A stretch of DNA of 64,000 nt from Nonomuraea gerenzanensis. GTDB taxonomy: Bacteria; Actinomycetota; Actinomycetes; Streptosporangiales; Streptosporangiaceae. Below, piece after piece: positions 1 to 64,000 of this stretch. Position numbers and translations under genes: made by a program. Location of the stretch: the NCBI RefSeq assembly GCF_020215645.1, contig NZ_CP084058.1, forward strand, positions 3,782,001-3,846,000, written 5' to 3'. A model generated the notes under the pieces. That model had not been told where the DNA came from. It ran no database searches and saw only the letters and a program-made list of their open reading frames with translations. How positions within the stretch are numbered: the stretch's first letter is position 1; each line of letters starts with the position of its first letter.

Positions 1-1
1 T

Positions 2-424
2 CCTGGCGCGGGCCTGGCGGCGCCGCAGATCGGCGTCGGGCTGCGGGTGTTCACCTACTACGTGGACGACCAGCTGGGCCACCTGATCAACCCCGACCTC
101 GACCTGTCCGCCGAGCTCGACGAGGAGGGCGAGGAGGGCTGCCTGTCCTTCCCCGGCCTGTCGTTCCCCACGCCGCGCGCCGTCCGCGCCGTCGCCAAGG
201 GCTTCAACATGCACGGCGAGCCGGTCACGCTGGAGGGCACCGACCTGATGGCCCGGTGCTTCCAGCACGAGACCGACCACCTCGACGGCGTCCTGTTCAT
301 CGACCGCATGGACCCCAAGCAGCGCAAGCTGGCCATGAAGGCCGTCCGCGAGGCGGAGTGGAGCGGCCTGTCCGCCCCCGTGATCAAGGTCTCGCCGCAC
401 GCCACCGGCGGAAAGGCACTCTGA
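2..424 (+). CDS. def: Peptide deformylase, 5' end cut by the window
   Basis: This is the C-terminal part of peptide deformylase, the metal enzyme that removes the formyl group from the N-terminal methionine of nascent proteins. All three family motifs are visible: [10 protein letters not shown] right at the window edge, EGCLSFPG (Cys metal ligand, codon at 140) and QHETDHLDG (two His ligands and the catalytic Glu, 263-289). The reading frame is open to base 2, so the true start lies outside the window. It ends with TGA at 422, only four bases before fmt, the usual def-fmt pairing: fmt adds the formyl group that def removes. The tail after HETDH is about 45 residues, as is common in actinobacterial type I enzymes. 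Confidence 0.96.
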
Positions 425-428
425 GAGC

Positions 429-1355
429 ATGCGTCTGGTCTTCGCGGGCACACCCGAGACGGCACTGCCGTCCCTGCGCACCCTGATCGACTCGCCCCGC
501 CACGAGGTGGTCGCGGTGGTCACCCGCCCCGACGCCCAGTCGGGCCGCGGCCGCAAGGTCCACCCCTCGCCGGTGGCCGAGCTCGCGGAGGAGGCGGGCA
601 TCGAGGTGCTGCGCCCGCAGAAGGCCGGCGACCCCGCCTTCCTCGACCGGCTCCGGGCGCTGGAGCCCGACTGCTGCCCCGTGGTCGCCTACGGCGCCCT
701 GCTGCCGCAGTCGGCGCTCGACGTGCCCCGGCACGGCTGGATCAACCTGCACTTCTCGATCCTGCCCGCCTGGCGTGGCGCCGCGCCCGTCCAGCACGCG
801 ATCCTGCACGGTGACGAGATCACCGGGGCGAGCACGTTCCAGATCGTCAAGGAGCTCGACGCCGGCCCCGTCTACGGCGTGGTCACCGAGGAGATCCGCG
901 CCTCCGACACCAGCGGGGCGCTGCTGGAGCGGCTGTCGGTCTCCGGCGCAGGGCTGCTCGCCGCCACCCTCGACGGCGTCGAGGACGGCACCCTGGAGGC
1001 CCGCCCGCAGCCCGCCGACGGGGTCACGATCGCCCCCAAGATCGCCGTCGGCGACGCGCGGGTCGACTGGGCCAAGCCCGCCATGCACGTCGATCGCCTC
1101 ATCCGGGCCTGCACGCCCAACCCTGGCGCGTGGAGCGAGTTCCGCGGGCAGCGGGTCAAGCTGGGGCCCGTGCGGGTGGTCGCGGGGGAGCGGCTGGCGC
1201 CCGGGCGGGTCGTCGCCACGAAGGCGTCGGTGCTGGTCGGCACGGCCAGTGACGCGGTGGAGCTGGGTGAGGTGCAGCCGCAGGGCAAGCGGCTGATGGG
1301 AGCCGTGGAGTGGGCCCGAGGGGTTCGCCCGGAGGGTGATGAGGTCTTCAAGTGA
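429..1355 (+). CDS. fmt: Methionyl-tRNA formyltransferase
   Basis: The 308-residue product transfers the formyl group of 10-formyl-tetrahydrofolate to Met-tRNA of the initiator type. The N-terminal formyltransferase domain opens with RLVFAGTPE and carries the catalytic trio N106, H108 and D144, in [14 protein letters not shown] and KELDAGPV, at the same numbering as the E. coli enzyme. The C-terminal tRNA-binding domain follows from about residue 205. Length is normal. The ATG at 429 lies four bases after the def stop, so the two are probably co-transcribed. The 3' end is close to, or overlaps, rsmB depending on which rsmB start is used. Confidence 0.96.
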
Positions 1356-1377
1356 TCGAGCGCGAGAGTCGGCGGGG

Positions 1378-2985
1378 ATGAAGGCCAGGGGGCAGCAGGG
1401 GGCCGGCGGGAGAGGCGCCGACCGGGGCGCTGACAGAGGCGGTAGCCGGGGCGCCGATAGGGGTGGCGACAGAGGCGGTGGCCGGGGTGGCGGCGGCCAG
1501 GGGGGCGGTGGGGACCGCTCGGGAAGGCCGCGCAGGCCGTCGCGTGATCCCGCGCGCAACGCGGCCTTCGACGTCGTGCGCGCGGTGGACGAGCGCGACG
1601 CCTACGCCAACCTGCTCCTGCCGCGGATGCTGCGCGAGCGTGGCATCAAGGGGCGCGACGCCGCCCTGGCCACCGAGCTCGCCTACGGGACGCTGCGCGG
1701 GCTCGGCACCTACGACGCCATCATCGAGCTGTGCAGCGACCGCGCCCCCGACCCGGACGTGCGCGACGCGCTGCGGCTCGGCGCCCACCAGCTCCTGCGC
1801 ATGCGCGTCCCCCCGCACGCGGCCGTGGGCACCACCGTCGATCTGGTACGTCTGCGCATCGGCCCCGGAGCCGCCAAGTTCGTGAACGCGGTGCTGCGCA
1901 AGATCGGCTCCAGGACTCTTGAGGAATGGGTGCCCATCGTGGCGCCCGACCCGGCCGACGACCCCGTCGGGCACCTCGCGGTCGCCTACGGGCACCCCCG
2001 CTGGATCGTCTCCGCCTTCCGCGACGCGCTGGGCACCGCCGATGAGATGGCCGACCTGCTCGACGCCGACAACGCCCGCCCGCTGGTGACACTCGTCTCG
2101 CGGCCGGGGCGCAGCTCGGTGGAGGAGCTGGAGGACGCCGGTGCACTCCCCGGCCGCTACTCGCCGTACGCCGCGTACCTGCGTGAAGGCGATCCCGGCC
2201 AGATCGAGGCCGTCGCCGAGACGCGGGCGGCCGTTCAGGACGAGGCCAGCCAGCTCGTGGCGCTCGCCCTGACCCGGGTGCCGGTGGGCGGGGATGGTGA
2301 TGAGCTGTGGCTGGACATGTGCGCGGGGCCCGGAGGTAAGGCGGGGCTTCTGGATGCCATCGCCACCCATGGTGATCTCGCTGGGCTGGACGCGGAGGCT
2401 CGGCGGGGTGCGTCCGGGGATGCCGCGTCGGCTCCGGGAGCGGCGGTGGACGGTGGCGTCGCGGGTGATGGTGGTCCTGAGGCGTTTCCTGGTGGAGCGC
2501 GGGTGCTGGCCGCTGACGTGCAGTACCACCGGGCGCGGCTGGTCTGGGAGACGACCAGGAAGGCCTCCGTGGTCACCGCCGACGGCACCGAGCCTGCGTG
2601 GCGGCCTGGGGTCTTCGATCGCGTCATGCTCGACGCGCCCTGCACCGGGCTGGGTGCGTTGCGGCGGCGGCCTGAGGCGCGGTGGCGGCGCGATCCGGCC
2701 GGCATCGCCGAGTTGGGCAAGTTGCAGCGGCGGTTGCTCGAGACGGCGTTGGACGCCGTGCGGGCCGGGGGTGTCGTGGCGTATGTGACGTGTTCGCCGC
2801 ATCTGGCCGAGACTCGGGTTGTGGTGGCTGATGTGATGGCGCGGAGGAAGGACGTCGAGCAGTTGGACGCCCGTGACTTTCTGCCCGAGGTCGAGGCGCT
2901 CGGTGATGGGCCGCACGCCCAGTTCTGGCCGCATCGGCACGGCACCGACGCGATGTTCCTGGCCCTGCTGCGCAAGACCTCCTGA
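1378..2985 (+). CDS. rsmB: 16S rRNA (cytosine-967 C5)-methyltransferase
   Basis: RsmB (Sun/Fmu) methylates C967 of 16S rRNA with S-adenosylmethionine. The product (535 aa from the ATG at 1378) has a Gly/Arg/Asp-rich tail (residues about 1-50), a NusB-like RNA-binding domain (about 60-190) and a Rossmann methyltransferase domain. That domain carries the SAM loop DMCAGPGGK near residue 311 and two catalytic cysteines, C422 in DAPCTGLG and C472 in VTCSPH. I chose the ATG at 1378 because GGCGGGG lies just before it; GTG 1336 or ATG 1339 in the same frame would overlap fmt. An extra Gly/Ala-rich stretch (about residues 338-376, bases 2389-2505) interrupts the methyltransferase fold right after the SAM loop strand. 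From about 2280 the codons use more T and A at third positions than the first half. Confidence 0.93.
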   Translation: MKARGQQGAGGRGADRGADRGGSRGADRGGDRGGGRGGGGQGGGGDRSGRPRRPSRDPARNAAFDVVRAVDERDAYANLLLPRMLRERGIKGRDAALATELAYGTLRGLGTYDAIIELCSDRAPDPDVRDALRLGAHQLLRMRVPPHAAVGTTVDLVRLRIGPGAAKFVNAVLRKIGSRTLEEWVPIVAPDPADDPVGHLAVAYGHPRWIVSAFRDALGTADEMADLLDADNARPLVTLVSRPGRSSVEELEDAGALPGRYSPYAAYLREGDPGQIEAVAETRAAVQDEASQLVALALTRVPVGGDGDELWLDMCAGPGGKAGLLDAIATHGDLAGLDAEARRGASGDAASAPGAAVDGGVAGDGGPEAFPGGARVLAADVQYHRARLVWETTRKASVVTADGTEPAWRPGVFDRVMLDAPCTGLGALRRRPEARWRRDPAGIAELGKLQRRLLETALDAVRAGGVVAYVTCSPHLAETRVVVADVMARRKDVEQLDARDFLPEVEALGDGPHAQFWPHRHGTDAMFLALLRKTS

Positions 2986-3014
2986 GGCGGCCGGTCGCAC
3001 AGGCCGAGCCGCCT
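2985..3014 (+). terminator. Possible terminator hairpin after rsmB
   Basis: The arms AGGCGGC (2985-2991) and GCCGCCT (3008-3014) pair perfectly. An inner CGG/CCG extends the stem past a one-base bulge. There is no T-run, which is common for actinobacterial terminators. The rpe promoter follows directly. Confidence 0.4.
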
Positions 3015-3050
3015 GCCGTACCGCCGTCGGGCGGGGGCGGGGCGGGTCAC

Positions 3051-3056
3051 TAGACT
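3051..3056 (+). promoter_or_regulatory. -10 box of the rpe promoter
   Basis: TAGACT matches the TANNNT -10 consensus and ends 9 bases before the rpe ATG. The predicted start of transcription is therefore at or within a few bases of the start codon. AGGGGG between the two could still act as a ribosome site if transcription starts early. Confidence 0.5.
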
Positions 3057-3065
3057 AGGGGGATC

Positions 3066-3728
3066 ATGGCCGTACAGATCTCGCCCAGCATCCTCGCCGC
3101 CGACTTCGCCAGGCTCGCCGACGAGGCCGCCGCCGTGCCGAACGCCGACTGGCTGCACGTCGACGTCATGGACTACCACTTCGTGCCCAACCTGACCCTT
3201 GGGCTGCCCGTGGTCGAGGCGTTGCGCAAGGCGACCGACACGCCGCTCGACTGCCATCTCATGATCGCCGACCCCGACCGCTGGGCGCCGCAGTACGCGG
3301 AGGCCGGAGCGGGGAGCGTCACGATCCACGCGGAGGCGGCCAAGGCGCCCATCCGGACGCTGCGCGAGATCCGCTCGCTCGGCGCGCGGGCCGGGCTGGC
3401 GCTCAATCCCGCCACCGCCGTCGAGCCCTACGAGGACCTGCTCGGCGAGGTCGACATGCTGCTGCTGATGACGGTGGAGCCCGGGTTCGGGGGGCAGAAG
3501 TTCCTCGATGTGGTGCTGCCGAAGGTCCGGCGGGCCCGGGAGCTGATCGGGCGGCACGGCGGGCGGGTCTGGTTGCAGGTCGACGGTGGGGTGGATGCCG
3601 GCACCATCGAGCGGTGCGCCGAGGCGGGGGCCGACGTGTTCGTGGCGGGCAGTGCCGTTTACGGGACGTCCGACCCCGTGGCGGCGATCGACGGGCTGCG
3701 TGCTGCCGCCAATCGCGTCAGCTCCTGA
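3066..3728 (+). CDS. rpe: Ribulose-phosphate 3-epimerase
   Basis: This TIM-barrel enzyme of the pentose phosphate pathway interconverts ribulose 5-phosphate and xylulose 5-phosphate. The 220 residues are a standard length. The family signatures are present: [13 protein letters not shown] at the N terminus, the metal-binding segment [28 protein letters not shown] and the phosphate and acid site VDGGVD. ATG at 3066 gives a full N terminus and sits just behind a TAGACT -10 box. It follows rsmB as in many actinomycetes, but its own promoter suggests separate control. No structural oddities were seen. Confidence 0.96.
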
Positions 3729-3763
3729 CATGAAGGTCGCCTCACCTGGGTAACCATCCACTT

Positions 3764-4573
3764 ATGAGCGACCATGGCATCTTCGGGCCCCGCTCGGTGA
3801 CGTGGCGGGTGATGGGTGAGCCGATCCTGCTCGTGGGCGGGATCCGCGCGCTGCTGATGCAGGGCCTGCATCCGAGGGCGATGCGCGGCGTGCTGCAGAA
3901 CTCCGCCTTGATGGATCCGCATGAAGCCTGGTCCCGGTTCGTACGGACCACGGAGTTCGTCCGTGTGCGCACCTACGGCACCCACGCCGAGGTCGAGCGC
4001 GCGGGCCGGCGCGTGCGCAAGATCCATGCCAAGCTGACCGCGCACGATCCCGACACCGGGGTCACCTTCCGGCTCGACGACCCCGACGCGCTGCGCTGGG
4101 TGCACGTGGGCGAGGTCGACTCCTACCTGTCGGTCGCCCGCCGCGCCGGGGTCCGGTTGTCGGACGCCGAGGCCGACACGTTCGTGGCCGAGTGGCGGCG
4201 GGCCGCCGAGGTCGTGGGGCTGGCGGCGGAGGACGTGCCGGGTTCGGTGGCCGAGTTGCACGACTACATCGAGGCCGAGCGTCCGGACCTGCGGTTCGTG
4301 CCCGAGGCGGCGCACCCGCTGCGCATGTCGCTCAACGCCCCGCTGCCGCGCCTGCTCACCCCGCTCAAGCCGGCGATGCCCGCGCTGACGCTGCTGGCGT
4401 TCGCGACGCTGCCGCGCTGGGCCAGGCGACTGTACGGGCTGCCCGCCACGCCGATCGGCGACCTGTGGGCGACCGCGACGCTGCGTACCCTGCACACGGG
4501 GCTCGGCCTGGTCCCCGGGCACGTCCGCTACAGCCCGGCGGCGCGGCGCGCGCAGCGGCTGATGGCCGCCTGA
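3764..4573 (+). CDS. MpaB-type (DUF2236) oxygenase family protein
   Basis: The 269-residue product matches the DUF2236 family, which includes the fungal oxygenase MpaB and latex-clearing proteins, on its overall pattern: GPRSVTWRVMGEPILLVGG at the start, LMQGLHPRAMRGV, TTEFVRVRTYGT, and LRWVHVGEVDSYL in the middle. Characterised members bind heme and act on hydrophobic substrates, but the substrate here is unknown and cannot be read from sequence. ATG 3764 is preceded by TAACCAT, close to a -10 box, and lacks a clear ribosome site, so it may be leaderless. It stands alone between rpe and the riboflavin leader. Confidence 0.82.
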   Translation: MSDHGIFGPRSVTWRVMGEPILLVGGIRALLMQGLHPRAMRGVLQNSALMDPHEAWSRFVRTTEFVRVRTYGTHAEVERAGRRVRKIHAKLTAHDPDTGVTFRLDDPDALRWVHVGEVDSYLSVARRAGVRLSDAEADTFVAEWRRAAEVVGLAAEDVPGSVAELHDYIEAERPDLRFVPEAAHPLRMSLNAPLPRLLTPLKPAMPALTLLAFATLPRWARRLYGLPATPIGDLWATATLRTLHTGLGLVPGHVRYSPAARRAQRLMAA

Positions 4574-4654
4574 AGCGAGCGCTTGCTAGGTTTTGCCGGG
4601 GTGGTCGCGTGCTCGGTCACCGGCATGGCAAACTGGTACGAGAAGAGAGCTAGC

Positions 4655-4785
4655 GTGCTCCGGGGTCGGTGAAATTCCGAACCGGCGGTGACAGTCCGCG
4701 ACCCGGCCGATGCCATCGGCCGGTTGACTCGGTGAAATTCCGGGACCGACGGTTAAAGTCCGGATGGGAGGAAGCGCGCGAGGTT
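4655..4785 (+). promoter_or_regulatory. FMN riboswitch (RFN element)
   Basis: The leader of the riboflavin operon shows the conserved RFN core. It opens with CTCCGGGGTCGGTGAAATTCC, has the arm GGCGGTGACAGTCCGCGACC, repeats GGTGAAATTCCGGGACC, and closes with GTCCGGATGGGAGGAAGCGCG. FMN binding is known to switch such operons off. The downstream stretch to ribD (4786-4896) has a C-rich segment CCCCCGGGG near 4847 that could pair with ACCCGGGG by the ribosome site AGGAG at 4884. Translational control is therefore likely, but that pairing is inference. Confidence 0.93.
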
Positions 4786-4896
4786 GTCCGGCGTCCCAGC
4801 CGGGCGGCCTGCTGTGGTGCACGTGTCGGCATCATGGCGAAATATCCCCCGGGGCCCGCCGTGGCTTGAAGCTACTGGCGAGTAGGAGACCCGGGG

Positions 4897-6129
4897 TTGC
4901 AGACACCCGCGCAGGACATCGCGCACATGGCGCGCGCCATCGAGCTGGCCGCGCTCGGCCACGGCACCACCAGTCCCAACCCCGTCGTGGGCTGCGTCGT
5001 GCTGGACGCCGCCGGGCAGGTCGCCGGCGAGGGCTTCCACGCGTACGCCGGTGGGCCGCACGCCGAGGTCGTCGCCCTGGCGCAGGCGGGGGAGCGGGCC
5101 CGCGGCGGCACCGCGTACGTGACGCTGGAGCCCTGCGACCACACCGGCAGGACGGGGCCGTGCAGCCGGGCGCTGCTGGCGGCGGGGGTGGCACGAGTGG
5201 TGATCGCCGTGTCCGACCCCAACCCGAAGGCGGCCGGTGGGGCGGCTCGGCTGCGGGAGCACGGGGTGGCGGTCACGTCCGGGGTGCTGCGGGAGGCGGC
5301 CGAGCGGGGCAACGAGGAGTGGCTGACGTACGTACGGCTCGGGCGGTCGCACGTGACCTGGAAGTTCGCCGCCACGCTCGACGGGCGGTCGGCGGCCGAG
5401 GACGGGACCAGCAAGTGGATCACCTCCGCTGAGGCGAGGGCCGACGTGCACCGGCTGCGGGCCGCCTCCGACGCGATCGTCGCCGGGATCGGCACCGTGC
5501 TGGCCGACGACGCCCGGCTCACCGCCCGCCCGGCCGGCCGCTCGGGTGGGGCGCCGGGAGACGGCACGGATGCCGTCCACACGATGCGGAGCGCCACGGA
5601 GGGCTCCGGCGCTGGGCGCGAGGGCGGGGCGGGACCTGAGGGCGCGGGATCTGAGGGCAGCGCCTGGCGCGAGGGCGGCCGGGGGCGGGTGCCGTTGCGG
5701 GTCGTGGTGGATCCGGACGCCAGGACACCCCAGTCCGCCCGCGTGCTCGACGACCAGGCCCCCACCCTCATCGCCGTCGCCGACGACACCGACACCTCGC
5801 TCAAGGCCGACCTGGTGCGCCTGCCCCGCCGCGACACCGGCCTCGACCTGGAGGCGCTGCTGCGGGAGCTGGCCGCGCGGGACGTGGTGAGCGTGTTCCT
5901 GGAGGGCGGCCCGACGCTGGCCGGCTCGTTCGTGCGGCGAGGGCTGGTCGATCGGGTGGTGGCGTACCTGGCGCCGGCGTTGCTGGGGTCCGGGCGGGCG
6001 GCGCTGGGTGCGGCCGGGGTGGGGACGATCGGTGAGCTCCACCGCCTGACATTTGACGAAATTTCCCCTATTGGGCCGGATGTGCGGCTTGTTGCCCGGC
6101 CCCTTACCCAACCAGGCAGGGAGAAGTGA
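4897..6129 (+). CDS. ribD: Bifunctional riboflavin deaminase/reductase RibD
   Basis: RibD carries out the second and third steps of riboflavin synthesis: deamination of the pyrimidine product of GTP cyclohydrolase II, then NADPH reduction of its ribosyl group. The deaminase domain (residues about 1-145) has the zinc motif HAEVVAL with PCDHTGRTGPCS. The reductase domain starts near KFAATLDGRSA and ends near GRAALGAAGVG. The TTG start at 4897 is chosen because AGGAG lies 9 bases upstream and the deaminase helix starts directly. Between about 5536 and 5688 the reductase domain carries some 50 extra residues rich in Gly, Glu, Ser and Ala, so the protein is longer (410 aa) than the usual 350-370. 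The stop overlaps the ribE ATG (TGATG). Confidence 0.95.
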   Translation: MQTPAQDIAHMARAIELAALGHGTTSPNPVVGCVVLDAAGQVAGEGFHAYAGGPHAEVVALAQAGERARGGTAYVTLEPCDHTGRTGPCSRALLAAGVARVVIAVSDPNPKAAGGAARLREHGVAVTSGVLREAAERGNEEWLTYVRLGRSHVTWKFAATLDGRSAAEDGTSKWITSAEARADVHRLRAASDAIVAGIGTVLADDARLTARPAGRSGGAPGDGTDAVHTMRSATEGSGAGREGGAGPEGAGSEGSAWREGGRGRVPLRVVVDPDARTPQSARVLDDQAPTLIAVADDTDTSLKADLVRLPRRDTGLDLEALLRELAARDVVSVFLEGGPTLAGSFVRRGLVDRVVAYLAPALLGSGRAALGAAGVGTIGELHRLTFDEISPIGPDVRLVARPLTQPGREK

Positions 6130-6719
6130 TGTTCACCGGAATCATTGAGGAAAAGGGCGAAGTGGTGGCCATCGAGCAGGCGGGCGGCGGCGCCCTGCTG
6201 TCGGTGCGCGGCCCGGTCGTCACCTCCGACGCCAAGCACGGCGACTCGATCGCCGTCAACGGCGTGTGCCTCACGGTCGTGGAGGTCAAGGACGACGTGT
6301 TCACCGTGGACGTGATCAAGGAGTCGCTCGACCGCAGCTCCCTGGGCGGCCTCGCCGAGGGCTCCGCGGTGAACCTGGAGCGCGCCGTACGCGCCGACCA
6401 GCGCCTCGGCGGCCACATCGTGCAGGGCCATGTGGACGGCACCGCCGTGCTGCTGTCCCGCGACCCCGGCGAGAGCTGGGACGACCTGCGTTTCTCCCTG
6501 CCCGAGCCGATCGCCCCCTACGTGGCGGAGAAGGGCTCGATCGCCATCGACGGAATCAGCCTGACGGTCACGACGGTTGACGACGACAGCTTCGGTGTGA
6601 GCCTCATCCCGACCACGCTGAAGCTCACCACGATGGGCGAGCGGCAGGTGGGCGACGTGGTCAACATCGAGGTGGACGTGATCGCGAAGTATGTGGAGAG
6701 GCTGGTGGTCAGGAAATGA
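6129..6719 (+). CDS. ribE: Riboflavin synthase alpha chain
   Basis: This enzyme dismutates two 6,7-dimethyl-8-ribityllumazine molecules into riboflavin and the pyrimidine substrate of RibH. The 196 residues form two lumazine-binding barrels, starting MFTGIIEEKGEV and, for the second, GHIVQGHVDGTA. SIAVNGVCLTV and SIAIDGISLTV are the paired repeat motifs. ATG 6129 overlaps the ribD stop by one base, and its own stop overlaps the next start as ATGA at 6716, so translation is coupled along the operon. Length and motifs are standard. Some genomes call this gene ribC. Confidence 0.96.
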   Translation: MFTGIIEEKGEVVAIEQAGGGALLSVRGPVVTSDAKHGDSIAVNGVCLTVVEVKDDVFTVDVIKESLDRSSLGGLAEGSAVNLERAVRADQRLGGHIVQGHVDGTAVLLSRDPGESWDDLRFSLPEPIAPYVAEKGSIAIDGISLTVTTVDDDSFGVSLIPTTLKLTTMGERQVGDVVNIEVDVIAKYVERLVVRK

Positions 6720-7371
6720 ACTGGCTCAACGCCGGATTTGAGATCTTCGACACGCATGTCCTCTGGACCGACCTGGTGGGCAACATCGCCGCCCTGGCCA
6801 CGGTCCTGCTCGCCATGCGCACGTCGATGTGGACGTGGCCGGTGCAGTTCGCCGGGGCGGTGCTGCTGTTCGCCGCCTCGATCAACGCGCACGTCACCGG
6901 CAACGCGCTGAAGCAGGCGCTGTTCGCGGGCCTGGCGATCTACGGCTGGTGGGCGTGGCGGCGCGGCACCCAGGGCGGCGGTCAACTGGCGATCAGGCCC
7001 GCCCACTGGTGGGAGCGCTCGATGCTGATCGGCGTCATGCTGGTGGGCACGGCCGTCGTCGGGGTGCTGTTCTACGTGACGGGCCTGTCGTGGGGCGCTT
7101 CCGTGCCGGGGGTCAAGGGCATGGCGCTGGTGGCCGCCGACGCCTACATCTTCGTCGGCAGCGCGATGGCCACCTGGGCGCAGGGCAGGGCGCTGGTGGA
7201 CTTCTGGATCGTGTGGGTGGCGGTGGACCTGGTCGGGGTGCCGCTGGCGTTCAGCTCGGGGCTGGTGGTCTCCGGAGCCGTGTACGGCGTGTTCTTCGTG
7301 CTGGTCCTGGTCGGATTCGTGAAGTGGCTGCGTGAGTACCGCACGGGGCCGCTGGGAGTGGCGGTGGCGCA

Positions 7372-7375
<4 letters not shown>
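6716..7375 (+). CDS. ribM: PnuC-family vitamin transporter, probably RibM riboflavin transporter
   Basis: The 219-residue membrane protein has about seven hydrophobic segments and belongs to the PnuC family. These are facilitators for vitamin precursors such as nicotinamide riboside; the Trp-rich segments MWTWPVQF and YGWWAWRRG fit. Actinobacterial relatives encoded inside riboflavin operons (RibM/PnuX) are known riboflavin transporters. Here the gene lies between ribE and ribBA behind an FMN riboswitch, sharing ATGA with ribE and GTGA with ribBA, which supports riboflavin over nicotinamide riboside. A true PnuC cannot be excluded from sequence alone. Confidence 0.85.
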
Positions 7376-9056
<1,681 letters not shown>

Positions 9057-9063
9057 CCTGCGG

Positions 9064-9069
9064 TAGGTT
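9064..9069 (+). promoter_or_regulatory. -10 box for a leaderless PH-domain gene
   Basis: TAGGTT matches TANNNT and ends exactly 6 bases before the GTG at 9076, the geometry of actinobacterial leaderless promoters. No ribosome site lies before that GTG. Confidence 0.5.
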
Positions 9070-9075
9070 TCCCTC

Positions 9076-9528
9076 GTGTCAGAGCCCGTATCCCCTCCGC
9101 CCCTGCCCGTCACCTGGCGCCCGCGCCGGGGCCGCGTCGTCGCCTACGGCTTCGCGGCCGTGATCGTGCTGGGGGCGGTGGTGATGGCGGTCTTCATCGC
9201 GCAGCCGTTCAAGCTGCCCGACCGGGTGGCCATCGTGGCGTTCGGCTGCGCGGTGGCCTGGGTGCTGCACCTGCTGGGGCGGGTGCGGGTGGAGGCCGAC
9301 GACGAGGGCCTGACGATCGTCAACGCGGTGCGTACGCAGCGGGTGACGTGGCCGGAGGTGCTCGGGGTCACGATGGTGGTCGGCGACCCGTGGCCGCGGC
9401 TCGACCTGTCGGACGGGCGTACGGTCGGGGCCATGGGGATCCAGGGCTCGGAGAAGGCCCGCGCCCGCCGGGCCACGGCGGAGCTGCGGGCGCTGATCCG
9501 GGAGCGCGGCGAGGCGCGCGAGGCCTAG
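9076..9528 (+). CDS. Membrane-anchored bacterial PH-domain protein
   Basis: The 150-residue protein has two membrane segments (about residues 22-45 and 50-68) followed by a small beta domain of the bacterial PH type (bPH6-like). The pattern runs RVRVEADDEGLTIVNAVRTQRVTWPEVLGV and then DLSDGRTVGAMGI. Proteins of this kind commonly follow ribH in actinobacteria, but their role is not established. The GTG start at 9076 fits the -10 box at 9064. The stop codon shares the bases CTAG with the stop of the convergent small gene on the minus strand. Confidence 0.78.
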   Translation: MSEPVSPPPLPVTWRPRRGRVVAYGFAAVIVLGAVVMAVFIAQPFKLPDRVAIVAFGCAVAWVLHLLGRVRVEADDEGLTIVNAVRTQRVTWPEVLGVTMVVGDPWPRLDLSDGRTVGAMGIQGSEKARARRATAELRALIRERGEAREA

Positions 9529-9773
9529 CCCGGCTCGGCGAACAGCTCCTCCACCGTGTCGACGGTGAGGATGCGGATCAGCCACCGCTGGAGCAGCTCC
9601 AGATCCTCGCAGGTGGCGATGGCTTCGCGTTTCTCCTGGCTGACCCACAGGAAGCGGGTCTGCAGGGCGACGTCGATCGCCCTGCGGGCGGCGGTGATCT
9701 TGCGTTGCTCTCTCGTTGCCGGGGTCACGTGGTGGTCGTCCCACGACTCCGGCATGCCGGGGGGTACGGGCAC
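9525..9773 (-). CDS. Small conserved-looking protein of unknown function
   Basis: I do not recognise this 82-residue protein. It is soluble, mostly helical and acidic at the C terminus (DTVEELFAEPG), with a central ATREQRKITAARRAIDVA segment and one Cys in IATCEDLELLQRW. GTG at 9773 has AAGGA nine bases upstream and a TAAGCT -10 box at 9804-9809, so it looks like a genuine transcription unit. Codon use is GC3-rich in this frame. Its stop overlaps the stop of the PH-domain gene. A shorter start at ATG 9755 is possible. Confidence 0.62.
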   Translation of the reverse strand: MPVPPGMPESWDDHHVTPATREQRKITAARRAIDVALQTRFLWVSQEKREAIATCEDLELLQRWLIRILTVDTVEELFAEPG

Positions 9774-9859
9774 GCCTGGTCGTCCTTTCGGTCGGTGAGC
9801 AAGAGCTTACATGCTGTGATGGTCACTTCGGGTGATTATCGCCGAAGCGAGTGGCGACG

Positions 9860-9865
9860 TAGCCT
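9860..9865 (+). promoter_or_regulatory. -10 box for leaderless coxD
   Basis: TAGCCT matches TANNNT and ends 6 bases before GTG 9872. This supports leaderless transcription of the cox-type accessory operon. Confidence 0.45.
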
Positions 9866-9871
9866 GAAGGC

Positions 9872-10762
9872 GTGCTGCGGCGGACAATCAGGGCAATGGA
9901 CATCGAGTCGCCGGAGAAGCTCATCGAGCTCCTCGACCGGCACGCCTACCTGGCCGACGAGGGCCTGGCCACGGCCGCCTTCCTCGCGTTGCGGATGGGG
10001 CGCCCGCTCTTCCTCGAAGGGGAGGCGGGGGTCGGCAAGACGGAGCTGGCCAAGACGCTCGCCGCGCTGCTGAAGGCGCCGCTCATCAGGCTCCAGTGCT
10101 ACGAGGGCCTGGACGCGGCCCAGGCGCTGTACGACTGGGACTTCGCCCGCCAGCTCCTCCACCTCAAGGCCGCCGAGGCGGCCGGGATCACCGACGTGAG
10201 CAGGCTGGAGGGGGAGATCTACGACCGCAGGTTCCTCATCGCCAGGCCGCTGCTGAAGGCGATCGAGACGCAGCCGAGCGTGCTGCTGGTGGACGAGATC
10301 GACCGGGCGGACGACGAGTTCGAGGCGTTCCTGCTGGAGGTGCTGTCGGACTTCACCATCTCGATCCCCGAGCTGGGCACGGTCAAGGCCGGCACGCCGC
10401 CGGTGGTCGTGGTCACCTCGAACAGGACGCGCGAGGTGCACGACGCGCTCAAGCGGCGCTGCCTCTACCACTGGCTGGAGCACCCCGGCTTCGACCGCGA
10501 GGTGGCCATCCTGCTGCGGCGGCTGCCCGGCTGCACCGAGACGCTGGCCGTGCAGGTGGCGCGGGCGGCCGAGCGGCTGCGGCAGGCCGACCTGGTCAAG
10601 CCGCCGGGCGTGGCCGAGACGCTCGACTGGACGGAGGCGCTGCTGACGCTGGGCGCCAAGGAGCTCGACCCGGACCGGGCCGCCGCCACGCTGGGCGCGG
10701 CGCTGAAGTACCGGGAGGACGTGGCGGCGGTGATCGGCAACGGGCTGCTCTCCCATGGATGA
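9872..10762 (+). CDS. coxD: CoxD-like MoxR-family AAA+ ATPase
   Basis: The product is a AAA+ ATPase of the MoxR/CoxD type, with Walker A GEAGVGKTEL, Walker B LLVDEIDRAD, sensor 1 VVVTSNRTREV and arginine-finger region KRRCLYHWLEHP. CoxD proteins act as chaperones that insert the sulfur and copper ligands into molybdenum CO-dehydrogenase-type enzymes together with CoxE. GTG 9872 (296 aa) fits a leaderless promoter at 9860. ATG 9896 (288 aa, weak AGGG site) is the alternative. It overlaps the next gene by 8 bases, so CoxD and CoxE are coupled. No catalytic hydroxylase subunit is encoded nearby. Confidence 0.88.
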   Translation: MLRRTIRAMDIESPEKLIELLDRHAYLADEGLATAAFLALRMGRPLFLEGEAGVGKTELAKTLAALLKAPLIRLQCYEGLDAAQALYDWDFARQLLHLKAAEAAGITDVSRLEGEIYDRRFLIARPLLKAIETQPSVLLVDEIDRADDEFEAFLLEVLSDFTISIPELGTVKAGTPPVVVVTSNRTREVHDALKRRCLYHWLEHPGFDREVAILLRRLPGCTETLAVQVARAAERLRQADLVKPPGVAETLDWTEALLTLGAKELDPDRAAATLGAALKYREDVAAVIGNGLLSHG

Positions 10763-11831
10763 GCTGGCCGCCACCATGACGGGCTTCGCCAGGACGCTGC
10801 GCGCCGCGGGCGTCGCGGCCGACCACGAGCGCACGCAGAACCTGCTCAGGGCGCTGGACCACCTCGACGTCACCGACCAGGGCGAGGTGTACTGGGCCGG
10901 CCGGCTCACGCTGTGCGCCACGCCCGACGACCTGCCCCGTTACGACCGGTGCTTCGACGCGTACTTCGGCGGGCGCAAGGCGGTGCTGTCGCGCGCCGCG
11001 ACCACCAGCGTCACCCGTCACCTGGCCGAGCGTCAGGACGACGGCGAGAGCGGCGACGACGACGGCACGCCGGCTCCCGCCACCGCGAGCCGCATCGAGG
11101 TGCTGCGCCACCGCGACGTCGCCCGGCTCACCGAGGCCGAGCGGGCCGAGGTGCACCGCATGCTGGCGCTGCTGAAGGGCGGCAGGGCGCGGCGGCGCTC
11201 CAGGCGGTTCGAGAGCGCCCACCGGGGCCGCCTGGACCAGCGCCGCACCATCCGCGACGCGCTCAGGAAGGGCGAGGTGGCCAGGCTCAGGCACCGCAGG
11301 CACACCACCAGGCCGCGCCCGGTGGTGATGTTCGTGGACGTCAGCGGCTCGATGGCCCCGTACGCCGAGACCCTGCTGCGCTTCGCGCACGCGCTGGTCA
11401 GGAGCGAGCCGAGGGCCACCAGGGTCTACTCGGTCGGCACCCGGCTCACCCCGATCACCGCCGAATTGCGCCACCGCGACCCGGGCACCGCGCTGAACGA
11501 GGTGTCCAAGGTCATCCCCGACTGGAGCGGCGGCACCCGGCTGGGGGAGGAGCTCAAGGAGTACCTCGCCCGGTTCAGCGCCAGGGGCGCGATAGCGTTG
11601 ATCGCCTCCGACGGGTGGGAACGAGGTGACCCGGAGCTGCTGGGCACGCAGCTGGCCAGGCTGGCCAGGCAGGCGTACCGGGTGATCTGGGTCAACCCGC
11701 ACAAGGGGTACGCGGACTACCAGCCGCTCACCGGTGGCATGCGGGCCGCCCTGCCGTACCTCGACGACCTGGTGGCCGGGCACAGCCTGGCCGCCTTCGA
11801 GCAACTCAGCGAAAGGCTCGCCCATGCGTGA
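10755..11831 (+). CDS. coxE: CoxE-like VWA-domain protein
   Basis: The 358-residue protein has an N-terminal helical region and a C-terminal von Willebrand A domain with the MIDAS motif DVSGSMAPYA, the later DWSGGTRLGEEL and a terminal SDGWERGDPELL. CoxE partners of MoxR/CoxD ATPases deliver the ATPase to its substrate protein. A basic stretch, [19 protein letters not shown], separates the halves. ATG at 10755 overlaps coxD, and the end overlaps the next gene by 8 bases, so the three are one operon. The function is inferred from family and from pairing with CoxD. Confidence 0.88.
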   Translation: MDELAATMTGFARTLRAAGVAADHERTQNLLRALDHLDVTDQGEVYWAGRLTLCATPDDLPRYDRCFDAYFGGRKAVLSRAATTSVTRHLAERQDDGESGDDDGTPAPATASRIEVLRHRDVARLTEAERAEVHRMLALLKGGRARRRSRRFESAHRGRLDQRRTIRDALRKGEVARLRHRRHTTRPRPVVMFVDVSGSMAPYAETLLRFAHALVRSEPRATRVYSVGTRLTPITAELRHRDPGTALNEVSKVIPDWSGGTRLGEELKEYLARFSARGAIALIASDGWERGDPELLGTQLARLARQAYRVIWVNPHKGYADYQPLTGGMRAALPYLDDLVAGHSLAAFEQLSERLAHA

Positions 11832-12927
11832 CGTGCTCCCGGAGATCATGAAGTGGTGGCGGTCGGGGCTCAGGTTCGGGCTGGCCACGGTGGTCGGCAC
11901 GTGGAGCAGCGCGCCCAGGCCGCCGGGCGCGGCGATGGCGGTGCGCGGCGACGAGGTGGTCGGCAGCGTCTCGGGCGGCTGCGTCGAGGGCGCCGTGTTC
12001 GAGCTGGCGACCGAGATCGACGGCCCCGTCCTGCAGCGGTACGGCGTCAGCGACGACGACGCCTTCGCCGTCGGGCTCACCTGCGGCGGCATCATCGACA
12101 TCCTGGTGGAGCCCGTCTCGATCGAGACCTTCCCCGAGCTGGGCGAGATCGCGGCGTCGGTGGCCGCGCACGAGCCGGTCGCCGTGGTCACCGTCGTCTC
12201 CGGCCCCGGCCAGGTCGGCGCCCGCCGCGTCATCTGGCCGGACCGCGCGAGCGGCACGCTCGGCCTCGAACGCCTCGACGACGCCGTGGACGACGACGCG
12301 CGCGGCATGCTCGCCCAGGGGCTGACCGGCCTGCGGCACTACGGCGGGCAGGGCGAGCGGCGGCTGGACGATCTGGCGGTTTTCGTGCACTCCTTCGCGC
12401 CGCCGCCGCGGATGCTGGTGTTCGGCGCGATCGACTTCGCCGCGGCGGTGGCCAGGGTGGGCAAGTTCCTCGGCTACCACGTCACGGTGTGCGACGCGCG
12501 GCCGATCTTCGCCACCGCCAAGCGGTTCCCCGACGCCGACGAGGTCGTGGTCAAGTGGCCGCACGACTACCTGGCCTCCGTGCAGGTGGACGAGCGTACG
12601 GTGATCTGCGTGCTGACCCACGACCCCAAGTTCGACGTGCCGCTGCTGGAGGTGGCGCTGCGCACCGAGGCCGGGTACGTCGGCGCCATGGGCTCGCGCC
12701 GCACCCACGACGACCGCCTGTCCCGGTTGCGCGAGGCCGGGCTCACCGACGAAGAGCTGGCCAGGCTGAGATCGCCGATCGGTCTCGACCTGGGGGCGCG
12801 GACGCCGGAGGAGACGGCCGTGTCGATCGCCGCCGAGCTGATCCAGCTGCGCTGGGGCGGCTCGGGGCGGCCGCTGTCCACGACTGAAGGACGCATCCAC
12901 CACGAGCTGCCTCAGGAGGCGCCATGA
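11824..12927 (+). CDS. XdhC/CoxI family molybdenum-cofactor maturation protein
   Basis: XdhC/CoxI proteins bind molybdenum cofactor and help its sulfuration and insertion into xanthine or CO dehydrogenases. The 367-residue product has both family domains. The N-terminal XdhC domain carries ATVVGTWSSAPRPPGAAMAV and SVSGGCVEGAVF. The C-terminal Rossmann domain carries GAIDFAAAVARVGKFLGY and the signature GAMGSRRTHDDRL. ATG 11824 overlaps coxE by 8 bases. The stop overlaps the next ATG as ATGA. It belongs with the adjacent MobA-like gene in cofactor preparation. Confidence 0.9.
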   Translation: MRDVLPEIMKWWRSGLRFGLATVVGTWSSAPRPPGAAMAVRGDEVVGSVSGGCVEGAVFELATEIDGPVLQRYGVSDDDAFAVGLTCGGIIDILVEPVSIETFPELGEIAASVAAHEPVAVVTVVSGPGQVGARRVIWPDRASGTLGLERLDDAVDDDARGMLAQGLTGLRHYGGQGERRLDDLAVFVHSFAPPPRMLVFGAIDFAAAVARVGKFLGYHVTVCDARPIFATAKRFPDADEVVVKWPHDYLASVQVDERTVICVLTHDPKFDVPLLEVALRTEAGYVGAMGSRRTHDDRLSRLREAGLTDEELARLRSPIGLDLGARTPEETAVSIAAELIQLRWGGSGRPLSTTEGRIHHELPQEAP

Positions 12928-13490
12928 GGTCGTCGCGGACGGCCGGCCTGCTGCTCGCGGCCGGCGAGGGCACCCGGCTGGGCCGGCCCAAGGCCACGGT
13001 GGAGTTCGCCGGGGAGCGGCTGGTGGACCGGGGGGTGCGGCTGCTGGAGGAGGGCGGCTGCCATCCGGTCGTGGTGGTGCTCGGCGCGGCCACGGTGCAG
13101 GTGCGCGGGGCCGTCATCGTACGCAACCCGGACTGGGCCTCCGGCATGGGCTCGTCGCTGCGGGTCGGGCTGGCCGCGCTGCCGGAGGAGGCGGAGTCGG
13201 TGGTGGTCGCGCTGATCGACCAGCCGCTGATCGGGCCGGGCGCGGTGCGCGCGCTGATCGGCGCGGGCGCCGCCGGGCTGGCGGTGGCGACCTACGGGGG
13301 CCGGCGCAGGAACCCCGTGCTGATCGCCCGCGCGCACTGGGCCGGGGTGGCGGAGCTGGCCGAGGGCGACGTCGGGGCGCGGCCGTTCATGCAGGCGCAC
13401 CCCGAGCTGGTCACCGAGGTGCCGTGCGACGGGCACGGTGACCCGGCCGACATCGACACGCCCGAGGACCTGGCCCGCCTACAGGCGTAG
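12924..13490 (+). CDS. MobA-like NTP transferase (probable molybdenum cofactor cytidylyltransferase)
   Basis: The 188-residue protein starts with the nucleotidyltransferase signature LLLAAGEGTRLGRPKATVEF and contains ALIDQPLIGPGAVRAL, the metal-binding acidic motif of the MobA/MocA group, plus a closing DIDTPEDLARL. Such enzymes convert molybdopterin to its dinucleotide form, the cofactor used by xanthine- and CO-dehydrogenase family enzymes, where they are usually cytidylyl transferases. It is in ATGA overlap with the XdhC gene and ends convergent to the next gene with no spacer, the neighbouring stop being at 13479. CTP versus GTP use is not decided by sequence. Confidence 0.87.
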   Translation: MRSSRTAGLLLAAGEGTRLGRPKATVEFAGERLVDRGVRLLEEGGCHPVVVVLGAATVQVRGAVIVRNPDWASGMGSSLRVGLAALPEEAESVVVALIDQPLIGPGAVRALIGAGAAGLAVATYGGRRRNPVLIARAHWAGVAELAEGDVGARPFMQAHPELVTEVPCDGHGDPADIDTPEDLARLQA

Positions 13491-14414
13491 CGACGCGATC
13501 GCGGCCCGGTGGTCGCTGCCGGTGGCCGGGGCCACCCCGGCCTCGGTCGCCGTCATCCCTCTGAACAGGATGTGGTCGGGCCGGGTGATCGGGAACTCCG
13601 AGGGCCAGGTGAACCCGAACCCGTCGCCCGCCACGCTCTGCGCGTCGGTCAGCGGCGGCGTCAGGCCGCGCATGCCCCGGTCGGTGGTGGCGGTGTTGAG
13701 GTCGCCGAGCAGCAGGACGCGCTTGCTGCGGTCGGCGTCGAGGAGCTTGCGCGCGTGCGCCAGCGAGGCGTCGCGCGAGGCGGTGTGGCCGGGCCTGGCC
13801 GAGGCGAGGTGCATGACGTAGACCGTCACCTTGCCCTTGGGGGTGGTGATGACCGCGCGCAGGGCGCGCGGCCAGCCGAGGCCCACGTCGAGGGGCTTGG
13901 TGTCGCTGATCGGGTAGCGGCTCCACAGGCCGACCGTGCTGACCGGGTAGTGGTACTTGAACATCTTGTTGAGCTGCTTGGCCGCCGGCCCGCCCGTGGT
14001 CAGCTCCTGGGCGGCGAGCACGTCGAGGTCCTTGGCGATCACGCGGACGGCCTCGCCCGACGCGCTGTTGCGCACGCCCACGTTGACGGTGCCGACCGTC
14101 AGGTCGCTGGGCCCGCCGGGCGGCGTGCGCAGGAGCGTGGAGCCGAACATGAAGGCCCACACCAGGCCGGGCACCAGCGCCGCGGCGGCGGCAGCGGTGG
14201 ACCGTGCCACCGCGGCGCCCGCGAGCAGCACCGGAACGGCCAGCCCGATCCAGGGCAGCAGGCTCTCGAGGACGGGCGTGAACCCGCCGAGCGCGGGGAT
14301 CAGCCCGTGCCCCGCCAGGGCCGCGGCCACGAGCACGGACCCGACGACGACGACGCGACTCAGCACCTGAACCAGGCTAGTGGCTCCCACCCCGCGACGC
14401 CCTCGCGATAACAT
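13479..14414 (-). CDS. Membrane-anchored endonuclease/exonuclease/phosphatase-fold protein
   Basis: The 311-residue protein has three N-terminal membrane segments (about residues 10-85) and then an extracytoplasmic DNase I-like domain. Signatures include TVNVGVRNSASGEAVRV, the catalytic Glu in LAAQELTTGGPAAKQL, GLWSRYPI, MHLASARPG and LLLGDLNTATTDRG, and the end GSDHRAAIASLRL. Members hydrolyse phosphodiesters of nucleic acids, lipids or sugars; the substrate is unknown here. ATG 14414 is chosen; ATG 14435 and GTG codons nearby are alternatives. Only 45 bases separate it from the divergent LLM gene, so the two promoters overlap. Its 3' end overlaps the MobA-like gene by 12 bases. Confidence 0.85.
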   Translation of the reverse strand: MLSRGRRGVGATSLVQVLSRVVVVGSVLVAAALAGHGLIPALGGFTPVLESLLPWIGLAVPVLLAGAAVARSTAAAAAALVPGLVWAFMFGSTLLRTPPGGPSDLTVGTVNVGVRNSASGEAVRVIAKDLDVLAAQELTTGGPAAKQLNKMFKYHYPVSTVGLWSRYPISDTKPLDVGLGWPRALRAVITTPKGKVTVYVMHLASARPGHTASRDASLAHARKLLDADRSKRVLLLGDLNTATTDRGMRGLTPPLTDAQSVAGDGFGFTWPSEFPITRPDHILFRGMTATEAGVAPATGSDHRAAIASLRL

Positions 14415-14459
14415 GTCCGAGTCGTAACAGAACATCATTCGGTCCAGCGGGAGCCCGGC

Positions 14460-15500
14460 ATGCGCATCGGTATGGCACTCAAGTACTCCGGCGGTTTCAA
14501 GGAATCGGTGGCCGAGCTGGCCGACTACGAGAAGGCCGGGCTCGACATCGTGTTCGTGGCCGAGGCGTACTCCTTCGACGCGGTCAGCCAGATGGGCTAC
14601 ATCGCGGCCAGGACCGAGCGGGTGCAGATCGCCTCGGGCATCCTGCCGATCTACTCCCGCACGCCGACGCTGATGGCCATGACGGCCGCCGGGCTCGACT
14701 ACGTCTCCGACGGGCGGTTCACGCTCGGCATCGGCGCCTCGGGGCCGCAGGTGATCGAGGGCTTCCACGGGGTGCCGTACACCGCGCCGCTGGGGCGTAC
14801 CAGGGAGGTCATCGAGATCTGCCGCCAGGTCTGGCGGCGCGAGCGCGTCCAGTACGACGGCAGGCACTACACGGTGCCGCTGCCGGCCGACCAGGGCACG
14901 GGCCTGGGCAAGCCGCTGAAGATCATCAACCACCCGGTGCGCTCCCGCATCCCCATCGTGGTGGCCGCCATCGGCCCCAAGAACGTCGAGCTGACCGCCG
15001 AGCTGGCCGAGGGCTGGGAGCCGATCTTCTACGTGCCCGAGAAGGCCGCCGAGGTGTGGGGGCCCTCGCTGGCCGCCGGCAAGGCCAGGCGCGACCCCGA
15101 GCTGGGCGAGCTGGACGTGATCGCCCAGGCGAGCCTGGCGATCGGCGACGACGTGGCCGGGCTGCTGGAGTTCGGGCGGCCGATGGCGGCCCTGTACATC
15201 GGCGGCATGGGCGCCAAGGGCCGCAACTTCTACAACGACCTGGCCAGGCGCTACGGCTACGAGAAGGAGGCCGAGCAGATCCAGGACCTCTACCTCCAGG
15301 GCAAGAAGGAGGAGGCGGCGGCGCTGGTGCCGGCCGAGCTGCTGGAGAAGATGTCGCTGGTCGGCAGCGAGGGCTTCGTCCGCGACCGGCTGCAGGCGAT
15401 GAAGGAGTCGGGCGTGACGACCCTGAACGTGACGCCGCTCGCGGGGACGCACGAGGAGCGGGTGCGGCTGATCGAGACGATCAAGGAGTGGGCCGCCTAG
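14460..15500 (+). CDS. LLM-class F420-dependent oxidoreductase
   Basis: This 346-residue luciferase-like TIM barrel shows the pattern of actinobacterial F420 enzymes: MRIGMALKYSGG, EAYSFDAVSQMGYIAARTERV, ASGILPIYSRTP, GRFTLGIGASGPQVIEGFHG and TLNVTPLAGTHEERV. It most resembles the group annotated as Rv3520c-like, which use cofactor F420 as a hydride carrier. The substrate is not predictable. The ATG at 14460 is preceded by GGGAG. It is a single gene, divergent from the phosphatase-fold gene, followed by a 220-base spacer. Confidence 0.88.
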   Translation: MRIGMALKYSGGFKESVAELADYEKAGLDIVFVAEAYSFDAVSQMGYIAARTERVQIASGILPIYSRTPTLMAMTAAGLDYVSDGRFTLGIGASGPQVIEGFHGVPYTAPLGRTREVIEICRQVWRRERVQYDGRHYTVPLPADQGTGLGKPLKIINHPVRSRIPIVVAAIGPKNVELTAELAEGWEPIFYVPEKAAEVWGPSLAAGKARRDPELGELDVIAQASLAIGDDVAGLLEFGRPMAALYIGGMGAKGRNFYNDLARRYGYEKEAEQIQDLYLQGKKEEAAALVPAELLEKMSLVGSEGFVRDRLQAMKESGVTTLNVTPLAGTHEERVRLIETIKEWAA

Positions 15501-15721
15501 TGAGGTAGATCACCCGATTCGTGGGGAATGCTCCACTTTTAGTGGGTGTTGTGTGACCTCGTGAGGTTTTCCCTGGTGTTCGTGTGGCTCGTCGAGCGGC
15601 TGCACATCGACCTGTGCCGGTTGCACGGGTCGCTGTGTCGCTGACGGCCGTCCCAGACCGTCCACACCCCTCACCAGGCGTGCCGTCGCGGCATGCCCTT
15701 CGCACGAAGGTTTCCTCATCC

Positions 15722-17002
15722 GTGAAGAGATTCTCCTTTTCCCTGCAGCTCCTGCTGGGCCTGGCCGTCGGCGTCGCGCTCGGCTTCGCCGCCAAGATCT
15801 GGGACGTGGCCTGGCTCAGTGAGACGCTGAAGCAGGTCGGCTCGATCTTCGTCCAGCTCCTGAAGCTGGCCGTGCCGCCGCTCGTCTTCACCGCCGTGCT
15901 GGTCAGCGTGGCCAACCTGCGCAACGTCAACGGCGCGGCCCGGCTCGCCTCCAAGACACTGCTGTGGTTCCTGATCACGGCGTTCGTCTCGGTCTCGCTG
16001 GCGATCGGGCTGGGCCTGCTCATCAACCCCGGCCAGGGCGTCACCCTCGACACCTCCGCGGCCAAGCCCTCGGACACCCAGGGCACCTGGCTCGACTTCG
16101 TCACCGGCATCCTGCCGACCAACGTCGTGACGGCCTTCACCGAGGTGAACGTCCTCCAGATCGTGTTTCTGGGAGTCGTCCTCGGTGCGGCGGCCATGGC
16201 CGTCGGCGAGAAGGCCGAGCCGTTCCTGAACCTCGCCCGCTCCGTGCTGGAGCTGGTGCAGAAGGCGCTGTGGTGGGTGCTGCGGCTGGCGCCCATCGGC
16301 ACCGCGGGCCTGATCGGCAAGGCCGTGTCCACGTACGGGTGGGAGCTGCTGGCGCCGCTGGCCAAGTTCAGCGCCGGGGTCTACCTCGGCTGCTTCGTGG
16401 TGCTGCTGGCCGTCTACCCGACGCTGCTGGCCGTGTGGGGCAAGGTCAGCCCCATCACGTTCTTCCGCAACGCCTGGCCCGCCATCGAGCTGGCCTTCGT
16501 CTCCCGCTCCTCGGTCGGGACGCTGCCGCTGACGCAGCGCGTCACGGTCGAGCGCAACGGCGTGGACCGCGACTACGCCTCGTTCGCGGTGCCGTTCGGC
16601 GCCACCACCAAGATGGACGGCTGCGCCTCGGTGTACCCGGCGCTGGCCGCGATCTTCGTGGCCCAGGTGTTCGGCGTGCCGCTCGGGTTCGGTGACTACC
16701 TGCTGATCGCGTTCGTCTCGGTGGTCGGCTCGGCCGCCACGGCGGGCCTGACCGGCGCCACCGTCATGCTGACGCTCACGCTCAGCACCCTGGGGCTGCC
16801 GCTGGAGGGCGTCGGCCTGCTGCTGGCGATCGACCCGATCCTCGACATGATCCGCACCGCGACCAACGTGGCAGGGCAGCTCGTCGTGCCGGTGCTCGTG
16901 GCGCGCTCCGAGGGGCGCCTGGACACGGCGGTCTTCAACGCGCCGCCGCAGTCGCTCGACAGCGCGCCCGCGCCGCGCGTGCCGGAGCCCGCCGCGGCCT
17001 GA
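15722..17002 (+). CDS. Dicarboxylate/amino acid:cation symporter (DAACS family)
   Basis: The 426-residue protein has eight membrane segments plus re-entrant loops, as in GltP/DctA carriers that import glutamate, aspartate or C4-dicarboxylates with protons or sodium. Signatures are SSVGTLPLT (tip of hairpin 1), the segment KMDGCASVYPALAAIFVAQ and DPILDMIRTATNVAGQ near the C terminus, which holds the substrate Asp/Arg/Asn positions. The usual NMDGT is KMDGC here and the usual VxGD reads VAGQ, so specificity may differ. GTG 15722 is the first start consistent with the mature N terminus VKRFSFSL, with GAAGG 12 bases upstream. It ends at a two-sided terminator shared with the convergent XRE gene. 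Confidence 0.9.
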   Translation: MKRFSFSLQLLLGLAVGVALGFAAKIWDVAWLSETLKQVGSIFVQLLKLAVPPLVFTAVLVSVANLRNVNGAARLASKTLLWFLITAFVSVSLAIGLGLLINPGQGVTLDTSAAKPSDTQGTWLDFVTGILPTNVVTAFTEVNVLQIVFLGVVLGAAAMAVGEKAEPFLNLARSVLELVQKALWWVLRLAPIGTAGLIGKAVSTYGWELLAPLAKFSAGVYLGCFVVLLAVYPTLLAVWGKVSPITFFRNAWPAIELAFVSRSSVGTLPLTQRVTVERNGVDRDYASFAVPFGATTKMDGCASVYPALAAIFVAQVFGVPLGFGDYLLIAFVSVVGSAATAGLTGATVMLTLTLSTLGLPLEGVGLLLAIDPILDMIRTATNVAGQLVVPVLVARSEGRLDTAVFNAPPQSLDSAPAPRVPEPAAA

Positions 17003-17037
17003 TCGGGGCTGAAAGGTGAGGGGGTGGCCGCGGCCGC

Positions 17038-17063
17038 CCCCTCATTCGTACGTCAGGAGGTCT
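17038..17063. terminator. Bidirectional terminator between symporter and XRE gene
   Basis: GAGGGGGTGGC pairs with GCCGCCCCCTC across a CGCG loop, giving 11 base pairs with one G-T wobble. It lies between two convergent genes and covers the XRE stop codon at 17042. Confidence 0.65.
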
Positions 17064-17251
17064 CCCGGCTGGCACCCCAGCGCCTCGCACAGGCGCGCCA
17101 GCGTCGAGAAGCGCACGGCCTTGGCGTGGCCGTTCTTCAGTATCGACAGGTTGACCACGGTGATCTCCACGCGGTGCGACAGCTCGGTGAGCGTCATGCC
17201 GCGCTCCTTGAGCAGCTCGTCCAGCCGCACCCTGATGACGGGCTCGGCCAT
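17042..17251 (-). CDS. Small XRE-type helix-turn-helix regulator (YozG-like)
   Basis: The 69-residue protein is a single Cro/C1-type DNA-binding domain: RVRLDELLKERGMTLTELSHRV, then the recognition helix ITVVNLSILKNGHAKAVRFSTL and LCEALGCQPGDLLTYE. It is typically encoded directly after a DUF2975 membrane protein, as here, with start and stop overlapping (TGATG on the minus strand). Such pairs are thought to form a membrane-linked regulatory unit. The palindromes upstream of the pair are candidate autoregulatory sites. Target genes are unknown. Confidence 0.88.
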   Translation of the reverse strand: MAEPVIRVRLDELLKERGMTLTELSHRVEITVVNLSILKNGHAKAVRFSTLARLCEALGCQPGDLLTYE

Positions 17252-17856
17252 CAGATCGTGGCCTCGACCTCTTCGAGCAGGGCCAGGCCCCGGCGCACGA
17301 TCTCCGAGACGCCGAGCGCGGCCATCCCCGCCACGACGCCGCCGATCACCTCGCCCGGGGGTGCGTAGAACGGATACCTCTCGGTCAGCAGCATGGCAGA
17401 GAGTATGGTCTGCGCCACGGACCCGAGCACGCCCGACACGAGCGAGCCCACGATCAGGGTCCAGCCCAGCGTGCGCAGGTGACGGGCCGTGACGGCGGAG
17501 AACAGGGCACGATCACCCGACCTGGCCCTGCGCAGCGCGCGGACCACCGCGAACAGCGCCAGCAGCACCGTCACCGCGCCGGGCGCCCACATCAGCAGAT
17601 GGAGCAGGCCGCCCAGCGGCGAGGCGCCGTTCGGGTGGACCGTCACCTCGGCGGTGACGTCGTCGACGGTGGCGCCGCCCGCGGTCATCCCCGCGGTCGG
17701 GACGTCGAAGACGGTCAGGGGGATGCCGATGCCGTGCGGAACGCCGAAGAACGCGATCGCGACGGTGCCGGCGAGCGCGGCCAGCGCGCCGAGGACGCCC
17801 AGGACCAGGGCGGTGCTCAGCAGAGTCTCCAGTCGGATGATCCAGCGAGTTGGCAT
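17251..17856 (-). CDS. DUF2975 four-helix membrane protein
   Basis: The 201-residue protein has four predicted membrane segments (about 10-35, 88-112, 130-155, 165-185) and an extracytoplasmic loop with TAGGATVDDVTAEVTVHPNG. It fits the DUF2975 family, whose genes sit with a small XRE regulator, suggesting that the membrane protein controls the regulator. ATG 17856 has no ribosome site, but the minus strand has TACGAT ending 7 bases upstream, so the message is likely leaderless. Two palindromes cover that promoter. Function beyond the pairing is unknown. Confidence 0.82.
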   Translation of the reverse strand: MPTRWIIRLETLLSTALVLGVLGALAALAGTVAIAFFGVPHGIGIPLTVFDVPTAGMTAGGATVDDVTAEVTVHPNGASPLGGLLHLLMWAPGAVTVLLALFAVVRALRRARSGDRALFSAVTARHLRTLGWTLIVGSLVSGVLGSVAQTILSAMLLTERYPFYAPPGEVIGGVVAGMAALGVSEIVRRGLALLEEVEATI

Positions 17857-17857
17857 A

Positions 17858-17887
17858 ACGATAATCGTAAATAACGAAAGTCGTTAT
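17858..17887. promoter_or_regulatory. Two palindromic operators over the DUF2975-XRE promoter
   Basis: ACGATAATCGT (17858-17868) is symmetric about its central base, and ATAACGA-AAG-TCGTTAT (17871-17887) is a perfect palindrome with a 3-base centre. Both contain the half site ACGA/TCGT. The minus-strand -10 box TACGAT (17864-17869) lies inside the first palindrome, so a bound repressor would block transcription. The small XRE protein is the obvious candidate, by inference. Confidence 0.65.
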
Positions 17888-17980
17888 GTCGAGGGCGTGC
17901 CCGGGCGAAGTGGGGCGGGTGGGGGCGTGCGGGCCCTATGGTTGGTCGAAAATCCTGATGTTCGAGTATTTGGCGGGAAT

Positions 17981-19549
17981 ATGTCCGACGGGACAGAGCG
18001 TGCGCCGTCCTTGGTCGCCGACCGGTACCGGCTTGACGAGCGCATCGGCGGCGGGCCGATGGGTGAGGTGTGGCGCGGGTACGACACGCGGGCCGACTGG
18101 GTCGTGGCCGTGAAGGTGCTCGGCGCCAGGGCGGCCGGGGCCGCCACCCGGGAGGTGCTCAGGCAGCACGCCCAGGCCGTGGCCAGGGTCATCCATCCGA
18201 ACGTGGCCATGGTCCTCGACGTCGGCGAGCACGACGGGGCTCCGTTCCTGGTCATGGAGTTCCTCACCGGGCTCAGCCTGGGGGAGGAGCTGGCGGCGCG
18301 CGGGCCCATGAAGATCGTCGAGGTGTGCGACCTGATCGGGCAGGCGGCGGCCGGGCTGGACGCCGCGCACCGGGCCGGGGTCGTGCACGGGCGCGTGGAC
18401 GCCGACAGCTTCCGCCAGGCCGGCAGCGGGGTGCTCAAGGTCGTCGGGTTCGCCTTGGACGAGCGGGCGCCGGTGGCCCCCGGGAGCCGGTATGTGGCAC
18501 CGGAGCGGGCCGGCGGTGAGGCGGCGCAGGCTCCGGGGGATGTGTACGCGCTGGGGTGCGTGCTGTACGAGCTGCTGTGCGGGCGATCGCCCTTCGAGGG
18601 CGGGGACGCGACGGCACCAGGGGGGCGGCCCGTTCCGCCCGGCACGATCAGGCGTGAGGTGCCGCCCGAGCTGGACCGGCTGGTGCTGGCCATGCTCGCC
18701 GAGGACCCGGCGCAGCGGCCCGCCAGCGGCGAGGCCATCCGGCGGTCGCTGGCGGCGATCGCACGGCCCAAGCCCGGCCTGGCCGGCTCGCCGGTGACCG
18801 GCGTCTCCCTGCGCGACCCCGGCCTGCACCAGGGAGCGGCGGGCGCGGCCGGCGTCAGTGGGGGTGGTCCGGCTACGGTGCCCGGCGGGGTCGGCGGGCA
18901 GGGGGCGACGGAGATCTTCCAGGCCGGCGGGATCGGCGGGCCGCCGCCCAGGGCCGGTGACACGGCGGTCTTCCAGGCGGGCGACCTGGAGCCGGAGCCA
19001 CCCTCGTCCCCCAACCGCAAGCTGATCCTCCAGCTCGGCATCGCCGTCGTCGTCATCGCGGCCGTGACCATCGGCATGGTGATGTGGGCGGGCTCCCGTG
19101 AGGAGCCGCCCGTCGCGGTGAGCACCCCGACGGCGCAGGCCACCACGGCCCCGACCCCGACGTACACCCCCGAGCCGTCGCCGAGCTTCGAGGTCACCAC
19201 GGGCCCGGGCGAGGACGACGAGCCCGACTCCCTGCGCGAGACCTCGGTCCCCAAGGCCACGCTGGGCGACGCGATCCCGCCCGGCGGGTACGCCACGTGG
19301 CTGCGGGAGTTCGACGAGGCGCTGATGGCGCAGCAGAGCATGGGCGGCATCAACCCCAAGGTCGCGGGAAAGGCCAGCGACAAGATCCGCAAGGCGGCCA
19401 GGAAGTACGAGCAGGGGCAGATCGACGCCACGCTCGAACAGATCGCCGACGTCTACCGCGAGCTGGCCAGAGCCCAGGCGAAGGGCGACATGGACGGGTC
19501 GGGCCCAGCCTCGGACTTCATGCGCGACTGGCAGGTCCCCGCCCGGTAG
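17981..19549 (+). CDS. Membrane-anchored Ser/Thr pseudokinase
   Basis: The 522-residue protein has a protein-kinase fold (residues about 15-265), a Gly/Pro linker, one membrane helix (about 347-371) and an extracytoplasmic tail with TPTAQATTAPTPTYTPEPSP and a helical C terminus. The Gly loop IGGGPMGEVW and ATP-binding K45 (VAVKVLG) are kept. The catalytic loop HRDxKxxN is changed: H136-G-R, with R138 for the catalytic Asp, D140 for Lys and S143 for Asn. DFG reads G156-F-A. APE is intact. Phosphotransfer is therefore unlikely, and a scaffold or sensor role is inferred. No PASTA repeats are present. ATG 17981 gives the clean N terminus MSDGTERAPSLVADRYRL. Confidence 0.88.
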   Translation: MSDGTERAPSLVADRYRLDERIGGGPMGEVWRGYDTRADWVVAVKVLGARAAGAATREVLRQHAQAVARVIHPNVAMVLDVGEHDGAPFLVMEFLTGLSLGEELAARGPMKIVEVCDLIGQAAAGLDAAHRAGVVHGRVDADSFRQAGSGVLKVVGFALDERAPVAPGSRYVAPERAGGEAAQAPGDVYALGCVLYELLCGRSPFEGGDATAPGGRPVPPGTIRREVPPELDRLVLAMLAEDPAQRPASGEAIRRSLAAIARPKPGLAGSPVTGVSLRDPGLHQGAAGAAGVSGGGPATVPGGVGGQGATEIFQAGGIGGPPPRAGDTAVFQAGDLEPEPPSSPNRKLILQLGIAVVVIAAVTIGMVMWAGSREEPPVAVSTPTAQATTAPTPTYTPEPSPSFEVTTGPGEDDEPDSLRETSVPKATLGDAIPPGGYATWLREFDEALMAQQSMGGINPKVAGKASDKIRKAARKYEQGQIDATLEQIADVYRELARAQAKGDMDGSGPASDFMRDWQVPAR

Positions 19550-19606
19550 GCGACCGTCGGGCATTTGGGACGTGACGGGCAATAGTGACGTTAGGGGCGT
19601 GACGCG

Positions 19607-19612
19607 TACATT
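19607..19612 (+). promoter_or_regulatory. -10 box for leaderless pepQ
   Basis: TACATT matches TANNNT and ends 6 bases before the ATG at 19619. No ribosome site is present, so the pepQ-efp-nusB message probably begins at the start codon. Confidence 0.5.
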
Positions 19613-19618
19613 GGGCAG

Positions 19619-20656
19619 ATGACCTTCGACTACGCGGCGCGCCGGGCGCGGCTGGCCGAACTGCTGCCCGCCCACGAGGTGCACGCCCTGCTCGTCACCT
19701 CCCCCGTCAACGTCCGCTACCTCACCGGCCTGGCCAGCTCGAACGCCGCCGTCCTGGTCAGGATGGACGGCACCGCGATGCTGGCCACCGACAACCGCTA
19801 CATCGAGGCGGCACGCAGGCTGGACGTGCCGTCCGTCGAGGTGGCCGACGTGGCGGGCAGGCTGGCGGCGCCCGGCGTCGGCATCGAGGCCGCCGGCATG
19901 AGCGTGGCGGCCTACCGCAGGCTGGGCGACGGGCTCGTGCCGCTGGGGCCGCTGGTGGAGGTGCTGCGGGCGGTGAAGGAGGAGGGCGAGCTGGAGCTGA
20001 TCCGTACCGCCTGCGCCATCACCGACGAGGCCTTCGCCGACGTCTCCCCGCGCATCGCCCCCGGGATGACCGAGCGCGAGCTGGCCGGGCTGCTCGATCG
20101 CCGCATGACCGAGCTGGGCGCCGACAAGCCCGCGTTCGACACGATCGTGGCGGCGGGCGAGCACGGCGCGATCCCGCACCACGCCCCCACCTCACGGGAG
20201 CTGCGCGCCGGGGACCTGGTGACCATGGACTTCGGCGCCCGCTACCAGGGCTACCACGCCGACATGACCAGGACGGTGAGCCTCGGCCCGCCCGCCGGCT
20301 GGCAGAGGGAGGTCTACGAGCTGGTCGCCGCCGCCCAGCGGGCGGGCAGGCACGCGCTGGCGCCCGGCGTTCAGGCGGGCGAGGTGGACGCCGCCGCCCG
20401 CTCCGTCATCGAGGACGCGGGCCACGGCGGGTACTTCAGGCACGGTCTCGGGCACGGTGTGGGGCTGGAGATCCACGAAGAGCCGTTCCTGGGCCCTTCG
20501 CGGACCGGTAGACTAGAGGATCGAGTTCCGATCACCGTCGAGCCTGGGGTGTACCTCCCGGGCCGGGGCGGTGTCCGGATCGAGGACACCCTCGTCACAC
20601 GTGCGGGCGGGCCGGAACTTTTCACGAAGACGACCAAGGAGCTGCTCGTCCTTTAG
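19619..20656 (+). CDS. pepQ: M24-family Xaa-Pro aminopeptidase/dipeptidase
   Basis: This metallopeptidase removes residues next to proline from peptides. The 345 residues contain the creatinase-like N domain and the pita-bread catalytic domain. All five metal ligands can be followed in [17 protein letters not shown] (two Asp), [12 protein letters not shown] (His), a Glu after it, and [10 protein letters not shown] (Glu). Neighbouring efp is a classic partner, and both concern proline-rich proteins. Whether it is a dipeptidase (PepQ) or aminopeptidase P (PepP) cannot be decided from sequence. Confidence 0.92.
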
Positions 20657-20682
20657 AGCGGCCACACGCGGGAGAAGAACGA

Positions 20683-21243
20683 GTGGCGACGACCAACGAC
20701 CTCAAGAACGGCATGGTGCTGAAGCTCGACGGCGGTGAGCTGTGGGCCGTTGTGGAGTTCCAGCACGTCAAGCCGGGCAAGGGCGGCGCGTTCGTGCGCA
20801 CCAAGCTCAAGAACGTCCTCTCCGGCAAGGTGGTCGACAAGACCTTCAACGCGGGCGTGAAGGTCGAGGTGGCCAACGTCGACAAGCGCGAGATGCAGTA
20901 CTCGTACAAGGACGGCGACGACTTCGTCTTCATGGACACCGAGACCTACGACATGGTCAACGTGCCCAGCGCCACGGTCGGCACCGCCGCCAACTACATG
21001 CTGGAGAACACCCTGGCCACGGTGGCCTTCAACGAGGGCTCCGCGCTCTACGTCGACCTGCCCGCCGCCGTCGAGCTGACCATCTCCAACACCGAGCCCG
21101 GCCTGCAGGGCGACCGCTCCACGGGCGGCACCAAGCCCGCCACGCTGGAGACCGGCGCCGAGATCAAGGTGCCGCTGTTCATCACCACCGGCGAGAAGGT
21201 CAAGGTCGACACCCGCAGCGGCGAATACCTCGGCCGGGCCTGA
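20683..21243 (+). CDS. efp: Elongation factor P
   Basis: EF-P enters stalled ribosomes and speeds peptide-bond formation at consecutive prolines. The 186 residues form the KOW-like N domain and two OB domains. The functional loop KPGKGGAF has its tip lysine at K33. No modification enzyme (EpmA, EarP, YmfI) is encoded in the window, in line with actinobacterial EF-P acting without modification or with a still unidentified one. GTG 20683 has GGGAGAAG upstream. A TAGACT box inside pepQ (20509-20514) may be an extra promoter. Proline-rich proteins encoded nearby (MurF insert, FtsZ linker, kinase tails) are natural clients. Confidence 0.96.
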
Positions 21244-21244
21244 G

Positions 21245-21655
21245 GTGTCGGCACGGGGCAAAGCACGCAGGCGGGCACTCGACATCCTCTTCGAGGCCGA
21301 GCTGCGCAGCGAGGATCCGCTGCGGATCCTCGCCGAGCGCGTGGAGCGGCAGGAGCCGCCGGTGAACGAGTACACCTCGACGATCGTCGAGGGCGTCGCC
21401 AGGCACCACGCGCGCATCGACGAGCTGATCACCACCTACGCCGAGGGCTGGACACTCGACCGGATGCCCGCGGTCGACCGCAACCTGCTGCGTGGTGGCA
21501 CGTACGAGCTGCTCTGGATGCCCGGCGTGCCCGAGGGCGTGGTCATCAGCGAGTGGGTGCACCTGGCGGGGGAGCTGTCGACCGACGAGTCCCCGCAGTT
21601 CGTCAACGGCCTGCTCGCCCGCTTCAAGCAACTCAAGCCAAGCCTCACCCTTTAG
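21245..21655 (+). CDS. nusB: Transcription antitermination factor NusB
   Basis: NusB binds the boxA RNA of rRNA operons with NusE and prevents premature termination. The 136-residue all-helical protein has the signatures ARGKARRRALDILFEAEL, NEYTSTIVEGV, TLDRMPAVDRNLLRGGTYEL and FVNGLLARF. GTG 21245 directly follows the efp stop (1-base gap), so the two are translationally coupled. Order efp-nusB is typical for actinobacteria. In Streptomyces bldD or pyr genes follow; here an unexplained 430-base spacer and a methyltransferase gene follow instead. Confidence 0.95.
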   Translation: MSARGKARRRALDILFEAELRSEDPLRILAERVERQEPPVNEYTSTIVEGVARHHARIDELITTYAEGWTLDRMPAVDRNLLRGGTYELLWMPGVPEGVVISEWVHLAGELSTDESPQFVNGLLARFKQLKPSLTL

Positions 21656-22087
21656 ACACCCCCTTCGATTGCGTCTTTGAGGGGCCGGGGCGGCGCGTTC
21701 GGGGTACGTTCCAACCACGCCGGCCTGCACCACGGCTCGCGCGAGGCGAGGGACGTGTAACGTCGCGCGGTCAGGCGTCGCACCCGCAGCCCGGGGCGGG
21801 GGCCTGACCGTGTGGCCGTGGCGAGACCGTACGGGAAAGTGGCGCGTCACCAGCCGCGACGCGCCCTTTTCCATGCCCGGGCCCGTGCGGCGGCGCGTCC
21901 TTCGTCGCGGTGGGCCCGTTCGGCGGTGCCACGGATGCCGTCCGGCGACTGAGCGGAACGGGTATCGGCGGTGGGGAGCGGGAGCTCCCGCGTACGGCGT
22001 AGGCTGGGGCCCGACCACGAAGAGAGCCGTTCGCGACGTGCACCTTCGCGGGCGTGCACATCATGCGGGGAGAGAGGCGAGCCGACG
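21656..22087 (+). other. 432-base spacer after nusB
   Basis: No coding frame here looks real: the open frames have no ribosome sites and no family resemblance. The stretch holds a strong hairpin at 21769-21809, in which GGTCAGGC pairs with GCCTGACC and CCCGC/GCGGG inside may extend it. It also has a possible -10 box TAGGCT at 22000-22005, and GTGCAC twice, at 22038-22043 and 22054-22059, exactly 16 bases apart. The hairpin may terminate efp-nusB, and the -10 box may serve the methyltransferase gene. Confidence 0.45.
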
Positions 22088-22843
22088 TTGCGTGCTGAAG
22101 GCGTCACCACGAGGACCCCGGCGGTGCGGACCGCCGTCGTCTGGGACGCGTTGCGCTCCATGCTGGCCGAGCGCACGGCGGCCACCGGCCGGGAGTCGCT
22201 CGACATCGTCGACGCAGGCGGCGGCACGGGCGGGTTCGCCGTCCCGCTGGCCGCGCTCGGTCACGCCGTCACCGTGGTCGACCCGAGCCCCGACTCGCTG
22301 GCCGCGCTGGAGCGCCGCGCCAAGGAGCAGGGCGTCAGCGTGCGCGGCCTGCAGGGCGACGCCGCCGACCTGGGCGACCTGCTCGACCGCGACTCCGCCG
22401 ACCTGGTCCTGTGCCACAGCGTGCTGGAGTACGTCGAGGACCCGCTCAGCGCGCTGACCGCGGTCGCGGCCCTGCTGCGCAGGGGCGGGGCCGTCAGCGT
22501 GCTGGCCGCCAACCCCGTCGCCAGCGCCATCCACCGGGCGCTGTCCGGCCAGTTCGAGGAGGCCAGGGCGGTGCTCGACGACCCGAGCGGCACCTGGGGC
22601 GACCGCGACCCCACGCCCCGGCGCTTCGCCGCCGACACGCTCGTCGAGCTGCTGACCGCGACCGGGTTCACGGTCGGCGCGATCCACGGCGTGCGGGTCT
22701 TCGCCGACCTGGTGCCCAGCAGGCTCGTCGACGGCGAGCCCGGCGCGGCGGAGGCACTGGTGGCGCTGGAGCAGGCCGCCGCGACCCATCCCGTGCTGCG
22801 CGACATCGCCACGCAGCTCCACGTGCTCGGCCATCGCGGCTGA
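22088..22843 (+). CDS. Class I SAM-dependent methyltransferase
   Basis: The 251-residue product is a Rossmann-type methyltransferase, with SAM motif I DIVDAGGGTGGFAVPLA, motif II VTVVDPSPDSLAALERRA and the post-motif segment ADLVLCHSVLEYVEDP, as in the UbiE/small-molecule group. The TTG at 22088 is preferred, with GAGAGAGGCGAG just upstream; upstream in-frame sequence looks non-coding. It lies right before dinB, a common neighbour pair in actinomycetes, but its substrate is unknown. The dinB promoter begins in the 60-base gap after it. Confidence 0.82.
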   Translation: MRAEGVTTRTPAVRTAVVWDALRSMLAERTAATGRESLDIVDAGGGTGGFAVPLAALGHAVTVVDPSPDSLAALERRAKEQGVSVRGLQGDAADLGDLLDRDSADLVLCHSVLEYVEDPLSALTAVAALLRRGGAVSVLAANPVASAIHRALSGQFEEARAVLDDPSGTWGDRDPTPRRFAADTLVELLTATGFTVGAIHGVRVFADLVPSRLVDGEPGAAEALVALEQAAATHPVLRDIATQLHVLGHRG

Positions 22844-22875
22844 AGGAAGAACGGATGATTGCTCCCCTCGGTGTA

Positions 22876-22896
22876 GAACGCGTGTTCGGATAGACT
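22876..22896 (+). promoter_or_regulatory. LexA (SOS) box overlapping the dinB promoter
   Basis: GAACGCGTGTTC at 22876-22887 matches the actinobacterial/Bacillus-type SOS consensus GAAC-N4-GTTC exactly. The -10 box TAGACT at 22891-22896 starts 3 bases later and ends 7 bases before the dinB GTG. LexA bound there would cover the core promoter. The message is probably leaderless. Confidence 0.85.
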
Positions 22897-22903
22897 CGAA
22901 GGC

Positions 22904-24145
22904 GTGTCTCGCAAGCAGATCACCGGCATCGGCCCCGCTCCGCGGACCGGGGTCGATGACAGCGGCTGCCCGATCCTCCACGTCGACATGGACGCGTTCT
23001 TCGCCAGCGTCGAGCTGCTCGACCGTCCCGAGCTGCGCGGCCGCCCGGTGATCGTGGGCTCGCCGGCCGGGCGCGGCGTCGTGCTCAGCGCCACCTACGA
23101 GGCCAGGGCGTTCGGCGTGCACTCGGCGATGCCGATGAGCAGGGCGCGCAGGCTCTGCCCGCAGGCCACGATCATCCCGCCCAGCCACGTCAAGTACTCC
23201 GAGGTCTCCAAGGGCGTCATGGAGATCTTCCACACGATCACCCCGCTGGTGGAGCCGATCGCGTCCGACGAGGCGTTCCTCGACGTCGGCGGCGCACGGC
23301 GGCGACTCGGCCCGCCCGCCGCGGTGGCCGCGATGATCAGGGAGCAGGTCCTCGACCGCTACGGCATCACCTGCTCCGTCGGCGTGGCGAGCAGCAAATT
23401 CGTGGCAAAGCTGGCCTCCAAGCAGTGCAAGCCCGACGGGTTGCTGGTGGTGCCGGCCGACCAGGTCGTCGACTTCCTGCATCCGCTGCCCGTGTCGGCC
23501 CTGTGGGGGGTCGGTGAGCGCACCGAGCAGTCCCTGGTACGCCTGGGCATCCGCACGGTCGGAGATCTGGCCAGAGTGCCGCCCAGCACGCTCCAGCGGG
23601 AGCTGGGGCAGGCCGTGGGGGGCCATCTGGCGGCACTGGCCTGGGGGCGTGACGAGCGGCCCGTGAGCGCCCACGTGCCCGACAAGAGCATCGGCAACGA
23701 GGAGACGTTCGCGGCCGACGTCGACGATCCCGAAGTGATCAAGCGGGAGCTGCTGCGGTTGTCGGAGCGGGTGGCGGCCCGCATGCGTAAGGCCGGTCAC
23801 GTGGGAAGAACTGTAAGTGTGAAGCTACGCCGAGCCGATTTCACCACGATCAACCGCTCGCGCACGCTGCGTGAGCCGACCGACGTGGCACAGGTGATCT
23901 ACGCCACCGCCTGCGAGCTGTTCGAGGCGGCCGGGCTCGACCGGGTGCGGTTGCGCCTGGTGGGGGTGCGGATGGAGAACCTGCGGCCGGCTGACGAGGC
24001 CACCCGCCAGCTCGCACTGGGGGAGAAGGAGACCGGGTGGCGCGAGGCTGAGCAGGCCATGGACAAGGCGATCCGAAGATTCGGGCCCGATGCGGTGCTC
24101 CCGGCGTCGCTCGTACGTGGCAAGCTTGATGAAATAGAGACATGA
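22904..24145 (+). CDS. dinB: DNA polymerase IV (Y-family translesion polymerase)
   Basis: Pol IV copies damaged DNA with low fidelity. The 413-residue protein has the Y-family palm motif HVDMDAFFASVE with the first catalytic Asp pair, the SDEAFLDV motif with the Asp-Glu pair, the helix-hairpin-helix thumb (LVRLGIRTVGDLARVP) and the little-finger domain (RTVSVKLRRADFTTI). RQLALGEKE near residue 370 resembles a sliding-clamp motif. GTG 22904 is 7 bases behind the -10 box, so the mRNA is likely leaderless, and the SOS box at 22876 predicts induction by DNA damage. Confidence 0.95.
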   Translation: MSRKQITGIGPAPRTGVDDSGCPILHVDMDAFFASVELLDRPELRGRPVIVGSPAGRGVVLSATYEARAFGVHSAMPMSRARRLCPQATIIPPSHVKYSEVSKGVMEIFHTITPLVEPIASDEAFLDVGGARRRLGPPAAVAAMIREQVLDRYGITCSVGVASSKFVAKLASKQCKPDGLLVVPADQVVDFLHPLPVSALWGVGERTEQSLVRLGIRTVGDLARVPPSTLQRELGQAVGGHLAALAWGRDERPVSAHVPDKSIGNEETFAADVDDPEVIKRELLRLSERVAARMRKAGHVGRTVSVKLRRADFTTINRSRTLREPTDVAQVIYATACELFEAAGLDRVRLRLVGVRMENLRPADEATRQLALGEKETGWREAEQAMDKAIRRFGPDAVLPASLVRGKLDEIET

Positions 24146-24375
24146 CGTTCGATGTCCGGACATGCTGGGGGCGCCCGTGTCAGGATTTTGGGGAGAGGGG
24201 GGCGAGATGGGCCACAATAGAGCCATGACGTCACCTCCGGTTTGGTCTGCGTTGGACGTTTGCTTTCGCCTACGTCTACAGCCTCGTATTCTGGGGATAA
24301 CCGACCGCGAGGTTCGGACACCCCGTGTCGTCCGTTGCCGTCTTCCCCGTCCTGGGGCCGTCCTTGGGAGGCGCC

Positions 24376-24774
24376 GTGCCGCTCTCTGAGCACGAGCAGC
24401 GCTTGCTCGACCAGATCGAGCAGGCCCTCTACGCCGAGGACCCGAAGTGGGCCAACACCGTAAGGATCAGTGACCCGCGCAGCCATTACAAGCGTCGCCT
24501 GATCAAAGCCTCCATCGGCTTTGCCCTGGGCGTCGTCATCATGATGGTCGGCGTGGTGATGAGTCTGATCCCGCTCGGCGTCGGCGGTTTCGTGGTCATG
24601 CTCGCCGCGTGTCTGTGGGGCCTGTCCAGTTGGAAAAAGATGAATGGGTTCGGTGACTCCGCCCCAGCCTCAGGCACGGCACCTCCTCCGGGCAAGCAGG
24701 CCCGCAGGGGTAACCGGGGCAGTTTCATGGAGCGCATGGAAGAGCGCTGGCGCCGTCGTCACGACGAGCGCTGA
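24376..24774 (+). CDS. DUF3040 small membrane protein
   Basis: The 132-residue protein matches the actinobacterial DUF3040 family: VPLSEHEQRLLDQIEQALYAEDPKWA, then two adjacent membrane helices (about 50-72 and 75-92), then a basic C-terminal tail with RRGNRGSFMERMEERWRRR. The GTG at 24376 is chosen because GGGAGG sits 5-10 bases upstream and the family starts with PLSEHEQ. Function is not known. The 230 bases before it contain no convincing gene. Confidence 0.85.
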   Translation: MPLSEHEQRLLDQIEQALYAEDPKWANTVRISDPRSHYKRRLIKASIGFALGVVIMMVGVVMSLIPLGVGGFVVMLAACLWGLSSWKKMNGFGDSAPASGTAPPPGKQARRGNRGSFMERMEERWRRRHDER

Positions 24775-25109
24775 CCCGATCGATAGAGCGACTGCGCGCG
24801 GCCGCCCCCTTCTTCCGGGGACGGCCGCACGTGCGGTCGGTGTGAACGCGGGGCTCGACGGTGCCCGCCGCCCGATGGGCGTCCGGTGCTGTCGTGCCCC
24901 TTCGCATGCGGGCAGTGGTTCGTCCGGCCGGGGAGATACGGGGCCCCGGGTGTGAAGGACCGTCCGGCCCTCGCATGCGGAAGCTCGCGTGTGCGGAAGC
25001 TCTCGCATGGCGCAAGCTCCCGCGTGCCGAGGCTCGCGTGTGCGGATCCTCGGGTGCGCGGATCCTCGGGTGCGGGTGAGCGATCACCCGCACCCGAGGA
25101 TCCGGTGCC
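24775..25109. repeat. Gene-free region with degenerate 16-bp tandem repeats
   Basis: From 24977 to 25073 six copies of a 16-base unit run head to tail, one copy with an extra base. The pattern is GCGGAAGCTCGCGTGT in the first copy and GCGGATCCTCGGGTGC in the last two identical copies (25042-25057, 25058-25073). The last copy continues into a hairpin. No open frame in the stretch looks coding. The rest (24775-24976) holds nothing I recognise. Confidence 0.75.
25059..25104. terminator. Perfect 21-bp hairpin between convergent genes
   Basis: The left arm 25059-25079 is an exact inverted copy of 25084-25104, with loop GCGA. It sits between DUF3040 (plus) and the transglutaminase stop at 25110 (minus) and probably terminates both. 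The left arm is made of the last tandem-repeat unit plus five bases. Confidence 0.8.
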
Positions 25110-27536
25110 TCAGCCGCCCTTCTGGGCCGCCGTCCGCCGCAACCTGATCGTCTCCAGCAGGTCGAACCCGTCCAGCAGGCGCTCGCCGAGTTGCCGCAGC
25201 CGGCGCAGCGTCGACGGGGGCAGCAGCACCGCCCGTACCCGCCGGCCGCGCGGCACCGTGACCGCCAGCGCCTGCCGCACCTTGCGCAGGTCCTTGCTCA
25301 TGGGCTCGATCCGGCCCGGATCCCGGGCGAACAGCACCCGCTCGACCGCCGAGGCGATGGCCGTGACGGCCGCCGCCGAGTCGGCGTCGAACTCGTACTG
25401 CTGGATCAGCCGCCGGGCCAGCGCCCGCGGGGTCTCGCTGGACTCGCGGGCCATGCCGTAGTCGTACAGCACGTCGTCCAGCTCGGCCCACGCGGCGGCG
25501 ACCGTCACCTGGTTGCGGCCCGCGACCATCCTGGCCGTCAGCTCGTCGGAAGGCTGCGACACCTTCCAGCCGAGGCTGCGCACCCGCCGGTTCCTGGTGA
25601 TCAGCCGCAGGCCGGCCGGGATCAGCAGGACGAGCACCAGCGCCGCCGCCCCGATGCCGATCTTGCCGATCAGCGGCATCGAGTCGTCGGGCGGCAGGGT
25701 GCCGGTCGCGACCGTGCCCTCGCGGTCCAGCTCGCGGATGTTGCGCCGGGCCGTCGGGTCCTGCGGCTCGTCGGCGGAGGAGCTGGTCGCCCCCGGCGTC
25801 GGCGTGCTGCTCGTGCCGGGCGTCGGGGTCGGCCGCGGCTGGGCGTACACCGGGACGCGCGCGCTGCCCTGACCGGCGGCACCCGACGGGGTCGGCTCGA
25901 ACGGCAGCCAGCCCACGCCCTCGAAGTACAGCTCCGGCCAGGAGTGGGAGTCGTTGGTGCCGACCTCCCAGCGGTCGCCGATCTGCACGCCGCCCGTGTA
26001 GCCGATGGCCACCCGCGACGGGATGCCCACCAGCCTGGCCAGCACCGCCATCGACGCGGCGAACTGCTCGCAGTAGCCGACCCGGTCACGGATCAGGAAG
26101 TCCCGCAGCGCCGAGCCGCTGTGTCCCTGCGTGCGCAGGTCGTACTGGAAGTTGCCCGGCTTGGTGAAGAACTCCTGCAGCTTCAGCGCCGCGTCGTAGG
26201 TGGTCTTGGCGCCCGCCGTGACCTCGTCGGCCAGCTCCGCGATCTCCGGCGGCAGGTCGCCCGGCAGGGCGAGGAAGCGCCTGTCCACCTCGGGCCTGAT
26301 GCCGTCGAGGGAGTCGAGCAGGTCCACGGTGGGCTCCGGCTCGCTGGTCGAGACGTCGTACTCGATGCCGGCGGCCTCCTCGCGGGTGGAGAAGACCATC
26401 AGCGTGTCCACGTCGGCCCGCCAGTCGCCGTCCACCCGGATCTCCCTCGCCGGGTACGGCAGCGGCAGGAACTGCAGCCGCGCGATCTCGTCGCTGATCT
26501 GGACGTTGGTGACGACGCTGCCGAGCTTGACCTCGGGGCCGAGGCCCGGCGGATCGGGCAGCGGGCCGTTCTCCGTCCTGTTCTGCGGCGCGCCCTTCGG
26601 CTGCGTCATGCCGAACTGCTGCCCGTCGAAGGTGTCCAGCGCGTAGATGCGCAGGTACCGGGGCTTGTTGTCGTTGTTGGCGTAGGTCAGGACGACCCGC
26701 CGCTCCGGCAGGTCGAGCTGGCCCTTCAGGTTCGCGATCGGGTTCGGGATGCTGATCGAGTTGCCCGGCCCGGCGCCGCGCCCGCCCACGCCGAACGTGA
26801 AGAACGACACCGGCTCCATGGCCGGCAGCGCCGCGGGCAGCAGCACGGCCAGCAGGATCGCGGCGAACCCGATGCGCTTGCCCGACAGCCGCATGGCGCT
26901 GGTGTCCGCCGAGCTGCCGGTCGGCGTGCCCGCGGTGGCCTGGCGGGTACGGCGTACCAGCACCGCCCTGCCCCAGTGGCCCACCCGCTCGCGCCCGTCG
27001 GCGATCAGCAGGCTGACGAACCCGAGCGCGGCCACGATGAACGCCCACCAGCTGATCGGCTCGGTGAGGATCGTCGCCGGCACCGTGGCCAGCGCCAGCA
27101 GCGGCAGCCCTGACAGAGCTGCTCGCCGCACCCGCGCGGCGAGCAGGTCCACGCAGATCGCGATGAGCGCGACCCCGCCGGCGGTCAGCAGCGTGATGCC
27201 CTCGGTCTCCGGTACGGGGGCCGCGAACCGCTGGATGTCGGCCCAGCCGACGCCCAGCAGCCTGGCCAGCTCCACCACCGACCCCTTGGTGGGCACCACC
27301 CACGCCCACGCCTCCTCCGAGGCGAAGGCCGCGGTCAGGTAGATCCACGTCGCGGCCACGCCCAGGAACGGCGCCGACCATGCGGGCAGCGACAGGCGGC
27401 TGCTCACCAGGCCCGCCGCCACCACGGCCAGCACGGCCCCGAGCGAGGTCCAGAACCAGCCGCCGCCCTGGAAGAGCGGGGAGAGCAGGAAGGCCGCGGT
27501 GAACGCGGCCACTCCCGAGGCGATCGTCAGTCTCAT
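25110..27536 (-). CDS. TgpA-type membrane transglutaminase-like protein
   Basis: The 808-residue protein has six to seven N-terminal membrane helices (DUF3488/TgpA_N, residues about 1-230), an extracytoplasmic transglutaminase-like domain (about 430-560), a Pro/Thr linker, one more membrane helix (about 620-645) and a cytoplasmic DUF4129-like tail. The catalytic Cys is C489 in VGYCEQFAASMAVLARLVG and the His is H531 in NDSHSWPELYF. The third position is FEPTP, with Glu where many relatives have Asp. ATG 27536 overlaps the DUF58 stop by 4 bases. With MoxR and DUF58 it forms the standard three-gene operon, placed back to back with the dcw cluster. Confidence 0.92.
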   Translation of the reverse strand: MRLTIASGVAAFTAAFLLSPLFQGGGWFWTSLGAVLAVVAAGLVSSRLSLPAWSAPFLGVAATWIYLTAAFASEEAWAWVVPTKGSVVELARLLGVGWADIQRFAAPVPETEGITLLTAGGVALIAICVDLLAARVRRAALSGLPLLALATVPATILTEPISWWAFIVAALGFVSLLIADGRERVGHWGRAVLVRRTRQATAGTPTGSSADTSAMRLSGKRIGFAAILLAVLLPAALPAMEPVSFFTFGVGGRGAGPGNSISIPNPIANLKGQLDLPERRVVLTYANNDNKPRYLRIYALDTFDGQQFGMTQPKGAPQNRTENGPLPDPPGLGPEVKLGSVVTNVQISDEIARLQFLPLPYPAREIRVDGDWRADVDTLMVFSTREEAAGIEYDVSTSEPEPTVDLLDSLDGIRPEVDRRFLALPGDLPPEIAELADEVTAGAKTTYDAALKLQEFFTKPGNFQYDLRTQGHSGSALRDFLIRDRVGYCEQFAASMAVLARLVGIPSRVAIGYTGGVQIGDRWEVGTNDSHSWPELYFEGVGWLPFEPTPSGAAGQGSARVPVYAQPRPTPTPGTSSTPTPGATSSSADEPQDPTARRNIRELDREGTVATGTLPPDDSMPLIGKIGIGAAALVLVLLIPAGLRLITRNRRVRSLGWKVSQPSDELTARMVAGRNQVTVAAAWAELDDVLYDYGMARESSETPRALARRLIQQYEFDADSAAAVTAIASAVERVLFARDPGRIEPMSKDLRKVRQALAVTVPRGRRVRAVLLPPSTLRRLRQLGERLLDGFDLLETIRLRRTAAQKGG

Positions 27537-28795
27537 GCCGCTCCTCCCGCGGGGCCGAGCGCGTATCTGCCGCGGTTGGCGGCGTCCTGCCAGACGGAGG
27601 CGATCGAGGTGCCCGCGGGCAGCCGTACGATGCGCCAGCCGTACCCGGCCAGCACGGTCTGCACGGCCTGGTGGTTGTCCTCGGCGGCCCGGTCGCGCCC
27701 CTCCCACGTGCTCACGTCGAGCAGCACGGCCACGCCGGTGATGCCGCTGTGCCGCAGCCTGGCCAGCTCCCTGGCCTCGTCGGCGTCCATCGCGCCGAGC
27801 ACCGCCACGATCAGCCCGTCGCCGCCGCCTGAGCGCAGCGCCGAGATGCCCATCTCCAGGGAGCGGGCCGGGCTGTGCCGTACCACGGCCAGGGTGTCGA
27901 GCAGCGAGTAGCTCAGGCCGGAGTCCGTCAGGTGCTCGGCGCCCTGGTCGGTGACCAGCCGCAGGCCGAGCCCCTCGTGGGCGAGGTGCACGCCGATCGA
28001 GGCCGCGGCCGAGACCGCCACCTCGAACGACGAGCGCGGGCCCTCGCCGCGGTGCGCGTGCCTGCGCGTGTCCAGCAGGAGCGCGCCGCGGCTCTGCCAC
28101 TGCTGCTCCTCGCGGCGCACCATCAGCTCGCCGTAGCGGGCCGTCGAGCGCCAGTGCACCCGGCGCAGGTCGTCGCCCTGCCGGTACTCGCGCGGCGCCA
28201 CGTCGTCGTCGCCGGCCGCCGCCACGCTCCTGGTCCTGCTGTCGCCGCCGCCCGTCCACTCACCCGACAGCCGTACGTGCGGCAGCGCCGCCACGTGCGG
28301 CGTCACCACCAGCGTGTCGCTGATCGTGAACGAGCGGGTCAGCTCCACCAGCCCGAACGGGTCGGCGATGCGGATGGACAGCGGCCCGATCGTGTACCGG
28401 CCGCGCAGGTCGGAGCGGACCCGGTAGTCGATCTCCCGCACGCCGCGCGGCTCCACCCTGTCCAGCACGAACCGGGGCCGCACGCCCAGCGCGTACGGCA
28501 CCGTGTCCTCGATGAGCAGCAGGCCGGTGGGCAGCCTGGTGACGTTCTCCAGCCGCAGGGTCACGGTGGCCTCTCCGCCCACCTCGGCCCTCGGCGGGTC
28601 CAGCCGCCTGGCGCAGCTCAGCCGGTAGCGGGTGCGCGCCACCACCATCGCGGCCAGCAGCGGCAGCGCCGTCACCAGCACGCCGATCCTGAACAGGTCG
28701 TTCTCGCCCAGCAGGAACGCCATCAGCAGGGCCGCGATGCCGGACGCCAGGAACGACCTGCCCCTGGACGTCAGCGCCCGCATCCCGGCTCTCAC
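27533..28795 (-). CDS. DUF58 domain protein (MoxR partner)
   Basis: The 420-residue protein has two close membrane helices near the N terminus (about 15-55), a beta domain, and the DUF58 VWA-like core with PREYRQGDDLRRVHWRSTARYGELMVRREEQQ. DUF58 proteins work with MoxR ATPases, probably in folding or activating the membrane transglutaminase encoded next. GTG 28795 overlaps the moxR stop as GTGA; ATG 28783 is an in-frame alternative. The MIDAS-like motif is degenerate (LLLDTRRHAHRG). Confidence 0.9.
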   Translation of the reverse strand: MRAGMRALTSRGRSFLASGIAALLMAFLLGENDLFRIGVLVTALPLLAAMVVARTRYRLSCARRLDPPRAEVGGEATVTLRLENVTRLPTGLLLIEDTVPYALGVRPRFVLDRVEPRGVREIDYRVRSDLRGRYTIGPLSIRIADPFGLVELTRSFTISDTLVVTPHVAALPHVRLSGEWTGGGDSRTRSVAAAGDDDVAPREYRQGDDLRRVHWRSTARYGELMVRREEQQWQSRGALLLDTRRHAHRGEGPRSSFEVAVSAAASIGVHLAHEGLGLRLVTDQGAEHLTDSGLSYSLLDTLAVVRHSPARSLEMGISALRSGGGDGLIVAVLGAMDADEARELARLRHSGITGVAVLLDVSTWEGRDRAAEDNHQAVQTVLAGYGWRIVRLPAGTSIASVWQDAANRGRYALGPAGGAA

Positions 28796-29823
28796 GCGCG
28801 GGTCTCCGGCACCGGTACGCGCCTGATCAGATCCGTCACCACCTGCTCGGGCAGGCGGCGCTGCCCCTGCGCCTCGACGCTGGGCAGGAGGCGGTGCGCC
28901 AGCACGGGGATGGCCAGGTCCTGGAGGTCGTCCGGGATGACGTAGTCACGCCCGGCCAGGGCCGCGTGCGCCCGCGCGGCGCGTACGAGCTGCAGCGTGG
29001 ACCGGGGAGAGGCGCCCAGCCGCAGGTCGGGGGAGTGACGGGTGGCCACGACCAGGTCGATGGCGTACTTCTTGACCGCCTGCGAGACGTAGATCCCGCG
29101 GACGGCCTCGATCAGCGCGCGCACCTCCGCCGTCGTCGCCACCGGCTCCAGCTTGTCGAGCGGCGAGGTCCCCCCGTGCACGTCGAGCATCTCCAGCTCG
29201 GCGGTCGGCTCGGGGTAGCCCATCGCGACGCGCGCGGTGAAGCGGTCGCGCTGCGCCTCGGGCAGGGGATAGGTGCCCTCCATCTCGATCGGGTTCTGGG
29301 TCGCGATCACCATGAACGGCGCGTCGAGCTGGTACGTGCGCCCGTCCACCGTCACCTGGTGCTCCTCCATGCACTCCAGCAACGCGGACTGCGTCTTCGG
29401 GGAGGCACGGTTGATCTCGTCACCCACCACGATGTTGGCGAAGACGGGCCCCGGCTTGAACTCGAATTCGCGCGTCTGCTGGTTGTAGGCGCTCACTCCG
29501 GTGATGTCGCTGGGCAACAGGTCGGGGGTGAACTGCACGCGGCGCACCGGGCAGTCGATGGAGCGCGCCAGCGCCTTGGCCAGCATCGTCTTGCCGACAC
29601 CCGGCACGTCCTCGATCAGAAGATGGCCCTCTGCGAGCAAGACGGTCAGCGTGAGGCGGACGGCGTCGCTCTTGCCCTCGATCACCGATTCGATGGCCTG
29701 CCGAATCCGGTGGGCTGTGGAGACCAGCTCGTCGAGCTGGGGAGGGACGTCATGGGTTACTGCCACCAGGCCTCCATCAGAAGTGCGACGGCTGTCCCGG
29801 TACGGTGCCTTTGCGGGAGCCAT
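28792..29823 (-). CDS. MoxR-family AAA+ ATPase
   Basis: The 343-residue ATPase shows Walker A EDVPGVGKTMLAKAL, Walker B VVGDEINRASPKTQSALLE, sensor 1 IATQNPIEMEGTYPLPEAQ and the arginine-finger region RDRF. MoxR enzymes act as chaperones for DUF58/VWA partners. ATG 29823 has AAAGGAA 8 bases upstream. GTG 29766, closely preceded by GGAGG, is an alternative giving VAVTHDVPPQL. First gene of the minus-strand operon, divergent from mraZ across 415 bases. Confidence 0.92.
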   Translation of the reverse strand: MAPAKAPYRDSRRTSDGGLVAVTHDVPPQLDELVSTAHRIRQAIESVIEGKSDAVRLTLTVLLAEGHLLIEDVPGVGKTMLAKALARSIDCPVRRVQFTPDLLPSDITGVSAYNQQTREFEFKPGPVFANIVVGDEINRASPKTQSALLECMEEHQVTVDGRTYQLDAPFMVIATQNPIEMEGTYPLPEAQRDRFTARVAMGYPEPTAELEMLDVHGGTSPLDKLEPVATTAEVRALIEAVRGIYVSQAVKKYAIDLVVATRHSPDLRLGASPRSTLQLVRAARAHAALAGRDYVIPDDLQDLAIPVLAHRLLPSVEAQGQRRLPEQVVTDLIRRVPVPETRA

Positions 29824-30145
29824 GCCATTCCTTTTCCATTGTCTGTACGACCCTACGACGCTGCGGGTTCTTGAGCGACATTTGCGGATATTCCAGCGAA
29901 CACCGGCAAAGTTCCTGTTCTTGTGGCATAGCAGTGCGAATCCAGTGACACAGCGCACCCCACGGAGCGCCCCACTTTCCCCCACTCCGAAGCCCCCCGG
30001 CCCCTCCAGCCCCTATTTCCACGGGCTTGCGAACCCTCGACACGCCCATGAGGGTTGACCCCCCGCGCCCCGCCCCCCACCCCCCTCCATCGCTCTGACC
30101 TGCGGTAACGCATCGGAAACCGATGATGAAGACGGTTCGAATCAG
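29824..30145. other. Divergent control region between moxR and the mra promoter
   Basis: No coding frame is convincing in this 320-base stretch. It contains a run of C tracts at 30059-30085 (6, 4, 6 and 6 C separated by 3, 1 and 1 bases), which on the minus strand is a textbook G-quadruplex motif. The moxR-side promoter is not clear; TAGGGT around 29850 on the minus strand is a weak -10 candidate. Confidence 0.5.
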
Positions 30146-30185
30146 TTGACGGTGGGGAGAAGTGGAGTATGGTGGTGCGCAGTGG
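30146..30185 (+). promoter_or_regulatory. mra promoter with four MraZ boxes
   Basis: The -35 TTGACG (30146) and -10 TATGGT (30168-30173) are 16 bases apart. GTGG repeats start at 30152, 30162, 30172 and 30182, a perfect 10-base period, i.e. all on one face of the helix. MraZ is known to bind such direct repeats upstream of its own gene and repress the dcw cluster. Here the boxes fill the spacer and cover the -10 box and start site. Confidence 0.85.
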
Positions 30186-30238
30186 AGAGCCCGGTGCACC
30201 AGCGCTGAGCGCTTCACGAGGCACGGGAGGTGGGGCCG

Positions 30239-30670
30239 ATGTTCCTCGGCACCCATCAACCGCGTCTGGACGACAAGGGACGGCTGTTCCTGCCGGCTAA
30301 GTACCGTGAGGAGCTGGCGGAGGGTCTTGTGATCACCAAAGGCCAGGAGCGATGCCTCTACGTCTTTCCCGTGGAGGAGTTCCAGCGCATTACCGAGGCT
30401 CTCAGCACCGCCCCGGTCACCGCCAAGGCGGTGCGTGACTACAGCCGCGTCTTCTTCGCCAGCGCGTCCGACGAGAAACCAGACAAGCAAGGGCGCATCA
30501 CGATCCCGCAGAGCCTCCGCGCGTACGCGGGGCTGGAGCGTGACTGCGTCGTCATCGGGGCCAACACCCGGCTGGAGATCTGGGACGCCCAGGCCTGGGA
30601 CACCTATCTCAGCGCGCAGGAGCAGGCGTTTTCCGAGCTGTCGGAGGAGGTGCTGCCAGGGATCTTGTAG
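30239..30670 (+). CDS. mraZ: Transcriptional regulator MraZ
   Basis: MraZ is a ring-forming SpoVT/AbrB-fold DNA-binding protein that represses the division and cell-wall cluster it heads. The 143 residues contain both tandem motifs: [22 protein letters not shown] at the N terminus (start at 30242; key DDKGRL) and [21 protein letters not shown] in the second half (key DKQGRI). ATG 30239 is chosen because GGGAGG lies 8 bases upstream; GTG 30230 would overlap it. Four phased GTGG boxes upstream predict autoregulation. Confidence 0.96.
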
Positions 30671-30852
30671 TGACCACGGTCGATCCGTCGGTGATGTCGT
30701 TCGGCGAGGTCTCCACCCGCAACCACTGTCCGCCAACTGATGCACCTTCCCCGGTGTCAGATGGCGGGCGTCCACGAAGAGGGTGCGGATGGGGACCTGG
30801 CCGGGCGGCTCCGGGTGGGGACCCAGGGAAAGGACCGGCGGACGATCGATGA
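30670..30852 (+). CDS. Doubtful 60-aa open frame between mraZ and rsmH
   Basis: A GTG overlaps the last base of the mraZ stop, and the frame ends with TGA overlapping an in-frame rsmH ATG at 30849 (ATGA). This is the geometry of a coupled operon gene. The first 18 codons are strongly GC3-rich, while the rest is not and reads as Gly/Pro/Arg-rich low complexity. I recognise no family. It could be a decayed or chance frame. Confidence 0.25.
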
Positions 30853-30893
30853 ACGCGTCATCCGCGAGCAAGGACGCGAGAGGGGGGTTGGAG

Positions 30894-31859
30894 ATGAGTG
30901 ACGACGTCGGCAACGGCGGTCACGTTCCGGTGATGCTCGAGCGCGTTCTGGAGCTGCTCGGCCCGGCGCTGTCCGCGCCCGCCCCGGTCGTCGTCGACGC
31001 CAACCTCGGCCTCGGCGGCCACTCGGAAGCCCTGCTCGCCGCCCACCCCGGGCTGCACCTGATCGGGATCGACCGCGACCCCTTCGCCATCGACTTCTCC
31101 ACGCGCAGGCTCGCCCCCTACGCCGAGCGCGTCACCCTCGTGCACGCCTCCTCCGCGGACCTGGCCGACGTGCTCGCCCGCACGGGGCGTACCGCGATCA
31201 ACGGGGCCCTGTTCGACCTCGGCGTCTCCTCACCGCAGCTCGACGAGGCCGAGCGCGGGTTCGCCTATTCCTACGACGCGCCGCTCGACATGCGCATGGA
31301 CACCTCCCAGGAGCTGACCGCCGAGCAGGTCGTCAACACCTACAGCGCCGCGGAGCTGACGCGCATCCTGCGCGACTACGGCGAGGAGAGATTCGCCCAG
31401 CGTGTCGCGGGTCTGATCACCAAGGAACGGGCCAAAGAGGCAATAACGTCTACGAAGCGGCTGGCGGACATCGTGCGCGAGGCGATCCCCGCCGCGACCC
31501 GGCGCACCGGGGGCAACCCGGCCAAACGGACTTTCCAGGCGCTGCGCATCGAGGTGAACGCCGAGCTGTCCGCCCTGGAGGCGGCGCTCCCGGCGGCGCT
31601 CGACGCGCTGGTGCTCGGTGGGCGAGTCGTCGTGCTCTCCTACCACTCACTGGAGGACCGGCTCACCAAGCAGGCCCTCACGGCGCGAACCAGGGACACC
31701 AGCCCACCGGGGCTGCCCGTCCCGCTACCGGCTCACCAGCCGAGGTTCCGCCTGCTGACGAGGGGAGCGGAGCTCCCAAGCGACGAAGAGCTCGCCCGCA
31801 ACCCGCGGGCGGCCTCGGCCCGGCTACGGGCGGCAGAGAGGATCCGTGTTGACGACTGA
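30894..31859 (+). CDS. rsmH: 16S rRNA (cytosine-1402 N4)-methyltransferase
   Basis: RsmH (MraW) methylates N4 of C1402 in the ribosomal P site. The 321-residue enzyme has [15 protein letters not shown] at the start, the SAM loop [24 protein letters not shown], the [19 protein letters not shown] signature and the C-terminal [17 protein letters not shown] 30894 follows AGGGGGG at a good distance; ATG 30849, 15 codons upstream, is also possible and overlaps the doubtful small frame. Second gene of the dcw cluster. Its stop overlaps the start of the FtsL-like gene by 14 bases. Confidence 0.95.
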
Positions 31860-32730
31860 GCAGGAGACCGGCAAGGGTGCATCCGGCCGCCGCGCCGTGC
31901 CCAAGACGGGCACGCGCCGCTCGGCGACGGCGCACCAGCCCAAGCCGCGTCCCCGTCCCGACGCGCGGCGCGAGCCCGAGGCCAAGCGCTCGGCCGCCGA
32001 GCAGGCCCGCGCCGAGGCCGCCGGGAGGCGGCCGGCCGACGAACGCGCACGCGCCGACGCGGGCGGCACGACGCCCACCGCCGGCCGCGCGCGGGGCGCC
32101 GCCGGTCGTGAGGCGGGTGTGCGCGGTGCCGCCGGTCGTGATGCGGGTGAGCGGGTGCGTGACGCGGCCGGTCGTGAGGCGGGCGGGCGCGTGCGTGAGG
32201 CCGCTGGTCGTGATGCGGGTGAGCGCGTGCGTGAGGCAGCCGGTCGCGAGGCGGGCCAGCGCGTGCGTGAGGCCGCCGGCCGGGAGACTCCGGCCGCCGA
32301 GCGGTCGCGGGTCAAGAGCCGCAGGACGCCGGTCGTCGAGCGGGTGCGCGGCCAGGCCGCGGGCAAGCGGCCGGTCGGCGGCTCCTCACGGGCCGAGGCC
32401 GGCCGTCCCGCGGCGCGGCGCGGTCCCGCGCGCCGGCAGCGGGCGCCGTTCGTGCTGCTCGTCGTCGGGCTGCTCTGCGGCGGCCTGGTGAGTTTGCTGC
32501 TGCTCAACACCATGCTGGCCCAGGACGCCATCACCGACGCCAACCTGCGCAAGGAGATCGCCGAGGCGCGGCTGCAGAACGAGCAGATCGACCAGGAGTA
32601 CCAGCGCAAGACGCAGCCGGAGAACATCGCCCGCCTGGCGGAGAACCAGGGCTACGGCCGCGACTGGGACGAGGTCAACAGCTGGAGCAGCGCGGGTGAC
32701 CAGGCGAGCCAGGTGGACACGGAGCGGTGA
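31846..32730 (+). CDS. ftsL: FtsL-like septum protein with long repetitive N terminus
   Basis: The C-terminal third has the FtsL/DivIC layout: a single membrane helix (about residues 201-222, [19 protein letters not shown]), then a coiled coil with [19 protein letters not shown] and the closing LAENQGYG. FtsL joins FtsQ and FtsB-like proteins to activate FtsW-FtsI. The cytoplasmic part is about 200 residues of Ala/Arg/Gly/Glu-rich sequence instead of the usual 30-100. It includes five tandem copies of AAGREAGxRVRE (first copy 10 residues, the others 12; bases 32098-32271) and a partial sixth. GTG 31846 follows AGAGAGGA. The identification rests on position and topology, since FtsL sequences vary. 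Confidence 0.85.
32098..32286 (+). repeat. 36-bp tandem repeats inside ftsL
   Basis: One 30-base unit (32098-32127) is followed by four 36-base units starting at 32128, 32164, 32200 and 32236 and a partial copy from 32272. Units differ mainly at third positions and by Glu/Asp alternation in AAGR(E/D)AG. The length is a multiple of three, so copy-number change would keep the frame. Confidence 0.9.
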
Positions 32731-35399
32731 GGGAATCAGGCGGCAGGGGGCAGGGTCCCGGCCGCGGCGCTGGCGGCGCCGGCTCTCAGGGAGGGCCAGG
32801 CGCCGCTCGTCGTACGCCGGGAGGTCCGGGGCGGACGGGGCGCCAAGGGGGCACCTCACGCGCTGACGGCGGGCGCACCGACGGCGGGCGTTCCGACGGC
32901 GGGCGTTCCGACGGCGGGCGTTCCGACGGCGGGCGTTCCGACGGCGCGGGCCGTCCCGCGTCGCCTGAGAACCCGCCGCGACGCCCGCGCGATCCTCTCG
33001 ACCTGCCGTTCGGACGCGACACGTTCGGGCGCGACGACGGCCGCGACCGGCCGGGCCGCGACTCCGGCGACGACGCGCGCGGCCGGTCCAGGCAGGAGCC
33101 GTCGGACGACGGGCGTGGCCGATCCCGGGGGCAGGAGCCCTCCGACGACGCGCGCGGACGCTCGCGTTCCCGCGACGACCGCGCCGGTGGACGGTCACGC
33201 GCGGAGAGCGGCGACGGCACCCGCAGGCGGCCCCGCGACGACGGCGAGCGGCCGAGAGGTCCTCGCGGCGACGGCGAGCGGCCGAGAGGGCGCGGTGACG
33301 CCGACTCCCCGCGCGGGCGCGTCTCCAGGGACGGCGAGGACGCCGAGCGCCTCAGGGGGCGCGTGCAGGGACGTGACGACCGCGGGCGCGGCCGCCCTGG
33401 CGACCGCGCCGACGACCGGCACGCCGCCCCACGCGGCGCGGGGACAGGGCGCTCCGGGGCCGAGGCTGGACGCGGCGTGGCCGGGGCGGGGCGGGGCGGG
33501 GCCGAGGAGGCCAGGCGCAGGAGCAGGCAGGAGGACGGGCCGCAGCGCCGTACCCCCACGGGCAGTCCCCGGCCGGAGGCGCGCGAGCGCGCGGCGCGGC
33601 GCGGCGGCGACGTGCCGCCGCCCAGGGGCCCGCGCAGGCCGCCCCCCAGGCCACCGCGCCCGCCGCTGGTGCTGCGGCTGGGCAGCCCGCGCAGGCGCAT
33701 CAACTTCGGCCTGATCGGCATGACGTTCATCCTGTCGATCTTCGCCGGACGGCTGATCCAGATGCAGGGCCTCGACTCCAAGGTGTACGAGGCAGCCGCG
33801 GCCGACCAGCGCCAGCACACCGAGACGATCCCGGCCAAGCGCGGCTCGATCACCGACGTCAGCGGCCACGACCTGGCGGTCACGGTGGAGGCCCGCGAGG
33901 TGTCGATCGACCCCACCAAGGTGCCGGCCGACGTGCGCGCCAAGATCGCCAAGGTGCTGGCCCAGCAGCTCGGCAAGGACGAGCAGGAGATCGCCGCCAA
34001 GCTGGCCAGGACCGGCACCCACTACCAGCTCCTGGCCAGGGACGTCGATCCGGTCGTGGCCACGCGCCTGCTGCAGGCGCGGGTGCCCGCGCTGTCGTCG
34101 AAGAAGACCTACAAGCGGTTGTACCCGGCGGGCGACCTGGCGGGCAGCCTGATCGGGTTCGTCGGCGACGAGGGCAACGGCCTGGGCGGCATGGAGCAGG
34201 CCAAGAACTCCCTGCTGGCCGGCCGCGACGGTGAGCAGCGCGTCGAGACCGGACGCGACGGCCAGCGCATCCCGATGACCAGCAGCCAGCGCACCGCGCC
34301 CGTGGACGGCCAGGACGTCCGGCTGACCATCGACCGCGACATCCAGTGGGCCGCCCAGAAGTCGATCGGCGAGCAGGTGCAGAAGTCCGGGGCCGACAGC
34401 GGCACCGTGATCGTCATGGACGTGCGCACGGCGCAGATCGTCGCCATGGCCAACGCCCCCGAGCTCGACCTGAACAACTGGCGCAAGGCCCCCGAGTCCC
34501 GCTACGTCAACAAGGCCGCCGCCGACGTGTTCGAGCCCGGCAGCACCAACAAGGTGATCACCGCCGCCGCCGCGCTGGAGGCCAAGGCGGTCACGCCCGA
34601 CACGGTGTACCAGGTGCCCGACCGGATCAGGTGCGCCGACCAGGTGCTGCGTGACGCGCACGCGCACAAGGTGGAGGCGCTGACGTTCCGCCAGGCGATG
34701 GCGCAGTCCAGCAACGTGGCCACGGTCATGGCGGCGCGCAAGGTCGGCAGCCAGAAGTTGTACGAGATGCTCAAGGCGTTCGGGTTCGGCACCACGCCGG
34801 GCGGCGGCGTGCCCAGCGCGGAGGCGGGCCTGCTGCCCGACTATCGCAAGTGGTCGGGCAGCCAGAGCTGTACGGTGGCCTACGGCCAGGGTGTGTCGGT
34901 GACCGCGCTGCAGATGGCCAGCGTCTACCAGACGATCGCCAACGGCGGCGTGAAGATCGAGCCGCAGATCGTGGCCGGTACGACCGACGCCACGGGCAGG
35001 TTCGTCCCTGCTCCTGCTGGTAAGCAGACCAGAGTGGTGAGCGAGACGACTGCCGAGGAGATCACGACCATGCTGGAGAGCGCGGTGGGCGAGGAGGGCA
35101 CGGGCCAGCTCGCGGCCATCGACGGCTACCGGGTGGCGGGCAAGACGGGCACGGCCAACCGGTACGACGCCGAGCTCGGCCGCTACGAGGGCTACACCGC
35201 CTCGTTCGTCGGGTTCGCCCCTGCCGACCAGCCCAGGCTGGTGGTGCTCTCGGTGCTGCAGAACCCGAAGAAAGGCCATTTCGGCGGGGAGCTGGCGGCC
35301 CCCGTGTTCAAGGATGTGATGACGTTCGCCATCAAGAGCAAGAAGATTCCTCCCACAGGCTCCGCCGCGCCGACGGTGCGTACGCGCGCCGGACAGTGA
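32727..35399 (+). CDS. ftsI: Septal peptidoglycan transpeptidase FtsI (PBP3) with giant N-terminal extension
   Basis: FtsI crosslinks septal peptidoglycan in complex with FtsW. From residue 325 the protein is standard: membrane helix (about 325-346), PBP dimer domain, and transpeptidase domain with S606-T-N-K609, S661-S-N663 and K806-T-G. Before the helix lie about 324 residues rich in Arg, Gly, Asp and Ser, with five GGRSD repeats (bases 32865-32939) and several RGRS blocks. This makes 890 residues against about 600-650 in relatives. GTG 32727 overlaps the ftsL stop as GTGA. A later start cannot be excluded, but no strong ribosome site was seen downstream and the frame stays GC3-rich. Confidence 0.92.
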   Translation: MRESGGRGQGPGRGAGGAGSQGGPGAARRTPGGPGRTGRQGGTSRADGGRTDGGRSDGGRSDGGRSDGGRSDGAGRPASPENPPRRPRDPLDLPFGRDTFGRDDGRDRPGRDSGDDARGRSRQEPSDDGRGRSRGQEPSDDARGRSRSRDDRAGGRSRAESGDGTRRRPRDDGERPRGPRGDGERPRGRGDADSPRGRVSRDGEDAERLRGRVQGRDDRGRGRPGDRADDRHAAPRGAGTGRSGAEAGRGVAGAGRGGAEEARRRSRQEDGPQRRTPTGSPRPEARERAARRGGDVPPPRGPRRPPPRPPRPPLVLRLGSPRRRINFGLIGMTFILSIFAGRLIQMQGLDSKVYEAAAADQRQHTETIPAKRGSITDVSGHDLAVTVEAREVSIDPTKVPADVRAKIAKVLAQQLGKDEQEIAAKLARTGTHYQLLARDVDPVVATRLLQARVPALSSKKTYKRLYPAGDLAGSLIGFVGDEGNGLGGMEQAKNSLLAGRDGEQRVETGRDGQRIPMTSSQRTAPVDGQDVRLTIDRDIQWAAQKSIGEQVQKSGADSGTVIVMDVRTAQIVAMANAPELDLNNWRKAPESRYVNKAAADVFEPGSTNKVITAAAALEAKAVTPDTVYQVPDRIRCADQVLRDAHAHKVEALTFRQAMAQSSNVATVMAARKVGSQKLYEMLKAFGFGTTPGGGVPSAEAGLLPDYRKWSGSQSCTVAYGQGVSVTALQMASVYQTIANGGVKIEPQIVAGTTDATGRFVPAPAGKQTRVVSETTAEEITTMLESAVGEEGTGQLAAIDGYRVAGKTGTANRYDAELGRYEGYTASFVGFAPADQPRLVVLSVLQNPKKGHFGGELAAPVFKDVMTFAIKSKKIPPTGSAAPTVRTRAGQ
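32865..32939 (+). repeat. 15-bp tandem repeats in the ftsI extension
   Basis: Five units of GACGGCGGGCGTTCC run head to tail (the first is GACGGCGGGCGCACC), encoding DGGRS. The last four copies are identical, which suggests recent expansion by slippage. Confidence 0.9.
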
Positions 35400-35409
35400 C
35401 CAGGGAAGG

Positions 35410-35415
35410 TACGCT
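35410..35415 (+). promoter_or_regulatory. -10 box for a possible leaderless murE message
   Basis: TACGCT matches TANNNT and ends 6 bases before the murE GTG at 35422. It lies in the 22-base gap after ftsI, so murE may have its own promoter inside the cluster. Confidence 0.4.
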
Positions 35416-35421
35416 CTCGCC

Positions 35422-36969
35422 GTGCGTCCCCCGTCGTCTATGCGTCCCACGACCAGCCCGCCTCGCCCGCTGACCGGGCTCGCGACCATGCTCGACGCCG
35501 ATTCGGGCACGTCCCGATCGGCTCATGCCGCGCTGACCGGCGTCACCATCGACAGCCGTGGCGTCAGACGCGGCGACCTGTACGTCGCGCTGCCCGGCAG
35601 CCGCGTCCACGGCGCCACGTTCGCCGCCGACGCGATGGCGCGCGGAGCGGTGGCCGTGCTCACCGACCGCGCCGGCCGCGACGCGGCCGTGGCCACCGGG
35701 CTGCCCGTGCTCATCGTGCCCGACCCGCGCGCGCTGCTCGGGCAGATCTCCTCCTGGGTGTACGGGCAGCCGGCCCACGACATCCAGGTGCTCGGAGTCA
35801 CGGGCACCAGCGGCAAGTCCACCACCACGTTCATGCTGGAGGCGGGCCTGCGGGCCGCCGGGCACCGGGCCGGGCTGGTGGGCGGTGTCGAGATCCACGT
35901 GGACGACCTGCGCTTCCAGCCCACGCTGACCACGCCCGAGGCCAGCGACCTGCACGGCCTGTTCGCGCTGATGCGCGAGGAGGGCGTCACCGCGGCCGCC
36001 ATGGAGGTCTCCAGCCACGCGCTCGCGCTCGGCAGGGTCGACGGCATCTACTACGACGTCGCCCTGTTCACGAACCTGTCGCAGGACCACCTCGACTTCC
36101 ACAAGGACTTCGAGGACTACTTCGCGACCAAGGCGAAGCTGTTCCAGCCGGAGCTGAGCCGCGCCGGGGTGACCAACGTCGACGACCGCTACGGGCGCGA
36201 GCTGCTCGACCTGGCGAAGGTGCCGATGACCACGTTCTCGGCGCTGGGCGACCCGGCGGCCGAGTGGCGGGCGGTGGACGCCAGGCTCGGCTCCGACGGC
36301 AGCGTCTTCCGGGTGGTCGGGCCGGGCGGCGTCGAGGCCGACGCGAGCGTCGCGCTGCCCGGCCCGTTCAACGTGGCCAACGCGCTCGGCGCCATCGTCA
36401 CGCTCGTCGAGGCCGGCGTGCCGCTGCACACGGCCGTGCACGGCGTCGGCTCGCTGACCGGGGTGCCGGGGCGCATGCAGCGCGTCACGGGCGCGCAGGA
36501 CGAGTTCCAGGCCGTCGTGGACTACTCCCACAAGCCGGGGGCCGTGGAGTCGGTGCTGCGCTCGCTGCGTACGGTCACGAACGGCGCGCTGACGATCGTG
36601 CTCGGCTGCGGCGGCGACCGCGACAAGGGTAAACGCCCCATCATGGGGGAAATCTCCGCCGAGCTGGCGGATGTGGCCATTTTCACCAGCGACAATCCGC
36701 GCTCCGAGGATCCGCTGGCCATCCTCGCGACGATGATGGAGGGAGCGCTCCGCGTTCCGCAGCACGACCGCGCTCATGTGATCATTGAGCCCGACCGCGC
36801 GGCCGCCATCGGCCTGGCGATCGCCCGGGCCGGGCGCGGCGACGTGATCGTCGTAGCAGGCAAGGGTCACGAGCAGGGCCAGTACGTTTCAGGCGAGGTG
36901 ATCCCCTTCGACGACCGCGAAGTGGTCGCCGAAGCGATCGACGCACGCAAGGAAAGCAGGAAGCACTAA
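35422..36969 (+). CDS. murE: UDP-MurNAc-tripeptide synthetase (meso-diaminopimelate-adding)
   Basis: MurE adds the third peptide residue to UDP-MurNAc-Ala-Glu. The 515-residue ligase has the three Mur domains: N-terminal GVTIDSRGVRRGDLYVALPG, the central ATP loop GVTGTSGKSTTTFM (near residue 128) and the C-terminal domain. The DNPRSEDP motif near residue 424 is the meso-diaminopimelate selector; lysine enzymes lack it. GTG 35422 starts 22 bases after ftsI with a possible own -10 box. The stop TAA overlaps the murF ATG (TAATG). Confidence 0.95.
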   Translation: MRPPSSMRPTTSPPRPLTGLATMLDADSGTSRSAHAALTGVTIDSRGVRRGDLYVALPGSRVHGATFAADAMARGAVAVLTDRAGRDAAVATGLPVLIVPDPRALLGQISSWVYGQPAHDIQVLGVTGTSGKSTTTFMLEAGLRAAGHRAGLVGGVEIHVDDLRFQPTLTTPEASDLHGLFALMREEGVTAAAMEVSSHALALGRVDGIYYDVALFTNLSQDHLDFHKDFEDYFATKAKLFQPELSRAGVTNVDDRYGRELLDLAKVPMTTFSALGDPAAEWRAVDARLGSDGSVFRVVGPGGVEADASVALPGPFNVANALGAIVTLVEAGVPLHTAVHGVGSLTGVPGRMQRVTGAQDEFQAVVDYSHKPGAVESVLRSLRTVTNGALTIVLGCGGDRDKGKRPIMGEISAELADVAIFTSDNPRSEDPLAILATMMEGALRVPQHDRAHVIIEPDRAAAIGLAIARAGRGDVIVVAGKGHEQGQYVSGEVIPFDDREVVAEAIDARKESRKH

Positions 36970-38699
36970 TGATCCCGTTGCCTCTGGCCAGGATCGCCGA
37001 GATGACCTCGGGCGCCCTGTCGGGCATGGCCGATCCCCGCGCGGTGGTGCGCGGGCCCGTCGTGATCGACTCGCGGGCCGTTGAACCGGGATCCCTGTTC
37101 GTCGCCATCAGGGGCGCGCGGGTCGACGGTCACGACTTCGCCGCGCAGGCCGTCCGGGCCGGAGCCGTCGCCGTGCTGGCCTCCAGGCCGGTCGACGCGC
37201 CTGCGGTGATCGTGTCCGACACCGCCGCCGCGCTGGCCGAGCTGGCCGCCGCACAGGTCCGCATGCTGTCGAACGTCACCGTCATCGGCGTGACCGGCTC
37301 GGCCGGCAAGACCAGCACCAAGGACCTGCTGGCCCGGCTCACCGCCAGGATCGGCTCCACCATCGCGCCCCAGGGCAGCTTCAACAACGAGCTCGGCCAC
37401 CCGCTGACCGTGCTGCGCGGCGACCTCGACACCCGGTTCATGGTGCTGGAGCTGGCCGCGCGCAACGTCGGCCACATCAAGGAGCTGACCCGCATCGCGC
37501 CGCCGCAGATCGGCGTGGTGCTGAACGTCGGCACCGCGCACCTCGGCGTGTTCGGCGGCAAGGAGGCCATCGCCAAGGCCAAGGGCGAGCTGGTCGAGGC
37601 GCTGCCGCGCTCCGGCGTGGCCGTGCTCAACGCCGACGACCCGCTGGTGCGCGGCATGGCCTCGCGCACCGAGGCGCGGGTCACCTACTTCGGGCGTGGC
37701 GAGTCGGCGTCGATCAGGGCCGAGGGCGTCGTGATCGACGCGCGCGGGCGCGCCTCCTTCACGCTGCGCACCCCGTCGGGGGCCGCGCACGTGTCGCTGA
37801 AGCTGTACGGGGAGCACGTCGTCGAGAACGCGCTCGCCGCGGCGGCGGCAGGCTACGAGCTGGGCCTGCCGGTGGCCACGATCGCCGAGGAGCTGTCGGA
37901 GGCCACCCCGCGCAGCCGGTGGCGGATGGAGGTCACCGACCGGGCCGACGGGGTGACCGTGCTCAACGACGCCTACAACGCCAATCCCGACTCCATGAAG
38001 GCCGCCTTCTCGGCGTTCGAGGTGCTGGGCAAGGGGCGGCGGCGCTTCGCGGTCATCGCGGCGCTGCGGGAGCTGGGCGACGAAGGGCCGGCGCTCAACG
38101 CCGAGCTCGGGCGGCTGGCCGGTGGAGCCGGGCTCGCTGGGCTCGTCGTCGCCGGGCCCGACGCCGAGCCGGTGCTGGCAGGCGCGCACGCGGCCGTCCA
38201 GGAGCGCACCGCCCAGGCCGCCCAGCCGCCCGCCCAGCCGCCCGCCATGCCGCCTTCCGGGCCGCAGGCGCCTGGCGGGCCCGCGCCGGTGCCGCCTGGC
38301 GCGCCGCTGCCCGGCCCGCAGGGGGCGGTGCCCGGTGCTCATGGGCCGGTGCCGCACGCTCAGGTGCCCGGCCCGCAGGGAACGGGCGGCCCCGCGCCGG
38401 TGCCGCCCGGCGGGCAGGCGTGGCACGCCCCTGACGGCGCGCCGGCGTGGCAGGCACCGCAGGGCGGCGGACCGCAGGCGGGAGGTCCGCAGGCGGGAGG
38501 TCCGCCGGGAGCCCCCGCGTACCCCGCGCAGCCCGGTTACGGCCAGCCGACGCGGATCGTGCACGTGCCCGACGCCGAAGCAGCGGCGGCCGAGCTGGCG
38601 GCGTGGCTGCGGCCGGGTGACGCGGTGCTGATCAAGGGCCCGAGGGCGATGGGCCTGGAGCGGACGGCCGAGCTCCTGCTCGGAGGTGCCGCCCAGTGA
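36969..38699 (+). CDS. murF: UDP-MurNAc-tripeptide:D-Ala-D-Ala ligase with Pro/Gly-rich insert
   Basis: MurF adds D-Ala-D-Ala to the UDP-MurNAc tripeptide. The N-terminal ([14 protein letters not shown]), ATP ([15 protein letters not shown]) and middle domains ([23 protein letters not shown], bases 37527-37590) are normal, as is [15 protein letters not shown] opening the C-terminal domain. That domain is split by about 115 residues (about 413-527) almost entirely of Pro, Gly, Ala and Gln. It then resumes with [20 protein letters not shown] and the closing [14 protein letters not shown]. Total length is 576 against about 450-480. The frame stays open and GC3-rich, so this is an insertion, not a frameshift. 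It overlaps mraY as GTGA. Confidence 0.95.
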
Positions 38700-39751
38700 C
38701 CAACATCATCATCGCCGGCGCGGTGGGCCTGATCCTCTCGATGCTGGGCACCCCGCTGGCGATCAGGCTGTTCTCGCGGCGCGGCGTCGGCCAGAACGTC
38801 CGCGAGGACGGCGTGCAGGCCCACCTGGGCAAGAAGGGCACGCCCACGATGGGCGGCATCGTCTTCGTGCTGGCCGCGCTGCTCGCCTACGGTGCCTCCC
38901 ACCTGGCCATGCTGGAGCCCCCGACGGTGTCGGGCATGCTGGTGCTGTTCCTGATGACGGGGCTGGGCGCCGTCGGCTTCCTCGACGACTTCATCAAGAT
39001 CTACAAGCAGCGCAGCCTCGGCCTGCGCAGCGGCGCCAAGGCGCTCGGCCAGCTCGTCGTGGGCGCGGTCTTCGCGTTCCTGGTGACGCGCCAGCCGAAC
39101 GTGTACGGCATCACCCCCGCCGAGACCCGCGTGTCGTTCCTGCGCGACATCGGCCCGTCCATCGGCATCGTGGGCTTCACCATCTGGGTGCTCATCATGA
39201 TCGTCGGGTTCTCCAACGCGGTGAACCTCACCGACGGTCTCGACGGCCTGGCCAGTGGCGCGACCGGCGCCGTGCTGGCGGCGTACGTGCTGATCGGCAA
39301 CTGGCAGCTGCGCAACAACTGCATCGACCAGCTCGGCCCCAACTGCTACTGGGTGCGAGATCCGCTGGACCTGGCCGTGGTGGCGGCGGCCGTGCTCGGG
39401 GCGCTGATCGGGTTCCTGTGGTGGAACGCCCCGCCCGCCAAGATCTTCATGGGTGACACCGGCTCGCTGGCCCTGGGCGGCGTGCTGGCCGGGCTGGCCA
39501 TCGCCACCCGTACCCAGCTGCTGCTGATCATCCTGGCCGGCCTGTGCGTGGTCATCACGCTGTCGGTCATCATCCAGGTCGGCTCCTTCAAGATGACCGG
39601 CAAACGCGTGTTCAGAATGGCCCCCCTGCAGCATCACTTCGAGCTCAAGGGCTGGGCCGAGACCACGATCGTGGTCCGCTTCTGGCTGATCGCGATCCTG
39701 TGCGCGGCGCTCGGGCTGGGGCTGTTCTACGTGGAGTGGATGCCCAAGTAA
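38696..39751 (+). CDS. mraY: Phospho-MurNAc-pentapeptide transferase MraY
   Basis: MraY moves phospho-MurNAc-pentapeptide onto undecaprenyl phosphate, making lipid I at the membrane. The 351-residue protein has about ten membrane helices and the family sites [12 protein letters not shown], the Asp pair in [20 protein letters not shown] and [12 protein letters not shown], plus the HHFE-type end [12 protein letters not shown] 38696 overlaps the murF stop. The stop TAA overlaps the murD ATG. Length is normal. Confidence 0.97.
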
Positions 39752-41127
39752 TGGATTACACCTGTGTGGCCGGGCTCGGAGTGTCCGGCACCGCCGTGTC
39801 CAAGGTGCTGGCCGCGCGCGGCGAGCGGGTCGTGGTAGTGGAGTCCGTGGAGGGTGAGCGGCAGCTCGCCGCCGCCGCGGAGCTCGCCCGGCTCGGCGTG
39901 GAGACCAGGTTCGGCGAGATGACGCTGCCCGAAGGGGTGACGCGGGTGGTCACCACCGGGTGGGCGCCGCACCATCCGCTGATCGCCGCCGCGCTGGACG
40001 CGGGGGTCGAGGTCGTGGGCGAGGTGGAGCTGGCCTGGCGGCTGCGCCCCGAGCAGGCCGCCCCCTGGCTGGCGCTCACCGGCACCAACGGCAAGACCAC
40101 CGCCGTCCGCATGCTCACCTCGATCCTGCAGGCCGATGGCCGCAAGGCGCTGGCCGTGGGGAACGTGGGCGTGCCGGTCGTGCAGGCCGTCGGGGAGCCG
40201 TACGACGTGCTGGCGGTCGAGCTGTCCAGCTTCCAGCTGCACTGGTCCGGCACCCTGGCCCCGCACGCCGCGGCGATACTGAACGTGGCGCCCGACCACC
40301 TCGACTGGCACGGGACCATGGAGGCCTACGCCGCCGCCAAGGGCCGCATCTACGAGCGCGCCGGCACCGTGATCTTCAACGCCGACGACCCGGAGGCCGC
40401 CAGGCTGGCCGCGCCGTACCCCGGCGCCGTCGGGTTCACGCTGCGCGTGCCTAAGCGGGGCGAGATCGGCGTGGTGGAGGACCTGCTGGTGGACCGGGCG
40501 TTCGTGGCCGACCCGGTGGAGGCGGCCGAGGAGCTGGCGACGCTGGAGGACATCCGTCCCTTCGCGCCGCACAACGTGGCCAACGCGCTGGCCGCCGCCG
40601 CTCTGGCCCGCTCCGTGGGGGTGCCGTCCGAGTCCGTACGCCAGGGGCTGCGCGACTTCGTGCCCGACCCGCACCGGCTGGCCCACGTGGACCGGATCGG
40701 CGAGGTCGACTACATCGACGACTCCAAGGCCACCAACCCGCACGCCGCCGCCGCGGCGCTGGCGTCGTACCCGTCGGTGGTGTGGGTGGCGGGCGGGCTG
40801 CTCAAGGGCGCCGACGTGGACGACCTGGTACGCCAGGCGGCCCCCAGACTGCGCGGCGCGGTGCTCCTGGGCACCGATCGCGCCAGGATCGCCGAAGCCA
40901 TCGCGCGACACGCGCCGAATGTCCCGCTCGTGGACATCCCGGATCGGGACACTGGTGCGATGGACAAAGTCGTCACCGAAGCCGCGCGGCTGGCCTCCCC
41001 CGGGGACACCGTGCTGCTCTCCCCGGCGGGGGCTTCCCTCGACATGTTCGCGAACTATCCGGCACGGGGGGAGGCCTTCGCGCGTGCCGTACGTGAGCTG
41101 AAGCAGCGACATGAGCGCGAGCGCTGA
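39751..41127 (+). CDS. murD: UDP-MurNAc-Ala:D-Glu ligase
   Basis: MurD adds D-glutamate, the second residue of the stem peptide. The 458 residues show the N-terminal Rossmann start TCVAGLGVSGTAVSKVL, the ATP loop ALTGTNGKTTAVRM, LNVAPDHLDWHGTMEAYAAAK (bases 40279-40341) and DDSKATNPHAAAAAL in the C domain. ATG 39751 overlaps the mraY stop (TAATG). Its 3' end overlaps ftsW by 17 bases. No unusual inserts. Confidence 0.96.
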   Translation: MDYTCVAGLGVSGTAVSKVLAARGERVVVVESVEGERQLAAAAELARLGVETRFGEMTLPEGVTRVVTTGWAPHHPLIAAALDAGVEVVGEVELAWRLRPEQAAPWLALTGTNGKTTAVRMLTSILQADGRKALAVGNVGVPVVQAVGEPYDVLAVELSSFQLHWSGTLAPHAAAILNVAPDHLDWHGTMEAYAAAKGRIYERAGTVIFNADDPEAARLAAPYPGAVGFTLRVPKRGEIGVVEDLLVDRAFVADPVEAAEELATLEDIRPFAPHNVANALAAAALARSVGVPSESVRQGLRDFVPDPHRLAHVDRIGEVDYIDDSKATNPHAAAAALASYPSVVWVAGGLLKGADVDDLVRQAAPRLRGAVLLGTDRARIAEAIARHAPNVPLVDIPDRDTGAMDKVVTEAARLASPGDTVLLSPAGASLDMFANYPARGEAFARAVRELKQRHERER

Positions 41128-42400
41128 GGAACGGGTCCGGCCGCCCGCCCCCGCGCAGCAGGGCCCGCAGGGGTGGGCGCGCGAGCAGCTCGGCGCGCTG
41201 AAGGAGCTGCTCGACCGGCCGCTGACCACCTACTACCTGATCATCATGTGCAGCGCGCTGCTGCTCGCGCTGGGGCTGATGATGGTGCTGTCGGCCTCCA
41301 GCATCGAGGCCCTGCAGAAGACCGGCAGCCCGTTCTCGTGGTTCATCAAGCAGTCGCTGTCGGCGGCGCTCGGCGTGCCCGTCATGTACGTGTGCTCGCG
41401 CCTGCCCGTCAGGTTCTTCCGCTGGGCGGGCTACCCGCTGATGGCGCTGTCGATCATCGCGCTGGTCATGGTGCTGTTCATCGGCTCCTCGGAGCTGGGC
41501 GCGCAGCGGTGGATCTACCTCGGCCCGCTGACCATCCAGCCGTCCGAGCCCGCCAAGCTGGGGCTCGTGCTGTGGGGGGCCGACCTGCTGGCCAAGCGGG
41601 CGCGGCAGGGCCGCATCGAGTGGCGGCAGATGCTGATCCCGCTCATGCCCGGCACCGCGATCCTGGCCGTCATGGTCATGCTCGGCCGCGACCTGGGCAC
41701 CACGCTGGTGCTGTTCATGATCTTCCTGGCGCTGCTGTGGGTGGTGGGGGCGCCGATCAAGCTGTTCGGCGGCATCATGGCGCTGGCGGTGCTGGCCGCG
41801 GTCATCATGATCAGGGTGGAGCCGTACCGGATGGCCCGCATCGGCGCCTTCCTCGACCCGTGGGCCGACGCGCAGGGCGCCGGCTACCAGGCTGTGCAGG
41901 GGCAGATCGCGATGGGCTCCGGGAGCTGGTTCGGGCTGGGGCTCGGCAGCAGCCGGCAGAAGTGGAGCTGGCTGCCGCACGGTGAGAGCGACTTCATCTT
42001 CGCCATCGTCGGCGAGGAGCTCGGGCTGATGGGCACGCTCATGGTGGTCATGCTGTTCGGGCTGCTCGGCTACGCGGGGCTGCGCGTGGCCGTCCGCGTC
42101 AACGACGCCTTCATCAGGCTCGCCGCCGCCGCCATGGTCGCCTGGATCGTGGGGCAGGCGACCGTCAACATGGGGGCCGTGCTCAGCGTGCTGCCGATCA
42201 CCGGCATCCCCCTCCCCCTGGTCTCGTACGGCGGCTCCGCGCTGCTGCCCACGCTCGCCGCGCTCGGCATGCTGCTGTCGTTCGCCAAGCGCGAGCCAGG
42301 TGCGCGTGAGGCCTTGGCGGCTCGTGGCCCCGGACCGGCCGCCCGGGCCCTAAGCTGGCTTGGCCTGGGGGGTACGTCCAGAGGCCGAGCGACACGTTAG
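41111..42400 (+). CDS. ftsW: SEDS peptidoglycan glycosyltransferase FtsW
   Basis: FtsW polymerises lipid II into septal glycan strands together with FtsI. The 429-residue protein has ten membrane helices and SEDS signatures: GAQRWIYLGPLTIQPSEPAKL, GRDLGTTLVLF, the QGxGYQ-like AQGAGYQAVQGQIAMGSGSWFG, and GIPLPLVSYGGSA. Both ends are extended tails in the cytoplasm, Pro/Gln-rich at the N terminus and Arg/Gly-rich at the C terminus. ATG 41111 lies within the end of murD. Confidence 0.95.
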   Translation: MSASAEERVRPPAPAQQGPQGWAREQLGALKELLDRPLTTYYLIIMCSALLLALGLMMVLSASSIEALQKTGSPFSWFIKQSLSAALGVPVMYVCSRLPVRFFRWAGYPLMALSIIALVMVLFIGSSELGAQRWIYLGPLTIQPSEPAKLGLVLWGADLLAKRARQGRIEWRQMLIPLMPGTAILAVMVMLGRDLGTTLVLFMIFLALLWVVGAPIKLFGGIMALAVLAAVIMIRVEPYRMARIGAFLDPWADAQGAGYQAVQGQIAMGSGSWFGLGLGSSRQKWSWLPHGESDFIFAIVGEELGLMGTLMVVMLFGLLGYAGLRVAVRVNDAFIRLAAAAMVAWIVGQATVNMGAVLSVLPITGIPLPLVSYGGSALLPTLAALGMLLSFAKREPGAREALAARGPGPAARALSWLGLGGTSRGRATR

Positions 42401-42412
42401 GGAGTGACCGAG

Positions 42413-43489
42413 ATGAGGGTGGTCCTCGCCGGTGGGGGGACGGCCGGGCACATCGAGCCCGCGCTCGCCCTTGCGGACGCGCTGCGTCATCTTGACCGGA
42501 GCGTCGGCATCACCTGCGTGGGCACGGAGCGCGGCTTGGAGACGCGGCTCGTGCCTGCCAGGGGCTACGAGCTGGAGCTGGTGCCGGCCGTGCCGCTGCC
42601 CAGGGCGATCACTCCCAGCCTGCTCACCGTGCCCGGCAGGCTGGCCGGGGCGATCAACGCCACCGCGGCGATCCTCGACCGGGTCAAGGCCGACGTGCTG
42701 GTCGGCTTCGGCGGTTACGTGGCGACCCCCGCCTACCTGGCGGCCAAGCGGCGCGGCGTGCCGATCGTCGTGCACGAGGCCAACCCGCGCCCCGGCCTGG
42801 CCAACCGGCTGGGCGCGCGGCTGACCGACCACGTGTTCAGCGGTTTCCCCGACGCGGCGCTGCCCAAGGCCGAGTTCATCGGCACGCCGCTGCGGCGCGA
42901 GATCGTCACGCTCGACCGGCTGTCCACGGGCGACAAGGCGCGCTCGTGGTTCGGGCTGGAGAACGACCGGCCGACGCTGCTGGTGTTCGGCGGCTCGCAG
43001 GGCGCCAGGTCGATCAACGAGGCCGCGCTCGCCGCCGCGCCCGTGCTGCGCAGGGCCGGCGTGCAGGTGCTGCACGTGCTGGGCCCGAAGAACACCGTCG
43101 AGCACGAGCCGCCGCCCGGCGACCCGCAGTACGTCCTGCTGCCCTACGTCGACCGCATGGACCTCGCCTACGCCGCCGCCGACCTGGCCCTGTGCCGCAG
43201 CGGCGCGCTCACGTGCGCGGAGCTGACCGCGGTGGGGCTGCCCGCGGCGTACGTGCCGCTGCCGTACGGTAATGGTGAGCAGCGCATCAACGCCGAGCGC
43301 ATCGCCGGGGGCGGCGGCGGCCTCATGGTCGACGACGCCGAGCTGTCACCCGAATGGATCATCCACAACGTGCTGCCCATCCTCCACGACCCGGAGCGGG
43401 TCGCCGTCATGTCGGAGGCCGCCTCCAGACTGGGGAGGAAGGACGCCGATATCATGCTTGCCAGGAAAGTGTTGGAGATAGCCCGATGA
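42413..43489 (+). CDS. murG: Lipid II synthase MurG (GlcNAc transferase)
   Basis: MurG adds GlcNAc from UDP-GlcNAc to lipid I, giving lipid II on the inner face of the membrane. The 358-residue GT-B enzyme has the N-terminal GGGTAGHIEPALALADAL loop, VGFGGYVATPAYLAAK, HEANPRPGLANRLGAR and the UDP-sugar-binding segments FGGSQGARSINEA and LTCAELTAVGLPAAYVPLPYG. ATG 42413 is chosen because GGGAG lies 8 bases upstream; GTG 42404 is too close to it. The stop overlaps murC as ATGA. Confidence 0.96.
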   Translation: MRVVLAGGGTAGHIEPALALADALRHLDRSVGITCVGTERGLETRLVPARGYELELVPAVPLPRAITPSLLTVPGRLAGAINATAAILDRVKADVLVGFGGYVATPAYLAAKRRGVPIVVHEANPRPGLANRLGARLTDHVFSGFPDAALPKAEFIGTPLRREIVTLDRLSTGDKARSWFGLENDRPTLLVFGGSQGARSINEAALAAAPVLRRAGVQVLHVLGPKNTVEHEPPPGDPQYVLLPYVDRMDLAYAAADLALCRSGALTCAELTAVGLPAAYVPLPYGNGEQRINAERIAGGGGGLMVDDAELSPEWIIHNVLPILHDPERVAVMSEAASRLGRKDADIMLARKVLEIAR

Positions 43490-44883
43490 GTCTCGTGAAG
43501 CTGGTCGATCCCGTGTCCGTCGAAGAGCTGGGCCGGGTGCACTTCATCGGCATCGGCGGCGCCGGGATGTCGGGCATCGCCCGGATCCTGCTCAAGCGTG
43601 GCGTGCGCGTGACGGGCAGCGACGCGCGCAGCTCCGAGCTGATCACCGAGCTGCGCGAGCTGGGCGCCACCGTGCACATCGGCCATGCCGCCTCCCACAT
43701 CCGCGACATCGACACCGTGGTGGTCTCCACCGCCATCCGCGACTCCAACCCCGAGCTGGGCGAGGCGCTCAAGCAGGGGCTGCGGATCATCCCGCGGGCC
43801 GCCGCGCTGGCCTCCGTCATGGCCGGGCGCACCGCGGTCGCCATCGCCGGCACCCACGGCAAGACCACCACCACCTCGATGCTCACCGTGGCGCTGCAGA
43901 AGTGCGGCGCCGACCCGTCCTACTGCGTGGGCGGCCAGCTCGTCACCACCGGGCTCGGCGCCGACGACGGGCAGGGGCAGGTGTTCGTGGCCGAGGCCGA
44001 CGAGAGCGACGGCTCCTTCCTCATGCTCGCCCCCGACATCGCCGTGGTGACCAACGTCGAGGCCGACCACCTCGACAACTACGGCGACCCGCGGGCCGTG
44101 CACGACAGCTTCGCCCGCTTCGCCGATCGGGTCGGCTCGCTGCTCATCGTCTGCGCCGACGACCCCGGCGCGGCCGAGCTGGCGCACCGGGCCAGGGAGC
44201 GCGGGCTGCGCGTCAGGACGTACGGCGCGCAGGGCGAGGACTACCGCGTCTCCGGGGTCAGGCCCGACGGGTTCGGCACCGTGTTCACCATCGAGGGCAG
44301 GGGCGAGGTCCGGCTGGCCGTCCCCGGGGCTCACAACGCGCTCAACGCCACCGCGGTGATCGCCGTGGCCGACGAGCTGGGGCTGGCGTTCGAGGAGATC
44401 AGAGAGGGCCTGGGGGCCTTCACCGGGGCCAAGCGGCGCTTCGAGGCCAAGGGCGAGGCCGGGGGCATCGCCGTGTTCGACAGCTACGCCCACCACCCGA
44501 CCGAGCTGACCGCCGACCTGCGGGCCGCCAGGGACGTCGTGGCGTCCTACTCCGGCACCGGACGGGTCATCGCGATCTTCCAGCCGCATCTGTACTCGCG
44601 GACGCGGTTCTTCGCCGACGAGTTCGGCACCGCGCTGGGGCTGGCCGACGAGGCCATCGTGCTCGACGTCTACGGGGCCAGGGAGGATCCCGAGCCCGGG
44701 GTGTCGGGGGCGATGGTGGCGGGGCGGGTGCCGTTGCCGCCGGAGCGGGTGGCTTACGCGCCTGATCGGTCGGCTGTGCCGGGGATGGTGGCCGAGCGGG
44801 CCCGGCCCGGGGACATCGTGCTGACCATGGGGGCCGGGGACGTCACGGAGCTGGGGCCGCAGATCGTGGCTCGCCTGTCCTGA
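43486..44883 (+). CDS. murC: UDP-MurNAc:L-Ala ligase
   Basis: MurC adds the first amino acid, L-alanine, to UDP-MurNAc. The 465-residue ligase has the Rossmann motif VHFIGIGGAGMSGIARILL, the ATP loop IAGTHGKTTTTSML, EADESDGSFL, and the C domain with FDSYAHHPTELTADL and FQPHLYSRTRFFADEF. ATG 43486 overlaps murG by 4 bases. The end is followed by a 264-base gap with tandem repeats before ftsQ, so co-transcription may be interrupted there. Confidence 0.96.
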   Translation: MSLVKLVDPVSVEELGRVHFIGIGGAGMSGIARILLKRGVRVTGSDARSSELITELRELGATVHIGHAASHIRDIDTVVVSTAIRDSNPELGEALKQGLRIIPRAAALASVMAGRTAVAIAGTHGKTTTTSMLTVALQKCGADPSYCVGGQLVTTGLGADDGQGQVFVAEADESDGSFLMLAPDIAVVTNVEADHLDNYGDPRAVHDSFARFADRVGSLLIVCADDPGAAELAHRARERGLRVRTYGAQGEDYRVSGVRPDGFGTVFTIEGRGEVRLAVPGAHNALNATAVIAVADELGLAFEEIREGLGAFTGAKRRFEAKGEAGGIAVFDSYAHHPTELTADLRAARDVVASYSGTGRVIAIFQPHLYSRTRFFADEFGTALGLADEAIVLDVYGAREDPEPGVSGAMVAGRVPLPPERVAYAPDRSAVPGMVAERARPGDIVLTMGAGDVTELGPQIVARLS

Positions 44884-44927
44884 GCCGCCACCGCCCCGCG
44901 CTCGCCCGCCGGCAGTGCGGCGGGTCC

Positions 44928-45023
44928 GCGCCGCGTCAGTCGTGCGCCGCGTCAGTCGTGCGCCGTGCCAGTCGTGCGCCGTGTCAGTCGTGCGCCGTGC
45001 CGGTCGTGCGCCGTGCCGGCGCG
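44928..45023 (+). repeat. 16-bp minisatellite between murC and ftsQ
   Basis: Six copies of a 16-base unit run head to tail: units start at 44928, 44944, 44960, 44976, 44992 and, diverging, 45008. The consensus is GCGCCGTGTCAGTCGT. The copies vary at CGT/TGC/TGT and CAG/CGG. There is no gene across it and the period is not a multiple of three. Spacers are absent, so it is not a CRISPR array. Confidence 0.9.
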
Positions 45024-45147
45024 GGGGAGCGGCGGGCGTTCGCACAGGCGCGCGAGGGGCCGGTCGTTTGGGCGTGGCGCGCGGGTGTCGGGCCGTGCGT
45101 CGGCGTAGGTTCGGTGCCGACATGAGCCGCGTGTTGGCGGGAGGGTG

Positions 45148-45816
45148 ATGAAGGCGCGCACGGCGTTCCTGGTGCTGCTGACGGCAGGGGTGGTGGGGTC
45201 GGCCGCGTGGCTGGTGTTCTTCTCGCCCGTGCTGGGCGTCCGTTCGGTGGAGATCGTGGGAAATCTCACAGTGCCCAGCGAGCGGATCGAGCAGCAGGCG
45301 GGTGTGGCGGACCTGCATCCTCTCGCCACCGTGAACCTCGCCGACGTCGAGGCCCGCGTTCTGGGCATCAGACAGCTCGCCTCGGCCAAGGTCGACCGGA
45401 TCTGGCCCGGCACGCTCAAGATCGAGGTGGTCGAGCGCCGGCCGGTCGCCGCCGTGCCGGCGGGCGACAAGGTGGCGATCGTCGACGGCCAGGGTGTGGT
45501 GATCGAGGTCAAGCAGGCCGCCCCGCCCATGCTGCCGCTGCTCAAGGTGGACCGCCCGCAGCAGGGCGACCCCGCCATGATGGCCGCGCTCAAGGTGATC
45601 GAGGCCGTCCCTGACGACGTCGCGGCCAAGGTCAGGCAGGTGCGGGCGGGCACGGCGGAAGGGGTGACGCTGATCCTTTCGGACGGGCGTACCGTCCTGT
45701 GGGGCGGTCCCGACCGGCCGGAGGAGAAGGGCCGCATCCTCAGCTCGCTGCTCAAGCGCGAAAGGTCGGTCACCCTGTACGACGTCAGCTCGCCCGACGT
45801 GGTGACGCTGAAGTGA
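45148..45816 (+). CDS. ftsQ: Cell division protein FtsQ
   Basis: FtsQ is a single-pass septal protein linking early and late division proteins. The 222-residue product has a very short cytoplasmic tail, one membrane helix (residues about 5-25), a POTRA domain starting VRSVEIVGNLTVPSERIEQ and a beta domain ending PDVVTLK. Other actinobacterial FtsQ have longer cytoplasmic tails, so this one is compact. ATG 45148 or GTG 45145 fit; GGGAGGG is immediately upstream, rather close to both. It follows the minisatellite gap. Confidence 0.9.
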   Translation: MKARTAFLVLLTAGVVGSAAWLVFFSPVLGVRSVEIVGNLTVPSERIEQQAGVADLHPLATVNLADVEARVLGIRQLASAKVDRIWPGTLKIEVVERRPVAAVPAGDKVAIVDGQGVVIEVKQAAPPMLPLLKVDRPQQGDPAMMAALKVIEAVPDDVAAKVRQVRAGTAEGVTLILSDGRTVLWGGPDRPEEKGRILSSLLKRERSVTLYDVSSPDVVTLK

Positions 45817-46152
45817 TCGTGATCGTCAGGGTCTGGCAACTCAGCGGCAAGAGCATGGCCCAGCCTGTGCGAGGCGGGGGTCGCGCCGTGAGAGCCTGTA
45901 AGCCGGACTTTCGGCAAAGGAGGGCCGCCACCAGGCGCGACTGCGGAGCGAAACGGACAGCCCGCGACACGCCGGACGTGCTTGCGGCGCGGTTAGTTGA
46001 CCCGCCTGGAGCGTAACTCCTACTGTCCGTATCAATCCTCAGGTTGACATAAATCTAAATCTCAACCTGAGGTTGAGAGTTACCCGAACTAACAAAAAGC
46101 GGAGACAATCCGCACCGAAATGGCAAGTCAACGAGCGGAAAGGCCCCTCGTC
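45817..46152 (+). promoter_or_regulatory. ftsZ upstream region with promoter and inverted repeats
   Basis: This region holds no convincing gene. TTGACC (45997-46002) and TACTGT (46021-46026), 18 bases apart, form a good promoter. Further down, CCTCAGGTTGA (46037-46047) and TCAACCTGAGG (46062-46072) are a perfect 11-base inverted repeat. CTCAACC-TGA-GGTTGAG (46061-46077) is a second, overlapping palindrome, so the element AGGTTGA/TCAACCT occurs three times. TTGACA inside the first arm (46044) may be a second -35 box. The A/T-rich spacer stands out in this GC-rich DNA. Confidence 0.7.
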
Positions 46153-47604
46153 GTGGCAGCACCGCAGAACTACCTCGCGGTCATCAAGGTCGTCGGCATC
46201 GGCGGCGGCGGAGTCAACGCCGTCAACCGGATGATCGAGGAGGGACTCAAGGGCGTCGAGTTCATCGCGATAAACACCGACGCCCAGGCGCTGCTGATGA
46301 GTGACGCCGATGTGAAACTCGACGTGGGCCGCGAGCTCACGCGCGGACTGGGCGCGGGCGCCAACCCCGATGTCGGCCGTAAGGCGGCCGAGGACCACCG
46401 TGAGGAGATCGAGGAGGTCCTCAAGGGGGCCGACATGGTCTTCGTCACGGCGGGCGAGGGCGGCGGCACGGGCACGGGCGGCGCCCCCGTCGTGGCCAAC
46501 ATCGCCAGATCGCTCGGCGCGCTCACCATCGGTGTCGTGACCAGGCCGTTCAGCTTCGAAGGACGGCGCAGGGCGTCGCAGGCGGAAGCCGGCATCGAGA
46601 CGCTGCGCGACGAGGTCGACACCCTCATCGTGATCCCCAACGACCGGCTGCTGTCGATCTCGGATCGGCAGGTGAGCGTGCTCGACGCGTTCAAGGCCGC
46701 CGACCAGGTGCTGCTGTCGGGTGTGCAGGGCATCACCGACCTGATCACCACCCCTGGTCTGATCAACCTCGACTTCGCCGACGTCAAGTCGGTCATGTCG
46801 GGCGCCGGCTCGGCCCTCATGGGCATCGGCCACGCGCGCGGCGACGACCGGTCGGTGGCGGCGGCCGAGATGGCGGTCTCCAGCCCGCTGCTGGAGGCCA
46901 GCATCGACGGCGCGCACGGCGTGCTGCTGTCGATCGCGGGCGGCTCCGACCTCGGCCTGTTCGAGATCAACGAGGCGGCCCAGCTCGTCTCCATGGCCGC
47001 CGCGCCCGACGCGAACATCATCTTCGGCACGGTCATCGACGACGCCCTCGGCGACGAGGTGCGCGTCACGGTGATCGCGGCCGGCTTCGACGACGTGCCC
47101 GGCCCGGCGGAGAAGCAGGCGCCGCGCCCGGTGGGCCGCGCGCCCGCACCGCCCGCGGCGGCTCCTGTGTCGCCTCCGCGGCCGAGCGCCGCGGCGCCGA
47201 GCGTGAAGTCCGAGCCGCCCGCGCCGCGCCCTGAGGTACGTCCTGAGCCGCGTCCCGAGCCGCGCCCCGAGTTCAGGCCCGAGCCGCGTCCCGAGCCCCG
47301 TCCTGAGCCGCGTGCGGAGTTCAGGCCCGAGCCGCGTCCCGAGCCGGTGCGCCCGGTCGAGCCGGTGCGGGAGATCCCGAGGGAGCCCGTCCGCGAGCCG
47401 GTGCGCGACTCGCTGCGCGACGCCGGGGCCGGTGACGACCCCGCCGACGAGCCGTCCGGCCCCGTCTCGATCCCCCGGCCCGCGCCCGAGCCCGCAAACC
47501 CGCCCACGCCCATCACCTCCCGCATGTCGGAGCCCCCCAAACGTCCTCGGGTGATCTTCGAGGAGCAGGAAGAGGAACTCGACGTTCCCGACTTCCTCAA
47601 ATAG
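46153..47604 (+). CDS. ftsZ: Cell division GTPase FtsZ
   Basis: FtsZ polymerises into the Z ring. The GTPase core (residues about 1-315) begins [22 protein letters not shown] (start at 46156) and has the tubulin signature [12 protein letters not shown] near residue 102. The linker (about 318-460) is unusually regular, with (E/F)[11 protein letters not shown] repeats (bases 47222-47350). The end [21 protein letters not shown] (last 21 codons; key LDVPDFLK) is the conserved peptide that binds SepF and other partners. GTG 46153 is chosen because relatives start MAAPQNYL and GGAAAGG lies 10 bases upstream; ATG 46120 would add 11 residues. A strong hairpin follows at 47624. Confidence 0.96.
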
Positions 47605-47623
47605 CCGTCAAGTAGCCGCGCCT

Positions 47624-47661
47624 GACGCCGCTCCCCACAGGGACACGGGAGCGGCGCCGTC
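47624..47661 (+). terminator. Hairpin after ftsZ
   Basis: GCCGCTCCC (47627-47635) pairs with GGGAGCGGC (47647-47655). Flanking GAC/GTC may extend the stem past a bulge. It lies 20 bases after the ftsZ stop and probably terminates or attenuates transcription before yggS. Confidence 0.6.
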
Positions 47662-47766
47662 GTGCTTACGGGGAGAGGGCGCGGTGGACGTACGTGCTTC
47701 AGGGGAGAGGCGCGGCGGGCGTACGGGGTGAGGGCGACGGATACCTGGAGTGAGGGGGAGAGGCAC

Positions 47767-48459
47767 GTGAGAAGGGACGAGATCGCGGCCGGTCTCGCCG
47801 AGGTCGACGCGCGCATCGCCACGGCGTGCCACGCCGTGGGGCGCGACCGGGGCGAGGTCACGCTGATCGCCGTCACCAAGACGCGTCCGGCCGAGGACGT
47901 GCGCATCCTGTCGGACTTGGGTGTGCGCGACGTCGCCGAGAACCGCGACCAGGAGGCCGCCCCCAAGGCGGGCGAGCTCGCTGGCCTTCCGCTGACCTGG
48001 CACTTCGTCGGCCAGTTGCAGACCAACAAGGTCCGCTCCGTGGTCGGGTACGCCGACGTGATCCACTCCGTCGACCGCGTCAGGCTGGTGGAGGCGATCA
48101 GCAGGGAGGCCGTGCGCCAGGGCCGCCGGGTCGGCTGCCTGGTGCAGGTCGCGCTCGACGACGACCCCGCCAGAGGCGGCTGCCGCCCCGCCGACCTGCT
48201 GGAGCTCGCCGACGAGGTGGCGCTGGCCGAGGGTGTCTGGCTCGGCGGCATCATGGCGGTGGCCCCGCTGGGCGAGGAGCCGGCCAAGGCGTTCGCCCGG
48301 CTGCGCGACCTGGCCGTACGGCTGGAGGAGCAGCACCCCCGCGCCACGATGATCTCGGCGGGCATGAGCGAGGACCTCACGGAGGCCATCGCCTACGGCG
48401 CGACACACGTGCGGGTCGGTACGGCGTTGCTCGGTCGTCGCAAGCCCTTCGTCAGGTAA
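47767..48459 (+). CDS. Pyridoxal-phosphate homeostasis protein YggS
   Basis: YggS/PLPBP is a single-domain alanine-racemase-fold protein that binds pyridoxal phosphate and balances B6 and amino-acid pools. The 230 residues carry the PLP lysine in LIAVTKTRPAEDV, then ENRDQEAAPKA, WHFVGQLQTNKVRSVVGYAD and the closing MISAGMSEDLTEAI...GTALLGRR pattern. Location between ftsZ and sepF is conserved widely. GTG 47767 follows GGGGGAG. The laccase-domain gene (pgeF/ylmD) often found between ftsZ and yggS is not present here. Confidence 0.93.
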   Translation: MRRDEIAAGLAEVDARIATACHAVGRDRGEVTLIAVTKTRPAEDVRILSDLGVRDVAENRDQEAAPKAGELAGLPLTWHFVGQLQTNKVRSVVGYADVIHSVDRVRLVEAISREAVRQGRRVGCLVQVALDDDPARGGCRPADLLELADEVALAEGVWLGGIMAVAPLGEEPAKAFARLRDLAVRLEEQHPRATMISAGMSEDLTEAIAYGATHVRVGTALLGRRKPFVR

Positions 48460-48597
48460 TGTCCCCTCAAGTGGGTCTTCAGGCCCATGACCAAGTAGAG
48501 GTCGATCAGCGGTGAGCTCCAAGGGGGTACGGCTACCGCCTCGGACACGGCGACGGGCCCGAGCGAGTGCGACCATGAGCAGGAGGACGACGTAGCG

Positions 48598-49098
48598 ATG
48601 GCCGGCGCGATGCGCAAGATGGCGGTCTACCTCGGTCTCGTGGAGGACGACCGCTACGAGAGGTACGAGACCTACACCGACGACTACACCTACGACGACG
48701 AGGTGCAGCGGCCCGGCGAGGAGCGTGCCGTGGCGGTCCAGGAGCGCGAGGACGAGCCCGAGGCCGGGGTCCCCGCACGACGGCCCACCACGACCATCCT
48801 CGAACGGCGCACGACCGATCTGGCCCGCATCACCACCCTGCACCCCCGCACGTACAACGAGGCGCGTACGATCGGCGAGCACTTCCGCGACGGCACCCCG
48901 GTCATCATGAACCTGACCGAGATGGTTGACAGCGACGCCAAGCGGCTCGTTGATTTCGCGGCAGGTCTGGTCTTTGGCCTACATGGCAGCATTGAACGTG
49001 TTACCAACAAGGTGTTCCTGTTGTCCCCTGCCAATGTCGAGGTGACTGCCGAGGACAAGGCTCGAATCGCGGAACGCGGGTTCTTCAACCAGAGTTAG
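48598..49098 (+). CDS. sepF: Cell division protein SepF
   Basis: SepF tethers the FtsZ C-terminal peptide to the membrane and is the main Z-ring anchor in actinobacteria, which lack FtsA. The 166-residue protein has a short N-terminal membrane-binding helix ([18 protein letters not shown]), an acidic linker with [15 protein letters not shown], and the conserved SepF domain: [38 protein letters not shown], and [21 protein letters not shown] 48598 comes soon after AGGAGGACG. Length is normal. Confidence 0.95.
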
Positions 49099-49178
49099 AG
49101 TCTCTGTATGCCTATCGGACCCAACCCGGTCTCACCGAGGCCGGGCGGGCACATCAGAAGTGGAGGCGCGGCCGGGCC

Positions 49179-49466
49179 GTGGAGATCATCGGTGGGATCT
49201 TGGTCGTTGTCCTGTCTCTGTATTTGGTGCTGCTCATCGGCAGGATGATCTTTGAGACGGTGCAGGCGTTCGCCCGTCAGTGGCGGCCTTCCGGTGTCGT
49301 CCTGGTGCTGGCGGAGGCCACATACACCGCAACTGACCCTCCCCTCAAGTTCCTCCGCCGTTTCATTCCCCCGCTCCGGTTGGGTACGGTGGCCTTTGAC
49401 CTAAGCTTCACTGTCCTGTTCATCGTGGTTCTGATCTTGATCCAGATCGCCGGAACTCTGCGATGA
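49179..49466 (+). CDS. YggT-family membrane protein
   Basis: The 95-residue protein has two membrane helices (about 3-25 and 70-93) around the YggT signature, here EATYTATDPPLKFLRRFIPPLRLG. The family lies between sepF and divIVA in most actinobacteria and firmicutes. A role in membrane or division-site organisation is suspected, but no activity is known. GTG 49179 follows GGAGGCG. Length is typical. Confidence 0.9.
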   Translation: MEIIGGILVVVLSLYLVLLIGRMIFETVQAFARQWRPSGVVLVLAEATYTATDPPLKFLRRFIPPLRLGTVAFDLSFTVLFIVVLILIQIAGTLR

Positions 49467-49570
49467 TGGGACCGGTGGGGCGCCGGTCGTGATCCAACTC
49501 GTGTCCGCGCTGAGGTGATTCGGGTTACCGTCCTCCGGACAGACTCCAAGCGCGCCAAGGAGACCAAAAA

Positions 49571-50443
49571 ATGCCGCTGACGCCCGCTGATGTGCGGAAC
49601 AAGCAGTTCAGTACCACCCGGCTCCGGCCGGGCTACGACGAGGAAGAGGTCGACGCCTTCCTCGACGAGGTGGAGGCTGAGCTCGACCGCCTGATCCAAG
49701 AGAACGAGGAGCTCCGCGCCAAGCTGGCCGAGTGCCTGCGTGGGAAGGTGCCGGGCGGCATGAACATGCCCATGGCCTCCGCCCCGGTCCAGGAGCAGCC
49801 CAAGCCCGAGATGATGGCGCCGCAGCCGGAGCCCATGCGGGCCCCCGAGCCGCCGCCGGTGCAGCAGCAGCCCGTCCCCGTGGCCATGAACATGCCTCCC
49901 GCCGAGGACAACATGGACACCGCGGCCCGCGTGCTCGCGCTCGCCCAGCAGACCGCCGACCAGGCGATCGCCGACGCCCGCCGGGAGGCGGACGAGACGG
50001 TCACCCGCGCCCGCCGCGAGGCCGACGAGATCCTCACCAAGGCCCGCCGCCAGGCCGAGCAGGTCATCGGCGACGCCCGTGCCCGCGCCGAGACGCTCGA
50101 GCGCGACGCGCAGGAGCGCCACCGCCAGGCCATGGGCTCGCTGGTGCAGACCCGCGACGAGCTCGAGCGCAAGGTCGAGGAGCTGCGCAGCTTCGAGCGC
50201 GAGTACCGCAGCCGCCTCAAGCTCTACCTGGAGAACCAGCTCGCCGAGCTCAACGTCTCCGCAGAGGGCAGCGGTGGGTTCCCGGTGATGTCCGGTGGTC
50301 CGCAGGGTCAGGCTCCCGCCATGTCGCACGCCGTGCCTCAGGGTGGCCAGCAGCCTCTTCCCGGTGGTCCGAGCCCGTTCGGTGGCGAGGCTCCGCAGGG
50401 CGCCTTCCCCGGCGGTGACGGTCCGCACAACGACCGCCGGTAA
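49571..50443 (+). CDS. divIVA: DivIVA/Wag31 polar growth protein
   Basis: DivIVA marks negatively curved membrane at poles and septa and organises tip growth in actinobacteria. The 290-residue protein has the lipid-binding N domain (MPLTPADVRNKQFSTTRL, then FLDEVEAELDRLIQENEEL), a Pro/Gln/Met-rich linker (about 58-115), a long coiled coil (about 118-225, with ARREADETVTRARREADEI) and a Gly/Gln-rich tail. ATG 49571 follows AAGGAG. No terminator is evident before the next gene, which starts 41 bases later. Confidence 0.94.
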   Translation: MPLTPADVRNKQFSTTRLRPGYDEEEVDAFLDEVEAELDRLIQENEELRAKLAECLRGKVPGGMNMPMASAPVQEQPKPEMMAPQPEPMRAPEPPPVQQQPVPVAMNMPPAEDNMDTAARVLALAQQTADQAIADARREADETVTRARREADEILTKARRQAEQVIGDARARAETLERDAQERHRQAMGSLVQTRDELERKVEELRSFEREYRSRLKLYLENQLAELNVSAEGSGGFPVMSGGPQGQAPAMSHAVPQGGQQPLPGGPSPFGGEAPQGAFPGGDGPHNDRR

Positions 50444-50484
50444 AGTAGCGGGTCACTAGGACCTGTCACTCGAAAGAGCCCCCT

Positions 50485-52491
50485 GTGATCCTTATCAGTG
50501 CTGGTTTGGTGCTCGCGGCAGTGGTTCTGCTGATCGCGGGCTTCGTACTGGCGAAGCCGTTCCTGATCATGTGGTCCATCGTGGTCAGCGTGTTGTCCGC
50601 GCTGTTCCTGGTGATCGGGGCGTTCCTGCGGCGGAACGAGCTTTTTCCCGGAGGTGGGCAGGCCGCTGCGCCGGCCACCCCCCCGAAGGGGCTCATGCCG
50701 TCCGCGCCGCCGTACAACCAGACCGGTCCGATGGTTCACCAGCAGCACCCGCAGCCCCGGCCGCAGCCTCAGGCGCATCCCCACGCGCCGCAGCGGACGG
50801 CGACCGCACCGGGCCCCGCTCCGCGCCGGCCCGCGCCGACCGGCATCGCGCCGGATGCGATCGTGCTGGTGATCCCCGGGCGCAAGCGCTACCACGTGCC
50901 CGGCTGCAGGCAGCTGATCGGCAGGGATCACGAGGAGCTCACCTACGAGGAGGCGCGCGAGGAGGGCTTCACGCCCTGCACCACGTGCCTGCCGGACGCA
51001 GCGCTCGGCGGACGGCAACTGCCGCCTGCCGCCGACCCCGAGCCCGCCGTCACCCCGGGTCCCGCCGCCGACGTTCCCGCGGCGAGCCGGGCCGAGAGCT
51101 CCGAGCAGACCCGCGACGTACGTCCGCCGGTCGCCCCGCCGAAGTCCGACACGAAGGCTTCCACCCCCAGCCCGGAGTCCGCCGCCTCCCACGAGGAGGA
51201 AGGCGCCACCGGGTGGTTCGGCCGCCCTGCCGCCGCTCCGGCGAGCCAGGCCAAGGCCCCCTCCTCCGCCTCCCCCGAGCCCGGCTCGGATGACGAGCAG
51301 GCGGACGACTCACAGACTTCCTTCTTCCGGCCGCCGCCCTTCGCGCGCAAGACCGAGTCCTCCTCCGCCCCCGGCACGGGCGAGCCCTCCGCCGACGAGA
51401 CCGGCACGTCCCCGGCCAACGCCAGGCCGGTGGGTCCGGTGGGTCCGGTGGGCAAGACGCCGCGTCCCGCGTCCGCGAGCAGCCCCGAGCAGCCCGGCGG
51501 GAAGCCGGGCACCACGCCCGAGGCCCGGCCGGGGGGTCCTGGCACGAAGCCCGAGGGTAGGCCGGGCGGTTCCGGCACGAAGCCCGACACCAGGCCCGGG
51601 CAGGCCGACGGCACCTCCGAGCGCCCTGGGCGGCCGGACGCGGGTGCGGCGGCAGGTCAGGCTGGTGATCGGCCCGGCCAGGCGACCGGGCCTTCGGCGG
51701 GCCGGACGGCTGGTCAGGCGGAGGGCCGACCGGCTGGTCAGACGACCGCCTCGCCCGAGCAGGCCGGTGGTAAGAGCGGGCAGGCCGGTGGCAAGGCTGG
51801 GGAAGCAGCCGCCAGGCCTGGGGAGGCTGGGGGTAAGCCCGGGCAGAGCGGGGCCGAGCCGCAGACCTCTGAGACGTCCGCCGGCAAGGGCGGGCAGGCG
51901 GGTGGCAAGCCGGGTGTGGCTGCCAGGCGGGTCGAGGACGATGACGTGTCGGGGCCCGACACGGCGCCGCAGCCGCGGGTGACCGCGTCCGGGCTGCCGG
52001 CCGAGCCGTCGGGTGGATCCGCCGAGCGTCCGTCCGGCCCCGCCGGCGAGCCGCCCTCGTCCGGTGAGACCGTGATCCTGCACGAGCGGCCCGCGTCCTC
52101 GGCCGAGTCGACGGCCAAGCCCAAGGGGCCGCTGCCTCCTGGCGCTCCGGCCCGGCCGTCGGCCGCCAAGCCGGCTGCCGTACCGGGGAAGACCACCTCC
52201 GAGCGTCCGCCCGCGCCCAAGGCGGGGGTCGCCAAGGGGGAGCCGCCGAAGGGCGCCGAGAGCGGCGCTGCGGGTAGGGCCGGTGACGCGCCCGGCAAGG
52301 GCGGCGGTAAGGGGGCAGGGGAGAGCACGGTGAAGGTCATCGTGGGCACCCGCCGCTACCACAGTACCGCCTGCCCGTTGATCAGGGGCGCGGGGGAGAC
52401 CGGCGTGGAGACGATGACGCTCGCCGCGGCTGAGGCGGCCGGGCTGACGAGTTGCTCGGTGTGCCAGCATGACCGGGAGACGGTCGGCTGA
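50485..52491 (+). CDS. Membrane protein with two Ada-like zinc modules and a giant linker
   Basis: I cannot give a function. The 668-residue protein starts with two membrane helices (residues about 3-25 and 28-50). A first small module has RYHVPGC...GFTPCTTCLPD with H137-x3-C141 and C165-x2-C168. About 450 residues of Pro/Gly/Ala/Glu-rich sequence with many GGKPG and RPGQA units follow. A second copy closes the protein: RYHSTACPLI...GLTSCSVC with H626-x3-C630 and C657-x2-C660. The HxxxC...EA...G...CxxC pattern resembles the zinc-binding domain of Ada and nuclease-associated relatives. GTG 50485, 41 bases after divIVA, suggests co-expression with the tip-growth protein. A clear terminator follows. 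Confidence 0.8.
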   Translation: MILISAGLVLAAVVLLIAGFVLAKPFLIMWSIVVSVLSALFLVIGAFLRRNELFPGGGQAAAPATPPKGLMPSAPPYNQTGPMVHQQHPQPRPQPQAHPHAPQRTATAPGPAPRRPAPTGIAPDAIVLVIPGRKRYHVPGCRQLIGRDHEELTYEEAREEGFTPCTTCLPDAALGGRQLPPAADPEPAVTPGPAADVPAASRAESSEQTRDVRPPVAPPKSDTKASTPSPESAASHEEEGATGWFGRPAAAPASQAKAPSSASPEPGSDDEQADDSQTSFFRPPPFARKTESSSAPGTGEPSADETGTSPANARPVGPVGPVGKTPRPASASSPEQPGGKPGTTPEARPGGPGTKPEGRPGGSGTKPDTRPGQADGTSERPGRPDAGAAAGQAGDRPGQATGPSAGRTAGQAEGRPAGQTTASPEQAGGKSGQAGGKAGEAAARPGEAGGKPGQSGAEPQTSETSAGKGGQAGGKPGVAARRVEDDDVSGPDTAPQPRVTASGLPAEPSGGSAERPSGPAGEPPSSGETVILHERPASSAESTAKPKGPLPPGAPARPSAAKPAAVPGKTTSERPPAPKAGVAKGEPPKGAESGAAGRAGDAPGKGGGKGAGESTVKVIVGTRRYHSTACPLIRGAGETGVETMTLAAAEAAGLTSCSVCQHDRETVG

Positions 52492-52576
52492 GGCCCCGGC
52501 AGGCTGACGGGTCGGTCAAGGTGGCACGGTCGTGAGGCGCCGACCGGGCGCCGCAGGTTGATCGCTCCCTTGTGTG

Positions 52577-52605
52577 AAGGCCTCTCGCGTGATGCGAGGG
52601 GCCTT
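52577..52605 (+). terminator. Rho-independent terminator after the zinc-module gene
   Basis: AAGGCCTCTCGC pairs with GCGAGGGGCCTT over a five-base loop, giving 12 pairs with one G-T wobble. TTTGT follows. This probably ends the divIVA-side transcription unit. Confidence 0.8.
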
Positions 52606-52750
52606 TGTCATGCGGGCGGGCGCGCCGGCCAGGGCCCAAGGTGCGGCGGTTGACGTCCGGGATGGCGGCGGGTAACGTGCCCCACCCCTAGCGACGCTTC
52701 TGGAGCTGCGGGTGGGGTTTCGCACCCACCGGCTCTCTGGAGGCTCCCCG

Positions 52751-54058
52751 ATGACTTCCGGCTCGCCGCTCAGGCGGCGCGACTTCCGGCTGCTCCTGTT
52801 CGGACAGACCACCACCCAACTCGGTACGCAGGTCAGCGGTGTGGCGATCCCGCTGCTGGCCGTCGTCACCCTCGATGCCTCACCCCTGCAACTGGGCCTG
52901 GTCACGGCGGCAGGAACGATCGCCTTCGCGCTGATCGGCCTGCCCGCGGGCGTCTGGATCGACCGGTGGCGGCGCCGCCCCGTGCTCGTCGCGGCCGATC
53001 TGGCGCGGGCGGTGCTGCTGGCCACGATCCCGCTGGCCGCCCTGCTCGGGACGCTGACCATCGCGCAGCTCGTCGTCGTGTCGCTGCTGGCCGGCCTCGC
53101 CAGGGTCTTCTTCGACGTCGGCTACCAGAGCTACCTGCCGTCCGTCGTCGGGCGGGGCGAGCTGATCGCGGGGAACTCGGCGATGGAGAGCATCCGCGCC
53201 TGCGGTCAGGTGGCCGGGCCCGGTGTCGGAGGCTGGGCCGTCACCGTGCTCGGCTCCGCGAACGTCGTCCTCGTCCAGGCCGTCACGTTCGCCGTCTCGG
53301 CCGCTTCGCTGCTGGCCATCAGGGCTCCCGAACCGTCTCCGAACCCGAGGCCGGGCTCGGGAGTGCCGGGGGCGGGGCGGGGTGCGGAGACTGCGGACTC
53401 CGGGGCCGGGCGGCGGTCGCGCGGCCTGGTGGCGGAGATCGGGGAAGGGCTGGCGTTCGTGACCGGGAGCAGGGTGTTGCGGGCGACGACGATCACCAGC
53501 GCGGCCGGCAACCTGGCCTTCGCGATCGCCTCGGCCGCGAGCTTCCCCTTCATGATCCACACCCTCGGCCTCACCCCCACCGGGATCGGCCTGGTGCTGG
53601 CGGCCGGTTCGCCGGCCGCCCTGGCGGGCGCGGCCCTGACGCCGCGCCTGGCCCGCCGAATCGGCTCCGCCCGGGTCATCTGGCTGTCCCTGGCCGTGAC
53701 GGGCCCTGTGGCGATGCTGAGCCCCCTGGCAGGGCCAGGATGGGGAGTGGGGCTGTTCGTGTTCGGTACGGCCGTGGGCGAGCTGGGTCAGATCGTGTAC
53801 GCCGTCACGAACGTGAGCCTGCGCCAGCGCCTGTGCCCCGAGCACATGCTCGGCCGGGTCAACGCCACCGTGCGCTGGCTCATGATGGGCCTGTTCCCGC
53901 TGGGCGCCCTGCTGGGAGGGATCCTCGGGGAGGCGGCCGGGCCGCGGCCGGCGCTCTGGGCGGCCGCTGTGGTCATCGTCCTGTCACCGCTGCCCGCGTA
54001 CGCGGCCCTGCGCGGGATCCGCGAGGCGGGGGACGTCCCGCTCGTGACGTCGCCGTAG
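52751..54058 (+). CDS. MFS transporter (multidrug-efflux-like)
   Basis: The 435-residue protein has 12 membrane helices and the pattern of the MFS_3/enterobactin-exporter-like group: RRRDFRLLLFGQTTTQLGTQVSGVAIPLLAV at the N terminus (bases 52775-52867), the loop GVWIDRWRRRPVLVAADLARA, and SYLPSVVGRGELIAGNSAMESIR. Relatives export drugs or siderophores; the substrate is unknown. ATG 52751 follows GGAGG at 8 bases. It lies between the division cluster and ileS, which is not the usual actinobacterial order, so it is probably a lineage-specific insertion. A perfect hairpin includes its stop codon. Confidence 0.88.
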   Translation: MTSGSPLRRRDFRLLLFGQTTTQLGTQVSGVAIPLLAVVTLDASPLQLGLVTAAGTIAFALIGLPAGVWIDRWRRRPVLVAADLARAVLLATIPLAALLGTLTIAQLVVVSLLAGLARVFFDVGYQSYLPSVVGRGELIAGNSAMESIRACGQVAGPGVGGWAVTVLGSANVVLVQAVTFAVSAASLLAIRAPEPSPNPRPGSGVPGAGRGAETADSGAGRRSRGLVAEIGEGLAFVTGSRVLRATTITSAAGNLAFAIASAASFPFMIHTLGLTPTGIGLVLAAGSPAALAGAALTPRLARRIGSARVIWLSLAVTGPVAMLSPLAGPGWGVGLFVFGTAVGELGQIVYAVTNVSLRQRLCPEHMLGRVNATVRWLMMGLFPLGALLGGILGEAAGPRPALWAAAVVIVLSPLPAYAALRGIREAGDVPLVTSP

Positions 54059-54081
54059 GGGGGGCGCGCCCCCCTACGGCG
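54051..54081. terminator. Bidirectional terminator between MFS gene and ileS
   Basis: CGCCGTAGGGGGG (54051-54063) and CCCCCCTACGGCG (54069-54081) are a perfect 13-bp stem with loop GCGCG. It overlaps the MFS stop and lies 15 bases from the convergent ileS stop. Confidence 0.8.
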
Positions 54082-54096
54082 AACGGCGAACGGCGG

Positions 54097-57000
54097 TCAG
54101 GCGCGGCGGAGCTGGAAGGTGAGGCCGAGGTCGGCGTCCGAGTGGGACGGCAGGTCCGCGGCGGTGCCCTCCGTGATGGTGGTGGCCAGCACGTCCTCGC
54201 CCACCACGTGCCCCTCCGAGCGCAGCGCCGTGGCCAGGTCGTCGGACGTGGCGGTCCACCACAGCTCGATGCGGTCGGTGATCGACAGGCCGCTCGACTT
54301 GCGGGCCTCCTGCACCAGGCGGATGACCTCGCGCAGCAGGCCGGCGCGGCGCAGCTCGTCGGTCAGCTCCAGGTCGAGCGCGACGGTCTCGCCCGTGCCG
54401 GTGCCGATGGCGCCCGTCTCGACCGCCCAGCCCGAGCGGGGCTGCTCGTTGACGATCACCTCGTCCGGGCCGAGCATGACCTCGCCGAGCGAGTCCGCCT
54501 CCACCATGACCGTGGCGCCCGAGCGCAGGGCCCTGGCGACGCGGGTGGCATCGGCGGCGGTCACGGCGGCGGCCACGAGCTTGGTCTGCGAGCCGAAGCG
54601 CTTGCCCAGGGCGCGGAAGTTCGGCTTGACCGTGTAGGACACGAGGTCGGCGCTGAAGCCGGACATGTCCTCCAGGGTCTGCACGTTCAGCTCGTCGGCC
54701 ACCAGGCCGCGCAGCTCGCCGGGGAGCGACGGCCAGCCGTGCGCGCCGACCAGGGCCCGCCGCAGCGGCTGGCGGGTCTTGACGCCCGAGGAGGCGCGGG
54801 CCGAGCGGCCCAGCTCCACCAGGCGCCGCACGAGGGCCATCTGGTCCGACAGCGCCGGGTTGAGCAGGTCCTCGCGCACCTCCGGCCAGCCGGTCAGGTG
54901 GACGGAGGAGGGCGCGTCGGCCGAGCGCAGGACGTCCCACAGGTAGTCGGTGACGAACGGCGTGATGGGCGCCATCAGCCGCAGCACCGTCTCCAGGCAC
55001 TCGTACAGGGTCGCGAAGGCGTCCTGCGAGCCCTGCCAGAAGCGGCGGCGGGAGCGGCGGACGTACCAGTTGGACAGGTCGTCGAGGAAGTCGGCCAGGC
55101 GGCGGCCGGCGCGCTGGGTGTCGTACTCGTCGAGCGCCGTCGTGACCTCGGCCACCGTGCGGTGCAGCTCCGCCAGCGCCCAGCGGTCGAGCAGCGGGCG
55201 CTGCGCGGCCGGGGCGGCCTCGGCGAGCATGGCCGGCGACCAGGACTCGGCGTTGGCGTAGAGGGTGAAGAACGACGAGGTGTTCCAGAGCGTCAGCAGG
55301 ACCTTGCGGACGATCTCCTCCAGCGTGCCGTGACCCACCCGGCGGGCCGCCCACGGCGAGCCGGAGCAGGCCATGAACCAGCGCAGCGCGTCGGCCCCGT
55401 GCTGGTCCATCAGCGGGATCGGCTCCAGGATGTTGCCCAGGTGCTTGCTCATCTTGCGGCCGTCCTCGGCCAGGATGAGGCCGAGGCAGAGCACGTTCTG
55501 GTAGGAGGACTGGCCGAAGACCAGCGTGCCGACGGCCATCAGCGAGTAGAACCAGCCGCGCGTCTGGTCGGTGGCCTCGCAGATGAAGTCGGCCGGGTAG
55601 ACGCCCTCGGGCCTGCCGCGCTCGCCCCACTGGGCGAACGGCATGGAGCCGGAGTCGTACCAGGCGTCGATGACGTCGGGCACGCGGGTGGCCAGGGCGC
55701 CACACGACGGGCAGTCGAAGGTGACGTCGTCGACGTACGGGCGGTGCGGGTCGAGCGCGGAGACGTCCTGGCCGGCGAGCGTGCCGAGCTCCTCCAGCGA
55801 CCCGACGCAGGTCACGTGCGACTCGTCCTGCGAGCACACCCACAGCGGCAGCGGCGTGCCCCAGTAGCGCGAGCGCGACAGCGACCAGTCGACGTTGCCG
55901 CGCAGCCACTCGCCGAACCGGCCCCACTTGATCGTGTCGGGGAACCAGTTGGTCTTGGAGTTCTCCGCCAGCATCTGGTCCTTGACCGCGGTGGTGCGGA
56001 TGTACCAGGAGGGCAGGGCGTAGTAGAGCAGCGCCGTGTGGCAGCGCCAGCAGTGCGGGTAGCTGTGCTCCATGTGGCCGCCGCGGTAGAGCAGGCCACG
56101 CGCCCGCAGGTCCTCGGTCAGCTCCTCGTCGGCGTCCTTGAAGAACCTGCCGCCGACCATGGGCACGTCGTCGAGGAAGCGGCCGTCGGGGCCGATCGGG
56201 TTGACGACCGGCATGCCGTACTTCTTGATCACGGTCATGTCCTCGGCGCCGAAGGCGGGCGCCTGGTGGACCAGGCCGGTGCCGTCCTCGATCGTGACGT
56301 AGTCGCCGAGCACGACGTAGTGCGCGCCGGGGATGTCGACGAGGTCGAACGGGCGGGTGTAGGTGGTGTGCTCCAGCTCGCGGCCGGTGAAGCGGGCCAC
56401 CTCGGTGGCGCCCTCGCCGAGCACCGACAGCAGGGGCTCGGCCACGACCAGGACCTCGCCGTCGGCGGTGCGGGCCGCGACGTAGGTGACGTCGGGGTGC
56501 ACGGCGACGGCCGTGTTGGAGACGAGGGTCCAGGGCGTGGTGGTCCAGATGAGCAGGGCCGCGCCCAGCTCGGCCAGCGGGCCGGAGGTCGCGGGCATGC
56601 GGACGTAGACCGACGGGCTGGAGACCGTCTCGTACGCGCCCGGCTGGCCCAGCTCGTGGTCGGACAGCCCGGTGCCGCAGCGCGGGCAGTAGGGCGTGAT
56701 CCGGAAGTCGCGGAACAGCAGCCCCTTGTCGAAGATGACCTTCAGCGACCACCACACGGACTCGACGTAGGACGGGTCCATGGTCCGGTACGCCTGGGAC
56801 AGGTCGATCCAGTAGCCCATCCGCTCGGTCATCTGCTCGAACGCGTCGACGTGCCGCAGCACCGACTCGCGGCACTTGGCGTTGAACTCGGCGATGCCGT
56901 ACGTCTCGATGTCGCGCTTGCCCGACAGGCCCAGCTCGCGCTCGACGCCGACCTCGACGGGCAGGCCGTGGCAGTCCCAGCCGGCCTTGCGGGGCACGCT

Positions 57001-57243
57001 GAAGCCGCGCATCGACTTGTAGCGCGGGAACAGGTCCTTGAACACGCGCGCCTCGACATGGTGCACGCCGGGCAGGCCGTTGGCGGTGGGCGGGCCCTCG
57101 TAGAACACCCAGGCGGGGTTGCCCGCGTTCTGCTCGACGGAGCGCTCGAAGATCTTCCCGTCCCGCCAGCGGTCGAGGACCTCGCGCTCGAGCGCGGGCA
57201 GGTCGACCTGCGCGGGAAGAGAGCGGAATGATGGGGAAGACAT
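54097..57243 (-). CDS. ileS: Isoleucyl-tRNA synthetase, IleRS2 type, with swapped HIGH motif
   Basis: IleRS charges tRNA-Ile. The 1048-residue protein is of the eukaryote-like type 2: PPTANGLPGVHHVEARVFKDL, the editing domain, KMSK in DGRKMSKHLGN, and the long anticodon-binding C terminus with the closing beta domain LEDMSGFSADLVSYTVKPNF. The class I signature, normally HxGH, reads G59-V60-H61-H62, with first and third residues exchanged. Such GXHH variants of IleRS2 have been described and linked to very high mupirocin resistance. ATG 57243 is chosen (GTG 57261 alternative). A T-box lies directly upstream. Orientation is opposite to divIVA and lspA. Confidence 0.95.
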   Translation of the reverse strand: MSSPSFRSLPAQVDLPALEREVLDRWRDGKIFERSVEQNAGNPAWVFYEGPPTANGLPGVHHVEARVFKDLFPRYKSMRGFSVPRKAGWDCHGLPVEVGVERELGLSGKRDIETYGIAEFNAKCRESVLRHVDAFEQMTERMGYWIDLSQAYRTMDPSYVESVWWSLKVIFDKGLLFRDFRITPYCPRCGTGLSDHELGQPGAYETVSSPSVYVRMPATSGPLAELGAALLIWTTTPWTLVSNTAVAVHPDVTYVAARTADGEVLVVAEPLLSVLGEGATEVARFTGRELEHTTYTRPFDLVDIPGAHYVVLGDYVTIEDGTGLVHQAPAFGAEDMTVIKKYGMPVVNPIGPDGRFLDDVPMVGGRFFKDADEELTEDLRARGLLYRGGHMEHSYPHCWRCHTALLYYALPSWYIRTTAVKDQMLAENSKTNWFPDTIKWGRFGEWLRGNVDWSLSRSRYWGTPLPLWVCSQDESHVTCVGSLEELGTLAGQDVSALDPHRPYVDDVTFDCPSCGALATRVPDVIDAWYDSGSMPFAQWGERGRPEGVYPADFICEATDQTRGWFYSLMAVGTLVFGQSSYQNVLCLGLILAEDGRKMSKHLGNILEPIPLMDQHGADALRWFMACSGSPWAARRVGHGTLEEIVRKVLLTLWNTSSFFTLYANAESWSPAMLAEAAPAAQRPLLDRWALAELHRTVAEVTTALDEYDTQRAGRRLADFLDDLSNWYVRRSRRRFWQGSQDAFATLYECLETVLRLMAPITPFVTDYLWDVLRSADAPSSVHLTGWPEVREDLLNPALSDQMALVRRLVELGRSARASSGVKTRQPLRRALVGAHGWPSLPGELRGLVADELNVQTLEDMSGFSADLVSYTVKPNFRALGKRFGSQTKLVAAAVTAADATRVARALRSGATVMVEADSLGEVMLGPDEVIVNEQPRSGWAVETGAIGTGTGETVALDLELTDELRRAGLLREVIRLVQEARKSSGLSITDRIELWWTATSDDLATALRSEGHVVGEDVLATTITEGTAADLPSHSDADLGLTFQLRRA

Positions 57244-57470
57244 CTCGGGCGGGACCTCCACGCTTGATCGGCCGGTTGGCTGGACGCGTGAAGGGACGAA
57301 GCCTGGCGGCTCCGCGGTACCACCCTTCTTGACCCCGCGCGTGGCGGAGCCCTCTTCATTTGGTCTGCTGCCGGGTCTAATGAGCTCGCGAGAGCCGTTC
57401 TTCCGGCGGCTCCGGGGTGATATCCCTCACAGTCGGGCCCCATCAACGCCTTGCAGTCTCAAACCATAAC
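57244..57470 (-). promoter_or_regulatory. T-box leader of ileS (isoleucine)
   Basis: On the minus strand the leader contains the T-box core AAGGGTGGTACCGCGG (57312-57327), which pairs with the free CCA end of uncharged tRNA. A stem with GGGATATCACCCC upstream includes the isoleucine specifier ATC at 57419-57421. Actinobacterial ileS T-boxes are known to control translation. No T-run terminator is present here, and GGAGG just before the start would be the target. TATGGT at 57463-57468 is a plausible -10 box. It predicts induction when Ile-tRNA is uncharged. Confidence 0.9.
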
Positions 57471-57713
57471 GCAGAGTGGGGGCGAAGGCTTCCTTGTTTT
57501 CCTGGTGGCGTCCGCCCACCCGGCGAGCCCCGCCGGTACGCAAGTCGTAAACGGCGCAAAGTTGTGGGAATGGACGCCCCCGGGGAGGAGTTGAATGCGC
57601 GAGGCGGGATAGTACGGGGGAGGTAAACCGTCCGGCGGGTCGTTTGCCGTTCCGTTATATGGATCCTAAGCTGCCCGCACCATTTACGGCCTTGATCAGC
57701 AATGGAGGCAGCC
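57471..57713 (+). other. Spacer between ileS leader and DksA-like gene
   Basis: About 240 bases without a convincing gene. It must contain the divergent promoter of the DksA-like gene. TATATGGAT at 57656-57664 is an A/T-rich -10 candidate, but no good -35 partner was found. Several short frames here have no ribosome site. Confidence 0.35.
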
Positions 57714-58103
57714 ATGGCGGCAGTCACGCAGACCGCTACACCGTCGATGTGGTCGGACGAGGAGCTGGCCGAGGTACGCGGCAGGCTCCAGGAGGAGATC
57801 GACGAGCTCGAGGCGGACATCCTCCGCCACGAGTCCGAGATAGCCTCTGGAGACGTGACCCAGGGCGCCGGCGACGACCAGGCCGACGCCGGCGCCAAGA
57901 CGTACGAGCGCGAACGCGAGATCGCCCTTACCCTGAATGCGCGCGATCTGGTCGCGCAGAACGAACGTGCGATCGCCAGGATCGACGCAGGGACCTATGG
58001 AGTGTGCGAATCGTGCCACAAGCCGATCGGCAAGGAACGCCTCCAGGCGTTCCCGAGGGCGACGCTGTGCGTGGCCTGCAAGCAGAGGGAGGAACGCCGG
58101 TAA
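57714..58103 (+). CDS. DksA/TraR-family zinc-finger protein
   Basis: The 129-residue protein has a coiled-coil part (WSDEELAEVRGRLQEEIDEL), an acidic tip with DDQADAG and a C4 zinc finger, C98-x2-C101-x17-C119-x2-C122. DksA-type proteins bind the secondary channel of RNA polymerase and adjust transcription, often with ppGpp; the tip Asp residues fit. ATG 57714 follows GGAGG at 5 bases; ATG 57702 is in frame. Its order before lspA and rluD is conserved in actinobacteria. Whether it acts like DksA here is untested. Confidence 0.88.
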   Translation: MAAVTQTATPSMWSDEELAEVRGRLQEEIDELEADILRHESEIASGDVTQGAGDDQADAGAKTYEREREIALTLNARDLVAQNERAIARIDAGTYGVCESCHKPIGKERLQAFPRATLCVACKQREERR

Positions 58104-58681
58104 GCGGCCCCGCCGAAGGCTCAGGAGGCGCAGCGGGCAGGCCCCGCCGGCGCCTCTTCGCCGTCCTCGTGGTGCTGGCGGCCGTGATCTACGCGGCCGA
58201 CCTCGCCACCAAGACGGTGGTGCTGCGCACGCTGGAGGGTGAGCCGCCGCTGGTCGTCATCCCGGGGGTGCTGCAGTTCAGGGTGATCTTCAACTCCGGC
58301 GCCGCGTTCAGCATCGGCACGGGGATGACGTTCATCTTCACCTTCATCGCGGCCGGCGTGGTCGTGGCGATCGTGCGTACGGCGCGCAAGCTCGGCAGCA
58401 GGTCCTGGGCCGTCACGCTCGGCCTCCTGCTGGGCGGCGCGACCGGCAACCTCACCGACAGGCTGCTGCGCTACCCCTCGGGGCTCGGGCGCTCCTCGCA
58501 GCTCCAGGGGCACGTCGTCGACTTCATCGAGGTGCTGCCGGGCAACTTCCCCGTCATCGACTACTTCCCTGTGTTCAACATCGCCGACTCGGCGATCGTC
58601 TGCGGCGGCATCCTGGCCGTGATCCTGGCCTGGCGCAACGTGCAGATCGACGGTTCCAGGGAGGTGGCCGAGGATGACTGA
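58067..58681 (+). CDS. lspA: Lipoprotein signal peptidase LspA
   Basis: LspA is the membrane aspartyl protease that removes signal peptides from prolipoproteins. The protein has four membrane helices and both catalytic aspartates in [12 protein letters not shown] and FNIADSAIV, with FNSGAAFSI between. The start is uncertain: GTG 58067 (204 aa) has GAGGG 7 bases upstream but overlaps the DksA-like gene by 37 bases; the next in-frame GTG (58169) is inside the first helix. The end overlaps the rluD-like ATG. The C-terminal tail is short. Confidence 0.92.
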
Positions 58682-59603
58682 GCAGCGCAGCCTGCCCGTG
58701 CCCGACGGGCTGGAGGGCGAGCGGCTCGACGCCGCGCTCTCGCGCCTGTTCGGCTTCTCCCGCACCCGCGCGGCCGAGCTGATCACGGCCGGCGAGGTGT
58801 TCGTGGACGGCCGCCAGCCGGCCAAGTCCGACCGCGTGCATGCGGGCGCCTGGCTGGAGGTGACGCTGCCGCCGCCGGTCACCACCCCCATGCCGGTGGC
58901 CGAGCCGGTGCCCGGCATGACCATCGTGTACGAGGACGACGACATCGTCGTGGTCAACAAGCCCATCGGGGTGGCGGCCCACCCGACCGTCGGCTGGACG
59001 GGCCCCACCGTGATCGGCGGGCTGCTCGGCGCCGGGCACACGATCGCCACCAGCGGCGCCGCCGAGCGCCAGGGCATCGTGCACCGGCTCGACGCCAACA
59101 CCACGGGCGCGATGGTGGTGGCCAAGAGCGAGCACGCCTACTCGCGGCTCAAGCGGGCCTTCAAGGAGCGTACGGTCGACAAGCGCTACCACGCGCTGGT
59201 GCAGGGGCACCCCGACCCGTTCAGGGGCACGGTGGACGCGCCCATCGACCGGCACCCGTCGGGCGACGGCCGCTTCGCGGTGGTGGCCGGGGGCAAGCCG
59301 TCCGTGACCCACTACGACACGGTCGAGGCGTTCAGGGCCGCGTCGCTGCTGGACATCAAGCTGGAGACCGGGCGTACGCACCAGATCCGGGTGCACATGT
59401 CGGCGCTGCGCCACCCGTGCGTCGGCGACATGCTCTACGGCGCCGATCCGACGCTGGCGGCCCGGCTGGGGGTCACCCGGCAGTGGCTGCACGCGGTGGC
59501 GCTCGGGTTCGAGCACCCCTCGTCCGGCGAGTGGGTGTCGTTCAGCACCGACTACCCGCAGGACCTGCAGAAGGCGCTGGACATCGTGCGCGCGGAGTCC
59601 TGA
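58674..59603 (+). CDS. RluA/RluD-family pseudouridine synthase
   Basis: This 309-residue enzyme isomerises uridines in 23S rRNA or tRNA. It has an N-terminal S4 RNA-binding domain ([20 protein letters not shown]) and the catalytic core with [17 protein letters not shown], the Asp being catalytic. [23 protein letters not shown] (bases 59359-59427) is the second family block. It lies directly after lspA and overlaps it by 8 bases, the usual lspA-rluD pair. RluD-like specificity for 23S helix 69 is likely but not provable here. Confidence 0.92.
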
Positions 59604-59645
59604 CCCCGCGCCCAGCCCCACTTCGGAGCCCCCGTTCAGTCCCGG

Positions 59646-60974
59646 TCAGGCGGACTTCTTCTTCTTGGGCTTGCCGGCCGCCCGGCCGTTCTCCGACCCC
59701 TCGACCTGGCCGGGGGTGCGGGCGGCGGTCTCCTTCTTGGTCTTGGTCGGCTTCGGCTCCTCGCTGGGGGTCTTCTCCTTCTTCGCCGTGGGCGACGGGC
59801 TGCGCGGCTGCTCGCGGGTCGGCGGCGGGGTGCTGCGGGCCGGTGGTGCGCTGCTCTGCGGTGTGACGCTCTGGGGCGAGACGTTCTGCGGCCCGGTCCG
59901 CTCCGGCTCGGTGCTCTTCAGCTCCGGGGTGGGGGACTCGTACACGGTCGTCTTCTCGGTGGTCACGACGGCGGGCGCGGGGCTGGGGGAGACCGCATCC
60001 TGCGGACGCTGCGACCACCAGGCCGCGCCTCCCGTGACGAGCCCGACGGCCAGCGCGCCCGCGACGATCGCGGCCAGCGGCAGCAGGCGCCGCCGGGACC
60101 GCCAGGGCAGGGCCGCCGGCGCGACGGTGACGGGGCCGGTCCGCTCGGGCGCGTCGCCCGTGAGGACCGCGGCCAGGCGCCGCTCCGCCTCGTCGAGTGT
60201 CATGCGCTCCGCGGGGTCCTTGTGCAGCAGCCCCACCAGCACGGGGGCGAGCACGCCCGCGCGGGCCATCGGGCGCGGCTCGGCGTGCATGACGGCGCCC
60301 AGCGTGGCCAGGGCGCTGTCGCGCTGGAAGGGGGAGTGCCCCTCCACCGCCATGTAGAGCGTCACGCCCAGCGACCACAGGTCGGAGGCGGGCCTGGCCT
60401 GGCCGCCTGCCGCGCGTTCGGGGGCCATGAAGGCAGGGGTGCCGACCAGGATGCCCGTCCTGGTGACGGGCGCCTCGTCCTCGGTGGTGGCGATGCCGAA
60501 GTCGGTCAGGACCGCGCGGCCGTCCTCCGCGAGCAGCACGTTGTCGGGCTTGACGTCGCGGTGCAGCACGCCCGCCGCGTGCGCCGCCCGCAGCGCCTCC
60601 AGGAGCTGTAACCCGATCGCGGCGGCCCTGGCGGGCGGCATCGGGCCGTCCTCCCTGATCAGGGCGCCCAGCGTGCGCGAGGGCACGAGCTGCATCACGA
60701 TCCACGGATGGCCGCGCTCCTCCAGCACGTCGTAGACGGTGGCCACGCCGGGGTGCGCCACCCGGCCCGCGGCCCTGGCCTCACGGAAGGTACGGACGGC
60801 GAACTCGTCGCGCTCGGGACCGGTCATGTTGCCAGGCGGCAGCACCTCCTTGACGGCCACGTCCCGGCCGAGCACCTCGTCGTGGGCATGCCAGACCATG
60901 CCCATGCCGCCCTTGCCGATCGTCCTGAGCAGCCGGTAACGCCCACCGACCACCAATCCAGCTGAATCGGACAT
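59646..60974 (-). CDS. Membrane Ser/Thr protein kinase, catalytically complete
   Basis: The 442-residue kinase has all active-site motifs: [10 protein letters not shown], the ATP Lys in [27 protein letters not shown] and [14 protein letters not shown] (residues about 10-270). A membrane helix (about 295-318) leads to an extracytoplasmic tail of Ser/Thr/Pro-rich sequence, ending in the basic GKPKKKKSA, with no known sensor domain such as PASTA. ATG 60974 starts [16 protein letters not shown]. It is the intact counterpart of the pseudokinase at 17981. Convergent with the rluD-like gene. Confidence 0.93.
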
Positions 60975-60983
60975 GCACGGCGA

Positions 60984-61295
60984 CTACCCAAGAAGGATCC
61001 GGGCAAGCGCGGTGACGACGGCCGCCGACGCCAGCACGACGAGGAACGGCGCCCGCAGCAGCAGCGCCACCACCGCCGCCCCCAGCCCGGCGGTCCTGGC
61101 CGGGTCGAAGCTCAGCCCGCCCTGCGCCGTGAACGTCTGCACCGCGATCAGCGCCGCCAGCAGCGCCACCGGCACCAGCTCCGCGAACCTGCGCATCCCC
61201 GGATGGTCCAGCACCCGCCGGGGCGCGGCCAGCCCCGCCAGTTTCAGCGCGTAGCAGCCCGCGCAGACGGCCGCGATCGCCCACCACAGCGTCAT
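60984..61295 (-). CDS. azlD: AzlD-type branched-chain amino acid exporter small subunit
   Basis: The 103-residue protein has four short membrane helices and the AzlD family pattern: LWWAIAAVCAGCYALKLAGL, LVPVALLAALIAVQTF and FLVVLASAAVVTALARILLG. With AzlC it exports branched-chain or related amino acids. Start ATG 61295 overlaps the azlC stop by 4 bases. It ends 10 bases before the kinase ATG, so the kinase gene may be read from the same message. Confidence 0.9.
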   Translation of the reverse strand: MTLWWAIAAVCAGCYALKLAGLAAPRRVLDHPGMRRFAELVPVALLAALIAVQTFTAQGGLSFDPARTAGLGAAVVALLLRAPFLVVLASAAVVTALARILLG

Positions 61296-61954
61296 CGCAG
61301 CATCACCGCCAGGACCGCCACGGCCGACAGCAGCACCGGCACACCGGCGGGCAGGAACGGGGTGGCGCACAGCGCGATCGCCGCCGCGCCCGCCGCCAGC
61401 CAGCGCAGCTCGGCGCTCTCGGCCAGCCGCGGCCACAGGATGGCCAGGAACGCCACGGGACCCACCACGTCCAGCCCCAGCACGCCGGGGTCGCCCAGGA
61501 ACGAGGTGCCGTAGGCGCCGGCCAGCGTGGTCAGGTTCCAGGCGGCGTACAGGCCGGCGAACGTGGTCACGAAACCCGTGCGGGCCGCCTCGGGGGTCGG
61601 CTGGGCCATGGTGACGGCCGTGGTCTCGTCGATGACGCCGTGGGCGGCCAGCAGGCGGCGCGCGCCCCGTACGCGCAGCAGGTCGGCCATGCGCAGGCCG
61701 TAGAGCGTGTTGCGGCCGCCGAGCAGCAGCGCGCCGAGCGTGGCGGCCAGCAGGTCGCCCCCGGCGGCGACCGCGCCGGTCAGCGCGAACTGCGAGGCGC
61801 CGGTGAACGCCAGCAGGCTCAGCACGCACGCCTGCGGCACGGACAGGCCCGCGGTGACCGCCGCGGCGCCGAAGGCGATACCGGACAGCCCCACGGCCAG
61901 CCCCACGCCGAGACCGTCCCGCACGGCGGCGGAACGGGAGGTCGTCTCTTCCAT
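61292..61954 (-). CDS. azlC: AzlC-type branched-chain amino acid exporter large subunit
   Basis: The 220-residue membrane protein carries the AzlC/YgaZ signatures: RDGLGVGLAVGLSGIAFGAAAV, LSLLAFTGASQFALTGAVAAGG, GGRNTLYGLRMADLL and the closing PAGVPVLLSAVAVLAVM. It forms the exporter with AzlD. ATG 61954 follows GGAAGAGACGACC and starts 12 bases after the AraC-type gene ends, so the regulator and transporter are probably one operon. Substrate is not decided by sequence. Confidence 0.92.
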   Translation of the reverse strand: MEETTSRSAAVRDGLGVGLAVGLSGIAFGAAAVTAGLSVPQACVLSLLAFTGASQFALTGAVAAGGDLLAATLGALLLGGRNTLYGLRMADLLRVRGARRLLAAHGVIDETTAVTMAQPTPEAARTGFVTTFAGLYAAWNLTTLAGAYGTSFLGDPGVLGLDVVGPVAFLAILWPRLAESAELRWLAAGAAAIALCATPFLPAGVPVLLSAVAVLAVMLR

Positions 61955-61965
61955 GCTGCCCGAGG

Positions 61966-62808
61966 CTAGGCGCCAGGCGAATCGCCCGTCTTGTACGTTC
62001 CTGCAGCACGTTGGTACGCGGCGGGCGGGACGCCCACGATGCGCTTGAAGTGACGGTTCAGATGGGCCTGGTCGGTGAAGCCCACCTCGGCGGCCACCCG
62101 CGCGGGCCGCACGCCGGCCTGCAGCAGGCGCCGCGCCTGCCGGACCCGCAGCGAGGTCAGGTACGCGTGCGGCGGCAGCCCCGTCGCGGCCTTGAACGCC
62201 CGCAGCAGCGCGAACGGCCGCGCCCCCACCGCCGCCGCCAGGTCCTCCAGCGCGGGCGGGTCCACGAGGCTCTCGTGCAGCAGCTCCAGCGCCGCCCGCA
62301 CCGTCCGCCTGCCCTCCGCCGGCGGCACCGTGGCGGGCCTCGGCGTGGCGTGGCGGGTCACCAGCCGCGCGAACAACATGCGGCTCAACGACGAGGCCGC
62401 CAGCGCGTCGCCGCGCTCGGCCGCCTCGTGCGCCCGCGCCAGCAGCGCCGCCACCTGCTCGTCGCGCACCACCTGGCGCGGGAAGTACGGCGTGCCGCCC
62501 GCCGCCCCCAGCTCCGCCGCGATCCCGCGCACCGCCTCGATCGAGGGATAGAGCATCCGGTACGCCCACCCGCCCGGCACCCCCGCCTGGCCCGTGTGCA
62601 CGGCGTCGGGGTTGACCAGCACCAGCTCGCCCGCCGCCGCCCGGTGCAGCGTGCCCCGGTAGTCGAACTCCTCCACGCCCGAGACGATCAGGCCGATCGC
62701 GTAGCCGTCGTGCGCGTGCCGGGAGAAGCGGTGGGTGACGTAGCGGGCCTTGAGCAGGTCGGTCTCCGGCACCGCCGGGTGCCGCCAGAAGCGCGCCTGC
62801 TCCTTCAC
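61966..62808 (-). CDS. AraC-family transcriptional regulator
   Basis: The 280-residue protein has an N-terminal cupin-like ligand domain (RHAHDGYAIGLIVSGVEEFDYRG) and a C-terminal double helix-turn-helix: ALEDLAAAVGARPFALLRAFKAATGLPPHAYL and then VRPARVAAEVGFTDQAHLNRHFKRIVGVPPAAY. It probably senses an amino acid or other exported compound and controls azlCD, as is common for such pairs; this is inference. GTG 62808 overlaps the stop of the upstream kinase gene as GTGA, so it is translationally coupled to a kinase. Confidence 0.9.
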   Translation of the reverse strand: MKEQARFWRHPAVPETDLLKARYVTHRFSRHAHDGYAIGLIVSGVEEFDYRGTLHRAAAGELVLVNPDAVHTGQAGVPGGWAYRMLYPSIEAVRGIAAELGAAGGTPYFPRQVVRDEQVAALLARAHEAAERGDALAASSLSRMLFARLVTRHATPRPATVPPAEGRRTVRAALELLHESLVDPPALEDLAAAVGARPFALLRAFKAATGLPPHAYLTSLRVRQARRLLQAGVRPARVAAEVGFTDQAHLNRHFKRIVGVPPAAYQRAAGTYKTGDSPGA

Positions 62809-64000
62809 AGCGGGCGGAAGGTCTTGACGAAGGTGTCGAAGTAGTGGCGGTCCCTGGCCCAGCGGGAGTGCGGGGTCTCCCAGTACAGGGCGTACGGGCG
62901 GCCGTCCTTCGTGTGGAAGCCGCGGTTGATCACGTGGATCGTCTGGCCGTCGCGGACCCGGGTGAACTCCCAGTCGGCGGCCTTGACGCCCAGGTAGCCG
63001 GTGGGGGTGATGCCGATCCGCTGGTAGCGCTGGAACTCGCCCTTGGCCTGGATCTCCTTCTCCAGGCCGCGCCAGTGGCGCTCGGGGTCGTCCCACGGGA
63101 TGTCGGGGACGGTCCACTCCACGATCATCATGCCGGGGGTGTCAGGGCCCTTGAAGGAGATGCTGTCCCTGCCCTGGGTCTTCGCCGGTTTCCAGCCTGC
63201 GGGCATGGCGATCTGGAAGCGGCCGAGGGCGCTCCTGTAGGAGCGCCAGCCTGCCGGGGGCGCTGTGCGGGTGGGGCGGGGCGTGGTCGTGGCCGGCTCA
63301 GGGCTCGGCCCAGCGGTCGGCCCAGTGGTCGGCCCAGTGGTCGGTGCGGTGGTCGGTTCAGTGGCCGGTGCGGTGGCCGGCTGGCTGGTCGGCTCGCCGG
63401 TGGGGGACGCGGCCGTCCAGCGGTCGGACAGCAGCACGCCGCCCGTGCCGAGCACCGCCACGGCGGCCACCGCGAGGGGGACGCCGATCCACACCGCCTT
63501 GCGCCGCCCGCGACCGGGCCTGCCCCGCTGCTCCGGCATGGTCGTGTACGGCGCGCCGCCGGGGTGGGTGCCGCCGCCGGACTGCTGCCAGGGCAGCGGC
63601 GGCGTGGCGGGCCCGCCGGTGGGCGGCGTGGCGACGGGGCCGGCGCCGGCAGGCTGGGCGGGCGCGCCGGTGACAGCGGCGTGCGGGGCGTGCGGGGCGT
63701 GCGGCACGGAGGGCGGGGCGGAGGGTGGGGCGGAGGCGGCCTCGTACAGGAGGGCGGCGGCCTCGGCGGCGGGCAGCCGCGCGCCGGGATCGCGGCGCAG
63801 CAGCCCCATGATCACGGGCTCCAGCACCCCGGCCCGCACCGGCGGCTCCGGCTCGTCACGCAGCACCGCCGCCACCGTCGCGGCCCACGAGTCGCGCTTG
63901 AACGGCGGCCGCCCCTCGACCGCCGCGTACAGCGTGGCGCCCAGCGACCACAGGTCCGACTCGGGCCGGGCCGGATCGCCGTTCAGCCGCTCGGGCGGCA
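62805..64000 (-). CDS. Ser/Thr protein kinase with extracytoplasmic domain, N terminus outside the window
   Basis: Only the part from the APE motif (PERLNGDPARPESDLWSLG) onward is in the window. It contains the kinase C lobe, a cytoplasmic Pro/Gly/Ala-rich linker, one membrane helix (AVWIGVPLAVAAVAVLGTGG), a TTAPTTGPTTGP-type spacer, and a folded extracytoplasmic domain of about 150 residues. That domain has GRFQIAMPAGWKPAKTQGRD, a DIPWDDPERHWRGLEKEIQ helix and the end TFVKTFRPL, and resembles the lipoprotein-like domains found on several actinobacterial kinases. The catalytic loop cannot be checked. The stop overlaps the AraC GTG. Confidence 0.88.
   Translation of the reverse strand, partial: PPERLNGDPARPESDLWSLGATLYAAVEGRPPFKRDSWAATVAAVLRDEPEPPVRAGVLEPVIMGLLRRDPGARLPAAEAAALLYEAASAPPSAPPSVPHAPHAPHAAVTGAPAQPAGAGPVATPPTGGPATPPLPWQQSGGGTHPGGAPYTTMPEQRGRPGRGRRKAVWIGVPLAVAAVAVLGTGGVLLSDRWTAASPTGEPTSQPATAPATEPTTAPTTGPTTGPTAGPSPEPATTTPRPTRTAPPAGWRSYRSALGRFQIAMPAGWKPAKTQGRDSISFKGPDTPGMMIVEWTVPDIPWDDPERHWRGLEKEIQAKGEFQRYQRIGITPTGYLGVKAADWEFTRVRDGQTIHVINRGFHTKDGRPYALYWETPHSRWARDRHYFDTFVKTFRPL

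Follow-up and report, generated by a model that had tools for sequence, protein, structure and literature searches.

The window analysed here, a 64,000-nucleotide stretch of DNA from Nonomuraea gerenzanensis, carries on its minus strand an isoleucyl-tRNA synthetase gene (ileS, 54097..57261) in which the HxGH signature motif is replaced by GVHH (57058..57069, minus strand). This raises the question of whether the substitution is genuine and, if so, whether it marks out this organism or belongs to its lineage. Our analysis indicates that the GVHH swap is real, correctly read, already described, and ordinary for the lineage. We regard it as very probable that ileS encodes a single housekeeping type 2 IleRS of the described G/AXHH form, expected to be active with a mupirocin Ki in the mM range, deeply inherited, and under probable T-box control.

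Codons GGC GTG CAC CAT occupy positions 57058–57069 of the minus strand and specify G-V-H-H, a reading taken from the letters and from homologues. The gene lies inside one open frame of 1109 codons; its product has 1054 amino acids if counted from the GTG at 57261 and 1048 if counted from the more probable start codon, ATG at 57243. Two observations favour that ATG: GGAGG (57255–57259) overlaps the GTG, and the proteins of relatives P0003–P0005 start at MSSPSF (MSSP as at the ATG); counter to this, relative P0002 is recorded from the upstream start. The first glycine of the motif is G65 counted from the GTG and G59 from the ATG, so the initial annotation, which numbered it G59, is valid for the ATG start. 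Against the TIGR00392 profile the protein scores 905.1 bits (curated cut-off, 621.4), which identifies it as an isoleucyl-tRNA synthetase, and in phmmer searches it matches Thermus thermophilus IleRS (PDB 1ile) with an E value of 2.7e-266. Full-length scores of 890 bits for 1ile and 859 for the 1032-residue chain 8c8w, versus 367 for 8c9f, the best-scoring of the 917–921-residue IleRS chains in the PDB comparison, bear out the original assignment to type 2. In the phmmer alignments, the GVHH site stands without gaps opposite HVGH of 1ile and opposite GVHH of 8c8w, which we take, from its chain length and letters, to be the Priestia megaterium (P. megaterium) IleRS2 mutant. The flanks (PPTANGLP before, VEARVFKD after) are likewise gapless to T. 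thermophilus IleRS, and when the protein was scanned for either HxGH or GxHH, GVHH was the single hit, leaving no HxGH elsewhere.

The closest named matches, at 95–96% identity, belong to [Actinomadura] parvosata and to Nonomuraea; for [Actinomadura] parvosata and for Nonomuraea sp. FMUSA5-5 the identity is 96%. Among the 120 nearest homologues in the matches listed, one is truncated before the site, and all 119 that cover it read GVHH. A sequencing error at the motif, which the initial annotation had named as something that would overturn its reading, is excluded by this agreement. That GVHH could be a sequencing or frame artefact is accordingly vanishingly improbable: we found no support for it, and it is contradicted by those 119 homologues and by the position of the gene within a single open frame. 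The partner motif, which had gone unmentioned, is also altered, reading KMSKH rather than KMSKS (55441..55455, minus strand, read from the letters). All 120 nearest listed homologues share it, 118 as KMSKHxGN and two as KMSKHLDN.

With glycine first and histidine third in the HIGH motif, the protein has the sequence hallmark of the G/AXHH IleRS2 named by Brkic et al. in 2023, who counted 86 such enzymes among the 379 IleRS in their tree (PMC10485003); in the open-licence PMC literature, this was the sole report of GXHH in IleRS that we found. The sections of that paper covered here describe the same combination of type 2 architecture, swapped first and third HIGH positions, and wide distribution. 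They make no mention of KMSKH; an alignment of both motifs is given in its Fig. 2b. Deinococcus radiodurans (D. radiodurans) IleRS2, with ALHH, has a mupirocin Ki of 6.6 mM, 823-fold lower after change to HVGH. In the opposite direction, HVGH to GVHH raised the Ki of T. thermophilus IleRS2 from 0.20 to 35 µM and that of P. megaterium IleRS2 from 1.08 to 460 µM, at some cost in activity (PMC10485003). The motif swap lifts the Ki into the mM range and is described as hyper-resistance in vitro (PMC10485003). Crystal structures of P. megaterium IleRS2 place the third-position histidine where the first histidine would be, and a clash of this residue with mupirocin was proposed (PMC10485003). The same paper states that Streptomyces griseus (S. 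griseus) IleRS2 carries the non-canonical motif. The S. griseus enzyme has a mupirocin Ki of 10 mM, is active, rescues mupirocin-inhibited E. coli, and is without tRNA-dependent pre-transfer editing (PMC4861432). It and the Nonomuraea enzyme are both type 2 (eukaryote-like) with the non-canonical motif; six named Streptomyces loci in our data read GAHH and KMSKH.

By analogy, the third-position histidine of the Nonomuraea IleRS would take the place of the first and clash with mupirocin. Because of this replacement and the proposed clash, we would expect an active enzyme with a Ki in the mM range, as in S. griseus and D. radiodurans, and the analogy predicts strong natural mupirocin resistance of the strain. 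The initial annotation had stated that GXHH variants keep activity and give extreme mupirocin resistance. The published data on enzymes with this motif, in the parts covered (PMC10485003, PMC4861432), back that expectation for the present protein, making the interpretation sound and also already in print. What finds no support is that the swap is a striking case, as it is fixed across the organism's IleRS2 lineage and has been in print since 2023. The locus extends a known rule by one case at the genome level; the motif itself is nothing new.

How widely the motif occurs was assessed in two non-random samples, one from a phylum search (296 genomes; 30 loci supplied plus 40 chosen for family spread among the matches listed) and one from a search of the class Actinomycetes (148 genomes; 30 loci supplied plus 60 chosen). 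After three repeats (L100, L101 and L102) were dropped from 160, the Actinomycetota set comprised 157 distinct loci, each typed by whichever of P0001 and P0122 gave it the higher BLAST score; the frame of L073 is broken and yields no HIGH motif, and a single genome with 7% contamination is the source of both L124 and L125. GXHH is carried by 104 of the 128 sampled IleRS2 and HYGH by the other 24. Within the class the figures are 67 GXHH and 23 HYGH (n = 90 sampled), and outside it 37 and 1. We also took named loci from many phyla, the 80 best among at least 590 hits for a Thermus-led alignment (L245 has no readable frame; L206 is the same gene as L119). The 79 readable ones divide into 37 GXHH and 42 HXGH, the former including Streptomyces (GAHH, KMSKH), Chloroflexota and Gammaproteobacteria. 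A record titled Bifidobacterium breve reads GTHH and KMSKH.

Phylogenetically, all 24 HYGH genes form one clade (support 99), every member having KMSKS. The 67 GXHH genes of the class, the Nonomuraea ileS and 12 named loci form another (support 100), which implies that GVHH was inherited and did not arise in a local event. GXHH is ancestral here, an old inherited trait of the lineage. On a FastTree phylogeny of 212 rows, built with the motif letters masked, GXHH needs at least three changes and KMSKH seven, numbers that are soft because long branches meet in the tree, as the program warned.

These data bear on a different account of the motif, in which GVHH is a recent adaptation, of the strain or of its genus, that confers resistance to an inhibitor of IleRS encountered in the niche. 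Such an account can draw on the in vitro hyper-resistance conferred by GXHH (PMC10485003) and on the argument in PMC4861432 that soil actinomycetes may meet mupirocin producers. We nevertheless consider it very unlikely, given that GVHH is fixed in the nearest listed homologues, that sampled GXHH genes span 32 family codes with a fifth-place histidine in the partner motif and 15 with serine, that the tree asks for a minimum of three GXHH changes, and that ileS has ordinary neighbours. Recent inhibitor-driven selection in the strain is not indicated. Under the preferred reading of deep inheritance, the sole housekeeping IleRS of this group is of the form linked to hyper-resistance, and natural insensitivity to mupirocin would therefore be ancestral rather than acquired.

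Whether the two altered motifs are coupled can be judged from the same samples. Among class genes, a fifth-place histidine (KMSKH or RMSKH) accompanies GXHH in 66 of 67 cases, the remaining one having asparagine, and a fifth-place serine accompanies HYGH in 23 of 23. Beyond the class, serine takes that place in 34 of 37 GXHH genes, and KMSKH occurs alongside HIGH in three named Clostridia (L184, L197 and L222). For seven independent pairs differing in KMSKH, GXHH moves the same way in 0.1 on average, and seven pairs are too few to reach significance. Coupling of GXHH and KMSKH thus has no support from the tree, and the class-wide pairing is best read as showing shared descent. A search of the open-licence PMC literature for KMSKH in tRNA synthetases found no report.

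It had been asked whether this is the only ileS copy. A PF00133 search over the whole genome (12.07 Mb in 3 contigs; completeness 100, contamination 2.88) yielded nine matches and no second ileS. The nine correspond to two ValRS, one IleRS, one LeuRS (two pieces), two MetRS (three pieces) and one weak match (E = 1.5e-6); both ValRS were confirmed by NCBIfam, and the LeuRS and MetRS were assigned by eye from the letters. One ValRS, beside the usual one, is of the alt_ValS type (L003:841-3357, on contig C1 near 8.95 Mb; NF000540, 1467 bits). The two MetRS-like genes (L006 and L007), named by eye, are frames of 549 and 603 amino acids.

Around ileS lie genes for DivIVA (49571-50443), an MFS transporter that adjoins it (52712-54058) and a TraR/DksA-like protein (57702-58103, named by eye), together with lspA (signal peptidase II) and a pseudouridine synthase gene. 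The slot defined by DivIVA, TraR/DksA-like, lspA and pseudouridine synthase is common to genomes of another family. A long Pro/Gly-rich frame on the plus strand (50485-52491) contains the short repeats YHVPGC...CTTC and YHSTAC...CSVC; it has a DUF6233 match below threshold and no other.

Copy number and setting also speak to the idea that the gene encodes a self-resistance or biosynthetic IleRS-like enzyme, not the housekeeping one. Enzymes of this kind exist in Streptomyces (PMC12945691), an example being SbzA for SB-203207/SB-203208, which shares with the Nonomuraea protein an IleRS architecture and an actinomycete origin. SbzA differs, according to the parts of that paper covered, in having HYGH and AMSKA, in being an extra copy within the SB-203207/SB-203208 biosynthetic cluster, and in its aminoacyl-transfer role, whereas the Nonomuraea gene reads GVHH and KMSKH, encodes the sole IleRS that the genome search turned up and sits in the conserved ileS slot. 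A single copy in a conserved slot speaks against an acquired or biosynthetic-cluster IleRS, the protein does not have the features of the SbzA type, and we regard a specialised enzyme as very improbable. The mupirocin-resistant IleRS MupA and MupB were likewise rejected, with NF000257 and NF000258 scores of 735 and 741 bits against cut-offs of 1900.

Upstream of ileS, cmscan finds a match to the T-box leader model RF00230 (57289..57455, minus strand), which covers the whole model length at 40.4 bits (E = 2.7e-7), below the gathering score of 93. The matched leader contains the T-box sequence AGGGUGGUACCGCG, and by eye we read in it a putative specifier, AUC, for tRNA-Ile (GAU-AUC-ACC). In the fold predicted for the expression platform, the Shine-Dalgarno sequence GGAGG (57255..57259, minus strand) pairs with CCUUC, whose CCU is also part of the 3' arm of the antisequestrator. 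Since CCU belongs to both, sequestrator and antisequestrator are mutually exclusive, and the predicted structure is that of a translational T-box, with a T-box sequence and an antisequestrator that excludes the hairpin sequestering the Shine-Dalgarno. The fold of the whole leader is no more stable than those of shuffled sequences (z = –0.87). T-box matches accompany ileS at 14 of 24 loci from the class (10/12 and 4/12), with RF00230 scores of 30.8–68 bits in these 14 relatives, again below 93; at the other 10 of the 24 no match was found. Four further loci gave a match at L253, which has an HYGH gene, and none at L250–L252. A 2005 study described translational T-boxes in front of actinobacterial ileS genes (PMC1262725), and they share with this leader the T-box sequence and a hairpin sequestering the ileS Shine-Dalgarno. 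No difference was otherwise seen, and the part of that paper's genome list covered includes no Nonomuraea. A translational T-box probably controls ileS, and it would be predicted to free the ribosome-binding site as uncharged tRNA-Ile accumulates.

Sampled Actinomycetota also include 29 type 1 enzymes, none of them seen in the class Actinomycetes sample. Here the HIGH motif varies in another way: 14 read HXGH, 14 read HXGT, and one is unreadable. The HXGT genes (L014, L017, L019, L023, L024, L030, L032, L035, L036, L054, L059, L065, L070 and L072) span eight sampled families. Of the 120 nearest homologues listed for L019, 65 also read HXGT, among them proteins named Candidatus Aquicultor primus, Dendrosporobacter and a Negativicutes bacterium. 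In the 13 of 14 HXGT genomes checked, there is a single TIGR00392 match each (E ≤1e-100). These type 1 enzymes contradict the Figure 2 legend of PMC10485003, which gives HXGH in all IleRS1; the methods of that paper state that sequences lacking the catalytic motif were removed. Our search of the open-licence PMC literature for HXGT in isoleucyl-tRNA synthetase found no relevant report. We see an even chance that the IleRS HIGH motif is more evolvable than published, with type 1 lineages having HXGT in their only detected IleRS, and with KMSKH remodelling in Actinomycetes possibly tuning editing or the response to inhibitors.

Variation of the motif can also be seen at a single slot. In three genomes of one genus (g10), ileS is flanked by a shared set of neighbours in conserved order, yet the gene is of the GTHH type in G381 (L250) and of the HYGH type in G214 (L251) and G389 (L252). 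Together with the HXGT enzymes, this exchange offers natural comparisons for what the HIGH motif needs. Relative to G381, the neighbours match at 81–85% on one side and at best 77% on the other. The IleRS proteins match at 38% between the GTHH and HYGH types and at 90% between G214 and G389. One type 2 form therefore seems to have been exchanged for the other within a conserved slot; in G381, TIGR00392 gives one match at E ≤1e-100.
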